DNA of 64,000 bases from Thermodesulfobacterium hveragerdense DSM 12571. GTDB lineage: Bacteria > Desulfobacterota > Thermodesulfobacteria > Thermodesulfobacteriales > Thermodesulfobacteriaceae. The notes below the pieces were generated by a model that saw only the letters and a program-made list of their open reading frames with translations, did no database searches and had not been told where the DNA came from. A program made the translations under genes and the position numbers. The stretch is taken from assembly GCF_000423845.1 (NCBI RefSeq), contig NZ_AUIT01000008.1, positions 1-64,000 on the forward strand, read 5' to 3'. This document shows, one piece after another, positions 1-64,000 of the stretch; the first letter of the stretch is position 1; the number at the start of each line of letters is the position of its first letter.

Positions 1-330
1 GAGACGAAGGAGGACTGGCTCCAGATACTTAATGATTTGATAAAGAGGGGAGTTAAGAGGGTTATGGTAATAGTGAGTGATGATTTTCCTGGCCTTACTC
101 AAGCCATAAAAGCCCTCTTTCCTGAGACAGATCATCAGCTTTGTTTTGTACACATGCAAAGGAACATCAACAGGAACATGTCTAAGCAGGATGCTAAAAA
201 ATTTTATGAGGAGTTAAGCATTATAAAGAGGATAGAGGAGTATGAGAGGGCCTTAAATAGATTTGAGGAATTATGTAAGAGTTATGAGAAGAAGTATCCA
301 GCTTATATAAAGGGACTTTTGAAAAAGAAG
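1..330 (+). pseudogene. IS256-family (mutator-type) transposase fragment
   Basis: The frame is open from base 1 and shows the middle of a DDE transposase of the IS256/mutator type. A conserved Asp lies in VSDDFPGL, followed by ALFPETDHQLCFVHMQRNI, which matches the family pattern FPxxxxQxCxxHxxRN. The N-terminal part lies outside the window. Homology stops at about base 330, inside the catalytic domain and before the expected Glu; the frame then runs to 585 through sequence that is hdrA read in antisense. No terminal inverted repeat is visible at the junction, so this is a broken element or an assembly misjoin, not an intact insertion. Confidence 0.8.
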
Positions 331-1173
331 GGGCACTGCCTGTGGAAACTCTATGTAAATGGCTGGTCTTTTATCCAAACCAAGGTTAAACTCGTTTGGA
401 GCCTTGGAAGGACAAATGTTCATACAGTGACCACAACCTGTGCACTTATCCCAGTCTACATATCTGGCTTTTTTCCTGATGGTAACCTCAAAGTTTCCTA
501 CATAACCCTTAACATCTTCTACCTCGGCATAGGTGATAAGTTCGATGTTAGGATGCTGGGCAACCTCAACCATCTTTGGGGTTAAGATACAAGCTGAACA
601 GTCCATCGTAGGAAAGGTCTTGTCAAGCTTGGCCATAACCCCACCGATAGAAGGCTGTTTTTCTACCAGATAAACCTTTAAACCTATCGTTGCCAGGTCT
701 AAAGCAGCAAAGATACCTGCGATCCCACCTCCTACCACCAAAACCGACTTTTCTGCATCCTGAAAGCGATCTTCTAAAGGCTCTGCCAATCTTACCTTAG
801 CCACCGCACTGGCAACAAGCCTTTTAGCCTTTTTGGTAGCCCCCTCTTTATCATGCCAATGAGCCCAGCTATCCTGGTCTCTTATGTTAGCCATCTCACA
901 AAAATATTTGTTCAAACCAGTTGACTCAACAGCTACCCTAAAGATAGCCTCATGAGTCCTTGGAGTACAAGCAGCAACCACAACCCTGTCAACCAGCCCT
1001 TCTTTAATATCATTCTTGATCAACTCTTGCCCAGGGTCAGAACACATAAACTGATAGTCCCTCACAACCACTACATCAGGTAAGGTCTTAGCAAACTCTA
1101 CTACTTCCTGGATATTAACCGCACCCTTAATGTTTTCTCCACAATGACATACATATACACCTACCTTAGGCAT
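331..1173 (-). pseudogene. hdrA: HdrA-like heterodisulfide reductase subunit A, 3'-truncated
   Basis: The first 281 or so residues match HdrA. They contain the N-terminal VCHCGENI and MCSDPGQ segments, an FAD-binding GGGIAG motif near residue 149, the CSAC region, and a ferredoxin motif CTGCGHCMNICP followed by PNEFN. HdrA is a flavin/iron-sulfur electron-bifurcating or electron-transfer subunit of about 650 residues or more. Here the match ends at FPQAVP, where the transposase fragment begins on the other strand, so well over half the protein is missing. The start is well supported by an AGGAGGGG ribosome-binding site. The product, if made, would end with 19 unrelated residues and is unlikely to work. 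The alternative is that the junction is an assembly error and the gene is intact in the cell. Confidence 0.8.
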
Positions 1174-1270
1174 TTTACCCCTCCTTTTAATAATAGTATT
1201 ATTTTTAAGTTAAGTTTTTATTACAATTTCAATACTAAGTCAAATAGATTTTTTCAATATAAAATATACG

Positions 1271-1319
1271 TTTTATTTGCAATAAGTAATAAAAAATTAT
1301 ATTTAAAAAGCAAATAAAA
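1271..1319. repeat. 10-bp perfect inverted repeat in the hdrA-proC gap
   Basis: TTTTATTTGC at 1271-1280 and GCAAATAAAA at 1310-1319 are exact reverse complements, with 29 bases between them. The whole gap (1174-1461) is very AT-rich and lies between divergent genes, so this may be a pair of operator half-sites or chance in low-complexity sequence. Confidence 0.3.
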
Positions 1320-1393
1320 TGTGTTTTGATATAATTAATTTTTATCAATAAAAGCTATACCTTGAATAGGTTTAACTCTTTTACGATTTTATC

Positions 1394-1421
1394 TTTACAG
1401 AAGGGTTTTTATGTTTATAAT
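1394..1421 (+). promoter_or_regulatory. Candidate sigma-70-type promoter of proC
   Basis: TTTACA at 1394-1399 and TATAAT at 1416-1421 are separated by 16 bases. Transcription would begin near 1428, giving a leader of about 34 bases that carries the GGAGGA ribosome-binding site before the ATG at 1462. Confidence 0.5.
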
Positions 1422-1461
1422 AGATTGGAAACCAAGAGATTAAAATTCGGAGGAAGGATAG

Positions 1462-2277
1462 ATGGCTACCATAGGTTTTATCGGCGGTGGGATGATGGCA
1501 GAGGCTATTATCAAAGGATTGTTAGACAAAGGGCTTTTTAGTCCAGAAAACATTTTTGTTTCTGAGCCTGTTTTAGAAAGAAGAGAATACCTAAGCTCTA
1601 CCTATAAAGTCCACACTGTAGACCAAAATGAAAAGGTTTTGAAAGCTTGCAATAAGATAATTTTAGCGGTAAAACCACAGATAATGAAAAAAATTTTGGA
1701 AGAGATAAAAGAACATATCGATATAGAAAAGCATCTTTTGATTACCATCGCCGCGGGACTTCCGATCAGTTTTTACGAAAAATTATTACCTCAAGGGACA
1801 AGACTAATCAGGGTTATGCCTAATACCTGTGCCATCGTGCATAAAAGCATAAGTGCTTTAACCAAGGGAAGCTTTGCTACTGAAGAGGACTTAACCTCGG
1901 CAGAAAAACTTTTTTCTGCCATAGGAGAAACGGTGGTGGTAGTAGAAGACTTGATCGATGCGGTAACCGCTCTTTCAGGAAGTGGGCCTGCTTATGTAGC
2001 TTTGTTTATAGAGTCTTTGATAGACGGGGGGGTAAGAGCAGGTTTGCCAAGACCTTTGGCAGAAAAGCTTGCCCTGGCAACGGTTTTAGGCTCGGTAGAA
2101 ATGATGAAAAAACTAAAAAAGAATCCCTATGAAATCAAAGCCATGGTAACCTCTCCTGCCGGAACTACCATAACCGCTTTAGAGGTGTTTTACCAAAAAG
2201 GTTTCCCTGGAACAGTGATTGAGGCCATATATAAGGCTTACTTAAGAAGTAAAGAACTAAGCGAAGCTTTCAGTTAA
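1462..2277 (+). CDS. proC: Pyrroline-5-carboxylate reductase
   Basis: This enzyme reduces 1-pyrroline-5-carboxylate to proline with NAD(P)H, the last step of proline synthesis, in the cytoplasm. The 271-residue product has the normal length. It begins with a Rossmann nucleotide-binding loop, GFIGGGMMAEA, at residues 5-15. It carries the family signature ALSGSGPAY near residue 172 and the C-terminal region TSPAGTT. The start follows a good GGAGGA site. It stands alone, facing the beta-lactamase-fold gene, and the two 3' ends overlap by 8 bases. Confidence 0.95.
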   Translation: MATIGFIGGGMMAEAIIKGLLDKGLFSPENIFVSEPVLERREYLSSTYKVHTVDQNEKVLKACNKIILAVKPQIMKKILEEIKEHIDIEKHLLITIAAGLPISFYEKLLPQGTRLIRVMPNTCAIVHKSISALTKGSFATEEDLTSAEKLFSAIGETVVVVEDLIDAVTALSGSGPAYVALFIESLIDGGVRAGLPRPLAEKLALATVLGSVEMMKKLKKNPYEIKAMVTSPAGTTITALEVFYQKGFPGTVIEAIYKAYLRSKELSEAFS

Positions 2278-3349
2278 GGGCTTCTATAACCTGTTGATGA
2301 AAATAGTGCCTAAAATCCCTTATTTTTAGGTTATCCCGAGTAGGGTGTACCCTGTTTGACAAAAGGACGATGATAATTCCCTGGTCAAAGTCTATCAAAA
2401 ACGAGGTCCCGGTAAAACCGGTGTGTCTCAAGGTATTTGAAGAAATTTTAGCCTTTAAAAGCTCTTTTTCCTTAGGGTTGGGCAACATAAAACCTAAGGC
2501 GTATTCAGAATCTTTTTCTCGATGAAATATAAAAGTTTTTAATAAATCAGTAAAGAGAGAGTTTCCTTTCTGGTAAACATTTAGCAAAAATTCTAAAACA
2601 TCAAGGACACCATAGATGTTACCAAAAAGCCCTGCTACTCCAGAAACCCCACCCAAAGCCCTGGTGTTTTCATCTTCAACAACCCCTCTCAATAGTTTTT
2701 TTACCCAGGGGCAAACAGAGGTAGGAGCCATATATTCCTGGTCTATTCCTTTTTTTAGAGGATTAAAACCAATAAAAGACTTTTTTCCTAAAGAAATTCT
2801 TTTCTTAGCTTGTTCAAAAATTTTTTCTAAGGGCTCTCCAGATAGACTTTCTAAGAGATGGGTTAAAATAAAGTAACCAAGGTCTGAGTAAAGGCTTTTT
2901 TCTCCTGGGATATACTCTAAGGGTGTTTCTTCTATCTTTCTTACTATATATTCCAAAGGCTTTTCTGGATTTTTTTCTAAAATTTCCTGATAAAAAGGAT
3001 GCCATGCTTTGAGGCCTGAGGTATGGTTAAAAAGACGATAAACTGGAATTTCAGAAAGAGGAGGCTTAAGGTCCAGGTAATTTTTTACAGGAGAATAGAG
3101 GTCTAATGCCTTAGGGTTTTTAGCTAAAAAATCTAAAAATCCTAACACCAGAGCCAAAGGCTTGGTAAGGGAGGCAAGGTCAAAGATGGTGTTTTCCTCT
3201 ATAGGTTCGATATATGGGATTAAAGCCTGATAACCAGCCCCAACTATGTATCGTCTCTGTTGAAAATAAACCCCTGCTACTGCACCAGGGAAGACCTCTT
3301 TTTTTACCCCTTCGTTTAAAAGCTCAAATAGTCTGTTCAGGATTTTCAT
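2270..3349 (-). CDS. Serine beta-lactamase-fold hydrolase (class C / esterase-like)
   Basis: The fold is that of the serine beta-lactamase/penicillin-binding/esterase group. The SxxK nucleophile motif is seen as SLTK in FDLASLTKP. A tyrosine motif occurs as YSD in YSDLGYF, where classical members have YxN. A C-terminal HTG appears in RHTGFTG. No signal peptide is visible, so a cytoplasmic peptidase or esterase is possible; the substrate cannot be told. I chose the ATG at 3349 (359 residues). A TTG at 3361 would add four residues and has only a weak AAGG site. The gene overlaps lapA by 26 bases upstream and proC by 8 bases at its end. Confidence 0.8.
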   Translation of the reverse strand: MKILNRLFELLNEGVKKEVFPGAVAGVYFQQRRYIVGAGYQALIPYIEPIEENTIFDLASLTKPLALVLGFLDFLAKNPKALDLYSPVKNYLDLKPPLSEIPVYRLFNHTSGLKAWHPFYQEILEKNPEKPLEYIVRKIEETPLEYIPGEKSLYSDLGYFILTHLLESLSGEPLEKIFEQAKKRISLGKKSFIGFNPLKKGIDQEYMAPTSVCPWVKKLLRGVVEDENTRALGGVSGVAGLFGNIYGVLDVLEFLLNVYQKGNSLFTDLLKTFIFHREKDSEYALGFMLPNPKEKELLKAKISSNTLRHTGFTGTSFLIDFDQGIIIVLLSNRVHPTRDNLKIRDFRHYFHQQVIEALN

Positions 3350-3596
3350 GTTTTTCTTCAACCTTTTTCTGAAGTTTTCTTATCTCAAGTTTTAGTTTTA
3401 TCATCTGGGAAATCGAAACCGTTATCCCAAAAAGCACCCCTAAAATAAAACTTATGATGATGACTAAGGCTAAAGGGATGTTTTCCAAAGTTACCCCAGG
3501 GAAAAGATGTAGATTAACCTTTGGGTCTATGTTAAAGACTACAAAGAAAACCAACAACAATATCAAAACCAACCAGAGTATCAACCTAAGAAACAT
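3324..3596 (-). CDS. LapA-type inner-membrane protein (DUF1049)
   Basis: A 90-residue protein with two hydrophobic helices (about residues 3-21 and 40-63), followed by a charged coiled segment, KLKLEIRKLQKKVEEK. This is the layout of LapA/YciS-like DUF1049 proteins, which in enterobacteria help assemble lipopolysaccharide. The motif FNxxxVxLHLFPGVTLENIPL fits the family. It overlaps the neighbouring genes on both sides (11 bases with hslO, about 26 with the next gene), so it is probably co-translated. Function here is inferred from the family only. Confidence 0.75.
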   Translation of the reverse strand: MFLRLILWLVLILLLVFFVVFNIDPKVNLHLFPGVTLENIPLALVIIISFILGVLFGITVSISQMIKLKLEIRKLQKKVEEKHENPEQTI

Positions 3597-4458
3597 CCAT
3601 AACCTCCTTCAAAAGCTCTTTGACCCTATCTAAAGAAATCTCGTAAGTTTGCTTACAAAATTCACAGGTCACAGAAACAGGCTTTCCTTCTTTTAAAAAA
3701 CCCTCAAGCTCTCCTCTTCCCATGGCTATCAAAGCCTCTTCTACCCTTTTTTCAGAACAAGTACATCTCCAGGCTAAAGGCCTTTTTTCTAATATTTGAA
3801 GTTTTGGGAAAATCATCTGTAAGATTTCTTCTGGCGTTTTTCCTGAGGATAAAACTGAAGTAACAGGAGGGAAATTTTTAAGTTTAGCCTCTATTTCCTC
3901 TAATTCAGACTCGGTTGCCTCTGGCAGTTTTTGTACCCAAAAACCTCCTGCAGCAAGGATGGTTCCGTCTTTATCAACTAAAACCCCCAGACTTACGGCA
4001 GATGGTATTTGTTCAGAAACGTTTAAATAATAAGCCAAGTCTTCGGCAATCTCTCCTGAAATCAGATCTACAGACCCATGATAAGGTTCTTTCAAACCTA
4101 AATCTTTTACCACAGAGATAAAACCTTTTTTTCCGACTGCAAGCCCAACAGGAAGTTTCCGGTTGATAGGGTCTATATAAACGTGAGGATTTTGTACCGT
4201 TCCCCTTAAAAATCCCTGATAATCACCTTCTGCTAAAATCTCACCGAGTGGACCATCTCCCTTGATCTGCAAAAGGACCTTACCTATCTTTAGGTCAGAA
4301 GAAAGCAAAGCTACCCCTGCTAAAGCCCTTCCCAACGCAGCTGAAGCCACAGGGCTCAAACCCTGCAAACGACGGGCTTCCTCTACAATCTCTTTACAAC
4401 AAACAGCATAGGCCCTAAAATTTTTATCTACAGGTAAACCTCTAACCAAATAAGCCAT
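3586..4458 (-). CDS. hslO: Redox-regulated chaperone Hsp33
   Basis: Hsp33 is a cytoplasmic holdase that becomes active when oxidants release zinc from its C-terminal cysteine site. The 290-residue length is typical. The zinc ligands are visible as CTC (about residues 231-233) and CEFC (about 265-268). The N-terminal body contains the family segment ALGRALAGVALLSSDLK and further on GPLGEILAEGDYQG. It sits between pyrD and lapA and overlaps both, suggesting one transcript from the upstream ykgJ-like gene. With rubrerythrin and a peroxiredoxin elsewhere in the window it forms part of the oxidative-stress defence. Confidence 0.93.
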   Translation of the reverse strand: MAYLVRGLPVDKNFRAYAVCCKEIVEEARRLQGLSPVASAALGRALAGVALLSSDLKIGKVLLQIKGDGPLGEILAEGDYQGFLRGTVQNPHVYIDPINRKLPVGLAVGKKGFISVVKDLGLKEPYHGSVDLISGEIAEDLAYYLNVSEQIPSAVSLGVLVDKDGTILAAGGFWVQKLPEATESELEEIEAKLKNFPPVTSVLSSGKTPEEILQMIFPKLQILEKRPLAWRCTCSEKRVEEALIAMGRGELEGFLKEGKPVSVTCEFCKQTYEISLDRVKELLKEVMDVS

Positions 4459-5314
4459 GTTTCTTTTTTATCTCCTCCATCTCTTGAATTATCTTCACAG
4501 GAGAGGTGGGATCTATCAAGTTGGCAACCCCTATTTGAAAGGCTTTTGCCCCGCACACCAAGTATTCTAAAGCATCCTTTCCAGAAAGGATACCTCCGCT
4601 ACCTATGATAGGGAGTTTAACCTTTTGGGCAAGTTCGTATACCAACCTTAGGGTTAAAGGTTTTATAGCAGGACCTGAGAGCCCTCCTTTGATAACCTTT
4701 AAAGGTGCTAAATCTATCACCCCTAAAGCAGGATAGGTATTGGCTACCACTAAGGCATCTACCCCCTCTTTTTCACAGATCTCGGCTATTTCATAAACTG
4801 GACCTACAGGAGAAAGTTTTACTGCTAAAAATTTTTCCCAAACCTTTCTAACCTCTTTTACCAGGGTTTTAACTCCCTTTGGGTCAGAAGAAAAGGCTAT
4901 ACCACCCTTCTTAACGTTAGGGCATGAGATGTTAAGCTCTATACCATCCACATTTTCTTCCTTAAAACCTTCAACAAGGGCTACAAAGTCTTCTACTTCC
5001 TCTCCGTGAAGGTTAATGATAAGTGGCACCCCATAACAGAAAAGCTTAGGGAGATAGTCTCTTTTAAAGACCTCTAAACCTGGGTTTTCAAGTCCTATGG
5101 AATTGATCAATCCACAAGGGGTTTCATAAAGACGAGGAGGAGGGTTACCTTTCTTAGGTAAACGAGAGATTCCTTTAGAAACAAAAGCTCCTATGTTAGA
5201 TTTAATCTCTTCTTTAGTAAGATACAGGTCTAAGTTTTCTCCAAGGCCCCAGGTACCTGAAGCCAGCATAAGAGGTGTTTTAAGTTCGAGATTCCTGAGT
5301 TTAAGAAATGGCAT
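4442..5314 (-). CDS. pyrD: Dihydroorotate dehydrogenase, catalytic subunit (class 1B)
   Basis: It oxidises dihydroorotate to orotate in pyrimidine synthesis, using FMN. The catalytic base is a cysteine in NISCPNVKKGG (near residue 129), which marks the class 1 enzymes. The C-terminal phosphate-binding segment GSGGILSGKDALEYL is present. Its partner PyrK lies directly upstream and overlaps it, so this is the NAD-linked heteromeric type. I preferred the ATG at 5314 (290 residues) because the GGAG site lies about 10 bases before it; the TTG at 5323 lies almost on top of that site. It overlaps hslO by 17 bases. Confidence 0.93.
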   Translation of the reverse strand: MPFLKLRNLELKTPLMLASGTWGLGENLDLYLTKEEIKSNIGAFVSKGISRLPKKGNPPPRLYETPCGLINSIGLENPGLEVFKRDYLPKLFCYGVPLIINLHGEEVEDFVALVEGFKEENVDGIELNISCPNVKKGGIAFSSDPKGVKTLVKEVRKVWEKFLAVKLSPVGPVYEIAEICEKEGVDALVVANTYPALGVIDLAPLKVIKGGLSGPAIKPLTLRLVYELAQKVKLPIIGSGGILSGKDALEYLVCGAKAFQIGVANLIDPTSPVKIIQEMEEIKKKHGLFG

Positions 5315-6077
5315 CAAAGTCAATCTCCTCTGCTAAAAGAGTAGGGCCCTCTATACAAAGGTGTACATAATTTCCGTTTTTAAGTGGAATTACACAGCCT
5401 TTACAAAAACCTGTACCACAAGAAAGAAAGGTTTCCATCGTAAGATAGGCCTTTACTCCAAAATGCTGGGCTATTTGAGCTATGGCTTTTAACATAGGTA
5501 AAGGACCACAGGCAAGCACGTCTACCTTATTCTTTTCTAAATACTTCCTCAAAGGTTCGGTAATCAACCCTTTATAACCCTGTGACCCGTCTTCTGTGGC
5601 TATTTCTACCTCTGTTTCGATATCTTCTAAAAAAGGATAACAAACCAGGTCTTCTGCTGTACGAGCCCCATAAAAAATTTTCTTGGGTAGCTCATAGGTA
5701 TGGATTTTTCTTTTTATGCTTTCTAAAAGATAGATAAACCCTGCTATTCCTATGCCTCCTGCACAGATCACATAGTTCTCAAGTTTAGGAAAGGGTTTCC
5801 CAAGGGGGCCTAAAAACTCGATCTTACTTCCTGGTTGAACCAAAGATAAAGCTTTGGTACCTTTTCCTACCACCTGATAAAGCACATAAAAACTATTCTT
5901 TTTTACATCATGAATGGTAAAAGGCCTGGGAATAAGAGGGTCAATCCTTTCGTTAATCTTGATCTTGACAAATTGACCTGGGTTAAAACTAAATATTATA
6001 TCTAAATCTGTTTTTACCCTCAAAAGATAAACGTTGTGAGAAAGAGGAAGGTTTTTTATAACCTCGCCTTGATACAT
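5301..6077 (-). CDS. pyrK: Dihydroorotate dehydrogenase, electron-transfer subunit
   Basis: PyrK passes electrons from the PyrD FMN to NAD+ through FAD and a [2Fe-2S] cluster. The product (258 residues) has the ferredoxin-reductase layout. An FAD-binding barrel contains RPFTIHDV. An NAD-binding part contains CAGGIGIAGFIYL. A C-terminal cysteine cluster C-x4-C-x2-C-x(n)-C is seen as SCGTGFCKGC and HLCIEGP (about residues 218-243). The stop overlaps the start of pyrD, and the ykgJ-like gene ends one base before its ATG, so translation is probably coupled along this block. Confidence 0.93.
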   Translation of the reverse strand: MYQGEVIKNLPLSHNVYLLRVKTDLDIIFSFNPGQFVKIKINERIDPLIPRPFTIHDVKKNSFYVLYQVVGKGTKALSLVQPGSKIEFLGPLGKPFPKLENYVICAGGIGIAGFIYLLESIKRKIHTYELPKKIFYGARTAEDLVCYPFLEDIETEVEIATEDGSQGYKGLITEPLRKYLEKNKVDVLACGPLPMLKAIAQIAQHFGVKAYLTMETFLSCGTGFCKGCVIPLKNGNYVHLCIEGPTLLAEEIDFDAIS

Positions 6078-6078
6078 G

Positions 6079-6888
6079 TTAAAAAATTTCCTCTAAAAAA
6101 GAAAGAGATTTTTTTTCTCTAAATTTTTCTCTTAGTTCTTGTAATACATCTCTAAAACTTTTTTCTTCTGTTATAGGGGTTCGGTAAAATGTACCTACCC
6201 AGGATCTAAGTTCTTTTTCCTCAGGGAGGACGGGCAACTCGTCTACATCTACGTTAGAAAGAAGATAAGGAGGCACTTCTTCTACTTGTTCACTCTTATA
6301 ATCCTTTAAAAACTTTAAAAGATCAAAAAGATTGCCATAAAGCCCACCAATGTCTATGTTTTCAGCTAACTGTAAAGCAATGGTCCCAACATAAAACAAA
6401 AAAGGAGGTAAAGATGCCTCTCCCTGTTCACAGCTTTTGGTTGAAGCCATTATCCTGCACATAAGCGGACGATAAGGATAAACCATACAAAGTCCTTTTT
6501 CGTCTAAAAAAGGACATGTAGACAACTGAGGGGGATAATCCTCTAAAGGAGGCTCTGTACCTTGAAGATAGCAAAGAAGGGTCTGGTTATGGGTAATCTT
6601 TGGCCTTGGATAACTCTGAAGATATGAGACCCTGGTTAAAACCTCAGGACTAACCCTTTCTAACAGATAGTAAGCCTCTAAAGAAGTAGTATAAATACGG
6701 TCTGTGCAACAGAGGTTACAACCTGGTTTACAAAAAAGATCCCAGGCTTGATAGGTGTTTTCTAAGTGTTCATAAAGTTTTTGCAATAATTCTAATTTGG
6801 TAGCAACCTCAAAATCTAAGAAGACGTTAATTTTAGAACCTCCTAACCATTTGATTTTTAATTTTAAACAGATTTTGTTAAAATACAA
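6079..6888 (-). CDS. YkgJ-like cysteine-cluster protein
   Basis: The protein has the cysteine pattern of the YkgJ/zinc-or-iron-chelating family: CKPGCNLCC near the N-terminus, then CPFLDEKGLCMVYPYRPLMCR in the middle. These cysteines probably bind a metal or an iron-sulfur cluster; the role in the cell is unknown. The coordinates give the longest open frame, from a TTG at 6888. That start is doubtful because the TTG itself forms part of a likely promoter. A strong TAGGAGG site lies instead just before an ATT codon at 6831, which would give about 250 residues. It is the first gene of the pyrK-pyrD-hslO-lapA block. Confidence 0.7.
   Translation of the reverse strand: MYFNKICLKLKIKWLGGSKINVFLDFEVATKLELLQKLYEHLENTYQAWDLFCKPGCNLCCTDRIYTTSLEAYYLLERVSPEVLTRVSYLQSYPRPKITHNQTLLCYLQGTEPPLEDYPPQLSTCPFLDEKGLCMVYPYRPLMCRIMASTKSCEQGEASLPPFLFYVGTIALQLAENIDIGGLYGNLFDLLKFLKDYKSEQVEEVPPYLLSNVDVDELPVLPEEKELRSWVGTFYRTPITEEKSFRDVLQELREKFREKKSLSFLEEIF
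6861..6888 (-). promoter_or_regulatory. Candidate promoter of the ykgJ-pyrKD-hslO block
   Basis: On the minus strand TTGTAT (6888-6883) and TAAAAT (6866-6861) are 16 bases apart. Transcription would begin near 6854, upstream of the AGGAGG site but downstream of the TTG start codon of the longest frame. Confidence 0.35.
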
Positions 6889-6990
6889 CTCTTCCCGAAC
6901 CTAAAAAAGCTTAAAAAAGATAAAAAAAATAATTTTTTACGCTTTTAAAACCTAAAAAATCTTTAAAAAGAACTTTTTTTAAAATTTTAC

Positions 6991-7018
6991 TTGACTTTTG
7001 CCAATTTTTTGTTATTTT
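6991..7018 (+). promoter_or_regulatory. Candidate promoter of the LysM peptidase gene
   Basis: TTGACT (6991-6996) and TATTTT (7013-7018) are 16 bases apart, and the -10 box carries an upstream TGn extension. Transcription would start near 7025. The leader up to the ATG at 7051 has no clear Shine-Dalgarno site. Confidence 0.45.
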
Positions 7019-7050
7019 TTTGTATAAAGTTTTTTTAAAAAATCTTTGCC

Positions 7051-8688
7051 ATGTCAAAACAGAATAAATCTAAAATGTTTCGGAATCCTTTTTTAGCCAT
7101 ATTATGGATTGTTTGTTGTTTTTTTCTTTTTGGTGCCTATCAAACTGACGCAAAAGCCAAAACTACCTCTAAAAAATCCTTAAAAACTAAAAAGTCAGCC
7201 TCGGTAAAAGCTGTTAAAACTTCTAACAAACCCATTACCTATAAAGTCCAAAAAGGAGACACCCTTTACGGTATTGCTAAAAAGTTTGGGGTCTCGGTAG
7301 AAGAACTAAAAAAATTAAACCAGCTTAAAACCCCTCAATTAAAACCTGGACAAACCATAAAGATCGTTTCTACTAAAACTAACTCAGAGGCAAAAACCTC
7401 TACTTCCTCAAAGAATAATTTAGTACAAACTTCCTTACCCGAAAGTCCTTCAGTTTATGTAGTAAAAAAAGGGGATACCCTTTTTAGCATCGCCAAAAAG
7501 TTTGGGATCTCGGTAGAAGACCTTAAAAGAATAAATCAGCTCTCAGGTAATTCTTTAAGGGTAGGTCAAACCTTGATAGTAAAAATACCTTCTAACAAAC
7601 CTGCGGAATTTTCAGAACAAAAACCTGTAGAGAGTTCTCAACAAGAAGCCTTACAAAAAGTGGATTTACAACCACATAAACTCAATTTACAAACACCACA
7701 GACTATCTCCTCCTCAAAAGCCGATTCACCCAAGGTTATCTCAACAGAGGTTGTCTCTGGTACTCCTAAGATGGTAGAACAAAAAGAAAAAATTCAATGG
7801 ATAACCTATAAGGTAAAAAGGGGAGACACTCTTTACAGTATTGCTAAAAAGTTTGGGGTCTCGGTAGAAGAACTAAAAAGAATTAACCATCTAAATCATA
7901 CTAAATTAAGCGTAGGCAAGGTAATTAAGGTAAAAGAAAAAAGGGTTTTAGTCCAAGAAAAAGTTAACCTACCCAAGATAGAAGCTCCTTCAGGTGTAGG
8001 GTTTATCTGGCATAAGGTTAAAGAAGGAGAAACTTTGTACAACATCTCCTTGAGGTATGGTATACCTATCGAGGATATCAAAAAACTAAACAACCTTGAA
8101 GACAACGTAATCTTTGTGGGACAGGCCTTAAGGATTCCTACCTATGATGATCAACCTTTTATGTTAGAAAACCCTGCGGTTGCCTTTCAAGAAAAAACAA
8201 GGACTCACAGCTTTTCTGATTTCTTTCTAAACAGATCTTTTTTAGACCTTGAGGATGAAAAACGATTGCAAGACAAGTTTATTGAGATAGCCAAACAATA
8301 TGAGGATTATCGTTATAAGTTAGGAGGTAATGGCAACGGATATATGGACTGTTCGATGTTTGTAAAAAAGGTGTTTGAAAGTTTGGGGATAGACCTTCCG
8401 AGAACCTCAAGAGAACAGTTTTGGATAGGGGTTTCAGTGTCTAAGGATGAACTTATTCCCGGAGATTTACTATTCTTTGCTAAAAACAGACGGCCTGAGA
8501 GTATAAACCATGTGGGTATTTATATAGGAAACAACCGTTTCATGCATTTTTCTTCTACTAAAAGAGGGCTTGCTGTAGATTCCTTAGATAGCAACTATTT
8601 CAAAACTAGGTTCGTTGGGGCCAAAAGGGTACTTAAAAACTCTGTCTTGTTTAACCTTTCCACTTTTTCTGAAGATGTAGGGTCTTAA
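7051..8688 (+). CDS. Secreted four-LysM NlpC/P60 cell-wall peptidase
   Basis: A 545-residue exported protein. The N-terminus has a basic stretch and a hydrophobic helix (about residues 12-29) like a signal peptide. Four LysM peptidoglycan-binding domains follow at about 63-105, 136-179, 251-295 and 321-364, each with a YxVxxGDTLxxIAKKFG-type core. The linkers are rich in Ser, Lys and Pro. The C-terminal NlpC/P60 domain (about 411-530) shows catalytic Cys434 in MDCSMFV and His487 in NHVGIYIG. Such enzymes cut peptide stems in peptidoglycan. The start is uncertain because there is no strong ribosome-binding site; Met9 is an alternative. The gene is divergent from the ykgJ block. Confidence 0.88.
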   Translation: MSKQNKSKMFRNPFLAILWIVCCFFLFGAYQTDAKAKTTSKKSLKTKKSASVKAVKTSNKPITYKVQKGDTLYGIAKKFGVSVEELKKLNQLKTPQLKPGQTIKIVSTKTNSEAKTSTSSKNNLVQTSLPESPSVYVVKKGDTLFSIAKKFGISVEDLKRINQLSGNSLRVGQTLIVKIPSNKPAEFSEQKPVESSQQEALQKVDLQPHKLNLQTPQTISSSKADSPKVISTEVVSGTPKMVEQKEKIQWITYKVKRGDTLYSIAKKFGVSVEELKRINHLNHTKLSVGKVIKVKEKRVLVQEKVNLPKIEAPSGVGFIWHKVKEGETLYNISLRYGIPIEDIKKLNNLEDNVIFVGQALRIPTYDDQPFMLENPAVAFQEKTRTHSFSDFFLNRSFLDLEDEKRLQDKFIEIAKQYEDYRYKLGGNGNGYMDCSMFVKKVFESLGIDLPRTSREQFWIGVSVSKDELIPGDLLFFAKNRRPESINHVGIYIGNNRFMHFSSTKRGLAVDSLDSNYFKTRFVGAKRVLKNSVLFNLSTFSEDVGS

Positions 8689-8729
8689 ACCAGGTTGCAT
8701 TTTTAAGGATTTGTTTTACATTAAAATTC

Positions 8730-9107
8730 ATGGAGAATCAAGACAAATTAATCAGTCTTGAAGATTGGATAGACCTTTTTTGGCAATTTCAAGAAGAAGA
8801 CATAAAATATTTTCAAGACCTTGTGGCTACCCAAAGGTCGTTTGAACCTGAAGAGATCTTGAAAAACATAAAAGAACGGGTCCATATGCGAAAGGTTTTT
8901 TACCAGTTTTATAAACACCTCTCAAAAAGGGATTTTTCTTCAGATCCCTCAGGAGAAATAGAACAAAAACTGAGTGCTCTTTTCTACCGAGAGGAGATGA
9001 TTACCAAGATGATAAACAAAGTTTTAGAACTTCTTTCGATAATGGTAGGGATCGAAGAACAAAAAATACTTTTTGAAGTCCCAATAAACCCTCCTGTTTT
9101 TCATTAA
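8730..9107 (+). CDS. Unknown 125-residue helical protein
   Basis: I do not recognise this protein. It is acidic and predicted to be mostly helical, with no signal peptide, no membrane segment and no cysteines. Segments such as LISLEDWIDLFWQFQEEDI and the central KERVHMRKVFYQFYKHL are amphipathic. It lies between the LysM peptidase and kdsD in the same direction (41-base and 22-base gaps), so it may share their transcript. The base composition matches its neighbours, which argues for a real gene. Confidence 0.6.
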   Translation: MENQDKLISLEDWIDLFWQFQEEDIKYFQDLVATQRSFEPEEILKNIKERVHMRKVFYQFYKHLSKRDFSSDPSGEIEQKLSALFYREEMITKMINKVLELLSIMVGIEEQKILFEVPINPPVFH

Positions 9108-9129
9108 ACCATTCTTCTGAGGTTTAGGC

Positions 9130-10116
9130 ATGTTAAAAGAAAAGGAGATTTTAGAAAAAGCTAAAAGTGTGTTAGAAACAGAGAAGTTAGGGATTGACGA
9201 GGTCATAAAGAATCTGGACAACTCCTTTGCAAAAGCTATAGAAATCATCTTACAGAATAAAGGAAGGGTAGTAGTTACAGGGGTAGGGAAAAGTGGTCTT
9301 ATAGGAAGGAAAATTGCGGCTACCCTTTCTTCTACCGGAACTCCGGCTTTCTTTCTTCATCCTGTAGAGGCTTTACATGGAGACCTTGGGATGGTAACCC
9401 CTGAAGATGTGGTCCTTGCCCTTTCTTATTCAGGAAATACCCTTGAGGTTTGTGAGTTGGTTGCCATACTAAAAAAAAGAAACATAAAAATCATCAGTAT
9501 TACAGGAAATTTAGGCAGCCGGTTAGCCCAGCTTTCAGACGTGGTGATTAACGGAAGGGTACCCAAAGAGGCTTGTCCGTTTAACTTAGCCCCTACCACC
9601 AGCACCACTGCTTGTTTGGCCTTAGGGGATGCCCTGGCCATTTGCCTGTTTGAAATCAAAGGATTAGGGTCTGAAGATTTCAGAAAAAACCACCCAGGTG
9701 GATCGTTGGGAGAAAGGCTTAAGGTTAAGGTTAAAGAAATAATGCTTACCGGTGAAAACATCCCTAAGGTCTTACAAGGCACCTTTTTAAAGGAAGCTAT
9801 AAAAGAAATAGATCAAAAAAGGTTGGGATGCGTTCTAATCGTAAACCAATTTAATGCTCTCACAGGGATCATTACCGACGGAGACTTAAGAAGGATCTTT
9901 CTTAGATACGGCTCCATAGACTCTCTTAAAGTAGAAGAGGTGATGACTAAGCACCCTAAAACCATACAAGAAAATGCCCTGGCTTATGAAGCCTTAGAAA
10001 TGATGGAAAAACATCTAATCACAGTTTTACCGGTTGTAGACTTTGACGGAAAACTTACCGGGATTTTACATCTTCACGACGTGTTAGGTAAGGGAACTTT
10101 TAAATTTACGTTGTAA
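9130..10116 (+). CDS. kdsD: Arabinose-5-phosphate isomerase (KdsD/KpsF family)
   Basis: The enzyme converts ribulose 5-phosphate to arabinose 5-phosphate, the first step of Kdo synthesis for lipopolysaccharide. At 328 residues it has the full family layout: a sugar-isomerase (SIS) domain at about 1-190 with VVTGVGKSGLIGRKIAATL and HPVEALHGDLGM, then two CBS domains at about 200-325. The segment NHPGGSLGERL is characteristic. The start follows a GAGG site. Its 3' end overlaps the end of the opposing THEP1-Tmk gene by 33 bases. Confidence 0.93.
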   Translation: MLKEKEILEKAKSVLETEKLGIDEVIKNLDNSFAKAIEIILQNKGRVVVTGVGKSGLIGRKIAATLSSTGTPAFFLHPVEALHGDLGMVTPEDVVLALSYSGNTLEVCELVAILKKRNIKIISITGNLGSRLAQLSDVVINGRVPKEACPFNLAPTTSTTACLALGDALAICLFEIKGLGSEDFRKNHPGGSLGERLKVKVKEIMLTGENIPKVLQGTFLKEAIKEIDQKRLGCVLIVNQFNALTGIITDGDLRRIFLRYGSIDSLKVEEVMTKHPKTIQENALAYEALEMMEKHLITVLPVVDFDGKLTGILHLHDVLGKGTFKFTL

Positions 10117-11262
10117 TAATTCTATTAAATAATTCAGGTTTTCCTCTAAAGGTTTTGTGGCCTCTAATTTTACGTGATTAAACCAAGGAAGGATTTTTAA
10201 GTAGTTTTCTCTTACTTTGGTTAAAAACTCGGTTTTTTCAAAAAACGTAAGGTTGTCTCTGGTAGAGTTAAGCCTTTTTAAGGCCTCATCTATCGTGAGG
10301 TCTAAGTAAACGACTAAGTCTGGTAAAGGGGCGATGGTCTCGTTTTCTATAAAAAGGCTTTTTAAGTCAAACCCTTGAGCTCCTTGATAGGATAGAGTAG
10401 AAAGATAATATCTGTCTAAAACTATCCAGGCCCCTTCCTTAAGCTTAGGTAAAATAAAATTTTTTACGTTCCATTCTCGGTCTTTCAAAAATAGGTTTTT
10501 AATCTCTAACGGATGGGCCTCTCCTTGTTGCAGCTTTTCGCGCAAAACTTTACCATAAGGGCCTTGAGGAGTTGGTTCGCACCCCCAAAAAACTGAATTT
10601 CCCTGATCCTTTAAAGCCTTTACCAAAAACTTACTAACGGTGGTTTTACCTGCCCCATCTATCCCCTCAAAAACTATTAACTTGCCCTTTCTTTTAAACT
10701 CTATTTTTAGCCTTTCTTCCAAAAAATCCCGGTTGTCAGGGGTTACTTCACACCTTAAAGCTGGTTCAAAGGAAAAAACCTTTTTTAGAAAAGGAGTTTC
10801 CCCTTTGCCTACGGTTGCAAGTAAAAAACAAGAAGAACCTAACAGGTTTTCTATAAAATCACAAAAACTTTTCGATAAAGCCTCCATCTTACCTACTTCG
10901 TCTATAACCCAAAAAACCTGAACCCCATCTACTAAATCCTTCTTATACTCTTCCAGAAGTTTTTCTAACCCCTCTAAAAACACCGCATAATTTCCTATGG
11001 TAGGTAAGGTATTTATAGTCTCTGAAGGGGCAACAAGGTCTTTTCTTTTGGCAAGGAGAAATTCTCTAGAAAGAAAAGGGTCGATGATTTTAAAACCTTT
11101 TCTTTTGCCGTTTTCTCTGATTTCTTTGGTAAAAAACCCTCTTATTTTAAACAGAAAGTTTATTTCTGATAAATATTTAGTCAACTTTTCGACTAAAGTA
11201 GTTTTGCCTACTCCAGGATCACCGGTGATTAAAAGTTTTGACCTTGGACCTTGTAAAAACAT
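10084..11262 (-). CDS. tmk: THEP1-type NTPase fused to thymidylate kinase
   Basis: Two P-loop enzymes are joined in one 392-residue chain. Residues 1-180 or so match THEP1 nucleoside-triphosphatases: P-loop GDPGVGKTT, GFFTKEIRENGKRKGF, and Walker B VIDEVGKME. Residues 192 to the end match thymidylate kinase: P-loop FEGIDGAGKTT, the DRYYLSTLSYQGAQG segment that binds dTMP, and the C-terminal LPDLVVYLDL. Tmk makes dTDP from dTMP for DNA synthesis; the role of THEP1 is poorly known. The frame is continuous with no internal stop. The 6-base gap to the upstream smr gene suggests one transcript. The start has no strong ribosome-binding site. Confidence 0.88.
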   Translation of the reverse strand: MFLQGPRSKLLITGDPGVGKTTLVEKLTKYLSEINFLFKIRGFFTKEIRENGKRKGFKIIDPFLSREFLLAKRKDLVAPSETINTLPTIGNYAVFLEGLEKLLEEYKKDLVDGVQVFWVIDEVGKMEALSKSFCDFIENLLGSSCFLLATVGKGETPFLKKVFSFEPALRCEVTPDNRDFLEERLKIEFKRKGKLIVFEGIDGAGKTTVSKFLVKALKDQGNSVFWGCEPTPQGPYGKVLREKLQQGEAHPLEIKNLFLKDREWNVKNFILPKLKEGAWIVLDRYYLSTLSYQGAQGFDLKSLFIENETIAPLPDLVVYLDLTIDEALKRLNSTRDNLTFFEKTEFLTKVRENYLKILPWFNHVKLEATKPLEENLNYLIELLQRKFKSSLT

Positions 11263-11268
11263 GAAACA

Positions 11269-11892
11269 CTACGACTTTTTAGACTTTTTGATAGGCTTTG
11301 AAGATAGAAGGATGTAGGTTGCCCCTAAACCACCATCACAAGGTCTGGCAGAGCAAAAAGCCATCACATATTTTCTAAAAGGGCCTTTTTCAAGCCATTC
11401 TTTAACTTTAGTTTTAAGCACCGGCTCTTTTTTAGAAGAAAGGCCTCTTCCATGGATGATAAGAACACAGTTATCACTGTTTAAGATGGCCTCTCTTAAG
11501 AAGTCTTCGAGAGCTATTTTTGCCTCTTCTACCAACATCCCTCTTAAGTTTAAAGTTTTTTTAACAGAAAACCTTCCTTCTCTTAATTCATAAACCAAAC
11601 TTTTGTAAGTCTTAGAAAAACCACCTTCTATGTATTCTGAAGTAAGCCAAACCTTAAGGTCTATCCTCTTAGGAGGCCAATCCTTTTTAAGGTCCCAAAA
11701 CGGCTTTTTAGGGGTAAAAAACCAGAAAAAGTTTTTTTCCTTAAGAGGTTTGGCCCTTTTAACTACCTCAGACCAGTCCTTTTCTTCGCAAAAAGAAGGT
11801 TTTTCTAAAGATAAAGGGTCTTTTAATTCTAACTTTTTTCGGGGAATACTTATACCCAAGTATTCCCCGAGGGCTTCAAAAGGACGCTGCAT
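11269..11892 (-). CDS. Smr-domain protein
   Basis: The 207-residue protein carries a C-terminal Smr (small MutS-related) domain at about 100-200. Its signature parts are visible: LNLRGMLVEEAKIALEDFL, VLIIHGRGLSSKKEPVLKTK and the C-terminal CDGGLGATYILL. Such domains nick DNA or cleave RNA. The N-terminal half is charged and linker-like, with WSEVVKRAKPLKEKNFFWFF. It resembles stand-alone SmrA/YdaL-type proteins, not MutS2. It lies just upstream of the THEP1-Tmk gene, and its start follows the lipoprotein stop by 4 bases. Confidence 0.85.
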   Translation of the reverse strand: MQRPFEALGEYLGISIPRKKLELKDPLSLEKPSFCEEKDWSEVVKRAKPLKEKNFFWFFTPKKPFWDLKKDWPPKRIDLKVWLTSEYIEGGFSKTYKSLVYELREGRFSVKKTLNLRGMLVEEAKIALEDFLREAILNSDNCVLIIHGRGLSSKKEPVLKTKVKEWLEKGPFRKYVMAFCSARPCDGGLGATYILLSSKPIKKSKKS

Positions 11893-11896
11893 AACC

Positions 11897-12244
11897 TTAC
11901 TTTTTTAATCCTTTTTCAAAAACTCTTTCGCATTTTTTAGCAGCTGCCTCTGCCTTTTGAGCAGCCTCTTCAGCTTTGTTTGCCGCTTCTATTGCTTTTT
12001 GAGAAGCTTGCTTGGCCTCGGCTGCATCAACCTTAAGGTTGTCTACCTGAGACTTAAGACTTTCTACCTGAAGCTTTAAAGCTTTTAACTCATCCTCTAC
12101 CTTCTTTACACACTCTGGACAAGCTGGAGGTTGTGGTGCAGGTTGAGCTACTGCCTTTTCTGGAGCTTCGATAGGACAGCTACAACCAAAAGCTAACAAC
12201 CCAGCAGAAACGATACCTAAAAACTTAACCCATTTCTTTTTCAT
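11897..12244 (-). CDS. Alanine-rich coiled-coil lipoprotein
   Basis: A 115-residue lipoprotein. After a basic start and hydrophobic stretch comes a lipobox, LLAFGC, with Cys21 as the lipidation site. Next is a Pro/Ala-rich spacer containing CPEC, and a long heptad-patterned helix (VEDELKALKLQVESLKSQV, then AAEAKQASQKAIEAANKAE). This resembles Lpp/Lpp-like alanine-zipper proteins, which tie the outer membrane to the cell wall, but the family is not certain. A strong GGAGGAGG site precedes the ATG. It sits between rtcB and smr. Confidence 0.75.
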   Translation of the reverse strand: MKKKWVKFLGIVSAGLLAFGCSCPIEAPEKAVAQPAPQPPACPECVKKVEDELKALKLQVESLKSQVDNLKVDAAEAKQASQKAIEAANKAEEAAQKAEAAAKKCERVFEKGLKK

Positions 12245-12280
12245 CGCCTACCTCCTCCTTTAAACGAGTTTTTTAGATCT

Positions 12281-13711
12281 TTAGCCCTTAATACAACCTA
12301 TAGGTATTAACTTGGCTACCTTTTTGGTAAGGCCTGCCTTGCAGGTAGCCTCGATGACCTCGTTAACATCTTTGTAAGCCTCTGGGGCCTCTTCACACAA
12401 CCCTTTTTTAGACTTAGCCATTACTATGATGCCCTTTTTCCTTAGATTTTCTATTATTTGGTCTGCCCTAAAAGTTTTAATAGCTTGATTTCTACTCATC
12501 GTCCTTCCTGCTCCGTGACAGGCAGAACCAAAGGCTTTTTCCTCTCCCTCTTCAGTGCCGACCAAAATGTAAGAGGCTGTTCCCATAGAACCACCGATGA
12601 TAACAGGCTGACCTACCTTTTGATAGTCCTTAGGCAACTCTTTTCTTCCGGGACCCCAAGCTCTCGTAGATCCTTTACGATGGACATAAAGTTTTTTTAG
12701 TTTACCGTTTATTAAGTGATGTTCTACTTTACAGGTATTATGACTAACATCATAAAGTACTTTGAGGAATATCCCTGGAAATATCTCCTGAAAAACCTCT
12801 CTTACTAAATAGGTGATCACCTGGCGGTTTGCTAAAGCACAGTTTATCCCGCAAACCATGGCTTTAAAATAGCTTTCTCCTTCAGGAGAATTGATAGGGG
12901 CACAAACCAACTCTTTTTCTTTGATAGGGATACCATATTTTCTTGCAGCCTTTGCTAAAACAGGAAGATAATCGGTAGCGATTTGATGTCCCAAAGCCCG
13001 AGAGCCACAATGAAAGGTAACCACCACCTGGTTTTTAAAAAGACCAAAGACCTCAGCTACCTCTTGGTTATAAATCTCTGAGACATACTGAATTTCCAAA
13101 TAATGGTTCCCTGAGCCTAAGGTTCCGATTTGTCTGTGTTGTCTTTTTTTAGCTTCCATAGACACAAAGTCTGGGTCAGCTCCAGGCATACAGCCCTTTT
13201 CCTCTATATACTCCAAATCTTCTGGAATCCCATATCCTTTTTTTACCGCCCACTTAGCCCCTTCAACTAAAACCTCATCTAATTGAGAGGGAGAAAGCTT
13301 GATGGTTCCCTCAGAACCTACCCCTGAAGGAACGGTTTCAAAAAGCATCTTTACCAAGGTTTCTAAGTAAGGAATTACTTCGTTTTTTTCTAAGGGAGTA
13401 AGAAGGGTTCTAACCCCACAGGAGATATCGTATCCCACCCCACCGACAGAGATGATACCTCCTTCTTCAGGGTCAAAGGCAGCGACTCCTCCGATAGGGA
13501 ACCCATATCCCCAATGAGCATCTGGCATGGCAATAGAAGCCTTCACGATACCAGGAAGACTTGCTACGTTACAGACCTGCTCATAAACCTTTTCATCCAT
13601 TTCTTCAACTAACCTTTGACTGGCAAAAATTTTACCAGGGACTTTCATGTCACCCTGAAGGGGAATTTCCCACTCATATTCTGAAACTCTTTTTAGCTTC
13701 TTAAGCTCCAT
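12281..13711 (-). CDS. rtcB: RNA-splicing ligase RtcB
   Basis: RtcB joins 2',3'-cyclic phosphate (or 3'-phosphate) and 5'-OH RNA ends using GTP and Mn2+, in RNA repair or tRNA splicing. The 476-residue length is normal. The metal/catalytic segment GYDISCGVRT puts the key Asp and Cys near residues 95-98. Later come FHCGSRALGHQ, the guanylate-linked His region in VLYDVSHNTCKVEHH, GSMGTASYILVG and SACHGAGRTMSR. No archease gene is nearby. The start follows GGGAG. A TTGACA box at 13744-13739 lies close upstream on the minus strand. Confidence 0.93.
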   Translation of the reverse strand: MELKKLKRVSEYEWEIPLQGDMKVPGKIFASQRLVEEMDEKVYEQVCNVASLPGIVKASIAMPDAHWGYGFPIGGVAAFDPEEGGIISVGGVGYDISCGVRTLLTPLEKNEVIPYLETLVKMLFETVPSGVGSEGTIKLSPSQLDEVLVEGAKWAVKKGYGIPEDLEYIEEKGCMPGADPDFVSMEAKKRQHRQIGTLGSGNHYLEIQYVSEIYNQEVAEVFGLFKNQVVVTFHCGSRALGHQIATDYLPVLAKAARKYGIPIKEKELVCAPINSPEGESYFKAMVCGINCALANRQVITYLVREVFQEIFPGIFLKVLYDVSHNTCKVEHHLINGKLKKLYVHRKGSTRAWGPGRKELPKDYQKVGQPVIIGGSMGTASYILVGTEEGEEKAFGSACHGAGRTMSRNQAIKTFRADQIIENLRKKGIIVMAKSKKGLCEEAPEAYKDVNEVIEATCKAGLTKKVAKLIPIGCIKG

Positions 13712-13800
13712 ACTCCCAAATTACCAAAAAAATTTTGGTGTCAAATTTTACATATTTTTATTTTAAAACTTACAGGTGTAAAAGTCAAGACAACGCATTC

Positions 13801-13853
13801 GATCAAAAATGTCCCTGAAATAAGAATGGTTAGATCAAAATTCTGTCCCTGAA
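13801..13853. repeat. Two near-identical direct repeats in a gene-free stretch
   Basis: GATCAAAAATGTCCCTGAA (13801-13819) recurs as GATCAAAATTCTGTCCCTGAA (13833-13853), 32 bases apart. Repeated short end sequences of this kind are typical of some insertion-sequence ends, for example IS21-type. No partner end or transposase domain is seen, so this may be the remnant of an element. The rest of 13712-14032 has no supported gene. Confidence 0.4.
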
Positions 13854-13903
13854 GCTAAAATTCCTTCTCTAATAACCAATTTTAAGGGAACAGAAAGGGA
13901 AAG

Positions 13904-13966
13904 ATGATTACTAAAAAGGAGTTCCAAATGAAGTTCCTCGAAAAATTATCCCTTTTAATCAGCTAA
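13904..13966 (+). other. Possible decayed ORF (20 codons) next to the direct repeats
   Basis: An ATG after a GGGAAAG site opens a 20-codon frame reading MITKKEFQMKFLEKLSLLIS. One base-shift later the plus strand continues to look coding (LTSVLKLVKDREFEEN, about 13970-14017). This fits the start of a gene ruined by a frameshift. The family is not recognised. Confidence 0.25.
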
Positions 13967-14032
13967 TTTTGACAAGTGTGCTCAAGTTGGTCAAGGATAG
14001 GGAGTTTGAGGAAAATAAATATTGCAACAAAT

Positions 14033-14389
14033 TTATAAAGACTTGTAGATTTCTTTAAGTTCTTTGATTACTTCCCTGATAAGCTTTCTCAGGGCTTTTT
14101 CTTTTGTAAGGACCTCTTTTGGACTGAAAAGGGCTGGTTGTTCAAGTTTATAAAGGTTCAAAAACTTTTTAACCCCTTCTAAGGTATACCCTTCTTCTAT
14201 CAGTTTTTTTACCTTAAAAAGAAGTTCAAGTTGGTCTTTTTTGTAAAACTTTCTGTTAGAAATTCGATAAGGTTTAAGCTGGGGGATCTTTTTTTCCCAG
14301 TAATAAAGCACATGAGGTTTTATATTTAAAAGTTGAGCAACCTCAGAAAGAGGAACATAAAGGGTTTCTAAAGGCTTTTTAGGTTTCAT
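14033..14389 (-). CDS. MerR-family transcriptional regulator
   Basis: A 118-residue protein with an N-terminal winged helix-turn-helix of the MerR type: YVPLSEVAQLLNIKPHVLYYWEKKIPQLKPYRISNRKFYKKDQLELL. The C-terminal part is a helix likely used for pairing. There are no cysteines, so it is not a metal-sensing MerR. The order pheT-ihf-merR is common in several Gram-negative lineages, and the target is unknown. It overlaps the IHF/HU gene by 11 bases and is the last gene of the operon. Confidence 0.85.
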   Translation of the reverse strand: MKPKKPLETLYVPLSEVAQLLNIKPHVLYYWEKKIPQLKPYRISNRKFYKKDQLELLFKVKKLIEEGYTLEGVKKFLNLYKLEQPALFSPKEVLTKEKALRKLIREVIKELKEIYKSL

Positions 14390-14672
14390 CTTGAAGTTCA
14401 GCTTTAAACTGAGGAGCTATCTTAAACCTTACCTTTTTAAACGAAGGTATCTTGACGACCTCCCCAGTTTTTAAGTTCCTCCCTATTTTCTCCTTGGTTT
14501 TATAAGGAATAAAACTTCCAAACCTTACTATCTGAACCTCTTCCCCTCTTTCTAACCCAAGTTTTATTTCTTCTAAGATTTCTTCCACAATCCTACCTAA
14601 GGTCCTCTTAGAAAGACCAGTCTTTTCAGCCAAAACCTTTATTACTTCTTTTTTGGTTATCGTCTTTTTCAT
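14379..14672 (-). CDS. ihfA: IHF/HU-family DNA-bending protein
   Basis: A 97-residue histone-like protein with the usual helices and arm: GLSKRTLGRIVEEIL, then EVQIVRFGSF, then the arm GRNLKTGEVVKIPSFKKVRFK. The place downstream of pheT is that of ihfA in proteobacteria, so I use that symbol with reserve. In HU and IHF the arm tip normally reads RNPxTG, and the proline wedges into DNA. Here codon 67 is TTA (Leu), giving RNLKTG. Bending may therefore differ. Overlaps with pheT (4 bases) and merR (11 bases) indicate coupled translation. Confidence 0.85.
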   Translation of the reverse strand: MKKTITKKEVIKVLAEKTGLSKRTLGRIVEEILEEIKLGLERGEEVQIVRFGSFIPYKTKEKIGRNLKTGEVVKIPSFKKVRFKIAPQFKAELQDET

Positions 14673-17071
14673 CGTGGTTTAGCGTTAAATTTATCAAAAA
14701 TCTTTTTAGCTACCTCATCTTGAATGTGATTGACCTCTTCATCGGTTAAGGTTCTATCTTCAGCTCTATACCAAAACCTCAAACTTACGCTTTTTTGACC
14801 TTCTGGAATAGGTGGGCCTTCATAAACCTTCACACAGCTGACCTTCTCTAAGTAAGGAATAGATAAATTTTTAATAAAAGCTAATATCTCTCCCACCTCA
14901 AAATCCCTATCAAGCACACAGGTTACATCTCTATCGGTAGAAGGAAACTTGGGAGGCTTTTTAACCTTTTTGATAGTACTTAAAGAAGGAAGAATTTTTG
15001 AAATCTTTTCTAAGAATATCTCTCCTACCAAAACATTGGTCTTAAGGTCAAAACTCTTTAATATAAAGGTTTTTACTTCTCCTGCAAAACCGATTTTTTC
15101 TTCTCCAAGATAAAGGTCAAAAGAAAGACCGCGTTTTAAAAAAGGCTCTTCAGAATATGGCTTAAACGCTACTTCAAGGGTTAGGATCTCAAAAAACTCC
15201 TCCAAAACACCTTTAAGGTCATAAATATCAAATTTTTCTGGTTGACCATGCCAGTTCTCGGTATTCTTTTGTCCCATCAATAAAAATCCCAGGTATAAAG
15301 GCTCATCTGGGAGGAGTTCTTGATTAGGTATAAAGACCTTTCCTGTTTCAAAGATAGCAAGAGAATTAACCTCTCTAAAAAAGTTAAAACAAGCAGTCCT
15401 GAGAAGCCCAGGGATTAAAGTAGTTCTCATCACAGACTGGTTAGAGGCAAGAGGATTAGCTATCTCTAAAGGTTTAGACCTAAGATCTTTAGGATCAAGA
15501 TAAAGCCTCTCTAAATCCTTTGGGTCTATAAAACTATAGTTGATCACCTCAAAAAACCCAAAAGCCCTAAAAATTTCTTTTACCTTTTCCTCTAACCTGA
15601 GAAATGGGGCCTTTCCTTTAGCCCAAAGGTCTGCTTTAGGAAAATTGGTAGGTATTTTTTCGTACCCATATACCCTGGCGATCTCTTCAATCAAGTCTTC
15701 TGGTATACTTAAATCCTGTCTGTAGGAAAAAGGTTTTACTTCAAAACTATCTCCTATAGACCTTACCTCACCCACCTTCGAAAGAATACCTTTTATTTCC
15801 TCTACAGGAAGAGAAAACCCTAAATATTTGGTTACCTTTTTTTGTGATAACACGATTTGAGGATATACATAAGGCTTAGGATAAAGGTCTACCATCTCAG
15901 AAAAACGCTCGGCCTTGGCTGTCTCTAAGATCATCTGAGTAGCCCTTAACACCGCTAAAGGTATACCCTCAGGATCTATGTTTCTTTCAAACCTGTAGGA
16001 GCTTTCAGTTGAAACCTTGTGTCTCTGAGAACTCATCCTTATCCATTTAGGATTAAACCAGGCAGCCTCTAAAAAAAGATTTTTTGTTTCTTCAGAAACC
16101 CCTGACTCCTCTCCTCCCATGATACCCGCAAGCACAAGGGCTTTTTCTGCATCGGCTATCACCAAATCTTCCTCTGTAAAAACTCTCTCTATCCCATCAA
16201 GCATCGTTAATTTTTCCTGAGGATAGGCTCTACGAACGATTATCGCATGTCCATCTATCTTGTCCCAATCAAAAGCATGTAAAGGCTGTCCTAATTCTAA
16301 AAGCACATAATTGGTGATATCTACCACGTTGTTGATCGGTCTTAAACCACATTTCCATAGTCTCTTTTGAATATAAAAAGGACTTTCTCCTATTTGAACG
16401 TTTTCAAAGGTTCTCCCTATATACCTAAAACAACCCTCAGGCTCTAAAATCTTGATCTCACCTTTAAAAAATTTGCCACCTTTTAAGTAGTCCTCAAAAA
16501 GAAAAGGTTTTAACTCCCAGGAGGTTAACAAATGAAGTTCTCTTGCTGCACCCAACACAGAAAGCACATCTCCTCTGTTAGGAGTTACCGCAAGTTCTAA
16601 CACAGCCTCCTTTATTCCTAAAATTTCATAGACAGACCTTCCTAACGGAGACCCCTCTGGTAAAACCAGCAAAACCTCCTTTTCAGGGCCTGTCCCAGCT
16701 TCATAAGGAGAAAGAAACATCCCCTCAGATTGATATTTTTTTACCCTCTTTACTTCTACCTTCTCTCCGGAAAAGGTATTACTCCCAGGTTTGGCTAAGG
16801 CTAAAATAAGTCCTGGTTTTACCTGATCTTTAGCCGTGGTAAAGACTGTAAAGACCTCTTTTCCGTCGGTAACTTTACAAAGAGCTACTTCCTTAAGGTC
16901 TTCTGGAGATAAAATCTCTATGATTTTTACCGAAATTATCTCTCCCAAACGTTGATAGGGATCTTCTACTGCTTCAACCTCGATACCACCCATCGTAAAA
17001 ATTTCAGCAATCTCTTCTGGAGACTTTTGAAGGTCTATGAACTCTGAAAGCCAGCTGACGGGAACTTTCAT
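14669..17071 (-). CDS. pheT: Phenylalanyl-tRNA synthetase beta subunit
   Basis: With PheS it charges tRNA-Phe with phenylalanine. The 800-residue chain has the full bacterial layout: start MKVPVSWLSEFIDL, a tRNA-binding domain at about 40-150, the editing B3/B4 region with TPNRGDVLSVLGAARE, a central B5 domain, a class-II core-like region with YGYEKIPTNFP and ANPLASNQSVMRTTLIPGLL, and a C-terminal anticodon-binding domain ending near FDKFNAKPR. It lies 38 bases after pheS and overlaps the IHF/HU gene by 4 bases. Confidence 0.95.
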   Translation of the reverse strand: MKVPVSWLSEFIDLQKSPEEIAEIFTMGGIEVEAVEDPYQRLGEIISVKIIEILSPEDLKEVALCKVTDGKEVFTVFTTAKDQVKPGLILALAKPGSNTFSGEKVEVKRVKKYQSEGMFLSPYEAGTGPEKEVLLVLPEGSPLGRSVYEILGIKEAVLELAVTPNRGDVLSVLGAARELHLLTSWELKPFLFEDYLKGGKFFKGEIKILEPEGCFRYIGRTFENVQIGESPFYIQKRLWKCGLRPINNVVDITNYVLLELGQPLHAFDWDKIDGHAIIVRRAYPQEKLTMLDGIERVFTEEDLVIADAEKALVLAGIMGGEESGVSEETKNLFLEAAWFNPKWIRMSSQRHKVSTESSYRFERNIDPEGIPLAVLRATQMILETAKAERFSEMVDLYPKPYVYPQIVLSQKKVTKYLGFSLPVEEIKGILSKVGEVRSIGDSFEVKPFSYRQDLSIPEDLIEEIARVYGYEKIPTNFPKADLWAKGKAPFLRLEEKVKEIFRAFGFFEVINYSFIDPKDLERLYLDPKDLRSKPLEIANPLASNQSVMRTTLIPGLLRTACFNFFREVNSLAIFETGKVFIPNQELLPDEPLYLGFLLMGQKNTENWHGQPEKFDIYDLKGVLEEFFEILTLEVAFKPYSEEPFLKRGLSFDLYLGEEKIGFAGEVKTFILKSFDLKTNVLVGEIFLEKISKILPSLSTIKKVKKPPKFPSTDRDVTCVLDRDFEVGEILAFIKNLSIPYLEKVSCVKVYEGPPIPEGQKSVSLRFWYRAEDRTLTDEEVNHIQDEVAKKIFDKFNAKPR

Positions 17072-17109
17072 AAGGTCTCTCCTGTCTTAGGCTAAAGATT
17101 TAAAGGTCT

Positions 17110-18126
17110 TTACTTAAAACTTTCAAGGAAATATAGATGGTTATCAAAAAACAGCCTGATGTCATCTATTTCATATTTTATCATCGCTATCCTTTCTATA
17201 CCAAGTCCAAAGGCAAAACCTTGCCATATAGAAACATCATAATTAACCGACTTAAACACCTCAGGATGCACCATCCCAGCCCCTAAGATTTCTAACCAAC
17301 CCGTACCACTACAAACCCTACATCCCTTTCCATGGCATATCACACAACTTATGTCCATCTCTACACTTGGTTCAGTAAAGGGGAAATAGCTTGGCCTAAA
17401 CCTAACCTTTGTCTTTTCTCCAAAAACCTCTTTGGCAAAATAAGTAAGCACTCCTTTAAGGTCAGAAAAACTCACCTCTTTGTCTACCATCAAGCCTTCT
17501 ATTTGATGAAACATCGGGGAATGTCTCACATCGTCATCGCATCTATAGACCTTACCAGGGGCGATGATCCTTAAAGGAGGTTTTCTCTCAAGCATAGTCC
17601 TTATTTGAATAGGGGAGGTGTGAGTCCTAAGTATAGTTCCGTTTTTGAGATAAAAGGTTGCCTGCATGTCCCTTGCTGGATGCCATTCTGGGATGTTTAA
17701 GGCGGTAAAGTTATAATATTCGGTCTCTACCTCAGGCCCCTGCACCACATCAAAACCTAAACGCCCAAAAACCTCACAGATTTCCTGAATAACCTGAGTT
17801 AATGGATGAAGACCTCCTACTACAGGCCTTCTTCCAGGAAGGGTAAGGTCTAAACCTGTAAGGACGTCTTCCTGATTAAAAAGAATTTCCTGCTCTTTTT
17901 TGACTAAAAGCGCTTCCAGCTGGTCTTTAAGTTCGTTTAATATAGTTCCAACTTGTTTCTTTTCTTCTAAAGAGAGGTCCTTAAGCCTTTTAAGATAGCT
18001 GGTAAGGACCCCCTTTTTTCCTAAATATTTTAGACGGAAGGCGTTGAGCTCTTCAAGAGTAGAAAGGGTTTCAACGTTTTTTAAAGCTTCTTGTTTAAGT
18101 TGTTCCAGTTCCTCGATTACCATCAT
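17110..18126 (-). CDS. pheS: Phenylalanyl-tRNA synthetase alpha subunit
   Basis: The catalytic class-II subunit. After an N-terminal coiled coil (about residues 1-85) the core shows motif 2, [10 protein letters not shown] followed by PGKVYRCDD, and motif 3, [21 protein letters not shown] and the zinc-like CxxCxGKGCxxC segment near residue 250 are also present. The ATG at 18126 (338 residues) overlaps the rplT stop as ATGA, which points to coupled translation. A GTG at 18132 would add two residues. Confidence 0.95.
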
Positions 18127-18479
18127 TGCCACTGAGCTTTAGCCACTTCCACCAGCTTCGCAAAGGTTTCAGGCTCAGTTACCGCAAGATAGGCAAGAAC
18201 CTTCCTGTTAAGGTCAACTCCTGCCTTCTTAAGACCTCCCATAAACTTGCTGTAGTTTAACCCATAAGGTCTTACAGCAGCATTAATCCTTATCTGCCAA
18301 AGCCTTCTAAAATCTCTTTTCTTTTGGCGTCTATCCCTGTAAGCATAAACCAGAGCCCTTTCTACAGTCTCTTTAGCTCTTCTGTAGACGTTTTTCCTCT
18401 GACCCCAGTAGCCTTTGGCTAATTTTAAAAGTTTTTTATGTCTTCTCCTGGTCTTAACACCACCTTTAGCCCTTGGCAT
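18123..18479 (-). CDS. rplT: 50S ribosomal protein L20
   Basis: A 118-residue basic protein with the standard L20 start, [19 protein letters not shown]. The conserved [17 protein letters not shown] and [18 protein letters not shown] segments follow. L20 helps early 23S rRNA folding. It lies 34 bases after rpmI and overlaps pheS. The gene usually found first in this cluster, infC, is absent. Confidence 0.97.
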
Positions 18480-18513
18480 AAACCTTTACCTCCTGTAATT
18501 TTAAAGATTAAAA

Positions 18514-18720
18514 CTAAAACTTGTCTGCAATAGCCTTGGCGATGTGATCATAAAAACCAGCAAAAACCTCTTTGTATTGTTTTAGATGCCTTTTAGTCTT
18601 TCTGTTCTTTTTCCTAAGAAGGTGACTTTTACCGGCTTTTTTATGCATTATCTTGCCATTAGCCGTAACCTTAAACCTTTTGGCAGCTGAACGGTTGGTC
18701 TTCATCTTAACCTTAGCCAT
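18514..18720 (-). CDS. rpmI: 50S ribosomal protein L35
   Basis: A 68-residue basic protein with the typical MAKVKMKTNRSAAKRFKVTA start and the HLLRKKNRKTKRHLK segment. The usual genes before rpmI (thrS, infC) are missing; panB lies there instead, 71 bases away. The gap is AT-rich and holds a GGGAG site but no convincing promoter or terminator, so rpmI may be read from the ruvB-panB promoter. Confidence 0.95.
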   Translation of the reverse strand: MAKVKMKTNRSAAKRFKVTANGKIMHKKAGKSHLLRKKNRKTKRHLKQYKEVFAGFYDHIAKAIADKF

Positions 18721-18791
18721 AAGACAACACTCCCTTCTAAAATTTTTTATAATTTGAAAACTTTACACCAATTTTTTATAAAAACAACCCC

Positions 18792-19631
18792 TTAATCTTT
18801 TAACAATTCTTTAAGAACCTCTTGAGAAAGGGTAAAACTTTCTTTTTCAGAAGGGAAAGCCTTTTCTCTACATTCTTTTATGTATTGATCTAAGGCTTTT
18901 TTAAAGGCCTCAAAACCATCAAAATAGGCCTTAACAAACTTAGGCCTAAACCCTTTAAAAAGCCCTACTACATCATGAAAAACCAAAATTTGTCCGTCTA
19001 CAAAGGGACCTGCACCTATCCCTATGGTAGGAACGTTTACTTTTTCGGTTATCACCTTAGAAAGCTCTGCAGGCACACATTCTATGACTATAGCAAAAAC
19101 CCCTACCTCCTCTAAAACCTGGGCATCCTTTATCAACTTTCTGGCACTTTCTATGGTTTTACCCTGAACCTTAAGGCCACCTAACTCAGCCGCCCTTTGA
19201 GGGGTAAGACCTATATGTCCAAGCACAGGTATCCCCGCCCTGACGATAGCTTCAACCACCTCAGCTACTTCTTCTCCACCCTCTACCTTAACCCCATGAC
19301 ATCTTCCTTCCTTGATCATCAATCCTGCGTTATAAACTGCCTGTTCTTTTGAGACCTGATAGCTTAGAAAAGGCAAATCACCTATCCTTATCGTATCAGG
19401 AGCACCTTTACTTACTGCCCTGCAAAAAAGGAGCATCTCTTCCATCCCGATAGAGAAGGTATCTTCATGTCCTAACATCACCATCGCCGCCGAATCACCA
19501 ACAAGAATAAAATCTACTCCTGCAGCCTCAGCAATCTGAGCAGAGGTATAATCATAAGCGGTTGAAGCCACGATAACCTCTTTTCCCTTTTTTTCCCTAA
19601 GACCATAAGGGCTTATTTTGAAAAGAGACAT
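18792..19631 (-). CDS. panB: Ketopantoate hydroxymethyltransferase
   Basis: PanB makes ketopantoate from ketoisovalerate with methylene-tetrahydrofolate, in pantothenate and coenzyme A synthesis. The 279-residue protein has the expected length and motifs: TAYDYTSAQIAEAAGVDFILVGDS, HIGLTPQ followed by GGLKVQGKT, and PTIGIGAGPFVDGQILVFHDVVG. It overlaps ruvB by 19 bases, so the two are probably translated together, although their roles are unrelated. Confidence 0.95.
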   Translation of the reverse strand: MSLFKISPYGLREKKGKEVIVASTAYDYTSAQIAEAAGVDFILVGDSAAMVMLGHEDTFSIGMEEMLLFCRAVSKGAPDTIRIGDLPFLSYQVSKEQAVYNAGLMIKEGRCHGVKVEGGEEVAEVVEAIVRAGIPVLGHIGLTPQRAAELGGLKVQGKTIESARKLIKDAQVLEEVGVFAIVIECVPAELSKVITEKVNVPTIGIGAGPFVDGQILVFHDVVGLFKGFRPKFVKAYFDGFEAFKKALDQYIKECREKAFPSEKESFTLSQEVLKELLKD

Positions 19632-20611
19632 AAACCTTCCTCCAAGGGATTTATACCAAACCTTTCTTTAAGATAAAGATAGCCTTTTTGGGTAAGCACC
19701 CTTCCTTTTCTTGTGCGAGCAAGCATACCTAACCTGATGAGAGCCGGTTCATAGATACTTTCTAACTCTTCAACACTTATACCTGACGAAAGGGCAAGAG
19801 CTCCCAACCCCACCGGCCCTCCCTTAAACTCTTTATACAACGTTAAAAGGCACTTTCTGTCCTCAGGGGTAAGGCCCCATTCGTCTATGTCTAAAAGCTG
19901 TAAAAACTCTTTTATCAAGCCTTCGTCTACCTTTATATGTTCTTTTGGCTGGCTACGAGTTAACCAGGCAAAATCTTTCAGCCTTCTTAACAGGTTTAAA
20001 GCCTGCCTGGGGATGCCCTTTGAAGCCTTGGCTAAACTTAAGGCTGGCTTTTCATCTATGTAAAGCCCATAGGTCTTACCTACTTTAACGATAATCTCTT
20101 TTAATTCTTCATCAGTATAAAAATTAAGTTTAAAAATAAGCTGAAACCTGTCTCTTAAAGGTGCTAAGCAAAGATTAGGTTTATTGGTTGCAGCAATAAG
20201 GGTAAACTTAGGAAGGCTTAATCTTATCGTTTTTGCCACCTGACCTTTACCGATTACGATGTCTAAAGCAAAGTCTTCCATGGCTGCATAAAGCACCTCT
20301 TGACATACCTTAGGCATGCGATGTATCTCGTCTATAAAAAGTATGTCTCCCTCCTTAAGATTAGTAAGGACTGCGGCTAAGGTGCCTGTTTTATCAAGCA
20401 CAGGACCTGAGGTAATCTTAAGGTCCCTTCTTAACTCAAAGGCTATAATCCTTGCTAAGGTTGTTTTCCCAAGACCTGGTGCACCTACAAAAAACGTATG
20501 AGGAAAAACTTCTTGCCTGCCTTTTATAGAAGGAATGTATATTTTTAGCTCCTCTTTTATTCTCTTTTGACCTATAAACTCTTCAAGACTTGCCGGCCTG
20601 TATGAAACCAT
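19613..20611 (-). CDS. ruvB: Holliday-junction branch-migration motor RuvB (divergent)
   Basis: RuvB is the AAA+ ring that drives branch migration with RuvA. The P-loop reads GAPGLGKTTLA and Walker B is DEIHRMPK. The arginine-finger region APLRDRF and a C-terminal winged helix with LTPEDRKCLLTLYKEFKGGPVG are present. The segment before the arginine finger reads AATNKPNLCL where most RuvB proteins have GATTRAG, so this copy is divergent. I chose the ATG at 20611 (332 residues). The TTG at 20644 lies upstream of the -10 box, which falls inside the extra codons. The ATG has no ribosome-binding site and lies only about 10 bases after the -10 box. Confidence 0.9.
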   Translation of the reverse strand: MVSYRPASLEEFIGQKRIKEELKIYIPSIKGRQEVFPHTFFVGAPGLGKTTLARIIAFELRRDLKITSGPVLDKTGTLAAVLTNLKEGDILFIDEIHRMPKVCQEVLYAAMEDFALDIVIGKGQVAKTIRLSLPKFTLIAATNKPNLCLAPLRDRFQLIFKLNFYTDEELKEIIVKVGKTYGLYIDEKPALSLAKASKGIPRQALNLLRRLKDFAWLTRSQPKEHIKVDEGLIKEFLQLLDIDEWGLTPEDRKCLLTLYKEFKGGPVGLGALALSSGISVEELESIYEPALIRLGMLARTRKGRVLTQKGYLYLKERFGINPLEEGLCLFSK

Positions 20612-20620
20612 ATAAACTTT

Positions 20621-20629
20621 ATTATACCA
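20621..20629 (-). promoter_or_regulatory. Extended -10 promoter of ruvB (leaderless start)
   Basis: On the minus strand TGGTATAAT (20629-20621) is a perfect extended -10 element. Transcription should start near 20614, only about three bases before the ATG at 20611. A TTGACA lies 12 bases upstream of the hexamer, too close to act as its -35. Confidence 0.55.
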
Positions 20630-20781
20630 CAAATGGGATGTCAAAATAGTATCAAAAACCTTTCTTTATAAAAATTTTAAACCCTGCTCTTTCTATAAGA
20701 CCAGATAACATCTTATCCCTAAAAATAAGCCACCAATTTTTTAATTTGTAAAACTTCATAAACAAACAGATTAAACTTAAG

Positions 20782-20806
20782 TGTGATATTTAAATTTAAA
20801 ATCACA
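20782..20806. promoter_or_regulatory. Palindrome upstream of nrdD
   Basis: TGTGAT (20782-20787) and ATCACA (20801-20806) flank an AT-rich centre, giving a near-perfect inverted repeat of about 25 bases. It may be an operator. The spacing between TGTGA and TCACA is 15 bases, not the 6 of a CRP site. Confidence 0.3.
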
Positions 20807-20857
20807 TTTTATCCCAGATAACTTGACAAACAGGATAGAAGCTGTAATTTTAAAAAA

Positions 20858-20905
20858 TAACTAAATATTGTGGTGTTTTTAAAGAAAAAATACTATATAT
20901 TGTAT
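20858..20905 (+). promoter_or_regulatory. nrdD promoter with tandem NrdR-box-like sites
   Basis: Box 1 has core CTAAATATTG (20861-20870) and box 2 has core CTATATATTG (20893-20902). Both fit the NrdR consensus core CwAtATaTwG, box 1 with one mismatch. They are 32 bases apart, about three DNA turns, as in known NrdR operators. A candidate promoter, TTGTGG (20868-20873) and TACTAT (20891-20896) with 17 bases between, is overlapped by both boxes, which suits repression. The leader then carries AAGGAGG at 20912-20918. Confidence 0.6.
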
Positions 20906-20924
20906 TAACCTAAGGAGGTTTTTG

Positions 20925-22988
20925 ATGGAACCGTTAGTCAGAAAAAGAACTGGTAAGGTTGTTCCTTTTTCTCGTTTTAGGATCATAAACGCTATCCATA
21001 AGGCTATGAAGGCTACCCAAATAGGAACCAAGGCTGATGCTGAAAAAATAGCTGATGCTGTGTCTATCTTTCTTTACAGAAATTATTTTAAAAAGGGAGA
21101 CATTCCTCATGTGGAAACCATCCAGGACATCATAGAAAGAACTTTGATGGAAAGAGGGTTCCCTGAGGTAGCCAAAGCTTATATTCTTTATCGTGAAAAG
21201 AGGCGTCAGGTAAGAGAAATCGGACAAGCCTTAGTTGACGGTATTAACCTTATAGAGGAGTATATAGGCAATGAAGACTGGAGGGTAAAGGAAAACTCTA
21301 ACATGAGTTTTAGCCTTCAAGGGCTCAATTTTCATGTAAGTTCTTCTATCGTTGCCCGTTATTGGTTAGAAAAGCTTTATCCTAAGGAAATAGCTGAAGC
21401 TCATAGAGAAGGAGATTTTCATATACATGACCTTGGTTGTCTTTCAGCCTACTGCATGGGTTGGGATTTATATGACCTTCTTTTAAGAGGGTTTGGAGGG
21501 GTTAGTGGGAAGGTTGAAAGTGCCCCTCCCAAGCATTTTAGGTCTGCCCTTGGACAAATAGTAAACTTCTTTTATACCCTTCAAGGAGAAGGGGCTGGGG
21601 CTCAAGCCTTTTCTAACTTTGATACCCTCCTTGCCCCTTTTGTAAGGTATGACAAACTAACCTATCCTGAAGTAAAACAATGTATGCAGGAGTTTTTGTT
21701 TAACTTGAACGTTCCGACGAGGGTTGGGTTCCAAACACCCTTTACCAACCTCACTTTTGACTTAAAACCCTCTAAGCTTTTTGCCAACATGAGCATTATC
21801 ATCGGAGGGAAACCTCAAGAAAGTGTTTACGAAGAGTTTCACAAAGAAATGTCTATGATAAACAGGGCTTTTTGTGAGTTAATGATGGCAGGAGATGCTA
21901 AGGGAAGGATTTTTACCTTCCCCATCCCTACTTATAACATCACTAAGGATTTTGACTGGGATAATCCTGAGTATGAACCTCTTTGGGAGATGACCAGAAA
22001 ATACGGGATACCTTATTTTGCAAACTTTGTCAACTCAGACATGGACCCAGAGGATGCCTTCAGCATGTGTTGTAGGCTTCGTCTTGACAAGAGAGAACTG
22101 AGGAAAAGAGGAGGAGGTTTGTTTGGGGCTAACCCACTTACCGGAAGCGTAGGAGTGGTTACCATCAACATGCCAAGGCTTGGATATCTTGCTACCTGTG
22201 AAGAGGATCTTTTTGAAAGGTTAGAAAGGTTGATGGAACTTGCTAAGGTATCCCTTGAAATCAAAAGAAAAGTGATCGAGGATTTTACCGAAAAAGGACT
22301 TTATCCCTATTGTAAGGTCTACTTAAGCTCGGTAAAAGAGGCGAAAGGTGCTTACTGGGCTAACCATTTTTCTACCATAGGACTTGTAGGGTTGAATGAG
22401 ATGTGCGTAAACTTTTTAGGGAAACCCATCTATGATCCTGAGGGTAAACAATTTGCGATAAAAGTTCTAAGATTTATGAGAGAAAAGATAAGTCTTTTTC
22501 AGGAAGAAACAGGAAATCTCTACAACCTTGAGGCCACCCCTGCAGAAGGAACAAGCTACAGACTGGCAAAAATTGACAAGAAAAAATTCCCCAGGATCAA
22601 AACCGCAGGTACTGAAGAAACCCCTTATTACACCAACTCTTGCCATCTTCCTGTTAACTATACAGACGATATTTTTGAGATACTTACCCATCAAGATGAC
22701 CTACAGATACTTTTTACCGGAGGAACGGTCGTTCATCTTTTTATCGGAGAAGAAATCCATGATACCAACGTGGTAAAGGACCTGGTAAAAACCGTGGTAG
22801 AAACCTTTAGGCTTCCCTATTTTTCTATCACACCCACCTTTTCTGTCTGTCCTGTACATGGCTATCTACCTGGGAGACATGACTTTTGCCCCTATCCTCA
22901 TTCTGAGGCTGACTTAAACAGGTTTGGGGTAGAGATGGAGCTTCCGATTAGTCTGGCTAAAAATTTTGCTAATGCAGCTGCAGGTTAA
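20925..22988 (+). CDS. nrdD: Anaerobic ribonucleoside-triphosphate reductase, large chain without glycyl-radical loop
   Basis: NrdD makes deoxyribonucleotides in anaerobes by glycyl-radical chemistry. The 687-residue chain has an N-terminal ATP cone (VRKRTGKVVPFSRFRI) and the family segment DLGCLSAYCMGWDL. It also has the active-site cysteine region FSMCCRLRLD near residue 382 and the C-terminal FSVCPVHGYLPGRHDFCP. It stops 34 or so residues after that, without the RVxGY radical loop that normally ends NrdD; the loop is encoded by the next gene. The second zinc CxxC also looks changed (CPYPH). The ATG at 20925 follows a strong AAGGAGG; the TTG at 20922 is less likely. No activase gene nrdG is in the window. 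Confidence 0.92.
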   Translation: MEPLVRKRTGKVVPFSRFRIINAIHKAMKATQIGTKADAEKIADAVSIFLYRNYFKKGDIPHVETIQDIIERTLMERGFPEVAKAYILYREKRRQVREIGQALVDGINLIEEYIGNEDWRVKENSNMSFSLQGLNFHVSSSIVARYWLEKLYPKEIAEAHREGDFHIHDLGCLSAYCMGWDLYDLLLRGFGGVSGKVESAPPKHFRSALGQIVNFFYTLQGEGAGAQAFSNFDTLLAPFVRYDKLTYPEVKQCMQEFLFNLNVPTRVGFQTPFTNLTFDLKPSKLFANMSIIIGGKPQESVYEEFHKEMSMINRAFCELMMAGDAKGRIFTFPIPTYNITKDFDWDNPEYEPLWEMTRKYGIPYFANFVNSDMDPEDAFSMCCRLRLDKRELRKRGGGLFGANPLTGSVGVVTINMPRLGYLATCEEDLFERLERLMELAKVSLEIKRKVIEDFTEKGLYPYCKVYLSSVKEAKGAYWANHFSTIGLVGLNEMCVNFLGKPIYDPEGKQFAIKVLRFMREKISLFQEETGNLYNLEATPAEGTSYRLAKIDKKKFPRIKTAGTEETPYYTNSCHLPVNYTDDIFEILTHQDDLQILFTGGTVVHLFIGEEIHDTNVVKDLVKTVVETFRLPYFSITPTFSVCPVHGYLPGRHDFCPYPHSEADLNRFGVEMELPISLAKNFANAAAG

Positions 22989-23012
22989 AACTCACACCCA
23001 AGGAGGTTTAGG

Positions 23013-23195
23013 ATGAAAGAAGAAAAGACTCAAAAGGTAAAAGTGGTGCCTTGTGAGGTTTATAGCAGAGTGGTTGGATATTTTAGACCAGTACAGAACT
23101 GGAATAAAGGTAAACAGCAAGAGTTTAACGAAAGAAAGACTGCAAGGCTTGACGGTTCTTTTAAAGTAAAGTTTTCTCCTGTAGAAAACCACTAA
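23013..23195 (+). CDS. Separate glycyl-radical polypeptide of class III reductase
   Basis: A 60-residue protein that matches the extreme C-terminus of NrdD. VYSRVVGYFRPVQNWNKGKQ contains the RVxGY loop whose glycine carries the stable radical. It starts with its own AAGGAGG site 24 bases after the nrdD stop, so it looks like a true gene and not a frameshifted tail. It has one cysteine just before the loop. The large chain cannot work without it, and the two presumably assemble, with the activase making the radical on this small chain. Its stop codon overlaps the start of the next gene as TAATG. Confidence 0.8.
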   Translation: MKEEKTQKVKVVPCEVYSRVVGYFRPVQNWNKGKQQEFNERKTARLDGSFKVKFSPVENH

Positions 23196-23428
23196 TGGAA
23201 GACCAAAAAAGGGAGTGTTACCTCCCTTTGGTAAAGGAAAAAAGCTTAAAGAAAAAGGTTGGGGCTGGGGTCTGTGATTTTTGCGGAAATTCCCAACCCT
23301 TCTGCTATTTCTGTACCCACTGTGGGCTTACCATCTGTCAGAGTTGCTTTATAGAAAATCAGAGAATGTTTACCAGAAGTGGGGTAACCTGGGTTTGTCC
23401 TTCTTGCCTTAACTGGGAAACTCTTTAG
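23195..23428 (+). CDS. Small zinc-finger-like protein coupled to the reductase genes
   Basis: A 77-residue cysteine-rich protein. The cysteines form pairs: VCDFCG, FCYFCTHCG, ICQSC and WVCPSC, enough for two or more zinc sites of the zinc-ribbon or B-box kind. The family is not recognised. The start overlaps the stop of the glycyl-radical gene (TAATG), so it is made together with the reductase. It may supply structural zinc sites that the split enzyme lacks, or act as a chaperone or regulator; this is inference. It converges on xth, and the stop codons overlap by 4 bases. Confidence 0.65.
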   Translation: MEDQKRECYLPLVKEKSLKKKVGAGVCDFCGNSQPFCYFCTHCGLTICQSCFIENQRMFTRSGVTWVCPSCLNWETL

Positions 23429-24228
23429 ACTAAAAATTTAGCTATTACCGGGGCATGGTCTGATGGCTTAGGTTTGGCTCGGAATCTTTTTTCTACATAA
23501 ACTTCTTCTAATCTTTCTAATAAAGGCTTGGTGATAAGAATATGGTCAAGACGCATTCCATGATTTTTTTTAAAAGCCCCAAACTGATAATCCCACCAGG
23601 TAAAAATCCCCTTGTCCTTAGGATGCTTTTCTCGCAAGGTATCATAAAAACCAAAAGAAAGAAGGTCAAAAAAAGCCTTTCGTTCTTTTTCGGTAAAACA
23701 GATATGCCCTTCTAACAAAACTGAATCAAAAACATCCTCTTTTTCTGGGGCTACGTTAAAATCTCCCATAAGAATGATAGGGTCCTCAGGAGAAAAGTTT
23801 TTCTCGAAGAACTCTTTGAGCTGCCATAAAAAACTTATTTTGTAGTAATAGTAATCTGACTCAGGCTGGCCTCCGTTTGGTATATACACTGAAAAAACCA
23901 AAAGAGAAGCAAAACCAAAACCCTCAACCTCTATTCCAATAAGCCTTTCTTCTGAATCAGGGAAGCTATCAGGCTCTGAAGTATTTTCGAAGCCTCGTTT
24001 TATACTCTTTGGAGCCACCTTAGAAAGTAAAGCTACCCCATTTCTTCCCTTCCCACCAGAATGAACCACACGATAACCTATTTCTTGATAGGGTTGAAAA
24101 GGAAAATCTTCGGTCTTTAATTTGGTTTCTTGTAGAGCAAGGAGGTCTGGACCGACCTCCCTTAAAAATTCTAAAACCTGATCTTTTCTAACTTTTATAG
24201 AATTAACATTCCAGGTAGCAACTACCAT
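23425..24228 (-). CDS. xth: Exodeoxyribonuclease III / AP endonuclease
   Basis: A repair nuclease that cuts at abasic sites and removes 3' blocks. The 267-residue protein shows ATWNVNSIKVR at its start, LALQETKL (metal-binding Glu), YIPNGG, LMGDFNVAPEKEDV, and the final MRLDHILITKP and SDHAPV motifs. The ATG at 24228 is chosen because it opens the conserved MVVATWNVNS. A GTG at 24279 would overlap the upstream RCKP gene and add 17 unconserved residues. It probably shares that gene's transcript. Confidence 0.92.
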   Translation of the reverse strand: MVVATWNVNSIKVRKDQVLEFLREVGPDLLALQETKLKTEDFPFQPYQEIGYRVVHSGGKGRNGVALLSKVAPKSIKRGFENTSEPDSFPDSEERLIGIEVEGFGFASLLVFSVYIPNGGQPESDYYYYKISFLWQLKEFFEKNFSPEDPIILMGDFNVAPEKEDVFDSVLLEGHICFTEKERKAFFDLLSFGFYDTLREKHPKDKGIFTWWDYQFGAFKKNHGMRLDHILITKPLLERLEEVYVEKRFRAKPKPSDHAPVIAKFLV

Positions 24229-24238
24229 GTTTAATAGA

Positions 24239-24409
24239 TTACCCAGCTTTTTTCTTACAACCTCTTTTCTTAGGTTCACAAGAAGAGGATGAACTCGCTT
24301 CTGCCCCTTCTTTAACCATCGTGTTCATCTCTCCACATTTAGGACATTTTTTAGGCTTACACCTTGATTCTTTTGTCTCTCCGCAGTTACTACATTTCCA
24401 CAACCCCAT
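24239..24409 (-). CDS. RCKP-type rubredoxin-like small protein
   Basis: A 56-residue protein. After MGLWKCSNCGE it has the run RCKPKKCPKCGE. The two CxxC pairs should bind one iron or zinc, as in rubredoxins; the RCKP sequence marks a small family of rubredoxin-like proteins. The tail is rich in Ser, Lys and Cys. A strong AGGAGGT site lies 8 bases before the ATG. The stop lies 10 bases before the xth start. It may be a redox carrier or metal site protein; its partner is unknown. Confidence 0.75.
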   Translation of the reverse strand: MGLWKCSNCGETKESRCKPKKCPKCGEMNTMVKEGAEASSSSSCEPKKRGCKKKAG

Positions 24410-24603
24410 ATTTCACCTCCTGCAATCTTTATGTTAGTTTTTGCTCCTCAAAATGATATAAAACTTAACTTTTATTAATACTCATCTTAGAAAAATTTCA
24501 AGACCCTTAATACGAAATTTTCTACCTGTTTTTATCTGAGGGAGATTTTTTATTTACTTTATTTGACTTTGTTTGACTTTATCTCGAGTATGGTTAATAT
24601 TTT

Positions 24604-24635
24604 AAAGGGAATGACCCTTGAAGGGTCATCCCTTT
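24604..24635 (-). terminator. Hairpin terminator after the porin gene
   Basis: AAAGGG-AA-TGACCC pairs with GGGTCA-T-CCCTTT around a small loop, about 20 bases beyond the porin stop codon. On the plus strand it is followed by a T-rich run, so it may work in both directions. Apart from this hairpin, 24410-24653 holds no supported gene. Confidence 0.6.
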
Positions 24636-24653
24636 ATTTTTGTTTTACCAGGC

Positions 24654-25805
24654 TTAAAAAGCCAGATTTAGCCTTACCCCAAAGATATGACCTTTATTTT
24701 CTGGGTTTTCCTCGTCCTTAAGCCTATCTTTCATCCATTGCCAGTCAAAGGTGAGATGTGAGGCAAAGAGTTTTTCTTTTTCGTATATAGGAACAGAAAG
24801 ATAGGCTTCTACAGCTTGTGTATGCTTTAGTTCTTCATTTTTTGAGGGAGCTTTAAGGTAAGTGTAGCCTAACCCTAATTCAACGGTTTTTACACCAAAG
24901 GGTTTAAACTTATAGTTCAACCCTAAGGAATACATGCTTTTGTAGTCTATTTCTGCGTCATCATCCTGAAAACCAGCTCTGGCAAAAACCCCAAGGGTAT
25001 CTTTGATTATATCCTGGTCTATAGACACACCCCAGCCCTTTAAAGCTTTTTTCTTTTCTGCTTCCCAATCAGGGAAACGCTTGTTGGTAGTAAAGGCAAA
25101 AACTCTATAATTTCCTTCTCCAAAAGAGGTTTCTAATTTATACCCTACCTGGGCAGCATAGTAATTATAAGTTTTCTTGTCAAACCTTGAGTCCTCATTC
25201 TCGTCGGTTTTACTTTGCATCCCTACTAAGGCTAAGCTAAAAGGCCCTTTAGACCACTCTACAGCTACTCCATAGTCATAACTTATAAGGTTAGCCAACG
25301 GGTTGTTTACAAAGGCCTCATTCATAAACTGTGTCAATTCATCGTTTGCGAACCGGTTTTGGTCGATGAAAGCGGTTGCGTCTATGATTCCCAAGGTTGT
25401 TTTAAGGGTTGAGTTGCCTGGCAGATCAAAGGTTCTTGCGTACCAAAGTTCTTGCAAATGGTCTCTTGAACGGTTGTTGATGTTGTGAAGATCATCCCTG
25501 AGATCATCTGAATTAGGAGAGAGGGTAAAAGGACTAACCTTTTTTAATCCATTTCCTTTGGCAAAACTACCTCTTACTGAAAACTCGTCCTTTTCTGTAG
25601 GTTTAAACGTAACCCTTGCGTCAAGAACCACAGACCCCTTTTCCTCGTCCTTAAAATCCCCTTTTCTCTTATCTAACCCTTGGTAAACCCCTGTCAAGTT
25701 TGCCTCGATAGAGAGTTTTTCGTTTACCTCATAGGCTTTAACCTTAACAGGAACTCCGAAAACCAAAAGGCCTAAGGATAAGGTCGTAAAAACCTTTCTT
25801 ACCAT
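24654..25805 (-). CDS. OprB-like outer-membrane porin
   Basis: A 383-residue outer-membrane beta-barrel. A signal peptide (about residues 1-24, ending VKA) is followed by alternating beta-strand patterns and a terminal LNLAF with the final Phe used in barrel assembly. The segments LQELWYARTF and FIDQNRFANDELTQFMNEAFVNNP resemble OprB-type carbohydrate porins. The pore substrate is not known. The gene stands alone with a GGGGGG-rich ribosome-binding region and a hairpin terminator. It runs in the same direction as the iron operon upstream. Confidence 0.8.
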   Translation of the reverse strand: MVRKVFTTLSLGLLVFGVPVKVKAYEVNEKLSIEANLTGVYQGLDKRKGDFKDEEKGSVVLDARVTFKPTEKDEFSVRGSFAKGNGLKKVSPFTLSPNSDDLRDDLHNINNRSRDHLQELWYARTFDLPGNSTLKTTLGIIDATAFIDQNRFANDELTQFMNEAFVNNPLANLISYDYGVAVEWSKGPFSLALVGMQSKTDENEDSRFDKKTYNYYAAQVGYKLETSFGEGNYRVFAFTTNKRFPDWEAEKKKALKGWGVSIDQDIIKDTLGVFARAGFQDDDAEIDYKSMYSLGLNYKFKPFGVKTVELGLGYTYLKAPSKNEELKHTQAVEAYLSVPIYEKEKLFASHLTFDWQWMKDRLKDEENPENKGHIFGVRLNLAF

Positions 25806-25905
25806 AATTTCCCCCCTGTTTTAGGTTTAACTACATGTTTTTATAATTTTAACACAACTTTTCAAATTGGGCCACCTTTATTATAAAAATAATTAAAAAT
25901 AATTT

Positions 25906-27667
25906 TTATAAAATTAACCTTGCAAGATGATAAACTACAAAAGAGACTATCCAGGCAACGATAAAGGTAACCAAAATTATCTGACAAACAAACTTAAAAG
26001 ATCCTGCTTCTATCCTCACTGTTGCTGCATAAACCATGCATGGAAAATATAGGAGTACAAAAACCATAAAAGAAAGAGCTGAAGCAGGGGTAAACCTATT
26101 TTGAAGTTCAGATAAAATACCTGTACCTTCTTCTGATACCTCTGCCGTGAGGGTAACGATCCTAAAAGTAGAGACCAGATTGCCCCCTACTTCTTTTGTT
26201 TTTTCAGCAAAAAGCAAAATCAATTCTTTAAGGTCTTCTTTAAAAGAAAGTTCCTCTTGAGGATTATCTTCAACATCTCCTCCATAAATTTGTGCCATCG
26301 TTGAAACTATAACCTCTTTGGCAGGGAACCCTGCCAAAAGACTGGCACTACTTGCCCAATCTCCAAAACCTAAGGGTTTAAAAATAGGGGCTATCAGATG
26401 TCCTGTTTTGCCTAAGATTGAGTCTTCAGGTTTTTCAGGCTTCCAGGGAAGGTTTAGTGCCATCCATATGAGAACATTAAAGGCCAAAACCAAAGTCCCT
26501 GCTTTGATCACAAAATGTTTTAGCTTAAGCCAGGTGTGAATGGCAAGATTTTTAAAAGTAGGGATACGATAAGGCGGTAGTTCCATGATAAAAGGTCCGC
26601 TAACTCCTTTAAAATAGGTTTTGTGAAGAATAACAGCAAGGCTAAGAGCTACAGCTATACCCAACAGATAGAGGAAAAGAAGCACCGCTGCTGAGTGAGT
26701 TGCAAAAAAAGCTGCCACAAACAAAGCATAAACTGGCAGTCTTGCTCCACAAGACATAAAAGGAACTATAAACATCGTAAGTTTTCTCTCATGCTCCTGT
26801 TCTAAAGTTCTACAAGCATATACAGACGAAACATTACAACCAAACCCCATAAGAAGAGGGATAAAAGCTTTTCCCTGAAGCCCAAAGTATCTCATGATTC
26901 TATCCATAAGAAAAGCCGCCCTTGCCATATAACCGGTAGCTTCAAGAAAGGTTATCATAAACATGATCATCCCGATTATAGGAACAAAAGACAACACAGT
27001 CCCTACTCCTACCCAAATCCCATCCACTATAAGAGAATTTAACCAATCTGTTACCCCTACAAAGGAAAGCCCTGCCTCTATCCATCTTCTAAAGACCTCA
27101 TTTACAGCTTTGTCCAAAAAATCTATGTAAGGGTTAGCTACATCAAACGCAACCTTAAAAGAAAACCACATCACCAAAAGAAAAAGAGGTATCCCTAAAA
27201 TCCTGTTTAAAACTATCTTGTCTATCTTTTCTGTAAGGGTCTCTCGTCTGATTTCTGGGCGTTGAAGTACCATTTTGGCAATCCCGGTTGCTAAACCATA
27301 CCTGACATCAAGCAAGTAATCGCTAAAATCTACCTCGTGGACTGTCTTAATGTGCTTGAGGATGTTTTCTTTTTCTCTTTTATCAAGCTCAACATCCAAC
27401 TTTCTTAAAAGCTCCTCTTCTCCTTCTAACAACTTAAAAACCACAGCCAAACTTACCCTATCTAAATCCGGTTTTACCACTTTTATACGGGATAAAATCG
27501 TTTTTACTAAATCCTCTAACTCCTCTCCATAAGGGAGCTTAGTTGGCACGATTGCCTTTTCAAAGAGGCCAGTTGCCAACTTGAAGATTAGCCTTGGCAA
27601 TGGCGTTTATCAAACTTGATTTACCTGTGTTAGGATTACCAACCACTGCTATCTTTATTTCTTTCAT
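25906..27667 (-). pseudogene. feoB: FeoB iron(II) transporter with most of the G domain deleted
   Basis: FeoB normally joins an N-terminal GTPase to an iron(II)-transporting membrane domain. Here an ATG at 27667 opens a short frame with the first GTPase motif GNPNTGKSS and then QVGNWP, but it meets a TGA at 27562-27560. The sequence continues in another frame (25906-27600, from a TTG) with LPYGEELEDL, the linker after the G domain, and a complete membrane part: GFGCNVSSVYACRTLEQE, MSCGARLPVY, PCMVYAATVR. Motifs G2-G5, roughly 130 residues, are missing. The start overlaps feoA as ATGA. Likely a deletion mutant; an assembly collapse is the alternative. Confidence 0.8.
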
Positions 27668-27894
27668 GCTATCACCTCCACCTCGATCAACTCTGCCTCT
27701 TTTTTTCTGATAGAAAGATGATATCCTCGCACTTCTACGTCTACAGGGTCAGCAAGAGGAGCAATCCTAACTATTTGAAGCTCAACCCCAGGGGTTATAC
27801 CCATTTCCTTTAGGCGTTGTTTTACCGATGGGGGGCCTTCAACAGAAACTACCTTAACTCTCTTCCCTAAATTAACCTTAGAAAGTTTTGGCAT
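27664..27894 (-). CDS. feoA: FeoA iron-transport accessory protein
   Basis: A 76-residue SH3-like Feo[45 protein letters not shown] fits the family throughout. FeoA works with FeoB in iron(II) uptake, probably at its cytoplasmic face. It has a strong AAGGAGGTG site and overlaps feoB by four bases. It is the third FeoA-type domain in this operon and the only plain one. Confidence 0.9.
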
Positions 27895-27910
27895 CGTTTT
27901 TCACCTCCTT

Positions 27911-28585
27911 TTAGGATTTGTTTATCAACCCTAACCAATCCCTTATTCTTTGTTCCATGCTAAGAAAAATGTCTACTATTTCTGGGTCAAACTGAGAACC
28001 TGAGCCTTTTTTAAGTTCCTCCAAAGCCTCTTCAAAACTTAAAGGATTTCTGTAGGGGCGCTTGTCTGTCATCGCAGAAAAGGCATCAGCTACAGCTATT
28101 ATCCTTGCTCCAAGAGGTATTTCCCGTTCTTTAAGACCTACGGGATAACCCTTTCCATCCCATCTTTCATGATGATAAAGCACCATCTCTATAACCCCTC
28201 CTTTACCTTGAAAAATTCTGATATCCTTAAGATAATCTGCCCCAATCACTGGATGTTTCTTAACTATCTTCCACTCCTGCTGTGTTAAAGGACCTGGTTT
28301 TTTCAAGATTTCATCAGGTAGAGCAAACTTTCCGATATCATGGAGATGTCCTGCTATGTGAATAAGGTCTGCCAGTTTAGGAGGAAGCCCTAAGGCTAAA
28401 GCAACCATGTAGCTTAACACCGCTACTTTTTCTGAGTGGTATTTGGTATACAGGTCTTTACTTTCCATAAGATTGGTCAAGACTTCGCAGATTTGATGAA
28501 CAGTAACCATCAAAGGCTGACATTTTTCTATCTGACAACATAATTCTACGATTTCAGGGTCATAAAGGCATTGTTTGGCCAACAT
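27911..28585 (-). CDS. HD-GYP-domain c-di-GMP phosphodiesterase
   Basis: A 224-residue protein made almost wholly of an HD-GYP domain. The metal site HLHDIGK is near residues 81-87, HHERWDGKGYP near 140-150, and ADAFSAMTDKRPYR follows. HD-GYP proteins break c-di-GMP down to GMP. A short N-terminal region has four cysteines (CLYDPEIVELCCQIEKC) that might sense metal or redox state; this is inference. It begins 5 bases after the FeoA-GGDEF gene and is followed by feoA, so it belongs to the iron operon. Confidence 0.88.
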   Translation of the reverse strand: MLAKQCLYDPEIVELCCQIEKCQPLMVTVHQICEVLTNLMESKDLYTKYHSEKVAVLSYMVALALGLPPKLADLIHIAGHLHDIGKFALPDEILKKPGPLTQQEWKIVKKHPVIGADYLKDIRIFQGKGGVIEMVLYHHERWDGKGYPVGLKEREIPLGARIIAVADAFSAMTDKRPYRNPLSFEEALEELKKGSGSQFDPEIVDIFLSMEQRIRDWLGLINKS

Positions 28586-28590
28586 CTTCC

Positions 28591-29349
28591 CTACTCCTCA
28601 CATAGAAAAACCAAATTTTTTCCAGATTTTTTGGCCTGATAAAGGGCCTTATCAGTCATCTCAAAGAGTAGTTCTAAAGGTCTAACCGGAGGGGCTCCAC
28701 AAACCCCGAGACTTAGAGTAACTCCTAAGGTCTGTCCTTGCCACCAGACTATATGATCAGCCACAGCCCTTCTTATACGTTCTGCTATCAATTGTCCTAT
28801 CTCAACGGTTGTGTTCTTCAAAAATAAAACAAACTCCTCTCCACCCCATCTAACAGCCAAGTCTGTTTTTCTTAAGTTCCTTTTGATAACTTGAGCAATG
28901 TCCTTTAAAACCTTATCTCCTGCCTGGTGCCCAAAGGTGTCGTTGAATCTTTTAAAATCATCTATATCAGCCAAAACCAAGCAATACGGTGGGTTGGCTA
29001 ACTCTTTCTTTAAGAGATTTTCAGCAAACTGTCTTGTTAGAAGACCTGTCAACTGGTCAACCCTTGCAAAATCTCTCAACATCTCATAGGAGGTTTTCAA
29101 TGGTCTAACCAAGATATGCTTTAGGAATGCTTTATCTAAAGCCACTCTACTTTCGTTAAACCTGACTACTACCCTATCTCCAGAAGGATCCTGATGGATA
29201 ATTTCTACCAAAGTTCCCTCCTGAACGCCAATGCTTTTTAATCTCAGGCTTAAGTCAAAGGAAAAAATACATATCACCTCAGCCAATTCTCCTAATGGAA
29301 AGTTAGACAGGGGATAAACGGTAAATTTTTGACATTTTCGTATACTCAT
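28591..29349 (-). CDS. FeoA-domain diguanylate cyclase fusion
   Basis: The 252-residue protein starts with a FeoA-like SH3 domain (about residues 12-82: PLGELAEVI, RLKSIGVQEGTLVEII, then RVALDKAFLKHILV). It continues with a GGDEF domain (about 90-250). The active loop reads RWGGEEFVL, a normal GGEEF variant. RKTD five residues earlier forms the inhibitory RxxD site. DQLTGLLTRQ and DIDDFKRFNDTFGHQAGD are intact, so it should make c-di-GMP. The FeoA part suggests control by iron or by FeoB. A strong GGAGG site precedes the ATG. It lies between a Cys-rich FeoA and an HD-GYP gene. Confidence 0.87.
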   Translation of the reverse strand: MSIRKCQKFTVYPLSNFPLGELAEVICIFSFDLSLRLKSIGVQEGTLVEIIHQDPSGDRVVVRFNESRVALDKAFLKHILVRPLKTSYEMLRDFARVDQLTGLLTRQFAENLLKKELANPPYCLVLADIDDFKRFNDTFGHQAGDKVLKDIAQVIKRNLRKTDLAVRWGGEEFVLFLKNTTVEIGQLIAERIRRAVADHIVWWQGQTLGVTLSLGVCGAPPVRPLELLFEMTDKALYQAKKSGKNLVFLCEE

Positions 29350-29369
29350 CCCTGCCTCCCTCCTTTAAA

Positions 29370-29702
29370 CTATGATTTATGGTTTGTTTTAAGAACCATT
29401 ATTTTCATCGCCAGTTTTCGACTTAGCGCGATAAAAGTTTCTTCTACCCTAAGAAGAATAGGATTACCCGGTCTGTTTTGTTTTACCTCTACTACCTGCC
29501 CGGGTTTAAGACCCATAGACCCAATCTTTTGGTTAACAACATCTTTTTTACCTTTAAGACAACACTCAACACCGCCGCAACCTCTACAGGCATACCAAGA
29601 ACCAACCTTTAAATCTGAAGAAAGAGAATAGATTTTGCCAAGCTCACCTTCTCTAAGAAGAGCTAAAGGGATTAATCCCTTTTCTTTCAAACCCTCAACC
29701 AT
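29370..29702 (-). CDS. FeoA-domain protein with cysteine-rich insert
   Basis: A 110-residue FeoA relative. The usual pattern is interrupted between the first strands (LALLREGELGKIYSL) and the rest (VNQKIGSMGLKPGQVVEVKQ) by a loop with CRGCGGVECC near residues 39-48. Four cysteines in ten residues could bind iron, zinc or a cluster, so it may be a metal sensor or carrier. The start follows GGGAGGT. It lies 20 bases before the FeoA-GGDEF gene. Function is inferred from the domain and place. Confidence 0.78.
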   Translation of the reverse strand: MVEGLKEKGLIPLALLREGELGKIYSLSSDLKVGSWYACRGCGGVECCLKGKKDVVNQKIGSMGLKPGQVVEVKQNRPGNPILLRVEETFIALSRKLAMKIMVLKTNHKS

Positions 29703-29760
29703 GTCTGACCTCCCTTATTTAATTTATTCTGCATTTCATTTTCAATAAATATACAAAAAA

Positions 29761-30039
29761 TTAGGCATCCACCTTCAACTGGTTAATAAGTTTTTTGATC
29801 CTACAAAGCCCTTTGGACCGGCAAAAGATACATTTTTTCTTGCCGCAACTTTTAGCCAGCTTAACAAGTTCATGAGATACACATCCTGTTATTATGATTA
29901 TGTAATCGGCGGATGAGAAGATATAAGAGGCTTGAGGAGACCATCTGTTGACAAACCTGAGTTTCAGCTTGTTTTCTTTAGCATATTCTTCTAACTGAGG
30001 TTTAAACCTATCGTGTCCTCCTACAACCGCAACTGTCAT
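29761..30039 (-). CDS. DUF2325 protein
   Basis: A 92-residue protein of the DUF2325 family: TVAVVGGHDRFKPQLEEYAKEN at the start, then YIIIITGCVSHELVKLAKS and a cysteine-rich tail with KKKCIFCRSKGLC. The fold is likely a small alpha/beta domain; the cysteines may bind metal. The function of the family is unknown. It is the first gene of the iron operon, 58 bases before the Cys-rich FeoA, and follows the candidate promoter and operator. Confidence 0.75.
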   Translation of the reverse strand: MTVAVVGGHDRFKPQLEEYAKENKLKLRFVNRWSPQASYIFSSADYIIIITGCVSHELVKLAKSCGKKKCIFCRSKGLCRIKKLINQLKVDA

Positions 30040-30090
30040 ACCTGCCCTCCTATCTGTTTGTTTTTACCCATCCTGCTTTTTAAAATTGCA

Positions 30091-30109
30091 ATTGAAATTA
30101 AATCTCAAT
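30091..30109. promoter_or_regulatory. Fur/PerR-like 9-1-9 palindrome between the iron operon and peroxiredoxin
   Basis: ATTGAAATTAAATCTCAAT is a 19-base inverted repeat of the 9-1-9 form, with 8 of 9 pairs matching. That is the architecture of Fur-family operators, and it lies just downstream of the iron operon promoter. The base sequence differs from the classical Fur box, so the regulator is a guess. Confidence 0.4.
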
Positions 30110-30125
30110 TTATACATATTTTTTT

Positions 30126-30154
30126 ATCTTATCAAGTCCTTTTTTGTTTTTCAA
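30126..30154 (-). promoter_or_regulatory. Candidate promoter of the DUF2325-feo operon
   Basis: On the minus strand TTGAAA (30154-30149) and TAAGAT (30131-30126) are 17 bases apart. The palindrome at 30091-30109 starts 17 bases downstream, in a good place to block transcription. Confidence 0.4.
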
Positions 30155-30169
30155 TTTTTGTTTTTCTCC

Positions 30170-30197
30170 TTGACAAAAGATTATCCTGCATTATATT
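30170..30197 (+). promoter_or_regulatory. Candidate promoter of the peroxiredoxin gene
   Basis: TTGACA (30170-30175) and TATATT (30192-30197) are separated by 16 bases. A leader of about 40 AT-rich bases follows, ending in an AGGAGG site before the ATG. Confidence 0.6.
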
Positions 30198-30244
30198 TTA
30201 TTAAAAAATTGATTTTAATTAAAAATAATTACAGGAGGTGGGTT

Positions 30245-30928
30245 ATGGAAGAGGTAAAAGAAGTAATCAGTATGCCAAAGATTGGAGACCAGGCCCCAGG
30301 TTTTGAGGCTATGACTACGATGGGGCCTATAAAGTTTCCTGAAGATTTTAAAGGACAGTGGGTAGTGTTCTTTTCCCATCCGGCAGACTTTACTCCAGTT
30401 TGTTCTACCGAGTTCTTAGCCTTTGCTCAGATGAACGAAGAGTTTGCCAAGAGAAACGTCCAGCTTTTAGGTTTAAGTATAGACAGTGTGTTCTCTCACA
30501 TAGCCTGGGCCATGAACCTTAAAGAAAAAACCGGTATAGAGATTCCCTTTCCTATAGTAGCTGATGCTGACGGAAGGGTGGCCAAGCTTTATGGGATGTT
30601 ACACCCAGGGGAAAGTTCCACGGCTACCGTAAGGGCTGTTTTTATCATAGACCCTAACGGTAAGATAAGGGCTATCATTTACTATCCCCTTTCTGCAGGA
30701 AGAAACATGAGAGAAATTTTAAGGTTGATTGATGCCTTACAAACGGCTGACAAGCATGGGGTAGCCACTCCTGCCAACTGGGTGCCTGAGCCTCAGGTTT
30801 GGGAGTTTACTGAGGAAAACACAAAGGTAATAGTACCCCCTCCAACCTCCTATGAAGAGGCAGTAAACAGGGCAAAACAAGGTTATGAATACATTGACTG
30901 GTATTTCTGCAAGAAAAAACTGAGTTAG
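30245..30928 (+). CDS. Peroxiredoxin (Prx6/archaeal type)
   Basis: A thiol peroxidase that reduces hydrogen peroxide and organic peroxides. The 227-residue protein has the peroxidatic site HPADFTPVCSTEF with Cys near residue 52. VRAVFIIDPNGKIRAIIYYP follows, and a likely resolving Cys lies near residue 222 in WYFCKKK, as in Prx6-type enzymes of thermophiles. The ATG at 30245 follows AGGAGG; a longer frame back to 30086 runs across the promoter and is rejected. It is divergent from the iron operon and followed by a small winged-helix gene, which suggests iron and peroxide defence are linked here. Confidence 0.93.
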   Translation: MEEVKEVISMPKIGDQAPGFEAMTTMGPIKFPEDFKGQWVVFFSHPADFTPVCSTEFLAFAQMNEEFAKRNVQLLGLSIDSVFSHIAWAMNLKEKTGIEIPFPIVADADGRVAKLYGMLHPGESSTATVRAVFIIDPNGKIRAIIYYPLSAGRNMREILRLIDALQTADKHGVATPANWVPEPQVWEFTEENTKVIVPPPTSYEEAVNRAKQGYEYIDWYFCKKKLS

Positions 30929-30938
30929 AGGGGAAAAC

Positions 30939-31172
30939 ATGTCTACAGGTTGTGTAAGTCCTGACGGAAGGCTTAGTGAAAAGGCTCTTGGACTGTTAAA
31001 GTTGTTAGAAGAAAAAGGGGCTCTTGCCCCTGTTGAAATAGCAGAAATAACCAAAAGACCGCTTTTCCAAGTAAGAAGTTCGCTAAGAGAACTTACAGAG
31101 GCTGGATTTATTACCTCATCAGAAGGGGAAAAATACAGTCTTACAGAAAAAGGACGTGCAGCTTTAAGCTAA
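30939..31172 (+). CDS. Small winged-helix DNA-binding protein
   Basis: A 77-residue protein that looks like a single winged helix: LSEKALGLLKLLEEKGALAPVEIAEITKRPLFQVRSSLRELTEAGFI, then the wing YSLTEKGRAAL. It begins 10 bases after the peroxiredoxin stop with a GAGGGG site and is followed by a hairpin terminator, so the two form an operon. It may regulate the peroxiredoxin or iron genes, or be a ligandless DNA-binding protein. A CVSP near the N-terminus gives one cysteine that could sense oxidants. Confidence 0.72.
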   Translation: MSTGCVSPDGRLSEKALGLLKLLEEKGALAPVEIAEITKRPLFQVRSSLRELTEAGFITSSEGEKYSLTEKGRAALS

Positions 31173-31191
31173 AGCTCTTTTATTTTTATAA

Positions 31192-31228
31192 AAACAGGAG
31201 AAAGGGAATTTTCCCCTTTCTCCTGTTT
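31192..31228 (+). terminator. Hairpin terminator after the winged-helix gene
   Basis: A 15-base stem, AAACAGGAGAAAGGG pairing with CCCTTTCTCCTGTTT, around a 7-base loop, 20 bases after the stop codon. A T-rich stretch follows. Confidence 0.8.
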
Positions 31229-31323
31229 AAACTTTTTCACGTTTAGGGTCTAATTTAACCCCAAAATTTTTCTTAAGGAAAGTTAACTTCTAACCTTTCC
31301 CAAAATGTATTTTTACTCCTTTT

Positions 31324-31349
31324 AAATTCAACCCTAAGAAGTTGAATTT
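31324..31349. promoter_or_regulatory. Inverted repeat in the TonB receptor leader region
   Basis: AAATTCAAC (31324-31332) and GTTGAATTT (31341-31349) are exact reverse complements around 8 bases. A second, smaller repeat is GGTTAA/TTAACC at 31383-31400. They may be operators of the receptor gene. The remaining sequence from 31229 to 31444 is AT-rich and holds no gene. Confidence 0.3.
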
Positions 31350-31444
31350 TTATGTTTTTATGTTAACCTTTATAAAATTTTTGGTTAACGAAAATTAACC
31401 CTTTTACCTAAAGACAAAAATTCCCTTTCGCATGGAGGGTAAAG

Positions 31445-33214
31445 ATGAGGATAGGCAGGATTTTAGGATTAGGAGGGGTTTTGTGGTTTTTATTTAACAC
31501 AAATGCAGAGGCTGAAAACAGCGAAAAGATTACCTCAGTTTTTCTTGAAGAGGTAAAGGTTACAGCCCCGGCAAGTGTTGAAACGGTTGAACGTGTCTCT
31601 CAAGAGGTAAAGGTATTAAAAGAGGGTTGGGAGTTAAAGATCGGGCCTGAGAGGTTTTCTAATTTGCAATTTAGAGAAAGAGGAGAGTTTGGTGTGCAGC
31701 AGGACCTTTCTATAAGAGGTTCTACGTTTGAGCAAAATCTGGTAGTTTTTGAGGGTATAAGACTTTCTGACCCTCAAACAGGGCATCATCTTATGAATCT
31801 TCCTTTTACCCAAGAGGAGCTTTCTTCTGTAGAGTTGTTAGCAGGAGGGGCAAGTGCCCTTTATGGTCCTGGTGGTTTTGGTGGAGCCCTGAACTTTAAC
31901 CTTAAAAAGCCAGAAAAGGGAGTTTTTTTATCAGGAGGATACGGAAGCTATGACCTATGGGAACTGAAAGGTAGCTTAGGTTTTGTGTTAGGAAAAACCC
32001 CGATAGGGATCAACCTTTCTCAGCAGAAATCAAATGGTTTTATCTGGAACAGAGATTTTGACATAAGAACCTTTAATACCTACGTAAAAGACCAAAGTAA
32101 GTTAATTTTTTATGGTTTTCAGGAAAAGGACTTTGGGGCAAGAAATTTTTATACCACTAAATACAACACAGAGTGGGAAGAAACAAGGACCCATCTTTTT
32201 TTAGCCAAAAAGAATTTTTATGGAAATTCCTGGTTTTTTGAGCCTGCACTAATCTACAGAATCCATTATGATACTTATCTTCTTGATCGCAATAATCCAG
32301 ACTTTTATAAAAACCAGCACAAATCTCAGGTGTTAAGGGCAAACTTACCTTTAAGGGTAGAAAAAAGACTTGCTGACTATGTGGTTGGAGTTGAGGCTTC
32401 TTATGAAACCCTTGATAGTTCGAGATTAGGAGACCATGTTAGACAAGGGTTAGGGACATATTTTTGGATATATCCGAAGATAAGCGATAAATTTTTCCCA
32501 AGCCTTGGGGTTCGATATGACAGCCTGGCAAAGAACGAAGACCTCTTTTCTTATTACTTAGGGCTTGCCTATCTGATCAACCCTAAGCTAAAAATCAGGG
32601 CCTCTTTTAGTTTTTCCTATAGAGCTCCAAGCTTTACAGAGCTATACTATGATTCGCCTTATACTAAAGGTAACCCAGGTCTTTCTAACGAAAAGGCCTA
32701 TAACTCAGAAATAGGGATTGATTATAAGACCTCACACATTTCTCTTTCAGGAACGCTTTTTTATAGAACGGGTAAAGACATCATAGACTGGATAAAGGCA
32801 GGAACGATAACGCAAGCTCAAAACATAGAAGAACTAAAAACCTTGGGAGTTACCATAGACTTAAACATAGCATTAAACAGAATTAAACCGTTTCTAAGCT
32901 ATACCTACTTAAACCAGGTAGCCAAAAATCTAAGTTCAGCCAGATACCAGGGGTCTTATCTAAGGCACAATTTAGTAGGTGGGGTTTATGCAAAACTTCC
33001 CTGGGAAATAGATCTAATCGTTAGCGCCAACCTGAGAAAACCTTATAAAGCTAATGAGATATACCTTTTAAACCTGGAATTGAAAAAACAGTTGAAAAAC
33101 GGGGTTGGCCTTAGTTTATGGGGAAAAAACCTTCTTGACGAAGAGTATGAAGAAATAAGAGGTGTTAAGGCCTGGCCTCAAACCTTTGGGTTAAGGATAG
33201 AATTTAAAAGATAA
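31445..33214 (+). CDS. TonB-dependent outer-membrane receptor
   Basis: A 589-residue outer-membrane receptor. A signal peptide (about 1-23) is followed by a TonB box-like EEVKVTAP near residue 35 and a plug domain with QQDLSIRGSTFEQNLVVFEGI and YGPGGFGGALNF. The rest is a 22-strand-type barrel ending RIEFKR. FSYRAPSFTELYYDSPYTKGNPGLSNEKAYNSEIG is the conserved outer region seen in BtuB and siderophore receptors. The ligand is unknown; an iron chelate or cobalamin is plausible. No TonB/ExbBD genes are nearby. It ends at a strong two-way terminator. Confidence 0.9.
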   Translation: MRIGRILGLGGVLWFLFNTNAEAENSEKITSVFLEEVKVTAPASVETVERVSQEVKVLKEGWELKIGPERFSNLQFRERGEFGVQQDLSIRGSTFEQNLVVFEGIRLSDPQTGHHLMNLPFTQEELSSVELLAGGASALYGPGGFGGALNFNLKKPEKGVFLSGGYGSYDLWELKGSLGFVLGKTPIGINLSQQKSNGFIWNRDFDIRTFNTYVKDQSKLIFYGFQEKDFGARNFYTTKYNTEWEETRTHLFLAKKNFYGNSWFFEPALIYRIHYDTYLLDRNNPDFYKNQHKSQVLRANLPLRVEKRLADYVVGVEASYETLDSSRLGDHVRQGLGTYFWIYPKISDKFFPSLGVRYDSLAKNEDLFSYYLGLAYLINPKLKIRASFSFSYRAPSFTELYYDSPYTKGNPGLSNEKAYNSEIGIDYKTSHISLSGTLFYRTGKDIIDWIKAGTITQAQNIEELKTLGVTIDLNIALNRIKPFLSYTYLNQVAKNLSSARYQGSYLRHNLVGGVYAKLPWEIDLIVSANLRKPYKANEIYLLNLELKKQLKNGVGLSLWGKNLLDEEYEEIRGVKAWPQTFGLRIEFKR

Positions 33215-33223
33215 TTTGTTTAA

Positions 33224-33245
33224 AAAGGGGCCTTAAGGCCCCTTT
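33224..33245. terminator. Two-way hairpin terminator between TonB receptor and rubrerythrin
   Basis: AAAGGGGCC pairs exactly with GGCCCCTTT around a TTAA loop, between two convergent genes. A- and T-rich flanks allow use from both sides. Confidence 0.8.
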
Positions 33246-33264
33246 AAATCATTTAAAAGACTTT

Positions 33265-33840
33265 TTACCAGTTTTCACAAACTAACTCAAAGTAAGCTCT
33301 TGGGTGGTCGCAAGAAGGACACTTTTCAGGTGCTTCAAGTCCTTTGTGAATATAACCACAGTTTCTGCATCTCCAAATGACTTCTATTTTTTTCTTGAAA
33401 ACCGTTCCTTCCTTCAGGTTGTTGGCTAAAGCAAGGTATCTTTTTTCATGAAATTGCTCAGCTATGGCTATGGCTTCAAATACCTTGGCGATTTCTTCAA
33501 AACCCTCTTCTCTTGCAATCTTAGCAAAGGTAGGATACATGACTTTATACTCATAGTTTTCTCCGCTTGCAGCATGAAGCAGATTTTCAAGGGTGTTCCC
33601 CAGTTTTCCTGCAGGAAACTTAGCGGTAATCTCTACCTCTCCTCCTTCTAAAAACTTATAGAGCCTTTTTGCATGTTCCTTTTCCTGATTAGCTGTCTCC
33701 TCAAAGATAAAGGAAATCTGATCAAATCCCTCTTTTTTAGCTATAGAGCTGTAAAAGGTATAACGGTTACGCGCCTGAGACTCTCCGGCAAAGGCAGTTA
33801 AGATGTTTTTTTCTGTCTGGGTGCCCTTTAGACTTTTCAT
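33265..33840 (-). CDS. rbr: Rubrerythrin
   Basis: Rubrerythrin is a diiron peroxidase that protects anaerobes. The 191-residue protein has the four-helix diiron domain (FAGESQARNRY, ETANQEKEHAKRLY and later AIAEQFHEKRY) and a C-terminal rubredoxin-like iron site, CRNCGY followed by CPSCDHP. The ATG at 33840 is right: AAGGAGG lies 7 bases before it. A longer start at 33858 would have the ribosome site inside the gene. It stands alone between two terminators. Confidence 0.95.
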   Translation of the reverse strand: MKSLKGTQTEKNILTAFAGESQARNRYTFYSSIAKKEGFDQISFIFEETANQEKEHAKRLYKFLEGGEVEITAKFPAGKLGNTLENLLHAASGENYEYKVMYPTFAKIAREEGFEEIAKVFEAIAIAEQFHEKRYLALANNLKEGTVFKKKIEVIWRCRNCGYIHKGLEAPEKCPSCDHPRAYFELVCENW

Positions 33841-34016
33841 ACCTAACCTCCTTATCATTTTTTTTATTTGAAAATTATTATAAATTATTTTCTCTAAAAG
33901 TCAAGACATCTTTGTAATTTTTTTAAATTATTTTTATAATCTTTGAGTCTTCACCTAACCGGTAGATAACTTTTATTTAGGAGATGTAAGAGGTAGATTA
34001 GGAAAAGGGGAAGATA

Positions 34017-34047
34017 CCCTGGGAAGGGTTGATTAGCCTTCCCAGGG
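34017..34047 (-). terminator. Hairpin terminator of the hook-gene operon
   Basis: CCCTGGGAAGG and CCTTCCCAGGG form an 11-base perfect stem with a 9-base loop, 12 bases beyond the stop of the long hook gene. It also shields rubrerythrin. Apart from it, 33859-34058 is AT-rich without a gene. Confidence 0.7.
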
Positions 34048-34058
34048 ATAAATAAAGG

Positions 34059-36335
34059 TTACCTCTTAAGGTTTATCAATTCTTCGAGCATGGTATCTGA
34101 AACGGTGATGATACGGGAATCAGCCTGAAAACCTCTCTGAAAGATGATCATTTTTACAAACTGTTCTCCCAGGTCTACGTTAGACTGTTCTATCGAGTTA
34201 GGAGCTATCGTTCCGAGGCCATTGCTACCTGGTTTACCTGTCACAGGAGGCCCTGAGTGGGTGGTTTCTTTAAAAAGGTTACCTCCTACTTTTTGAAGTC
34301 TTTCAGGGGCGTTAAAGTTTGCTAAAGCTACCATCCAGAGAGGAATAACCCTTCCGTTAGAGTAATTACCGGTGATAATACCTTGGTTATCTACGGTTAT
34401 ACTTTCCAGGGCACCTGGACCAAAACCATCTTGGTCATAAAAAATGGTGGCATTAGAGGTTGCATACTGTGTAGTCCTTACAGATTCAGACCGCCAGGAG
34501 TCTTTAAAAAAGTATCCAAAGTTTAGCTCTATTTGCTGAAGGTCATTTCTTACAAGACCTTGATCTTGCGAGTTTGGTGGGTAAATATCATATGGGAAAT
34601 CTATGCCCAAAAAGTCGGCTATCATAAGGGGGTAACCGTGTGAACCAAGGGCTGAAAACTTATCCACCGGATCTGGAACAGGATTACCAGTAATATCTAC
34701 CACCTGAACTAAAGCCCCGGTGTTTGCATCCACTCTGTAAGTTTCATAAAACTTCTTAACGTTTCCTTGGTTATCAAACTCAAGCCTACCATACATCAAT
34801 ACCCCTTTTAAACTCTTAGCCCGCACATTACCTGAAGGTATTTGAAGTTGTTGAGTAATCGTTCCTTCTTCATACTGCCACTGCATAGGAAGGGTGTCTT
34901 TGGTAAAATCTCTCACATCTTCGTTAGGGTTACAGGCCACCAAAAACTCGTAAACGTTATCTTTGGTGGTAGGGTTATAATAAACCGTAATCTCATGCGG
35001 AGTACCAAGAGAATCATAAACTGTAAGGGTTGTTCTGTAAGAATAGGCGGTAGAAGGTATAGGAACATCCTGCCTTGCATCCCAGTAAGAAAGAAGAGAA
35101 TCTGTTTCTTGTAAAGTAAACACTGTGACAGTTGGTGTACCACCACCATACCCTAAGTTAGACCAGTCTAAATTGATCCTTTGAGTGGTTCCATCAAGAA
35201 AGAAGAAAATGTTCGTTTCATCAGAGTTGTCACCTTTTACAAGGAGGGTTCCTGTCTCTTGAATAGGGTCATCAGGATTAATTGCAGGGGTTGCAGCAGG
35301 GTTTTCAAAAACCCTGTAGTCCCACCTGCCATCGGTACTGTCATACCTTATATACACACGTAGCTTCCTTTGAGTTCCGTTAGCATCTATTACCTGAGGA
35401 TCAGTAGGAGCAATAAAGTCTATATATTCCCAGGTATCTGGATCTACATCACCTGACAATTCTATCCTTCCTGTTCTTCCTGGCATCTTAATGTCGTTAG
35501 CACCGTTTACATGGGTAACTCCACTCCAGTCAAAACTTATTAGCTCTTTGGTAGAAGGAAGTTCAAAAGAGACTCTGGTTGAGGTGCTGTCTGTAAAACT
35601 GATTATAGTCTGGTTTGTTTCCAAGTTATAGATTTCACAAGCCCATTTTTGGGTGGCTGCGTTATACCCAAGTTTTATTCCTATCTTATTGTCTTTACCA
35701 TCTATGTCCCTTATTACTACCTCATAATAGCCTGCGTTAGGAAAATAAGTATAGTTTCCGTCTGAAGGGTCGTCGTATAGATTTCCGCTTAAAAAAATAA
35801 GCTTGGTTCTTGTTTCCTCTCTTGCATCCAAGTTTGTGATAACATCTATTTTAGAAGTCTTAACCGGAGGAGAAGAGCGGTCTATTTGAATGTCGGTGAT
35901 AGCACCGGTTATGTCTCCGGTTACCTCATCTATCCTCCATCCTTGCACCCTTAACCCACCTGCATTAACTAAATATCCTGTTTTATCTATCACAAACTGT
36001 CCGTCTCTGGTGTAAAACACGTTTCCTGTACTTTTAGGGTCTTTTACGATAAAAAACCCTGATCCGGCTATAGCCATATCAGTTGGGTTGGCTGTTGATT
36101 CAAAAGACCCTTGATTAAAAAGAGAATAAAGTGCCTGAATACTTGCTCCTCTTCCAAGTTGTCCTGAGCCAGCCCCGGTATTGATACTTTGAGCCATAAC
36201 ATCGCTAAAAGAGATCCTGGCACCTTTAAACGCGGTAGTATTTAAATTAGAAACATTGTCTCCGATTACGCTCATACCATGTCCAAGGGCCCTCAAACCG
36301 CTTGTTCCTGTAAACAAGGCATCGGTCAAACCCAT
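34059..36335 (-). CDS. Second flagellar hook-type protein (long FlgE)
   Basis: A 758-residue protein of the flagellar rod/hook family. The N-terminus has the conserved rod motif LFTGTSGLRALGHGMSVIGDNVSNLNTTAFKG. The C-terminus has SNVDLGEQFVKMIIFQRGFQADSRIITVSDTMLEEL. Both ends form the filament core, and the middle (about 150-600) is a long outer domain with beta-rich sequence. FlgE is usually 400-450 residues, so this one carries a large insert. It follows a normal-length FlgE in the same operon. It could be the main hook protein with a thick surface, or a minor variant. Confidence 0.85.
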   Translation of the reverse strand: MGLTDALFTGTSGLRALGHGMSVIGDNVSNLNTTAFKGARISFSDVMAQSINTGAGSGQLGRGASIQALYSLFNQGSFESTANPTDMAIAGSGFFIVKDPKSTGNVFYTRDGQFVIDKTGYLVNAGGLRVQGWRIDEVTGDITGAITDIQIDRSSPPVKTSKIDVITNLDAREETRTKLIFLSGNLYDDPSDGNYTYFPNAGYYEVVIRDIDGKDNKIGIKLGYNAATQKWACEIYNLETNQTIISFTDSTSTRVSFELPSTKELISFDWSGVTHVNGANDIKMPGRTGRIELSGDVDPDTWEYIDFIAPTDPQVIDANGTQRKLRVYIRYDSTDGRWDYRVFENPAATPAINPDDPIQETGTLLVKGDNSDETNIFFFLDGTTQRINLDWSNLGYGGGTPTVTVFTLQETDSLLSYWDARQDVPIPSTAYSYRTTLTVYDSLGTPHEITVYYNPTTKDNVYEFLVACNPNEDVRDFTKDTLPMQWQYEEGTITQQLQIPSGNVRAKSLKGVLMYGRLEFDNQGNVKKFYETYRVDANTGALVQVVDITGNPVPDPVDKFSALGSHGYPLMIADFLGIDFPYDIYPPNSQDQGLVRNDLQQIELNFGYFFKDSWRSESVRTTQYATSNATIFYDQDGFGPGALESITVDNQGIITGNYSNGRVIPLWMVALANFNAPERLQKVGGNLFKETTHSGPPVTGKPGSNGLGTIAPNSIEQSNVDLGEQFVKMIIFQRGFQADSRIITVSDTMLEELINLKR

Positions 36336-36368
36336 ATTAACACCCCCTCTATATTTTTATCGGATTTT

Positions 36369-37772
36369 TTAACGTTTACTTAAAAAATCTTCTAACATCT
36401 GGTCTGCGGTGGTTATCACCCTGGTATTACTCTGAAAAGCCCTTTGCAAGGTAATTAAACTCACCATCTCAGAAGCTAAATCTACGTTTGAATTTTCGAG
36501 GGCTCCAGAAAGAAGCCTTCCTCTTTCAAAAACCCCGGGAGAAAAGATAAAAGGCTGAGCCCCTTCTCTTGCCATAAAAAGTCCATTACCTACCTTAATC
36601 AAATTTTCTTCATAACCAGAAAAATCTGCTAAAAAGATCTTTGAAACCTCTATGTTTTTGTTGTTGGTATACCAGGCAACCACCTTACCTTCTTCGGTAA
36701 TCACCTCTATCTTGTCAAATACCCCTACTGGATAACCATCTTGGTTAAAGTACAGCTGAGCAAAAGGGTTAGCCTGAAGTTTACTAGGATTGGCAGATCT
36801 AGTGATACTGCCGTCTGGTTCTACCCTGAAACCAAGGTTTAAAGTTATGGTTTGGGTAGCACCTCCTATGTTTACCTGAAACTGTGGCCTACCAAGAGCG
36901 GTTAAATCCATCGGTGGGTCAATTGTGGGGTCAAAGGAAGAAGGGTTGGTTATCTCCCAAAAATTAGCCCCCACTATATCTCCGTTACCTCCAAAAGATA
37001 GCCTTCCATACAAAAATGCCCCTTGATATTTTCCTGAACCTCTTCCATCTAAGGCTGGATCTTCCAGGGCAAACAAAAGCTCATATTCATTAAGATTTGA
37101 AGTGCGGTCTACATAAAGCTTAAAGTTAGTCTTATTCCCAAAGGAATCATAACCATAAAAATCAAAGACATAGTCAAACTTCTGATTTTCTATTATGTTA
37201 GAAGAGGTTGCATCATAACTTTGCCAAAGTGGATCGTTTATAGGTTCAACAGGTTTGGTGCTATCAAAGATAAGCTGAAGGTCTATGTTCGATGTGCTTT
37301 TAGGAGGCATGACCTTAGGGATAAGATAGGGTTTAAGACTGGTCAAGTCGGCTGAAGTTGAATCTGGAGTTGAACCCAAAAGATAAAGTCCCATACTATT
37401 TTGTAAGGCCAAATGTTGTTCGTCTACCTGGTTGACAAAAAACTGTCCATCCCGAGTAAAAAAAATATTTCCCTTTTGGTCTGAGACCACAAAGAAACCC
37501 TTACCAGAGATGGCAAGGTCAGTAGGAGAATCGGTGGTTACGATAGCCCCTTGGTTAAAAAGCGTTCTTATAGCCTTTACGTTACTTCCCAACCCTTTTT
37601 CTCTTCTAAAGGTTTCTGCATAAGCTTCTACCAGGGCATTTGCAAACTCATACCTACTTCCTTTAAACCCGGTAGTGTTAAGGTTAGAGATGTTGTCTGC
37701 AGAAACGTTCATTCCCATAGAAGTGGTTAACACCCCACTATATCCTATATACATGGCACCAAAAAGTCCCAT
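36369..37772 (-). CDS. flgE: Flagellar hook protein FlgE
   Basis: A 467-residue hook protein with the rod motif YSGVLTTSMGMNVSADNISNLNTTGFKGSRYEF at the start and SNVDLASEMVSLITLQRAFQSNTRVITTADQML at the end. The hook is the flexible joint of the flagellum, exported by the flagellar type III system and assembled with the cap FlgD. It begins 3 bases before the flgD stop region and has a GGAGG site; the longer hook-type gene follows after 33 bases. Confidence 0.9.
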   Translation of the reverse strand: MGLFGAMYIGYSGVLTTSMGMNVSADNISNLNTTGFKGSRYEFANALVEAYAETFRREKGLGSNVKAIRTLFNQGAIVTTDSPTDLAISGKGFFVVSDQKGNIFFTRDGQFFVNQVDEQHLALQNSMGLYLLGSTPDSTSADLTSLKPYLIPKVMPPKSTSNIDLQLIFDSTKPVEPINDPLWQSYDATSSNIIENQKFDYVFDFYGYDSFGNKTNFKLYVDRTSNLNEYELLFALEDPALDGRGSGKYQGAFLYGRLSFGGNGDIVGANFWEITNPSSFDPTIDPPMDLTALGRPQFQVNIGGATQTITLNLGFRVEPDGSITRSANPSKLQANPFAQLYFNQDGYPVGVFDKIEVITEEGKVVAWYTNNKNIEVSKIFLADFSGYEENLIKVGNGLFMAREGAQPFIFSPGVFERGRLLSGALENSNVDLASEMVSLITLQRAFQSNTRVITTADQMLEDFLSKR

Positions 37773-37775
37773 TTC

Positions 37776-38456
37776 TTAACCTCCTATCAATTCTTTGATG
37801 TCAGAAAGCTTAATTTCCTGGACTCCGTTTATCACAAGCCTGTTTTCTTCCCCTAACTTAGATCCTGTAACTTTAGCTACCATCGTTGGTTTTACCGAAT
37901 TAATCGTTTTACCATCAAAAAGAAGGACAGAAAAGGTATAATTACCCTCATGTACAGGATTTCCTGCCTGATCCTTTCCATCCCATTCTATTTTGTGAAT
38001 ACCTTCTTTAAGGTCTGTAAGGGGTATCTTTTTTACCAGATTACCTTTAGAATCTCTTATAACGATTTCTCCTCCGGTGACAAACCCTTCAACCTTAAAC
38101 TCACCACCCAGAAACTGACCTTGCTCTACCCTGCCTATGTTTGAATCTACCTTTACCTTTTTATCTACCAAGCTTGAGACATAGGTAAGATTAAGGTTCT
38201 TACCAAGGTCAACCAGACTTTTTAAAGTATCGTTGATGTTAAAAAGTTGGTCTACCTGATTGAACAAAGCAAGTTGAATAGCCATATCGTTGTTTTCAAG
38301 AGGTTTCATAGGGTCTTGATACTTAAGCTGAGTAACAAAAAGCTTCATAAAATCATCTTTTTGTAAAACTTTTTTAGGTGTTCTCTGGGTATTCTGAGAA
38401 GAGCTGTTTACTGAACTAATGGTAGAACTATTGGCATTAACCGGGGTGGTAGCCAT
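37776..38456 (-). CDS. flgD: Flagellar hook-cap protein FlgD
   Basis: A 226-residue protein with the FlgD start region LQKDDFMKLFVTQLKYQDPMKPLENNDMA and AQL-type helix, then a FlgD Ig-like domain (about 125-180) with WDGKDQAGNPVHEGNYTF. The cap sits at the growing hook tip and guides FlgE assembly. It lies between fliK and flgE, the usual hook-gene order, with gaps of only 15 and 3 bases. Confidence 0.93.
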   Translation of the reverse strand: MATTPVNANSSTISSVNSSSQNTQRTPKKVLQKDDFMKLFVTQLKYQDPMKPLENNDMAIQLALFNQVDQLFNINDTLKSLVDLGKNLNLTYVSSLVDKKVKVDSNIGRVEQGQFLGGEFKVEGFVTGGEIVIRDSKGNLVKKIPLTDLKEGIHKIEWDGKDQAGNPVHEGNYTFSVLLFDGKTINSVKPTMVAKVTGSKLGEENRLVINGVQEIKLSDIKELIGG

Positions 38457-38471
38457 AACCTTTTTTCCTCC

Positions 38472-40112
38472 TTAAACGATAAAATAATGCTTTCCCTTCA
38501 GATTTTTGAACCCCTCATTAGAGTCTAAAACATTAGGATCCTGGTTTTGTTCTGCTAAACTGCTTTTTAAACCATTAGACCCCTCTCTTTTCTCTCCAGA
38601 TCTCCCTGCAAAACCCTGGTAACCCCAGTTGAGCTGGGTCTGGAAATCTTTAAGAGAAAGCCCAAGTTCTTTTAAACTTTCTCTTATGGCTTCAACGTTA
38701 TTTTGAAGTTCCCGAAAGGCTTCTTCTTTCTCCACCCTGGCTACTATGATTACCTCTTTTTCTTTAACCTTAATTTCTAAATCCAGACCTCCTAAATGTG
38801 GAGGTTCAAGCCTTACATAAGCTTTCTTTTCTCCTTCTGGAAGGACCTCTGCCGAAAACCTCTTAACAAACTCAAAAAACTGAGGAGACATCTTATCTCC
38901 TTCTAAAAACTTTACAGTCTCTATATTTACCAGGTGCTGGTCGTTAGACCTTAGGTGAGACACTTGATGGTAAAAAAATTGGAACCGAGTTAACTCTCCC
39001 TGTCCTTCTTGAGAAAATCCTTGTTTCTCTTTTAATAAAGCAATACCCTCCGCTAAAAAGGACCCTTTTTCTTTAACTCTTTCAAAATATTTTTCAAACA
39101 CCTCGGCACTTTTATCTGAAACTTCTTGAGAACTAAAAGACTTAGCAGATAATCCCTTAACCACTGCAAATGGGGCTTCAGTTAATCTTAAGTCCTTTAC
39201 CCCTGCAATTCTCTCACCTAAAATCGTCTCTTTCTCAGGCAATCTCTCCCCCAACTTGTCAAACAAGCTATCGAAAACCTGGTTATTAGTTAAAAAACTT
39301 TCCTTTAAATTAGTCTCACCCTGTTTTACAAGTCCTAACAACTTTAGTTTTAAACCCAAAAAATTTTTATCAGAAAAAACCTCAGTCTTTATCTTTTCTT
39401 CAAGTTTTTGTATCAAGTTCTGAAAAGATAAACCATCCTTTTCCTCTAAAACTGTTTGAAAATTTTGTTCTTGTTTTAACTTTTGCTCCCCATCCCCAAC
39501 AGAAAGATCTCCTTTTATCTTAAAAAACGAATAAGCCCAAAGAGACGTCATATCTTCGTTAAGCTGAAAGCCAGTTTCTATCTTGTGGTTTAGCCAGGCT
39601 AAAAAATCACTTTTAAGGTCAGGTAAAGATAAAAGTTTGTTCAATTCTTCATAAACCCTAAGTTTTTCTGAGGGATTACCTAAAAATTTATCCAAAAGTT
39701 CTCCCAAGGCCTTTTGGTTTAGAGTTAACCCAGAAACCTCTGTTAATCCTTCCTTAGATATGGATTGAGCAAAACCTTCTAAATTAATCCCGGTCTTATC
39801 CACTAAATATCCCCAAAACAAAAAACCCCACACACCTTGCAAGTCCTCATCATGAGCTTGGTCTTTTGAAAGAATCTTAGTCTGAGACAAACCCTCAGTT
39901 TGTGTTCCTTTAGTCTGTATTAAACCTTGAACTTGGTCTGCGTTTATGCCCTGAGAACTCAACAGCTGAGAAGAAGAATCTCCATTAGAAAGCAAATAAA
40001 GAAGGATAACCTGTAGAAAGTTAAATTCCTGATTAATCTCTCCTGAAATCCCCCCATTAGATAAAAGAAGGTTGCCACAGGAAAAATTATTTGAATTTAA
40101 ATTTACCTTCAT
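38472..40112 (-). CDS. fliK: Flagellar hook-length control protein FliK
   Basis: A 546-residue protein. The C-terminal domain (about 420-500) carries the FliK signature: YVRLEPPHLGGLDLEIKVKEKEV, then ESLKELGLSLKDFQ. The rest is poorly conserved, rich in Ser, Gln, Leu and Glu, as usual for this molecular ruler, whose length helps set hook length. It is the first gene of fliK-flgD-flgE-flgE2. No clear sigma-28 or sigma-54 promoter was seen upstream (40113-40310). Confidence 0.85.
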   Translation of the reverse strand: MKVNLNSNNFSCGNLLLSNGGISGEINQEFNFLQVILLYLLSNGDSSSQLLSSQGINADQVQGLIQTKGTQTEGLSQTKILSKDQAHDEDLQGVWGFLFWGYLVDKTGINLEGFAQSISKEGLTEVSGLTLNQKALGELLDKFLGNPSEKLRVYEELNKLLSLPDLKSDFLAWLNHKIETGFQLNEDMTSLWAYSFFKIKGDLSVGDGEQKLKQEQNFQTVLEEKDGLSFQNLIQKLEEKIKTEVFSDKNFLGLKLKLLGLVKQGETNLKESFLTNNQVFDSLFDKLGERLPEKETILGERIAGVKDLRLTEAPFAVVKGLSAKSFSSQEVSDKSAEVFEKYFERVKEKGSFLAEGIALLKEKQGFSQEGQGELTRFQFFYHQVSHLRSNDQHLVNIETVKFLEGDKMSPQFFEFVKRFSAEVLPEGEKKAYVRLEPPHLGGLDLEIKVKEKEVIIVARVEKEEAFRELQNNVEAIRESLKELGLSLKDFQTQLNWGYQGFAGRSGEKREGSNGLKSSLAEQNQDPNVLDSNEGFKNLKGKHYFIV

Positions 40113-40244
40113 CTTAGCTCCCCTGTAGGCGTTTTTTATTTATTTAAAAAATCAAAAATTATGCCTAAACTATAAAAGACTAGGATATGGCAAACCTAAA
40201 GAAAAATAAGAGGTTAGTCAAGGGGAGGAGAAAAGGAGCTATAT

Positions 40245-40267
40245 CAGGGCAGGAAAAATTAGCCCTG
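40245..40267 (-). terminator. Weak hairpin between nuoN and fliK
   Basis: CAGGGC (40245-40250) and GCCCTG (40262-40267) form a 6-base stem 44 bases after the nuoN stop. A C/T-rich run follows on the minus strand. It may end the nuo transcript, but the stem is short. Confidence 0.35.
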
Positions 40268-40310
40268 TTTCTTGGTAGAGAGAAGGGAAAAGATTTCCTG
40301 AGGGTGGTGC

Positions 40311-41759
40311 TTAATAAGGATAAAAAAGAAAGGTAAGATAAAGATAAAGGGTTCTGTAAACCATGTCTACCCAGGGTTTGGGGTAGATACCGATCAAAAG
40401 GGTGAGAAAAGCGGTTATACTAACAGGAAACCAAACCCCAGGTTCCCAACGGTAGGAAAAGGTTTCCTCGGTCTTTTCCATGTAGATAAACTTTAAAACC
40501 CTAAGATAGGGGTAAGCCCCTATCACTGAAAAAAGAACAGCTAAGATAGCCACCCAGATATATCCTGACTTAACCAAACCGATAAAAAGATAAAATTTTC
40601 CCATAAAACCTGCTGTCGGAGGAACCCCTGCTAAAGAAAACATAAAAATCAAGGTTAAAAAACTAAGCCCAGGGGAGATTTGGCTCAAGCCCGACAGTTT
40701 AGGTATATAAAGAAGATCCTTTTGGTAATTGGCCAAAAACACCGCTATACTAAACATTCCTATGGTCATGATAAGATACACCAAAAGGTAAAAAATCGTA
40801 AAGCTATAGCCTATCAGGTCCCCGGTAATCAAGCCTAAACCAGCATAACCTGCATGTGCAATAGAGGAAAAGGCAAGCATTCTTATCAGATGGTCTTGCT
40901 TGATAGCAAGCACATTTCCGATAAGAATGGTCAACAAAACCACAGGAATAAGTATTTGCCCTATCTTGGCTTTTAAAGGAATAAAAGCTACCATAAGCAA
41001 CTTTATCAGACAGGCTATAACCACAAACTTAATTATGGAGGCGATAAAGGAGGTTATAGGCAAGGGTGCGCTTTCATAAGCATCAGGAGCCCACATATGA
41101 AAAGGTACAAAGGATATCTTCACCGAAAAACCTGCCAAAACAAACAAAAATCCTAAAAGAACATAGGTTAACTCTGCCTTACCAAACAGACTTTGGGCAA
41201 TCTGCATAAAAAATAAAGACCCGGTAGCACTATAAACCAACCCCATACCCAAAAGCAAAAATACCGAACCCATAGCTCCAGCCAGGAAGTATTTAAAAGA
41301 ACCTTCTAAAGATTTACGCTGTTGGGCAAAGTTTAACGCTATCAAAAGGTATACAGGGAAACTCATCAGCTCCATCGAAAGATACATGGTAATCAAATCC
41401 ATAGAAGAAAGCATCAAAAAAGCACCTATCAGAGAAAGGATTAAAAACCCATAATACTCCCCATAGTTAAGCTGTGAATGATAGGTAAGATAGTTCTTAG
41501 AAAGGATAGCAATCAAAAAGATCCCAAACAAAACGATAAACTTAAAGACTATCGAGAAAAAATCGTTTTGATAACTTAACGTAAACCCCCCAAAAGGAGA
41601 GATTAAAAGAAGACCACTTGCTATCAAAAGAGATAGAAGGGTTAACCAAAAGGCATATCCTTTATTTTTAAAAAATCTATCAAAAAGAAAAATAAAACAA
41701 CCTACCAGCAAAAGAAGAATTTCTGAAAGTATTACCCCAAAGTTAAGCTCTATGGTCAT
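40311..41759 (-). CDS. nuoN: Respiratory complex I subunit NuoN
   Basis: A 482-residue antiporter-like membrane subunit of complex I with about 14 hydrophobic helices. The conserved MSFPVYLLIAL region, the lysine-bearing helix with FSVKISFVPFHMWAPDAYESAPLPIT, and MLAFSSIAHAGY are present. It helps pump protons (or sodium ions) across the inner membrane. It is the last nuo gene, 13 bases after nuoM. Confidence 0.93.
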   Translation of the reverse strand: MTIELNFGVILSEILLLLVGCFIFLFDRFFKNKGYAFWLTLLSLLIASGLLLISPFGGFTLSYQNDFFSIVFKFIVLFGIFLIAILSKNYLTYHSQLNYGEYYGFLILSLIGAFLMLSSMDLITMYLSMELMSFPVYLLIALNFAQQRKSLEGSFKYFLAGAMGSVFLLLGMGLVYSATGSLFFMQIAQSLFGKAELTYVLLGFLFVLAGFSVKISFVPFHMWAPDAYESAPLPITSFIASIIKFVVIACLIKLLMVAFIPLKAKIGQILIPVVLLTILIGNVLAIKQDHLIRMLAFSSIAHAGYAGLGLITGDLIGYSFTIFYLLVYLIMTIGMFSIAVFLANYQKDLLYIPKLSGLSQISPGLSFLTLIFMFSLAGVPPTAGFMGKFYLFIGLVKSGYIWVAILAVLFSVIGAYPYLRVLKFIYMEKTEETFSYRWEPGVWFPVSITAFLTLLIGIYPKPWVDMVYRTLYLYLTFLFYPY

Positions 41760-41772
41760 AACTTTAAGCCTC

Positions 41773-43242
41773 CTAAAACCTTAGGTTATTAAGTAAATGT
41801 TCGATGGAGGTGGTCATGTAGTCTAAGAAGGGTTTAGGATAAAGCCCTATAAAGAACACCAAAACCAACATAGGCAGCAAAGATAAAAATTCGTTAACCC
41901 TTAAAGGTGCTAACCCTTCGATATTAGGATTTACCCTTTCAAAAAATACCCGTTGGTAAAGCCAGAGCATATAACCTGCCCCGATGATAAGACCTAAGGC
42001 AGCGAACACAACCAAGAGTTTGTTAGTAAAGAAAACTCCTAAAAGGATCAGAAACTCCCCGATAAAACCATTGGTCCCTGGAAGGCCGATCGAGGCTAAC
42101 GTAAAAATCATAAAAAAGGCAGCATAAACAGGCATGACAGAGGCAAGCCCTCCATAATAGTTTATCGCACGGCTATGAGTACGGTCATAAACTATGCCTA
42201 CACACATAAACAAAGCACCGGTTACGATTCCATGATTAATCATCTGCAAAATAGCCCCTTTCATAGCTATAGGGTTAAAGGCAAAAATTCCCAGGGTTAC
42301 AAAACCCATATGGCTAACCGAGCTATAGGCAATAAGCCTTTTTAAGTCATCCTGATAGAGACAGGCTAACCCACCGTAGATGATAGCTATCACCGAAAGT
42401 AAAAGTAATAACGGAGCAAACTCCTGAGCTGCATGAGGAAACAAGGGCAACCCAAACCTGAGAAAACCGTATGCCCCAAGCTTGATCAAAATACCGGCTA
42501 AAATAACAGACCCAGCGGTTGGAGCTTCAGTGTGAGCATCAGGTAACCAGGTATGAACAGGCCACATAGGAATTTTTATCGCAAAGGCAAGGGCAAAACC
42601 TAAAAACAAAAGTTTCTCAGCCAACCCCCCAAGAGGAACCCCTAAGAGCTTTGTGTAATCAAAGGTTCCAAACTTAAAGAAAAGATAAACGATGGCAATC
42701 AGCATAAAAACTGACCCAAAAAAGGTATAAAGAAAGAACTTAAGGGTTGAATAGATCCTTCTTGGTCCTCCCCAGATACCGATGATAAGATACATCGGAA
42801 TAAGCATTGCCTCCCAAAATACGTAAAAAAGAAGCAGGTCAAGTGCACAAAGGCTACCTACAATTGCTATGTTGGTAAAAAGGAGAGCTAAATAAAACTC
42901 CCTTACCTTTTCCTTGATAGAATGCCAGGAAATGGTGATACAAAGTAAGGTGGTAAGGGTAGTAAGAGGTATAAAAAGGATGCTTATACCGTCGACCCCA
43001 AGGAAATAGTAACTATTTAAAGAATCTATCCAGAGTCTTTTTTCTACAAACTGAAACCCAGGGTTTTGAAAATCAAAGGAAAATAGAAGTAAAACCGACA
43101 AACCAAAGTCTATCAACATCGTAAAAAGTGCTATACATTTGGCTGTATCTTCAAACCTTTTTCCTAAGAAAAGAATGGGTAAAATCCCTAACAAAGGAAG
43201 CCATAAGATCCATGAAAGTAGATTGTTTTGTAAAAACTCCAT
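41773..43242 (-). CDS. nuoM: Respiratory complex I subunit NuoM
   Basis: A 489-residue antiporter-like membrane subunit with about 14 helices. The helix 5 glutamate is in FYVFWEAMLIPMYLIIGIWG. The channel lysine region reads KIPMWPVHTWLPDAHTEAPTAGSVILAG. AYSSVSHMGFVTLG follows. It forms one of the three ion-pumping units. A GGAGGAAGG site precedes it, and it follows nuoL by 16 bases. Confidence 0.95.
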   Translation of the reverse strand: MEFLQNNLLSWILWLPLLGILPILFLGKRFEDTAKCIALFTMLIDFGLSVLLLFSFDFQNPGFQFVEKRLWIDSLNSYYFLGVDGISILFIPLTTLTTLLCITISWHSIKEKVREFYLALLFTNIAIVGSLCALDLLLFYVFWEAMLIPMYLIIGIWGGPRRIYSTLKFFLYTFFGSVFMLIAIVYLFFKFGTFDYTKLLGVPLGGLAEKLLFLGFALAFAIKIPMWPVHTWLPDAHTEAPTAGSVILAGILIKLGAYGFLRFGLPLFPHAAQEFAPLLLLLSVIAIIYGGLACLYQDDLKRLIAYSSVSHMGFVTLGIFAFNPIAMKGAILQMINHGIVTGALFMCVGIVYDRTHSRAINYYGGLASVMPVYAAFFMIFTLASIGLPGTNGFIGEFLILLGVFFTNKLLVVFAALGLIIGAGYMLWLYQRVFFERVNPNIEGLAPLRVNEFLSLLPMLVLVFFIGLYPKPFLDYMTTSIEHLLNNLRF

Positions 43243-43258
43243 AAACCTTCCTCCGCTT

Positions 43259-45211
43259 CTATCTTAGGCAAAAATACAAAATAAAATAAAGAATAAGACC
43301 TACCAGGATAAAAGTATTGTAATGGTTAACAATTCCTGAATGTACCGTCCGTAAGCCTGAGCCTGCAAGACTTATAAGTTTGGCTGTGCCGTTGATAACC
43401 CCTTCTATCAAAATACCGTCTGATACCTTAGTAACCATCCATTTAGCTGTCCATAAGGTAGAACGTACAAAAAGTAAATCATACACCTCATCAAAATACC
43501 ACTTGGCATATAAAAAGCGATATACCGAAGGAAGGTTTTGGGATAACCAAAACTGAAGGTTTGGTCTTTTAAGATAGACTATCCAGGCTAAAAGGATACC
43601 CAAAAAGGCTGCCATAACAGAAAGTCCCATCAAAAGATACTCAGTCTGGTGTTCCATGGGCAGGGTCTTTGGATGTCCAAGAACCGACTCTAAAAAGTTT
43701 AAAAATACAGGGTTTCCTCCTAAGGAATGGGGAATTCCTAACCAACCTGCAAAAACAGCCCCTATGCTTATCAAACAAAGAGGAATAACCATCGTCCTTG
43801 GAGACTCATGAGGATGAAAATTCTTTCTCCCTTTATATTCTCCAAAGAACACCCGAAACACTAACCTGAAGGTATAAAAAGCTGTTAAAAACGCCACCAA
43901 AAGCCCTGTAACCCAAACCAACTTACCCCAGGGATATTGAGAGAAATAGGCCATCGCAAGTATTTCGTCTTTACTAAAAAATCCGGAAAGCCCTGGGAAA
44001 CCAGCCAAGGCTAATGCACCTATCATAAAGGTAACAAATGTATAGGGCATATACTTTCTTAATCCACCCATCTGCCTTATGTCGTTGGTATGAACCGCAT
44101 GGATCACGCTACCAGCACCGAGGAAAAGCAGAGCTTTAAAATAGGCATGGGTAAAGAGGTGAAAAATACCTGCAGCAAAGGCCCCTACTCCACAGGCCAT
44201 AAACATATATCCTAATTGAGACATGGTAGAGTAAGCGATGATCCTTTTGATATCAAACCTGGTAGGGGCGATGGTTGCTGCCATAAAGCAGGTTAAAGCC
44301 CCCACCAAAGCTACCATAGCCATGGCATAAGAAGAAAGCTCAAAAAGGCCATGGAGCCTTGCTACCATGAAAACCCCTGCGGTAACCATCGTAGCCGCAT
44401 GGATTAGCGCAGAAACAGGGGTTGGACCTTCCATCGCATCAGGAAGCCAGGTATGAAGCGGAACCTGTGCGCTTTTACCCATAGCCCCACAAAAAAGTAA
44501 AAAGGCAATCAAAAAAGGAACATGGATTTCTAAACCTAAAAAGTCTATATATTTTTCAGACAAAAGAGGGAGCTTAGAAAAGACCTCCTGGTAATAAAGA
44601 GCTCCTGTATAATAAAACAGGGCAAACACCCCCAGGGCAAAACCAAAATCACCTACCCTGTTAACGATAAAGGCTTTTTTGGCTGCGTTGGCTGCACTCT
44701 TTTTCTCATACCAGAAACCGATCAAAAGGTAAGAACAAAGCCCTACTGCCTCCCACCCTAAATAAAGCTGAACCACATTGTTAGAAAGAACCAGCATCAG
44801 CATGCTAAACGTGAAAAGAGAGATGTAAGAAAAAAAACGATAATATCCAGGGTCTCCATACATATAGCCGATAGAGTAAACATGGATAAGAAAGGATAAC
44901 GAAAGCACCATCGTGGTCATTAATATAGAAAGAGGGTCAACTAAAAAACCTAACCCTACCTTCAAGTTTAAAGCAAAAATCCAGGTATAAAGGTCAAAAT
45001 CAAAAATCTTTCCTGAAAGGACCTCAAACAAAATCTTTAAAGAGATCAGAAAACTTATGAAAATAGCTAACACTGGAATCTGATGTGCCTTTTCCCTTAA
45101 ATATCTTTTACCAAAGATAAGGGTAAAAAGACTACCTAAAAGGGGTATAAAAGGTATAAGAAAAACCCAGAGGTTAAAATGGGTAATCAACTCATAAGGA
45201 TGTTCTGCCAT
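43259..45211 (-). CDS. nuoL: Respiratory complex I subunit NuoL
   Basis: A 650-residue membrane subunit with the antiporter core (GWEAVGLCSYLLIGFW, then GKSAQVPLHTWLPDAMEGPTPVSALIHAATMVTAG). The C-terminal part contains the long lateral helix and a last membrane helix. It is the outermost pumping subunit of complex I. The gene follows nuoK by 5 bases in the standard order. Confidence 0.96.
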   Translation of the reverse strand: MAEHPYELITHFNLWVFLIPFIPLLGSLFTLIFGKRYLREKAHQIPVLAIFISFLISLKILFEVLSGKIFDFDLYTWIFALNLKVGLGFLVDPLSILMTTMVLSLSFLIHVYSIGYMYGDPGYYRFFSYISLFTFSMLMLVLSNNVVQLYLGWEAVGLCSYLLIGFWYEKKSAANAAKKAFIVNRVGDFGFALGVFALFYYTGALYYQEVFSKLPLLSEKYIDFLGLEIHVPFLIAFLLFCGAMGKSAQVPLHTWLPDAMEGPTPVSALIHAATMVTAGVFMVARLHGLFELSSYAMAMVALVGALTCFMAATIAPTRFDIKRIIAYSTMSQLGYMFMACGVGAFAAGIFHLFTHAYFKALLFLGAGSVIHAVHTNDIRQMGGLRKYMPYTFVTFMIGALALAGFPGLSGFFSKDEILAMAYFSQYPWGKLVWVTGLLVAFLTAFYTFRLVFRVFFGEYKGRKNFHPHESPRTMVIPLCLISIGAVFAGWLGIPHSLGGNPVFLNFLESVLGHPKTLPMEHQTEYLLMGLSVMAAFLGILLAWIVYLKRPNLQFWLSQNLPSVYRFLYAKWYFDEVYDLLFVRSTLWTAKWMVTKVSDGILIEGVINGTAKLISLAGSGLRTVHSGIVNHYNTFILVGLILYFILYFCLR

Positions 45212-45216
45212 AAAAA

Positions 45217-45519
45217 CTACCCCTTGTAATGGTTTATTTCTTCGGTATAAACGGTTTTAAGTTTTTTGTAAATCAATATAGCTAAAGTCAATCCGATCGC
45301 AGCCTCAGCCGCAGCCATCGCTATGATAAAAAATACCATCACATAACCAGTTATGTCTTTTTTAAAATAAGAAAGTGCGGCAAAAAGGATGATGATGGCG
45401 TTAAGCATAATCTCTATGGAAACCAAAACTACTATCAAATTTCGCCTCATCAAGAAACCAAAAAGTCCTATCAGAAAAAGGACCAATGATAGGATTAAAT
45501 ATGCCTCAAAAGGTACCAT
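45217..45519 (-). CDS. nuoK: Respiratory complex I subunit NuoK
   Basis: A 100-residue membrane subunit with three helices. SIEIMLNAIIILF carries the conserved glutamate in helix 2 and FIIAMAAAEAAIGLTLAILIYK the one in helix 3; both belong to the proton path. It lies 7 bases after nuoJ. Confidence 0.95.
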   Translation of the reverse strand: MVPFEAYLILSLVLFLIGLFGFLMRRNLIVVLVSIEIMLNAIIILFAALSYFKKDITGYVMVFFIIAMAAAEAAIGLTLAILIYKKLKTVYTEEINHYKG

Positions 45520-45526
45520 CTTTTTC

Positions 45527-46069
45527 CTAAGCCTCCTCTGTAGTTTTAACTTTTCTTACCAAAAAGACCGCCCCTAAAACCGCTACCAGCAATATCACTC
45601 CTATGATCTCAAAAGGCAAAAGATAATAGTTAAAAAGATAATGGGCTATCCACCAAAGGTTGTCTTTTTCCAAAGGATTAAAGGGTAGTACTGCTTGCTC
45701 AAACTTTTTGGCTCCATATATCAAGTAAAGATTAACACCCATGAACCCTAAAAACAGCAAAAAAACTAAACTACAGAGGCAAAAACGTTTAACAAAGAAG
45801 CTGTGTTTTGTCTCCTTTCTCAGGTTTATCAGATAAACCACAAACAAAAATAAGACCAGCACCGCCCCTGCGTATACAATCAGCTGTACAGCCATCAAAA
45901 ACTCAGAGCCAAGGGTTAAAAGCAAAAAAGCCTGATGCACCACCATTACCAAAACGAGAAGTATGGTGTGTACTGGATTTTTCGATAAAACCGCAAGCAC
46001 ACTTGAAACCACCATCGCAAAAGCTAAATACCCAAAAATAAGGCTGTTAAGCTCTATACCCAATCCCAT
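45527..46069 (-). CDS. nuoJ: Respiratory complex I subunit NuoJ
   Basis: A 180-residue membrane subunit with five helices. The early segment VVSSVLAVLSKNPVHTILLVLVMVV and MAVQLIVYAGAVLVLFLFVVYL are typical, as is the C-terminal EIIGVILLVAVLGAVFLVRK. It links the quinone site to the pumping arm. It lies 2 bases after nuoI. Confidence 0.93.
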   Translation of the reverse strand: MGLGIELNSLIFGYLAFAMVVSSVLAVLSKNPVHTILLVLVMVVHQAFLLLTLGSEFLMAVQLIVYAGAVLVLFLFVVYLINLRKETKHSFFVKRFCLCSLVFLLFLGFMGVNLYLIYGAKKFEQAVLPFNPLEKDNLWWIAHYLFNYYLLPFEIIGVILLVAVLGAVFLVRKVKTTEEA

Positions 46070-46071
46070 GC

Positions 46072-46623
46072 TTAAACCCCTTTAGCCTTTCTTTTTACTA
46101 TAGAAAATAACTCCTCTGGGATACCCTTAGGTTTCCAGAATGGATTAAAGTAAGGCCTTTCAGCTTTAGCGATAAACTCATCCCAGTTTTTAAGCAATCT
46201 TTCCTGGTCAAAATAAAGGTCTTCTCTGTTTTCGCCTACATACTGATAAAACTCTGTAAGCACCAAGGCATTAACCGGACAAACCTCTACACAATAACCA
46301 CAATACACGCACCTTGAAGCATCTATAGCATACTGAGCTAATTGCCTTTTCCTCTTTCCTTCCTCCTCTATCTCTACAGTTTTGATGTAGATACATTTTG
46401 AAGGGCAAACCCGTTCACATCTGTGGCAAGCCACACAGATAGGTCCCTGGGTAAGTTCACTTCTAACCAAAGCATGTCTTCCTCTAAAACCTGGATAAGA
46501 TTGAGGAATTACCTTGTCGTAGCATTCGATGGTAACAGGCTTCTCAAACAGTAATTTTTTAAGGGTCAAGGCTAATCCCCTTAGGATCTCTATCAAAAAA
46601 ACCTTTTCAACAAGACTCTTCAC
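46072..46623 (-). CDS. nuoI: Respiratory complex I subunit NuoI (two [4Fe-4S])
   Basis: A 183-residue iron-sulfur subunit. Two ferredoxin motifs, CVACHRCERVCP (about 79-90) and CVYCGYCVEVCP (about 122-133), bind two [4Fe-4S] clusters that hand electrons to NuoB. An N-terminal amphipathic helix anchors it to the membrane. The start is GTG with an AGGAGG site nine bases before it. It lies 13 bases after nuoH. Confidence 0.94.
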   Translation of the reverse strand: MKSLVEKVFLIEILRGLALTLKKLLFEKPVTIECYDKVIPQSYPGFRGRHALVRSELTQGPICVACHRCERVCPSKCIYIKTVEIEEEGKRKRQLAQYAIDASRCVYCGYCVEVCPVNALVLTEFYQYVGENREDLYFDQERLLKNWDEFIAKAERPYFNPFWKPKGIPEELFSIVKRKAKGV

Positions 46624-46636
46624 CTTCGAAATCCTC

Positions 46637-47617
46637 CTAAAAAATCAGTTTTATCAAGGCTGTTAAAAACAGATTTATCAAACCAAGAGGGATAAGCACC
46701 TTCCATCCAAGGTCCATAAGCTGGTCATAACGATATCTCGGAAGGGTAGCCCTTATCCAGATGTAAAAGAAAAGTAAGGCATAAACTTTTACCACAAACC
46801 AGAAAAAGGGAACATAAGGGACCTCAAAAGGCCCTGCCCAACCACCTAAAAAACAAGTAACTGCAAGGGCACTCATCACAAGCATTCCAAAATATTCTGC
46901 CAGATAAAAAAGTGCAAACCTCATACCTGAATATTCTACAAAATACCCTGCAACAAGCTCTGTCTCTGCCTCAGGCAAATCAAAGGGAGTGCGATTACAC
47001 TCAGCTACCGCTGAAACGATAAAAACAAAAAAGCCAATCAGCTGAGGAATAAGATAAACCTTAAAAGGTGAGTTTATCTGAGCTCTTACGATATCTCCAA
47101 GGTTAAGGGACCCTGCCATCAAAACCACGCTTAAAAGGGCAAGGCTCATCGCTATCTCATAGCTTATCACCTGAGCACTGGCCCTAAGCCCTCCTAAAAA
47201 GGCATACCTTGAGTTAGAAGCCCATCCTGATAGTATAACTCCATAGGCACTTAAAGAGCTTAAAGCCAAAATAAACAAAAGACCTACGTTTATGTTGCTT
47301 ATCACAAAATTTTCCCAAAGAGGCACCAACGCTATCCCTGTTCCAGCACAAACCAGAGAGATAAAAGGGGCGATATAAAATACAGGCCTATCTACCTGAG
47401 CAGGAATGATATCTTCCTTGGTAAGCAGCTTTAACATGTCAGCTATGGGTTGTAAAAGCCCTCTTGGTCCTACTCTGTTAGGTCCAAGCCTTTGTTGCAT
47501 CCTGGCAATGATCTTTCTTTCTGCGTAAGTAAGATAAGCTACGTGTAAAAGGCTTACTATAAGCAGGATCACCGTTCCTGCCAAAAACCAAAACAGATTG
47601 GACCAAAGGTCTTCCAT
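46637..47617 (-). CDS. nuoH: Respiratory complex I subunit NuoH
   Basis: A 326-residue membrane subunit that forms much of the quinone chamber. RMQQRLGPNRVGPRGLLQPIADMLKLLTKEDI and EYSGMRFALFYLAEYFGM are conserved. FDLPEAETELVAGYFVEYSG holds the key acidic residues. GGAGG precedes the start, and it follows nuoD by 9 bases. Confidence 0.96.
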   Translation of the reverse strand: MEDLWSNLFWFLAGTVILLIVSLLHVAYLTYAERKIIARMQQRLGPNRVGPRGLLQPIADMLKLLTKEDIIPAQVDRPVFYIAPFISLVCAGTGIALVPLWENFVISNINVGLLFILALSSLSAYGVILSGWASNSRYAFLGGLRASAQVISYEIAMSLALLSVVLMAGSLNLGDIVRAQINSPFKVYLIPQLIGFFVFIVSAVAECNRTPFDLPEAETELVAGYFVEYSGMRFALFYLAEYFGMLVMSALAVTCFLGGWAGPFEVPYVPFFWFVVKVYALLFFYIWIRATLPRYRYDQLMDLGWKVLIPLGLINLFLTALIKLIF

Positions 47618-47626
47618 ATATCCTCC

Positions 47627-48856
47627 TTACCTGTCAGAATCCCCTAAAACTATGTCAAGGGTCCCTATAATGGCTACCAGATCAGCAATCATATGCCCTT
47701 TTGTCATATGAGAAATGGCAGAGATATGTACAAAAGAGGGAGTCCTGATCCTAAGCCTCCAGGGTCTACTTGAACCATCACTTACCACATAAACCGAAAG
47801 TTCACCCTTAGGAGATTCTATAGAAGCAAAGGCCTCCCCTACAGGGACGATTTCTTTTTCTTTTGGTTTAAACATAACCCCAAGCTTGGGATGGGGTTGG
47901 GCAGAAACCTCTCTCACCTTTTCTGGCATAAGAAGGTCAGGAGAATTTTCAGCTAACACTGCCTCTCCTTCAGTTTCAGAAAGTCTGTCTAAACATTGTT
48001 TAATAATCCAGTTAGACTGACGAAGCTCTATCATCCTTACTCTATAACGATCATAGGTATCTCCATTTTGTCCTATAGGAACCTCAAACTCTACCTCAGA
48101 GTAAGCATCATAAGGTCTAAACTTTCTTACGTCATAGGAAACCCCTGACCCCCTTAAACAGGGACCGGTAAGTCCTAAGTTAAAAGCCTCTTCAGTAGAA
48201 ACCACCGCTATGTTCTTGGTTCGTTTAAGCCAGATACGGTTGGTATCGATTAAGGTCTCGTAGTCGGTAATCCTTTTAGGAAACTCCTCTACAAACCGAT
48301 AGAGTTCCTCTATAACCTCAGGCTCAAAATCTCTTCTTACCCCACCCACCCTAACGTAACTATGGGTGAGCCTTGCCCCACAAATCCTTTCATAGATGTT
48401 TAACAACCATTCTCTGTCCCTAAAACAGTAAAGAAAAACCGTCATCGCACCTATATCAAGTGCATGGGTTGCAAGCCAGAGCAAATGACTACATATCCTT
48501 GCCATCTCTGAAACGATCGTCCTTATCAGTTTAGCCCTTCTTGGCACCTCAAGTCTGAGAAGTTTTTCAAACGCAAGGGCAAAGGCTACGTTGTTTGCCG
48601 CAGAAGAAATATAGTCTAACCGGTCACTCAAAACGATGGTCTGGTTGTAGTTAAGATTTTCTGCAAGTTTTTCTATTCCTCTATGAAGATAACCGATGAT
48701 AGGGTCGCAGTTAACGATGGTTTCTCCCTCTAACTCAAGGAAAAGACGTAAAACCCCGTGAGTAGAAGGGTGCTGAGGACCCATGTTCAGGTAAAAAGGC
48801 TCCTCCCAGCTGTCTTTGCCTTTCTGTTTTTTATTAACCTCTAAAACTAAAGACAT
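47627..48856 (-). CDS. nuoD: Respiratory complex I subunit NuoD
   Basis: A 409-residue subunit related to the large subunit of NiFe hydrogenases. It shapes the quinone site together with NuoB. NMGPQHPSTHGVLRL near residue 25, PIIGYLHRGIEKLAE and LLWLATHALDIGAMTVF are typical. The stop of nuoC lies 3 bases before the start. Confidence 0.95.
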   Translation of the reverse strand: MSLVLEVNKKQKGKDSWEEPFYLNMGPQHPSTHGVLRLFLELEGETIVNCDPIIGYLHRGIEKLAENLNYNQTIVLSDRLDYISSAANNVAFALAFEKLLRLEVPRRAKLIRTIVSEMARICSHLLWLATHALDIGAMTVFLYCFRDREWLLNIYERICGARLTHSYVRVGGVRRDFEPEVIEELYRFVEEFPKRITDYETLIDTNRIWLKRTKNIAVVSTEEAFNLGLTGPCLRGSGVSYDVRKFRPYDAYSEVEFEVPIGQNGDTYDRYRVRMIELRQSNWIIKQCLDRLSETEGEAVLAENSPDLLMPEKVREVSAQPHPKLGVMFKPKEKEIVPVGEAFASIESPKGELSVYVVSDGSSRPWRLRIRTPSFVHISAISHMTKGHMIADLVAIIGTLDIVLGDSDR

Positions 48857-48859
48857 CCT

Positions 48860-49372
48860 TTAGCCTCTCCTCTTATACTTTTCTAACAAAACCTTGTATG
48901 GTTCCCAATCCTCTTCCTCTGAGAAAAGAGGATAATCCTTTCTTAAAGGATACCCCTTCCAGTCTTCAGGCATAAGCACCCTTCTTAAGTCAGGATGACC
49001 TTTAAAAACTATCCCAAACATATCAAAACACTCTCTCTCAAACCAGTTAGCCTCTTTCCACAGAGAGGTGATAGAATACTGCCAGGGATCCTCTTCTGGA
49101 ACCCTAACCTTTAACCTTAAAAGTTTTTTTTCATCTAAATTATAAACATGATAAACCACCTCAAACCTTTCCTCAAAGGTCTTAGGTTTGTATCCTAAGT
49201 AATCAACCCCACAAAGGTCGATCAGATGGATAAAACCTTTTTCTTGTTTAAGCCAGGTTATAAGGTCTAAAAAACCTTCTCTATTACAAACCACCACTTC
49301 TCCGTCAACCTCCTGAAAACCTTCTTTCACTATCTCTGGAAACTTAGTCTTTAACTCTTCATAAAGTGCCAT
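48860..49372 (-). CDS. nuoC: Respiratory complex I subunit NuoC
   Basis: A 170-residue subunit of the peripheral arm that packs against NuoB and NuoD. The family signature [38 protein letters not shown] is complete. It is separate from nuoD, not fused as in some bacteria. Confidence 0.95.
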
Positions 49373-49375
49373 ACA

Positions 49376-49891
49376 CTATCTCCAGTAACCCCATCTTTTA
49401 GTCTCTTTTTTTATTTTTTCCTGGAGTTGCAATAAAGCATAGATCAAGGCTTCAGGACGAGGAGGGCATCCAGGGAGATAGATGTCTACCGGTAAAAACT
49501 GGTCTACTCCCTGAGCTACCGCATAGGTTTTAAAGATTCCACCAGAGCAAGCACAACTTCCCATGGCGATCACATACTTAGGCTCTGGCATCTGGTCATA
49601 TACCCTTCTTACTATCGGAGCCATCTTTTTGGTTACCGTACCTGCCACTATCAAAAGGTCTGCCTGACGAGGGGTGGCTCTAAAGATGATCCCATATCGG
49701 TCAAGGTCATAGTGACTGGCACCAGTTGCCATCATCTCTATCGCACAGCAGGCAAGCCCAAAGGTAAGAGGCCACAAAGAACCTGCTCTCGCCCAGTTTA
49801 CCACCTTATCTATGGTAGTAACAACCACAGGGGCTCCTGGGACCTGTCTTACTCCAGGTGCTATCTCTATGGTAGATTTTTCTACTCCCAT
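49376..49891 (-). CDS. nuoB: Respiratory complex I subunit NuoB (N2 cluster)
   Basis: A 171-residue subunit that holds cluster N2, the last iron-sulfur site before quinone. The four ligands are in [19 protein letters not shown] and PGCPPRPE. The ATG at 49891 is chosen: GAAGGAGC lies 6 bases before it and the conserved protein begins there. A longer frame back to 49975 would run into nuoA and has no homology. The start overlaps nuoA by 10 bases. Confidence 0.95.
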
Positions 49892-50235
49892 TTTAAAGCT
49901 CCTTCTCTCCAGGCATAGACATAGGCTACCAACAACAAAAACACAAAAACCGCTATTTCTACAAAACCAAACCAACCAAGGTCTTCAAAAACTACTGCCC
50001 AGGGATAAAGAAAAACCAACTCAACATCAAACACCAAAAAAATCACAGCTATCAGGTAAAATTTCACCTTAAGGGGTATTCTTGCATCCCAGGAAACATC
50101 TATACCACATTCATAAGGCTTAAACTTAGCAGAGTTAAACCTTTTTAAAGCCAAAAAATTGTTAGCTATCACCAATAAAATCCCAAGAAGAAAAAGTAAA
50201 AAACCAAACAAAAAAATCCCCTGATACCCACTCAT
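49882..50235 (-). CDS. nuoA: Respiratory complex I subunit NuoA
   Basis: A 117-residue membrane subunit with three helices. [44 protein letters not shown] is the conserved core, with the ECG loop near the quinone chamber. It lies 1 base after the ferredoxin-like gene. Confidence 0.95.
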
Positions 50236-50236
50236 C

Positions 50237-50665
50237 TTATTTTTCTTCCTCCTTAGGTTTAGGCGTTTCTTTAACTACCTCTAAAGCCTGATTAGGACAA
50301 GCCTCTACACAATAAGGTAAAAGGCCTGCCTTTACCCTTTCTAAACAAAGGTCACATTTGTTAATCCTGCCTGTTTTTTTGTTAAACTTAGGGATACCAA
50401 ACGGGCAAGCCTCCTCACAGTTTCTACATCCCACACAAAGCTCTGGATAAAGCCTTACCACCTCTCCTTCTCTTTCTATGGCACCTACAGGACACACCGA
50501 CGCACATTGAGGCCTTTTACACTGAAGACAAGAAAAATAATAAAACTTGCCATCTACCTCATAAACAGCACAATTACTTAACCCTTCATGATTTTCTGCA
50601 CATGCCTTAACACATTCCCCACAACCAGAACAACGTTCAGGATAATGCTTTATCTTATATTTCAT
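50237..50665 (-). CDS. Four-cluster ferredoxin-like protein at head of nuo operon
   Basis: A 142-residue iron-sulfur protein of the HycB/DmsB type. Motifs for four [4Fe-4S] clusters are visible: CSGCGECVKAC, CLQCKRPQCASVC, CVGCRNCEEAC and CDLC...CVEAC. It has no membrane helix or signal peptide, so it is cytoplasmic. It is the first gene of an 11-subunit nuo operon that lacks nuoEFG, so it may feed electrons from an unknown donor (for example ferredoxin) to the complex. This is inferred from position. GAGAGG precedes the ATG. Confidence 0.8.
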   Translation of the reverse strand: MKYKIKHYPERCSGCGECVKACAENHEGLSNCAVYEVDGKFYYFSCLQCKRPQCASVCPVGAIEREGEVVRLYPELCVGCRNCEEACPFGIPKFNKKTGRINKCDLCLERVKAGLLPYCVEACPNQALEVVKETPKPKEEEK

Positions 50666-50783
50666 CTATAACCTCTCTTTAACCAAGAATAACTTGTTAG
50701 CTTTATCCTTAAATCTCTAATCTCTGCTATCCCTTTTTAAACCACTTGTTAAATATTTCACATATCTTAAAAAACTTTTAACC

Positions 50784-51485
50784 TTAAACCTTAATTACCA
50801 AGATGTCTTCATACTCGCTATTTTGCACCAGTCTACACTGTTCATAGAAACACATGAAAAGAAGAGCCAGAAAATAACAAACCATTCTTAACACATCAAG
50901 ATCTCTGGTTTTTAGGAAATCTTTAAAATAAAAAGAAGGATTTTGTTGTAAAAACTGATAAACCTCATCTATGTAATCTTCTATCGAAACCTGTGGCAGC
51001 CTTTCTAAGACTTCTGTTTTAAGAGTTTCCCGTTGAAGCACCCTGAGAAGAGCCTGTAAAAGAAGATTGAAAGCCTGTTGACTTTCTGGACTGTTTGACA
51101 TTTCATCTGAAGACAATTGAACCTCTGAACTTTTAGGCAAAAAGACTTTATCTTCAAGAACCCGGTCTAAGGGGATAAGGTTATAGTAATAAAAATGTCT
51201 TTTTCTTAGAACTTCTTCCTCGGGATAAAATTCCTCAAAGGGTTGAGGTTCTTCCTTAGAAGGTGTGTTTAACAATAAACAACTTTTCCAGTAGAGGGCT
51301 TCAGAAAGTTTAACTATAAACTCTAAAAACAAACCAGAAAAAAGCTTGGGTAGAGGAACGGTTGCTAAAAGTGCTACAAACTCTGAAAGATTATACTTTA
51401 AAACCTCCTGTTTGTTTTTGGTAAAAACTTTCCTGAATTGCTCTAAGTCTGTGTATACTTCTACCTCGCGTAAGCCTTCTGTCAT
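50784..51485 (-). CDS. scpA: ScpA-like segregation and condensation protein (divergent)
   Basis: A 233-residue protein with the pattern of ScpA, the kleisin that closes the SMC ring in chromosome segregation. The N-terminal part has NLSEFVALLATVPLP and FLEFIVKLSEALYWKSCLLL, like the ScpA segment xFLVxAAxLLxIKS. The C-terminal winged helix has VCYFLALLFMCFYEQCRLVQNSEYEDILV. ScpB is not in the window. It follows the CoA-binding gene with no gap. Similarity is clear at both ends but weak in the middle. Confidence 0.7.
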   Translation of the reverse strand: MTEGLREVEVYTDLEQFRKVFTKNKQEVLKYNLSEFVALLATVPLPKLFSGLFLEFIVKLSEALYWKSCLLLNTPSKEEPQPFEEFYPEEEVLRKRHFYYYNLIPLDRVLEDKVFLPKSSEVQLSSDEMSNSPESQQAFNLLLQALLRVLQRETLKTEVLERLPQVSIEDYIDEVYQFLQQNPSFYFKDFLKTRDLDVLRMVCYFLALLFMCFYEQCRLVQNSEYEDILVIKV

Positions 51486-51935
51486 CTACTGGCCTTTTTT
51501 TTTGCCTATTATATGGACTTTTTTAAAACATTTATTCATCACTACCTTTATCCCGTGGGATTCAGCAAGTTTTTTGGCCTCTTCGTTCACCACCCCCTCT
51601 TGCATCCAGATTACCTTAGGGTTTAAAGCCAATGCCTCTTCTACTATCGGCAAAACCATCTCAGGTTTTCTAAAAATAATCACTACCTCAGGATAGAGCT
51701 CCTCAGGAAGTTGAGATAGAGAAGGGTATACCTTTTTTCCAAGGATTTCTTCCCTTACCGGGTTTATAGGGACCACTTCAAAGCCTTCTTTTAGCAGATA
51801 TTCCATCACCTGATAGCTTGGTCGATCTGGATTATGACTTGCCCCTACTATGGCTAATTTTTTGTATTTCTTAGGTATTTCTAAAATCTCGTAAGAAAGG
51901 TCGGTATAATCAGGTAAACTACACTGTTCTGTCAT
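51486..51935 (-). CDS. CoA-binding-domain protein (YccU-like)
   Basis: A 149-residue protein of one Rossmann-like CoA-binding domain. KKLAIVGASHNPDRPSYQVM is near residue 25. EVVPINPVREEILGKKVYPSL and the C-terminal KVVMNKCFKKVH are typical of the YccU family. Its role is unknown; the family is related to the CoA-binding part of succinyl-CoA synthetase. It ends directly at the scpA start. Confidence 0.85.
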   Translation of the reverse strand: MTEQCSLPDYTDLSYEILEIPKKYKKLAIVGASHNPDRPSYQVMEYLLKEGFEVVPINPVREEILGKKVYPSLSQLPEELYPEVVIIFRKPEMVLPIVEEALALNPKVIWMQEGVVNEEAKKLAESHGIKVVMNKCFKKVHIIGKKKGQ

Positions 51936-51965
51936 GTCTTTTTCTCCCCCTCTGTAAAAGGCTCC

Positions 51966-52727
51966 TTAAAGGGCTACAGCACAAATTTTTAAAAACTTAT
52001 CAGGGTCTAAAGAAGCCCCACCTACCAATACCCCATCAATGTTAGGTTGTTTGATAAGGCTTCCTATGTTTTCAGGGGTTACACTTCCTCCGTAAAGTAT
52101 TCTTATGGTTTCTGCCTTCTCTTTTCCGTAAAGACCTGAAAGAAAATCTCTGATAAAACCATGGACTTCTTCAGCCTGTTCAGGGGTTGCGGTAATTCCT
52201 GTTCCTATAGCCCAAACTGGTTCATAAGCTATCACCAGATCCCTTTCCCAAACCTCTTTAATCCCGATTAAACCTGCCTCTAATTGCGATTTTATAACCT
52301 CTAAGGTTTTATTCTGCTGTCTTTCTTCGAGAGTTTCTCCTACACAAAGAACAGGGGTCAGCCCAAAACGAAAAACACCTTCTGCTCTTTTTCCTACCAG
52401 CTCATTGGTTTCTCCGAAAATATGTCTTCTTTCTGAATGACCTACTATTACATACTCAACCCCTAACTCCTTAAGCATCAAAGGGGATATTTCTCCGGTA
52501 AAAGCACCTTTTTCCTCCCAGCAGGCATTTTGAGCACCTAACTTGATAGGTGAACCATCAGTCAGTTTCCTTGAGTAAGCTAATGCTGTAAAAGGTGGGG
52601 CTATCATTATTTCTTTGGCTGAAAGGTTTATTGTTTCTAAGTCTTTAAGAAACTTCTCAAAATAGGCCTTTACTTCAGCCAAAGTTTTATGCATCTTCCA
52701 GTTTCCAGCTAAAAGAACCTTTTTCAT
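51966..52727 (-). CDS. tpiA: Triose-phosphate isomerase
   Basis: It interconverts dihydroxyacetone phosphate and glyceraldehyde 3-phosphate in glycolysis and gluconeogenesis. The 253-residue barrel has the start GNWKMHK, catalytic His in VGHSERR, catalytic Glu in AYEPVWAIGTG, and the closing loop ILYGGSVTPEN. It lies 24 bases after pgk. Confidence 0.96.
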   Translation of the reverse strand: MKKVLLAGNWKMHKTLAEVKAYFEKFLKDLETINLSAKEIMIAPPFTALAYSRKLTDGSPIKLGAQNACWEEKGAFTGEISPLMLKELGVEYVIVGHSERRHIFGETNELVGKRAEGVFRFGLTPVLCVGETLEERQQNKTLEVIKSQLEAGLIGIKEVWERDLVIAYEPVWAIGTGITATPEQAEEVHGFIRDFLSGLYGKEKAETIRILYGGSVTPENIGSLIKQPNIDGVLVGGASLDPDKFLKICAVAL

Positions 52728-52751
52728 AAACCTAACTCCCTTTTTTTCAGG

Positions 52752-53921
52752 TTATTTCGTTAAAGCTAAAATTCCTGGCAGGTCTTTTCCTTCTAAATAC
52801 TCTAAAAAAGCCCCACCAGCGGTAGAAACATAGGAGAATCCCGTTTCTACGCAGGCATGCTTTATGGCAGAAAGGGTATCTCCTCCCCCTGCAATGGTAG
52901 TACAGGTAAGGGAGGCAATCTTTCTGGCTATCTCGACAGTTCCATAGTCAAAAGGTGGTTTTTCGAAATAACCTAAGGGCCCGTTCCAGACTACAGTTTT
53001 AGCTCCATCAAGGCTTCTGCAGAAAAGTTTTACCGTCTCCTTTCCTATGTCAAACACCTTATCTTCTTTAACGATCTCCCTTAAGCCCTTAGCTAAAACC
53101 TGACCGTTGTTTTCAACCACCACATCTACCGGTAAATAAATTTTAACCTCCTTTTCCTTGGCTTCCTTGAGGATCTCCTTTGCCACCTCTATATATTCTT
53201 CTTCTACAAAAGAATCTCCTACAGAATACCCTTTGGCTGCAAGAAAGGTATTGGCCATAGCCCCACCGATGATAAGCTTGTCAAGCTTGTTAAGTAAAGT
53301 CTTTAAAACCCCTATTTTGGTGGAAACCTTACTTCCTCCTACTACCGCATAAAAAGGCCTTTCAGGCTTTCCCACAATCTTCGAAAGGTATTTCAGCTCC
53401 TTTTCCATCTGTAACCCTATTCCCTTGTCCTTAACCAAGAGAGGGACTCCTACTACAGAGGCATGTGCCCTGTGGGAGACAGAAAAAGCATCGTTGATAT
53501 AGATGTCTGCAAACCTGGCTAAAGCCTTGGCAAAATCAGGGTCGTTTTTAGTTTCTCCCTCGTAAAATCTTATGTTTTCTAAAAGCAAAATCTCCCCTTC
53601 TTTCAGGTTTTCGAGCTCTTTTTCTGCCTCAGGACTCAAAAAATCCTCTAAAAACTTGACCTCTCTGTCTTTAAAAACTGTTTTCAAATATTCATAAACA
53701 GGCCTTAGAGAAAATTCGGCAACCCTCTTACCTTTAGGTCTTCCTAAATGAGAACAAAGGATAACTTTACCATAGGAATGTAATACATGGGTAATGGTAG
53801 AAAGACTTTCTACTATTCGGGTGTCATCTAAAATCCTGCCTTTTTCTAAAGGCACGTTAAAATCCACCCTTATAAAAACCTTTTTGCCTTTAAGGTCAAA
53901 ATCCCTTAGGGTTTTAAGCAT
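52752..53921 (-). CDS. pgk: Phosphoglycerate kinase
   Basis: It transfers phosphate between 1,3-bisphosphoglycerate and ADP. The 389-residue protein has the substrate motif FIRVDFNVPLEKGRI, CSHLGRPKG, NDAFSVSHRAHAS, the nucleotide-binding WNGPLGYFE and the last GGGDTLSA. It precedes tpiA, an order often seen in bacteria, and follows ribH by 11 bases. Confidence 0.96.
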   Translation of the reverse strand: MLKTLRDFDLKGKKVFIRVDFNVPLEKGRILDDTRIVESLSTITHVLHSYGKVILCSHLGRPKGKRVAEFSLRPVYEYLKTVFKDREVKFLEDFLSPEAEKELENLKEGEILLLENIRFYEGETKNDPDFAKALARFADIYINDAFSVSHRAHASVVGVPLLVKDKGIGLQMEKELKYLSKIVGKPERPFYAVVGGSKVSTKIGVLKTLLNKLDKLIIGGAMANTFLAAKGYSVGDSFVEEEYIEVAKEILKEAKEKEVKIYLPVDVVVENNGQVLAKGLREIVKEDKVFDIGKETVKLFCRSLDGAKTVVWNGPLGYFEKPPFDYGTVEIARKIASLTCTTIAGGGDTLSAIKHACVETGFSYVSTAGGAFLEYLEGKDLPGILALTK

Positions 53922-53932
53922 GGTCCTTCCCC

Positions 53933-54409
53933 TTAAACCTGGTTTATCTTTTTTAAAAGGCTTATCATCTCAAGGGCACTTAGAGCAGCCTCAGCTCCTT
54001 TATTACCGGCTTTGGTTCCGGCTCTTTCTATCGCCTGCTCTATCGTGTCTGTGGTAAGGATACCAAAGATGATAGGGATTTCTGTTTCTAACATCACATG
54101 AGCTATACCTTTAGAAGCCTCTGCCGCTACGTATTCAAAATGAGGGGTAGCTCCTCTTATGATAGCCCCTAAACAAAGGACTGCGTCAAACCTCTGGGTC
54201 TTTGCAAGCTTTTTAGCCACAAGAGGAATCTCAAAAGCCCCTGGCACCCAGGCTACATAGATATTTTCTTCTTTAACCCTGTGTCTTCTTAGCACATCTA
54301 ATGCACCTTCTAAAAGTTTCTGGGTAATAAACACGTTAAAACGGCTGATCACTATCCCTACCTTAATGTCTTCTCCCTCAAAAAACCCCTCTAAAACTCT
54401 ATAGTTCAT
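53933..54409 (-). CDS. ribH: 6,7-dimethyl-8-ribityllumazine synthase
   Basis: It joins the ribityl-aminouracil and a C4 phosphate in riboflavin synthesis and usually forms a hollow 60-mer. The 158-residue protein has [30 protein letters not shown], and the [16 protein letters not shown] active segment with the key His. [21 protein letters not shown] completes the family. It is followed by pgk in the same run of genes. Confidence 0.95.
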
Positions 54410-54423
54410 AAAATCCCCCTTGA

Positions 54424-54753
54424 TTAAGGTTTTTTCCCTTCCTTTGCTTGAGAAGAAGAATAGATGATAATCCTTTCTCCTTCTTTTATATAACCATATT
54501 TAGTCCTTAAGATTTCTTCATAAGGCTCATCAGAAGAGGTTAACCTTTTGATTTCACCTTCATAATATACATTTTCCCTTTTGAGTTTTTCTACCTCTTC
54601 CATCTCCTTTTTGATTAAAAAGTTTAGCGTCAAAAAAACAGAACATGTAAGGCCTAAAAGCACCAACAGTAAGGTAAAAAAAACCTTCTTAAACCTGCTC
54701 TTTTTTTTCTTAGCATAAGGTTTGATATAAATTTGAGGACCTTTTTTCCTCAT
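54424..54753 (-). CDS. FtsB/DivIC-like septum protein
   Basis: A small single-pass membrane protein. A basic N-terminus (KKKKSRFKK) precedes one helix (about residues 25-45 of the short form). A periplasmic coiled coil ([24 protein letters not shown]) and the conserved tail [18 protein letters not shown] follow. This is the FtsB/DivIC pattern, a part of the division septum complex. The start is unsure: ATG at 54753 clears the preceding stop, while ATG 54765 and TTG 54771 would overlap it. None has a clear ribosome site. Confidence 0.7.
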
Positions 54754-54755
54754 CG

Positions 54756-55595
54756 CTAAAACCATTGCCAAAGTGATGGCTGTGGTTGGACCTGTGGTTG
54801 GATCAAGGATTGAGGTTGAGGTTGAATTTGAGGTTGAGGTTTGGAAAAAGCCGGATTAACGGTATACGCCTCTTTCTGAGGATTTTTTAAAAACATCTGA
54901 GGGTTTACCCCCAAAGGTTGCTGAGAAACCACCACCCCAGGAGGAGGTGGTGGGGGAGGAATAGAAATGCTTATCTTAAACTCACTTTCTTTAGCAAAAA
55001 GATTAGACATCCAGTCTGACAACTTTTCAAAAGGGTTTAACTTGCTAAGAAACGATCTCTTTTCTTTTACTACCTGAACGTTATAATCTTTTGTGTCTGG
55101 CTGGTCCTTGGGCAAAGGATTATTTACTTCCGCAGGACTACTAACCTGAGATTGAGAAGGTCCAGAAAAAGGAGTAAAAGCTTGAGGCTGAGGACTACCC
55201 TCAAGCAAAACCCTTTTTATCTCTTCGCAGTAAACGGCTATCTTAGAAAACAATTGATCTCTTGGTACTTTTTCTTCTTTAGCCCAAACCTCTTTAGGAC
55301 TCGAGCTTAAACTATCAAGTTTTAGTTTTAGTGCTACCTGTTCTTTCTCGACCTTTACCTCTGAGGAAAGGAGATAGTCTAATCCAGATAAAATTCGTCC
55401 ATCTTCTAACCACACGGTTTTCACCTTAGAAGGCACCCACAGTCTGTGATAAATTTGGTTTTGCAAAGCTTCTTTTAGATAGGTATACTCTGAGGGTGCC
55501 TCAAGTTTTAAGAGTAATATACCTATGTTTATTTCTGCGCAGGCCAAACCATAAAAGCCAAAGAACCAGAGAAAGACAAGTCTTAAAATTTTCAC
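54756..55595 (-). CDS. Unknown secreted protein with Pro/Gln-rich tail
   Basis: I do not recognise this 279-residue protein. It has a signal peptide (about residues 1-20, ending ACA). Residues 20-130 look like a folded alpha/beta domain. The middle is a flexible stretch, and SISIPPPPPPPGV precedes a tail of imperfect PQ repeats ending SLWQWF. The DNA there holds repeated GGTTGA units (about 54781-54842). It could be a periplasmic or outer-membrane-associated factor. The start follows the ppsA stop by overlap of 4 bases, so it is part of that transcript. Confidence 0.6.
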   Translation of the reverse strand: MKILRLVFLWFFGFYGLACAEINIGILLLKLEAPSEYTYLKEALQNQIYHRLWVPSKVKTVWLEDGRILSGLDYLLSSEVKVEKEQVALKLKLDSLSSSPKEVWAKEEKVPRDQLFSKIAVYCEEIKRVLLEGSPQPQAFTPFSGPSQSQVSSPAEVNNPLPKDQPDTKDYNVQVVKEKRSFLSKLNPFEKLSDWMSNLFAKESEFKISISIPPPPPPPGVVVSQQPLGVNPQMFLKNPQKEAYTVNPAFSKPQPQIQPQPQSLIQPQVQPQPSLWQWF

Positions 55596-58054
55596 TTTTT
55601 CTTTTTTAACTCCTTTTCTTTCTCATTCTTTTTTAACTCTTTTTCTTTTTCAGCCACCAAAAGTCTGGTTTTAATTACGGTATCTGGGGAAAGGCTCATA
55701 GAATCTATCCCACATTCTACCAAAAACGCAGCAAAATCAGGAAAATCACTGGGTGCCTGTCCACAGATTCCAACCTTTCTTCCGAACTTATGGGCAGTTT
55801 CAATAAGTTGTTTTATCAAAATTTTGATGGCTGGGTTTCTTTCGTCATAGATGTGAGAGACCAGCTCTGAGTCTCTGTCTAACCCTAAGGTAAGCTGAGT
55901 CAGGTCGTTAGACCCTATGGAAAAACCGTCAAAAATCTTGGCAAATTCTTCAGCTAAGATAACGTTGCTTGGTATTTCAGCCATCACGTATATCTCCAAT
56001 CCGTTTTCCCCTTGTTTAAGCCCATATTTTTCCATCACCTCAATTACCTTTTTCCCCTCTTCTACCGTCCTGCAGAAAGGCACCATAACCTTGATGTTAG
56101 TAAGCCCCATTTCGTCTCTGGCCTTTTTGATAGCCTTGCACTCTAAGGCAAAGGCATGTTCAAACTTAGGATCATAATACCTTGAAGCCCCTCTCCAACC
56201 TAACATCGGGTTATGTTCTACCGGCTCATAGAGATAACCTCCCACTAAGTTAGCATATTCATTGGTCTTAAAATCTGAAAGTCTAACGATAACATCTTTA
56301 GGATAAAAGGCAGCACCTATCATGGCAATACCTTGAGCCAGTTTATCTACATAAAAATCTGCCTTATTGTTATAGTTATAGGCTCTTTCTTCGATAACAG
56401 CTACTACCTTTTCGATTTCCTTATCCTTTTTAGCCTCTTCTTTCAACTTTTCATAGTTAAGCAACGCCAGAGGATGGATCCCTATATGAGACCCGATGAT
56501 AAACTCTATACGAGCAAGGCCTACCCCCTCGTTTGGCAACTGTCCCTGAGCAAAGGCTTGTTCAGGGATACCTACGTTCATCATGATTTTGGTCTTAGTT
56601 TCAGGGAGATTCTCAAGGTCTATCCTTTCAACTTCATAGTCTACCAACCCTTCTAAAACCCTCCCTATCTCTCCTTGAGAACAATCAACGGTAATTTTGT
56701 CTCCGGTGTTGATAAGTTGAGTAGCCTTTTCTGTACCCACAATACAAGGTATTCCCAGTTCTCGAGAAACTATGGCTGCATGACAAGTTCTTCCGCCTCT
56801 ATCAGTAATAATGGCAGAGGCCTTTTTCATGATAGGTTCCCAATCAGGGTCTGTCATCTCAGTTACCAAGATCTCCCCTGGTTTAAAACTCGCGATGTCG
56901 TTTAAGCTGAGGATCACTCGAGCTTTCCCCTGACCTATCTTGCTACCTACAGCCTTACCGGTGCAGATAACCTTCCCTTCTTCTTTAAGTTTATAGACTT
57001 CATAATATTTATACTCCTTGATGGCGTGCACTGTTTCAGGTCTTGCCTGAACGATAAAAATCTCTCCTGTACCTACAGTTTTACCGTCTCCGTCTTTAGC
57101 CCATTCTATATCCATAGGCCTTCCGTAGTGATCTTCGATGATCATCGCCCATTTCGCAAGGGTCAAAATTTCTTCGTCAGAAAGGACAAAGCTTAATCTT
57201 TCGTCTTTAGTGGTTTTAACTGTTTTAACCGGATGTTTCGGGTCCTCTCCATAAACCATCTTAAGGTGTTTGGAACCTAACTTTTTAGAAAGTATAGGAC
57301 GAAAACCCTGTTTCAAGGTAGGCTTAAAAACATAGTATTCATCAGGGGTGACCTTACCCTGAACCAAGGCTTCTCCCAAACCCCAGGTGCCTGTGATGTA
57401 GACCACATCTCTAAAGCCGCTTTCTGTATCTAAGGTAAACATAACCCCTGAACAAGCCACATCACTTCTTACCATCTTTTGTATGGCTACTGAGATGTAA
57501 ACAGAAAAATGATCAAACCCTTTATCTTCTCTGTAAGAAATGGCTCTGTCAGTAAAAAGAGAAGAAAAGCATTTCTGGACATACTTTACTACGTTATCTA
57601 CCCCTCTGATGTTAAGAAAGGTCTCTTGTTGTCCGGCAAACGAGGCATCTGGCAAATCTTCAGCGGTAGCAGAAGACCTGACAGCTACATCGGTATTCTT
57701 GCCATATCTTTTCTCAAGCTCAGCATAGGCATCTCTTATAGCAGTCTCAAGTTTCTCTGGCATTTTAGCCTTAAGAAGAAGGGTCCTGATCTTCTTACCT
57801 CTTTTTTGTAGATCTAATACGTCATGAGTATCAAGCCCTTTTAAAATTTCTTTTATCTTATCGTCTAAATGGTTTTCTTTTATAAAATATCGATAGGCCT
57901 CTGCAGTTACCGCAAAACCATAAGGCACCTTAATTCCTTTTTCTGTAAGTTTAGAATACATCTCTCCCAAAGAGGCGTTTTTACCGCCAACCAAAGGTAC
58001 ATCGTCTTTGGAAATCTGATCAAACCATAGAATCAAAGGTTTTTGATCACTCAT
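55592..58054 (-). CDS. ppsA: Phosphoenolpyruvate synthase (pyruvate, water dikinase)
   Basis: It makes phosphoenolpyruvate from pyruvate with ATP, feeding gluconeogenesis. The 820-residue protein has the ATP-binding N-terminal part (LVGGKNASLGEMY, AVRSSATAEDLPDASFAGQQ), the phosphorylated His in GGRTCHAAIVSRELGIPCIVG near residue 426, and the C-terminal PEP barrel with SIGSNDLTQLTLGLDRDS and GICGQAPSD. The last 20 residues are a Lys/Glu-rich tail not typical of the family. GGAGG precedes the ATG. With pgk and tpiA in the same run it suggests growth that needs gluconeogenesis. Confidence 0.95.
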   Translation of the reverse strand: MSDQKPLILWFDQISKDDVPLVGGKNASLGEMYSKLTEKGIKVPYGFAVTAEAYRYFIKENHLDDKIKEILKGLDTHDVLDLQKRGKKIRTLLLKAKMPEKLETAIRDAYAELEKRYGKNTDVAVRSSATAEDLPDASFAGQQETFLNIRGVDNVVKYVQKCFSSLFTDRAISYREDKGFDHFSVYISVAIQKMVRSDVACSGVMFTLDTESGFRDVVYITGTWGLGEALVQGKVTPDEYYVFKPTLKQGFRPILSKKLGSKHLKMVYGEDPKHPVKTVKTTKDERLSFVLSDEEILTLAKWAMIIEDHYGRPMDIEWAKDGDGKTVGTGEIFIVQARPETVHAIKEYKYYEVYKLKEEGKVICTGKAVGSKIGQGKARVILSLNDIASFKPGEILVTEMTDPDWEPIMKKASAIITDRGGRTCHAAIVSRELGIPCIVGTEKATQLINTGDKITVDCSQGEIGRVLEGLVDYEVERIDLENLPETKTKIMMNVGIPEQAFAQGQLPNEGVGLARIEFIIGSHIGIHPLALLNYEKLKEEAKKDKEIEKVVAVIEERAYNYNNKADFYVDKLAQGIAMIGAAFYPKDVIVRLSDFKTNEYANLVGGYLYEPVEHNPMLGWRGASRYYDPKFEHAFALECKAIKKARDEMGLTNIKVMVPFCRTVEEGKKVIEVMEKYGLKQGENGLEIYVMAEIPSNVILAEEFAKIFDGFSIGSNDLTQLTLGLDRDSELVSHIYDERNPAIKILIKQLIETAHKFGRKVGICGQAPSDFPDFAAFLVECGIDSMSLSPDTVIKTRLLVAEKEKELKKNEKEKELKKKK

Positions 58055-58132
58055 GACAAACCTCCATTAAAAAATTGATCTTTAACAACTTTTACCAACC
58101 TTTTAAAAAGGATATTAGCAAAATTATTTCTC

Positions 58133-58161
58133 TTGTCAAGGCAAACTATCTGTGTTATTTT
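58133..58161 (+). promoter_or_regulatory. Promoter of smpB (leaderless start)
   Basis: TTGTCA (58133-58138) and TATTTT (58156-58161, with an upstream TGn) are 17 bases apart. Transcription should start near 58168, about four bases before the ATG at 58172. No ribosome-binding site is present. Confidence 0.5.
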
Positions 58162-58171
58162 AGTAAAACAT

Positions 58172-58621
58172 ATGAAAGTAGTGTGCACCAACAAAAAGGC
58201 CTATCATCTATATAACATCGAAGAAACCTATGAAGCTGGGATCCAGCTTTATGGATGTGAAGTCAAATCATTAAGATTAGGCAGGGCTAATCTTAACGAC
58301 AGTTTTGCCAGGATTGTCAACGGAGAGGTATTTCTCTATAACATGCACATAAGTCCCTATCCACACAGCAGAGAAGCCCAAAACCTTGATCCCACCCGCA
58401 CAAGAAAACTTTTGCTAAAAAAATCGGAAATCAAAAGGTTGGCAGGAAAGGTGCAAGAAAAGGGATATACCCTTATTCCTACCAAAGTCTATTTTAACGA
58501 AAGAGGATTAGCTAAAGTAGAACTTGCCTTGGCTAAAGGTAAAAAAGTCTATGACCGTAGAGAAGACATCAAAAAAAGAGACCTCGAACGAGAACTTTCA
58601 AGGAAATATAAGATAAAATAA
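58172..58621 (+). CDS. smpB: SsrA-binding protein SmpB
   Basis: SmpB partners tmRNA to free stalled ribosomes. The 149-residue protein has the normal start [22 protein letters not shown], the core [19 protein letters not shown] and [10 protein letters not shown], and the basic tail with [23 protein letters not shown]. The ATG at 58172 opens the conserved protein; a TTG at 58133 is part of the promoter. There is no ribosome site. sbcC follows after 2 bases. Confidence 0.94.
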
Positions 58622-58623
58622 GA

Positions 58624-61600
58624 ATGCGTCCTTTATTTCTTTCCATAAAAGGGTTTGGTCCTTATTTAGACGTTAAAATCAGTGAAGAGGAGTTTAAGAA
58701 GCTAAGTGAGAGCAGGTTGTTTTTGATCTCAGGAGAGATAGGTGCAGGTAAAACCACGCTTTTTGATGCCATCGTTTATGCTCTTTACGGAACCACTACC
58801 ATAGAAAAAAGAGACCCCAAGGCCCTTGTTTCTCACCTTGTCCAACACCAGTCTAACCTTCTACCGGAAATAGAGTTTAAGTTTTTCTTAGACGGAAAAG
58901 AATACCGAATCATAAGAAGGCTTCCTTTCAAGGATAATAAAGGTAAAAAATTAAGTCTATGGATAGAGGGAAAATTTTTTTCTGACAAAGAAAAAGAGGT
59001 CAATGGTAAAATACAGTCTTTGATAGGACTTAATGCCGAGCAGTTTAAAAAGGTGTTTCTTATACCTCAAGGAGAGTATCGTAAAATACTTCTTTCAGAC
59101 AAAAAGGAAAGAGAAGAACTTTTTAAGCTCATTTTTGACACCTTTTTGTTTGCCGAGTTAGAGGAATTTTTTAAACTTAGTCTAAAAGACCTGCAAAACC
59201 AGCTCAAGTCAAACTTAGACCGAGAAAACCAGATCAAAAAACTGGCTAACATTAACGAACTAAAAGAACTCGAAGCTCAAATAAAAGAAACCAAAAAAAG
59301 TCTTTCAACCTTAGAGGCTAAGGTTGAAAACCTCGCTAAGGAAAGAGAAAATCTAACTCAGGAAATATCAACCAAACAGACCCTCTTATCTGAGTTAAAA
59401 ACCTTTCGCGAGGTTTTACAGGAGTTAGAAAATCTTTTTGCCTTAGAAAATGAGATAAAACAAAAAGCAAACAGGTTAAGGCTTTTAAACATCATCAAGG
59501 AATACCTGCCTTTTTATGAGGACTTTAAAAAATTAAAGCAGGAAATACAGCAGATCAGCCTTAAAATCAAAGACCTTTCTGCTAAAAAAATAAAACTCTC
59601 TCAAGGTTTAGATAACCTTTCTCAAAGGTTCACCAGTCTTTCAAATCAAATCCCAGAAATAGAGGAGCTGAAGTTAAAAGTAAAAGAGTTGAAACAGTTA
59701 GAAGAAAAGCTTAACGAAAAAACAGCGTTAGAAACATCTGTCGATCAGGTTTCTAAGGAGGTTCAGTCCAAAGACGAGGAGGTTTTTTCAATCAAGGAAG
59801 AAATCAAAAAACTTAAACAAATTTTAGAGGAAACCTTAGAAAAATTAAACCTTTTATTAAAAATCCAGGGCTGGCTTAACGAAGAAAGACAACTTAGACA
59901 GCTTTTAGAAAAGTTTGCCCAACTAAACAGTTTTTTAAGCCAAAAACCTGAGTTAGAAAGCAAAGTAGCTAAGCTTTCTGCTGAAATAGATAGGTTAGAA
60001 AAACAAAAACAGGAGTTTGAGGTTAAAAACCTTGCTTTAACGGTTGCTAAAGCTTTAGAAGAGGGGAAACCCTGCCCTGTTTGTGGGTCAACCTTCCATC
60101 CCTCTCCGATCACCGATAAAAACTTTACTGAAGAGCTTAAAAACCTTGAAGCGGTTTTAACAGAGAAAAAAAGGGATTTTGAATACTACAAAACTCAGTT
60201 TCAAACCCTTGAGGTAAGGATAGAAACCTTACAAACCGAGCTATCCCTCTATCAGGAAGAAGAATTAAAAGAAAAATTAGCCCAAATAGAAACACAAAAT
60301 AGTGCCTATTCAGAGCTTGTTTCCCAGTATCAAAAAAACCCTACGATCATTAAAACCCTTAAAGGCAAGATCAAAGAACTAAAAAATGCCCTTTCTCAAA
60401 AAGAAAGAAAAGAACAAGAACTCTTTTCAGCCTTAGAAACTCAAAGAAAAAATCTTTTGCTATCAAAAGGACGCCTGGAAGAATTAACAAATAGTTTAAA
60501 AGCTCTACTTACAGAAGAGATAAACTTAGAAAATTTAAAAGAAAAGATCGCTACCGAAGAAAAAAGGATAGCTGAGTTTGAAAACCAGAAAAATGATTTA
60601 GAAAAACAGATAAAAAGCCTTACCAACCAAAAAACCGAGATAGAACAGGACTTAAAAAACCAGAAAGAATTTCTACAACATCTTTTGCAAGACTACAAAA
60701 TCAAGGTTTTTAAACTGTTACCACTAAGGAGGCAAAAAAATATAAAGTGGTGGTACGAGTTTGAGGAACTAAAACTTGAGATAGAAAAAATCCAGACCTT
60801 AGAAGCTGAAATAAAAATTTTCTACCAGAGAAAAGAAAGACTTGAAGCAGAAAAGGAGAATTTAACCCAAAAGCTTGAAAGTTTAGGACTAACAAACTTA
60901 GAAAAGATAGAAGCCCAACTTAAGGTAATCAGTCAAAGTTTAGAGGATTTGACCCAAAAAAAAGAAAAGTTAGAACTTACCTTTACACGCCTAAATCAGG
61001 AAATAGGGATAGCCTCTCAAAAGTTAGAGCAACTTGAGGGTTATCTCAAAGAATATCAAGAGTTAGGGAAAGAAAGAGAAAGGTTAGAAAAAAAATTTGG
61101 TTTTTTAAGTAAACTCTGGGAGCTTATTTCAGGGAAAAACCCTAAAGGCATCTCTTTCCATTCCTTTGTAGTTTCTACTTTTGCAAGGACTATTTTTCAA
61201 AGGGCTAACCAATATCTAAAGGAGTTTTCCTTTGGAAGGTATACCTTTGTAGAAGACATGTTTTTGCAGAAAAACGTCTCGATCGAGGTATTTGACGTTT
61301 ATACAGGAACCAAGAGGGAGGTAAAAACCCTTTCAGGAGGTGAGGCTTTTATAGCTACCCTTGCCCTTGCTCTTGGGACTTCAGACGTTATCACCTATCT
61401 TTTTAAAACCAAGCCTTTTGAGTCTCTGTTTATAGACGAAGGGTTTGGTAGCTTGGATGAAAAAACCTTAGAAAAAGTGATAAACATCCTGCTTGGTCTA
61501 TCTGAAAAAAGTGGAAGGATTATCGGGGTTATCTCCCATCTTGAATACATGAAAGAGGTTTTTCCCGTGATCTTAGAGGTGGTAAAGGATAGTAGCCTTG

Positions 61601-61629
61601 GGAGTAAAATCAGGTTGATAAAGAAATAA
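58624..61629 (+). CDS. sbcC: SbcC/Rad50-like exonuclease subunit
   Basis: SbcC is the SMC-like ATPase that works with nuclease SbcD on DNA ends and hairpins. The 1001-residue chain has Walker A SGEIGAGKTTLFDAI near residue 38, then a long coiled coil broken at a zinc hook, CPVCG, near residues 484-487, and a second coil. The C-terminal ATPase half has TLSGGEAFIATLALAL and Walker B SLFIDEGFGSLDE. No sbcD is present in the window; it would have to lie elsewhere. The gene follows smpB and leads to mobA. Confidence 0.93.
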   Translation: MRPLFLSIKGFGPYLDVKISEEEFKKLSESRLFLISGEIGAGKTTLFDAIVYALYGTTTIEKRDPKALVSHLVQHQSNLLPEIEFKFFLDGKEYRIIRRLPFKDNKGKKLSLWIEGKFFSDKEKEVNGKIQSLIGLNAEQFKKVFLIPQGEYRKILLSDKKEREELFKLIFDTFLFAELEEFFKLSLKDLQNQLKSNLDRENQIKKLANINELKELEAQIKETKKSLSTLEAKVENLAKERENLTQEISTKQTLLSELKTFREVLQELENLFALENEIKQKANRLRLLNIIKEYLPFYEDFKKLKQEIQQISLKIKDLSAKKIKLSQGLDNLSQRFTSLSNQIPEIEELKLKVKELKQLEEKLNEKTALETSVDQVSKEVQSKDEEVFSIKEEIKKLKQILEETLEKLNLLLKIQGWLNEERQLRQLLEKFAQLNSFLSQKPELESKVAKLSAEIDRLEKQKQEFEVKNLALTVAKALEEGKPCPVCGSTFHPSPITDKNFTEELKNLEAVLTEKKRDFEYYKTQFQTLEVRIETLQTELSLYQEEELKEKLAQIETQNSAYSELVSQYQKNPTIIKTLKGKIKELKNALSQKERKEQELFSALETQRKNLLLSKGRLEELTNSLKALLTEEINLENLKEKIATEEKRIAEFENQKNDLEKQIKSLTNQKTEIEQDLKNQKEFLQHLLQDYKIKVFKLLPLRRQKNIKWWYEFEELKLEIEKIQTLEAEIKIFYQRKERLEAEKENLTQKLESLGLTNLEKIEAQLKVISQSLEDLTQKKEKLELTFTRLNQEIGIASQKLEQLEGYLKEYQELGKERERLEKKFGFLSKLWELISGKNPKGISFHSFVVSTFARTIFQRANQYLKEFSFGRYTFVEDMFLQKNVSIEVFDVYTGTKREVKTLSGGEAFIATLALALGTSDVITYLFKTKPFESLFIDEGFGSLDEKTLEKVINILLGLSEKSGRIIGVISHLEYMKEVFPVILEVVKDSSLGSKIRLIKK

Positions 61630-61633
61630 CTTT

Positions 61634-62266
61634 ATGAAAGTAGTGGTATTAGCCGGAGGAAAAGGAGAAAGGATAGGAGGAGATAAACCTCTAAAAACCT
61701 TTTTAGGGAAACCTTTAGCCTACTGGGTGTTTAACCTCGCTAAAAAGATTAGTCTGCCTGTATATTTTTCAGTAAAAAACACAGGCCAAGCCCAAAAAAT
61801 ATCAGAGGTTTTACAAAGGCTAAACGTTCCTCTACAAACGATCGATTTTATCTTGGACAAACATCCTGAGATAGAAGGACCTATTTCTGGTATATGGTCA
61901 GGGGTTTCTGAGTTTAAAGATGAGGCTGTCCTTTTCTTAGCGATAGACCAGCCTCTGGTAGAGCCTGAGTTTCTCAACCGGTTAATCTCCCTCTCGAAGG
62001 TCTTTTGCCATGGTTTTGTGATCCTTTCTAAGGGAGAAGACAAAATCAAACCCTTTCCAGGTGTTTATCCTGGATGGTTAAACGAAGAGATAGAAATTTT
62101 TATAAAAATTTCTCCTAAGTATAGCCTTTTTAGGCTTTTCAATTATCTTATGAATAAGGGAAGGGTTTTAACCTTAGAGGACTCTTATATAAACCCCAGG
62201 AATTTTTTTAATCTTAACACTTTGGAAGACATCAAGGAAGCGGAGAAATGTTTTTACCTGAGATAG
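61634..62266 (+). CDS. mobA: Molybdenum cofactor guanylyltransferase
   Basis: MobA adds GMP to molybdopterin for molybdenum (or tungsten) enzymes. The 210-residue protein starts KVVVLAGGKGERIGGDKPL, the GTP-binding loop, and shows PISGIWSGV and the metal-binding FLAIDQPLVEPEFL. FNLNTLEDIKEAE near the end is typical. It starts four bases after sbcC and overlaps the response-regulator gene by 19 bases. Confidence 0.9.
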   Translation: MKVVVLAGGKGERIGGDKPLKTFLGKPLAYWVFNLAKKISLPVYFSVKNTGQAQKISEVLQRLNVPLQTIDFILDKHPEIEGPISGIWSGVSEFKDEAVLFLAIDQPLVEPEFLNRLISLSKVFCHGFVILSKGEDKIKPFPGVYPGWLNEEIEIFIKISPKYSLFRLFNYLMNKGRVLTLEDSYINPRNFFNLNTLEDIKEAEKCFYLR

Positions 62267-63411
62267 AGGACCCCAAAAACATCAGAGTTTTTCTGGTAGA
62301 CGATGACGATCAGATAAGGACTTCTCTTTCTGAGGTACTAAGTTTAGAGGGATTTCAGGTTTTTTCTGCCAAGAACGGCCAGGAGTTTTTGGCTAAACTT
62401 GAGAATATAGACCCAGACATTGCACTTATAGATTACTTGCTCCCAGGAGGGTTAGACGGGCTCTCCCTTTGCAAAATCATAAAAAACGATTATAAAACCT
62501 TTGACATAGGGGTGATCATCATCACAGGAGTAAACGACTTAGAAACCAGGATTAACTGTCTTGCCGCAGGGGCAGACGACCTCTTAACCAAACCGATCTT
62601 TATCCCAGAACTTTTTGTAAGAATTAAAACCTTAAGCAAAAACAAAAAATACCGGGAGTTTCTCAAAAACTACCAGCATAACCTTGAAAAAGAAGTCATC
62701 CAAAAAACCAGAGAACTACAAAAAATCTATTTAGGCCTAAGCGAAGCCCAGGAAGAGATAAGAAAGCTTTCATTAGAAATCATCCAAAGACTTGCCAAGG
62801 CAGCTGAATACAGAGACGAACATACCGGGGCTCATATCCACAGGATAAGTTTTTACTGTACAAAAATTGCAGATGCCCTAAACCTTTCCAAAGACCAGAT
62901 AGAAATTCTTCAGTATGCCTCTCCACTTCATGACATAGGAAAATTAGGTATCCCAGATAAAATCTTACTTAAACCTGGACCTCTTACTCAAAAAGAATGG
63001 GAAATAATGAAACTCCATACGGTAATTGGAGCCCAGATCTTAGAAGGTTCTAACTTAAAATACCTGAAAGCTGCCCAGAAAATTGCCCTTTACCATCACG
63101 AAAGATGGGACGGCAGAGGCTATCCCTTTGGTCTGAAGGGTAATAAAATCCCTCTTTTTGCCAGGATCGTTGCCATCGCCGACGTGTTTGATGCCCTTAC
63201 CTCAGATAGACCCTACCGAAAAGCCTTACCCTATGATTTAGCCTTTCAGGTGATCAAAAACGAAAAGGGAACGCGATTTGATCCAGAACTGGTAGATATC
63301 TTCCTTAAAATCAAGCCAGAACTTGTAGAGATTAAAGTATTGTTTCAGGATGAAGAAATACCTCATCTTTTTAAACTTTACAAGAAACTTGAAGAAGAGG
63401 AAGAATATTAA
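62248..63411 (+). CDS. Response regulator with HD-GYP phosphodiesterase output
   Basis: A 387-residue two-domain protein. The receiver (about 10-130) starts RVFLVDDDDQIRTSL and has phospho-acceptor Asp62 in IALIDYLLPGG; the conserved Lys is in LTKPIFIPE. A helical linker joins it to an HD-GYP domain (about 180-370) with SPLHDIGKLGIPDKIL and HHERWDGRGYP. It should break down c-di-GMP in response to a sensor kinase not seen here (RpfG-like). It overlaps mobA by 19 bases and converges on the DUF72 gene. Confidence 0.92.
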   Translation: MFLPEIEDPKNIRVFLVDDDDQIRTSLSEVLSLEGFQVFSAKNGQEFLAKLENIDPDIALIDYLLPGGLDGLSLCKIIKNDYKTFDIGVIIITGVNDLETRINCLAAGADDLLTKPIFIPELFVRIKTLSKNKKYREFLKNYQHNLEKEVIQKTRELQKIYLGLSEAQEEIRKLSLEIIQRLAKAAEYRDEHTGAHIHRISFYCTKIADALNLSKDQIEILQYASPLHDIGKLGIPDKILLKPGPLTQKEWEIMKLHTVIGAQILEGSNLKYLKAAQKIALYHHERWDGRGYPFGLKGNKIPLFARIVAIADVFDALTSDRPYRKALPYDLAFQVIKNEKGTRFDPELVDIFLKIKPELVEIKVLFQDEEIPHLFKLYKKLEEEEEY

Positions 63412-64000
63412 ATCGATGACAAAAACCTTTTGAAGGTTAAAGCGTCTGAAACCGCATGTCCTAAAGCTGTGTTGTCAAAGTAAGCCCAAATCTCTTTTAC
63501 TTCAAACTTCTTTAAATTTTCAGCCAAACCCTGGAACTCCTCCTCTTCATACTTAGAAACATAAAGCTGCTTTCTTCCATGTAGCCTCAGATACAAAAAA
63601 TCAGCGGTTTGCACCTCATACCACGAAGGATACCTATCCCCACAGTCAGAAAAACAAAGGCACACCCCTTTTGTCTTAAGTAACTCTATAAATACTTCGT
63701 TATGAAAGGACTGGTTTCTTATTTCGATAACTATCTGATAATCTGAAGGTAGCACCTCTAAAAAACTTTCTATCAAATCCTTATCAAACCTTAAAGAAGG
63801 AGGAAGCTGAAACAAAAGAACTTTAGCCTTTTCCTTTAAGGCACTTACCCTTTTCAAAAACTCTGTTAGGTCTTCGGAGATGTCTTTTAACCGTTTTACA
63901 TGGGTAATAACCTTGGGAGCTTTCACTGAAAAGACAAAATCAGCAGGGGTTTCTTGATACCATTTTTCTAAGGTTTTAACAGAAGGAAGCCTGTAAAACG
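63408..64000 (-). CDS. DUF72-family protein, 5' end outside the window
   Basis: The frame is open to the right edge, so the N-terminus is missing. The visible part has the DUF72 features FYRLPSVKTLEKWYQETP, FVFSVKAPKVITH, LLFQLPPSLRFDK, IEIRNQSF and the final AYFDNTALGHAVSDA. The family folds as a TIM barrel; its role is unknown. A GTG at 63926 gives a short frame but lies inside the conserved protein and is not the real start. It overlaps the response-regulator stop by 4 bases. Confidence 0.88.
   Translation of the reverse strand, partial: FYRLPSVKTLEKWYQETPADFVFSVKAPKVITHVKRLKDISEDLTEFLKRVSALKEKAKVLLFQLPPSLRFDKDLIESFLEVLPSDYQIVIEIRNQSFHNEVFIELLKTKGVCLCFSDCGDRYPSWYEVQTADFLYLRLHGRKQLYVSKYEEEEFQGLAENLKKFEVKEIWAYFDNTALGHAVSDALTFKRFLSSI

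Follow-up and report, generated by a model that had tools for sequence, protein, structure and literature searches.

The locus lies in the window, i.e., the whole 64,000-nucleotide stretch of the Thermodesulfobacterium hveragerdense DSM 12571 genome that was analysed, and is transcribed from the minus strand in the order DUF2325, Cys-rich FeoA, FeoA-GGDEF, HD-GYP, FeoA, feoB (interrupted), and OprB porin. From upstream to downstream, the features are:

30092..30108, no strand assigned: candidate operator TTGAAATTAAATCTCAA, 17 bp, a near-perfect palindrome ahead of the operon
29761..30039, minus strand: DUF2325 protein, 92 aa (Pfam PF10087, 56.2 bits, cut-off 33.6)
29370..29702, minus strand: free-standing FeoA, 110 aa, with the Cys-rich insert CRGCGGVECC (Pfam FeoA, 50.1 bits)
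28591..29349, minus strand: FeoA-GGDEF fusion, 252 aa (Pfam, alignments, AlphaFold, and Foldseek)
27911..28585, minus strand: predicted HD-GYP c-di-GMP phosphodiesterase, 224 aa (HD_5, 141.7 bits)
27664..27894, minus strand: feoA, 76 aa, intact (Pfam FeoA, 76.3 bits)
25906..27667, minus strand: feoB, interrupted (alignment to the intact feoB of relatives)
24654..25805, minus strand: OprB-family porin (Pfam OprB, 44.4 bits)

The first-pass annotation had the coordinates and layout of the central pair right, with five bases between the stop of the FeoA-GGDEF gene and the start of the HD-GYP gene. Two upstream members of the operon were absent from it: the Cys-rich FeoA (29370-29702), whose insert varies among relatives in the alignment, and the DUF2325 protein (29761-30039), which has a C-terminal CxxC..C cluster and whose gene opens the operon in relatives. 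At the other end, in Thermodesulfobacterium and Caldimicrobium, the conserved cluster finishes with the OprB porin gene, which adjoins feoB in relatives. Rfam gave no match of any kind in the window, indicating that no c-di-GMP riboswitch is present there. Elsewhere in the window, what reads as a transposase-like fragment (37-1173) overlaps the shortened end of an HdrA-like gene on the opposite strand, as if an insertion element had interrupted that gene, and a second HD-GYP protein, by reading of the receiver plus HD-GYP type, is encoded at 62248-63411.

The fusion protein was confirmed from its sequence and predicted fold as a FeoA domain joined to a diguanylate cyclase with intact active site and I-site, for which c-di-GMP synthesis is predicted. 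The FeoA domain (residues 13-83) is connected by a short linker to the cyclase (residues 95-245), and both Pfam profiles score far above their cut-offs (PF04023, 47.7 bits vs. 23; PF00990, 137.5 bits vs. 23.8). Thus, the FeoA assignment, which the first-pass annotation had staked on profile tests of the N-terminal domain, held, and the SH3-like fold was matched as well. Indeed, an HMM search with this domain found the solved FeoA 3e19 (E 8e-4), and the AlphaFold model of residues 1-84 (pLDDT 86.7) gave FeoA proteins as its nine best Foldseek matches, among the solved structures 3e19, 2k4y, and 7r7b, followed by SH3 domains of DtxR-type metal repressors. The second half of the fusion matches PleD, DgcZ, SiaD, and other cyclases. 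The description of the GGDEF domain as apparently active is likewise borne out by its motifs: GGEEF at residue 169, the metal/GTP residues DIDDFKRFND at 128, and RKTD at 160, an RxxD I-site located five residues ahead of GGEEF, a regulatory element that is not found in all GGDEF members. GGEEF or GGDEF is present in all relatives except G009, which has GGEEI, and T. thermophilum, in which a frameshift intervenes; RKxD is kept in all active-type copies in the alignment, and, G009 again excepted, active site, I-site, and linker are conserved down to 44% identity. The fusion is under purifying selection, with omega (dN/dS) of about 0.07-0.13. In the alignment of relatives, the fused FeoA domain has no invariant Cys or His, its invariant polar residues being acidic or Tyr. 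A single-protein search of viral contigs returned no relative.

The neighbouring HD-GYP protein matches PmGH (4mcw, E 7.5e-36; PMC4159591), with which it shares the catalytic domain, the HD dyad, HHExxDGxGYP with its GYP triad, and seven of eight metal ligands; residues equivalent to PmGH D183, H189, H221, D222, K225, H250, H276, H277, and D305 are all kept. Unlike PmGH, which has a GAF domain, it is stand-alone, and it carries Tyr (Y46) in place of E185 and Ser in place of D308. Across its HD-GYP relatives, Tyr or Phe occupies the PmGH 185 position where the tri-iron subgroup has Glu or Asp, which places the protein in the Y/F subgroup, expected to hold a di-nuclear centre (PMC4159591). The Ser is invariant across the HD-GYP relatives here, and calls for caution because the D308A substitution impaired PmGH activity (PMC4159591). 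A further difference from PmGH is a short N-terminal extension (residues 1-30) with an invariant Cys22 and a Cys6 present in seven of the eight sequences, a possible metal or redox site.

A search for the FeoA-GGDEF architecture and its neighbours, proposed as a check in the first-pass annotation, revealed the same gene order in eight genomes of three genera. These represent eight of the 30 genomes searched in the family and eight of the 41 of the class: five Thermodesulfobacterium (including the window genome), one Caldimicrobium MAG (G029), and two of a further genus. In all eight, fusion and HD-GYP genes are adjacent, at 44-98% identity. The HD-GYP gene lies directly 3' of the fusion in every locus read, with DUF2325 and the Cys-rich FeoA alongside, and the pair always sits among DUF2325/feoA genes; feoB is also present in all but G002, and G004 has its small genes arranged differently. 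The recurrence of this order in eight genomes of three genera is more than expected by chance. Within the same genus, G012 has a cluster of Cys-poor FeoA, FeoA, FeoB (split in two frames), and porin that lacks the pair, suggesting that the pair is a regulatory add-on to the feo cluster.

Four copies in relatives are damaged or unusual. The fusion of T. thermophilum (L030 4774-5531) is frameshifted just ahead of GGEEF and that of the Caldimicrobium MAG after it, and G010 has a frameshift near the HD-GYP C-terminus; these may be real lesions or homopolymer sequencing errors. In G009, the 3' part of the fusion, with its GGEEI, has diverged (L031 4797-5555; 78-86% vs. 97% nucleotide identity) and DUF2325 contains an in-frame stop (L031 around 5900-6250), a combination that suggests recombination.

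Among 395 sampled genomes of the phylum, one further fusion was found, in G181, a member of another family (FeoA 33.6 bits, GGDEF 45.4 bits). Its DNDEF motif and lost metal residues indicate that it is probably inactive. Its operon, which is divergent from fur, has the order DUF2325 - small protein - FeoA-GGDEF - Cys-rich FeoA, and no HD-GYP gene adjoins the fusion. No other genome searched in the class of G181 carries the fusion, and neither that class nor the phylum sample yielded a further active one. Matches in G216, G281, and G402 are not cyclases; they proved to be plain FeoA or FeoA ending DtxR- or Fur-type proteins. Fur and FeoA were also seen in one protein at L086 1342-2169 (Caldimicrobium MAG) and L049 961-1734, a further case in which FeoA is appended to an iron regulator.

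The statement that feoA and feoB follow the pair was correct for feoA, which is intact, but the feoB of the window genome is a broken copy. Aligned with T. thermophilum feoB (2145 nt), it shows a single gap, a clean 383-bp deletion at 27566/27567 that begins 101 nt after the ATG, spans codons 34 to 162, and has about 1 nt of microhomology at its junction. The deletion takes out the greater part of the G domain and, its length not being a multiple of 3, also causes a frameshift: the first frame (start 27667) runs for 35 codons and terminates at 27560, early in the G domain, and the frame that is left (25906-27600) retains the helical, Gate, and C-terminal parts. FeoB is intact (714-717 aa) in six relatives read, and the source genome has another feoB, distant and intact, on contig C15. 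An ancient loss was rejected, since the residual tail evolves like intact genes (omega 0.16-0.19 vs. 0.18), which points to a recent deletion or an assembly fault; by its sequence, the copy is either a pseudogene or an artefact of assembly. With the G domain missing from the assembly, any loop between iron and c-di-GMP may be damaged in this genome.

Upstream of the operon, TTGAAATTAAATCTCAA (30092-30108) lies between DUF2325 and a divergent peroxiredoxin gene. It resembles a Fur-like box and is considered a candidate operator, agreeing at 13 of 16 positions with WTGAAAATNATTTTCAW, the dFUR box inferred for deltaproteobacterial feo operons (PMC545781). The site is identical in T. thermophilum and G009, both G029 and G002 carry the perfect palindrome TTGAAATTCAATTTCAA ahead of the operon, the corresponding site of G004 is TTGAAATTCAAATTCAA, and TTGAAATTTAATTTCAA, also a perfect palindrome, precedes the plain feo operon of G012. 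These sites are upstream of the feo cluster regardless of the gene on the other side; in G010, the short sequence preceding DUF2325 yielded no such site. Against shuffled sequences, the window site gave P 0.12, not significant alone, and the others ranged from 0.003 (G029) to 0.59 (G014), so that the argument for an operator is its conservation in place. A genome-wide scan allowing two mismatches returned fewer sites than the reversed control, and no regulon was inferred.

Taken together, the adjacency of the pair, purifying selection, the feo context, and the conserved palindrome in front of most copies indicate that the link was selected rather than arising by chance. Our preferred reading, to which we assign a probability of roughly 0.48, is that of an iron-repressed ferrous-iron uptake operon with its own c-di-GMP turnover pair, comprising a cyclase docked through its FeoA domain and an iron-dependent HD-GYP phosphodiesterase. 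The architecture, together with the conservation of the catalytic residues, the gene order, and the Fur-like operator, can be read directly from the sequences, and from these features we infer the regulatory steps. Under iron limitation, a Fur-type repressor would release the operator, and cyclase and HD-GYP protein would be made together with Feo. The FeoA domain would most likely dock the cyclase on the Feo machinery, i.e., on the G domain of FeoB, the known FeoA partner; FeoA is an SH3-like protein and binding to this domain (NFeoB) is nucleotide-dependent (PMC8980893). Cyclase dimerisation or activity would then track the state of the transporter, with product feedback via the I-site, and the HD-GYP protein would clear the signal once cytoplasmic iron returns, the HD-GYP enzymes solved so far containing di- or tri-iron centres (PMC4159591). 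As a net result, c-di-GMP would be high while iron is short and would drop as iron enters. The more specific part of this scheme, in which FeoA couples the cyclase to the FeoB GTPase, the nucleotide or iron state of the transporter is read as c-di-GMP, and an iron-dependent phosphodiesterase closes the loop, is put forward as a tentative possibility. Several observations weigh against the preferred reading: the fusion is sparse in the class (eight of 41 genomes), copies are damaged (the frameshifts of T. thermophilum and the Caldimicrobium MAG, the GGEEI of G009, and the feoB deletion in the window), feoB does not adjoin the pair in G002, and the operator falls short of significance when the window is taken by itself and gathered no Fur regulon in the genome scan.

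That the state of iron uptake is turned into a c-di-GMP signal, as first suggested for this locus, is favoured by the conserved cyclase/phosphodiesterase pair in a feo operon and by the Fur-like operator, but the accompanying idea that FeoA senses Fe(II) itself finds no support in the sequence. Direct binding of Fe(II) by the FeoA domain to switch the cyclase, the mechanism envisaged in the first-pass annotation, could draw on the FeoA-like SH3 domains of metal-dependent repressors (the DtxR/IdeR/ScaR matches), on the zinc in one FeoA crystal (3mhx), and on the FeoA proteins fused or paired with Fur in the family. Nevertheless, we consider it quite improbable: the documented role of FeoA is protein-protein contact (PMC8980893), and the acidic and Tyr residues that are invariant in the fused domain include no Cys or His, which makes docking on FeoB likelier than Fe(II) sensing.

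A different division of labour, in which iron is sensed by the HD-GYP protein of the pair, the cyclase works constitutively after its synthesis, and FeoA either has no role beyond that of a tether or is a vestige, appears unlikely to us. The phosphodiesterase would in that case be active only with a filled iron centre, and c-di-GMP would report cytoplasmic iron. The iron centres of solved HD-GYP enzymes, the predicted di-nuclear, Y/F type of the protein here (Y46 replacing E185), and the N-terminal extension with its invariant Cys22 and nearly invariant Cys6 all fit such a sensor, but other metals, e.g., Mn, can partly fill such centres (PMC4159591), and a FeoA domain kept on the cyclase by purifying selection would be left unexplained. 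It is also doubtful, to a degree similar to direct Fe(II) sensing, that the pair is nothing more than a regular cyclase and phosphodiesterase whose place in the operon serves iron-dependent expression alone, with FeoA as a generic dimerisation module. Many relatives lack the fusion, and in Desulfovibrio, Fur boxes are predicted before separate gdp (GGDEF) and hdd (HD) genes, with no mention of a FeoA fusion (PMC545781); yet a FeoA domain that sits in a feo operon and recurs beside fur in the distant family of G181 is hardly due to chance.

Regarding the output of the signal, the suggestion that it might steer motility through a nearby hook operon was not borne out, since T. thermophilum, which is nearly identical, was the sole relative with FlgE next to the operon in the stretches read. 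The source genome encodes four PilZ receptors. One of them, a fusion of PilZ to an orotate-phosphoribosyltransferase-like domain (PilZ-PyrE), is encoded directly after fur-feoA in ten Thermodesulfobacterium genomes:

L039 2858-4577 (G000, contig C16; also L067-L076): fur - feoA - PilZ-PyrE, with the RxxxR and [DN]xSxxG c-di-GMP motifs

This arrangement, a predicted c-di-GMP receptor on a pyrimidine enzyme beside an iron regulator, is a sign of a second, independent link between iron and c-di-GMP in the genus.

Parts of the proposed circuit have counterparts in known systems. SisP of Stenotrophomonas maltophilia similarly converts ferrous iron into altered c-di-GMP and swimming, but it belongs to the PAS/PAC-EAL phosphodiesterases and itself binds Fe(II), and no FeoA domain or feo operon is described for it (PMC9600515). 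DgcZ, a zinc-sensing CZB-GGDEF protein (reviewed in PMC8846402), also bears a metal-related sensory domain on a GGDEF cyclase; however, CZB binds Zn by three His and one Cys, whereas the fused FeoA lacks ligands of this kind and is a domain from a transport system. FeoAB fusions, e.g., that of Bacteroides fragilis, tether the FeoA SH3-like domain to a GTP-using partner as well, but this partner is the FeoB G domain instead of a diguanylate cyclase (PMC8980893). A regulatory parallel is the predicted Fur regulon of metal-reducing deltaproteobacteria, in which a similar 17-bp palindrome precedes feo, porin, GGDEF, and HD genes, and Geobacter sulfurreducens has a Fur box, an OprB porin, and then feoAB (PMC545781). 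In these bacteria, gdp and hdd are separate single-gene loci, unlike the single operon described here, in which a FeoA-fused cyclase is combined with HD-GYP and feo genes. Given the predicted Fur boxes before gdp and hdd in Desulfovibrio, iron control of c-di-GMP genes is not new in the group.

The view of FeoA as an unusual sensor domain for cyclases is in line with a 2022 review of c-di-GMP sensing, whose main text does not include Feo (PMC8846402). No publication describing FeoA-GGDEF was found in the literature searched, and those retrieved with FeoA, GGDEF, and iron concern other subjects according to their titles and abstracts; public domain databases may list the architecture automatically. 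Since c-di-GMP control by ferrous iron (SisP) and a metal-sensing cyclase (DgcZ) are already known, the novelty was considered to lie in the sensor or adaptor domain, FeoA, joined to an enzyme of known type, and in the operon that houses them.

Links from iron to biofilm formation and motility via c-di-GMP are long established, mostly through transcription or unidentified sensors. The operon offers a concrete, small, and probably thermostable system in which to ask whether a second messenger receives direct input from a metal transporter, and the FeoA-cyclase fusion provides a new approach to the function of FeoA, which is debated. If the docking of the cyclase on FeoB is true, an iron transporter would act as the sensor of a second-messenger cyclase, and some thermophilic sulfate reducers may have a direct connection between the import of iron and a signal that governs lifestyle.
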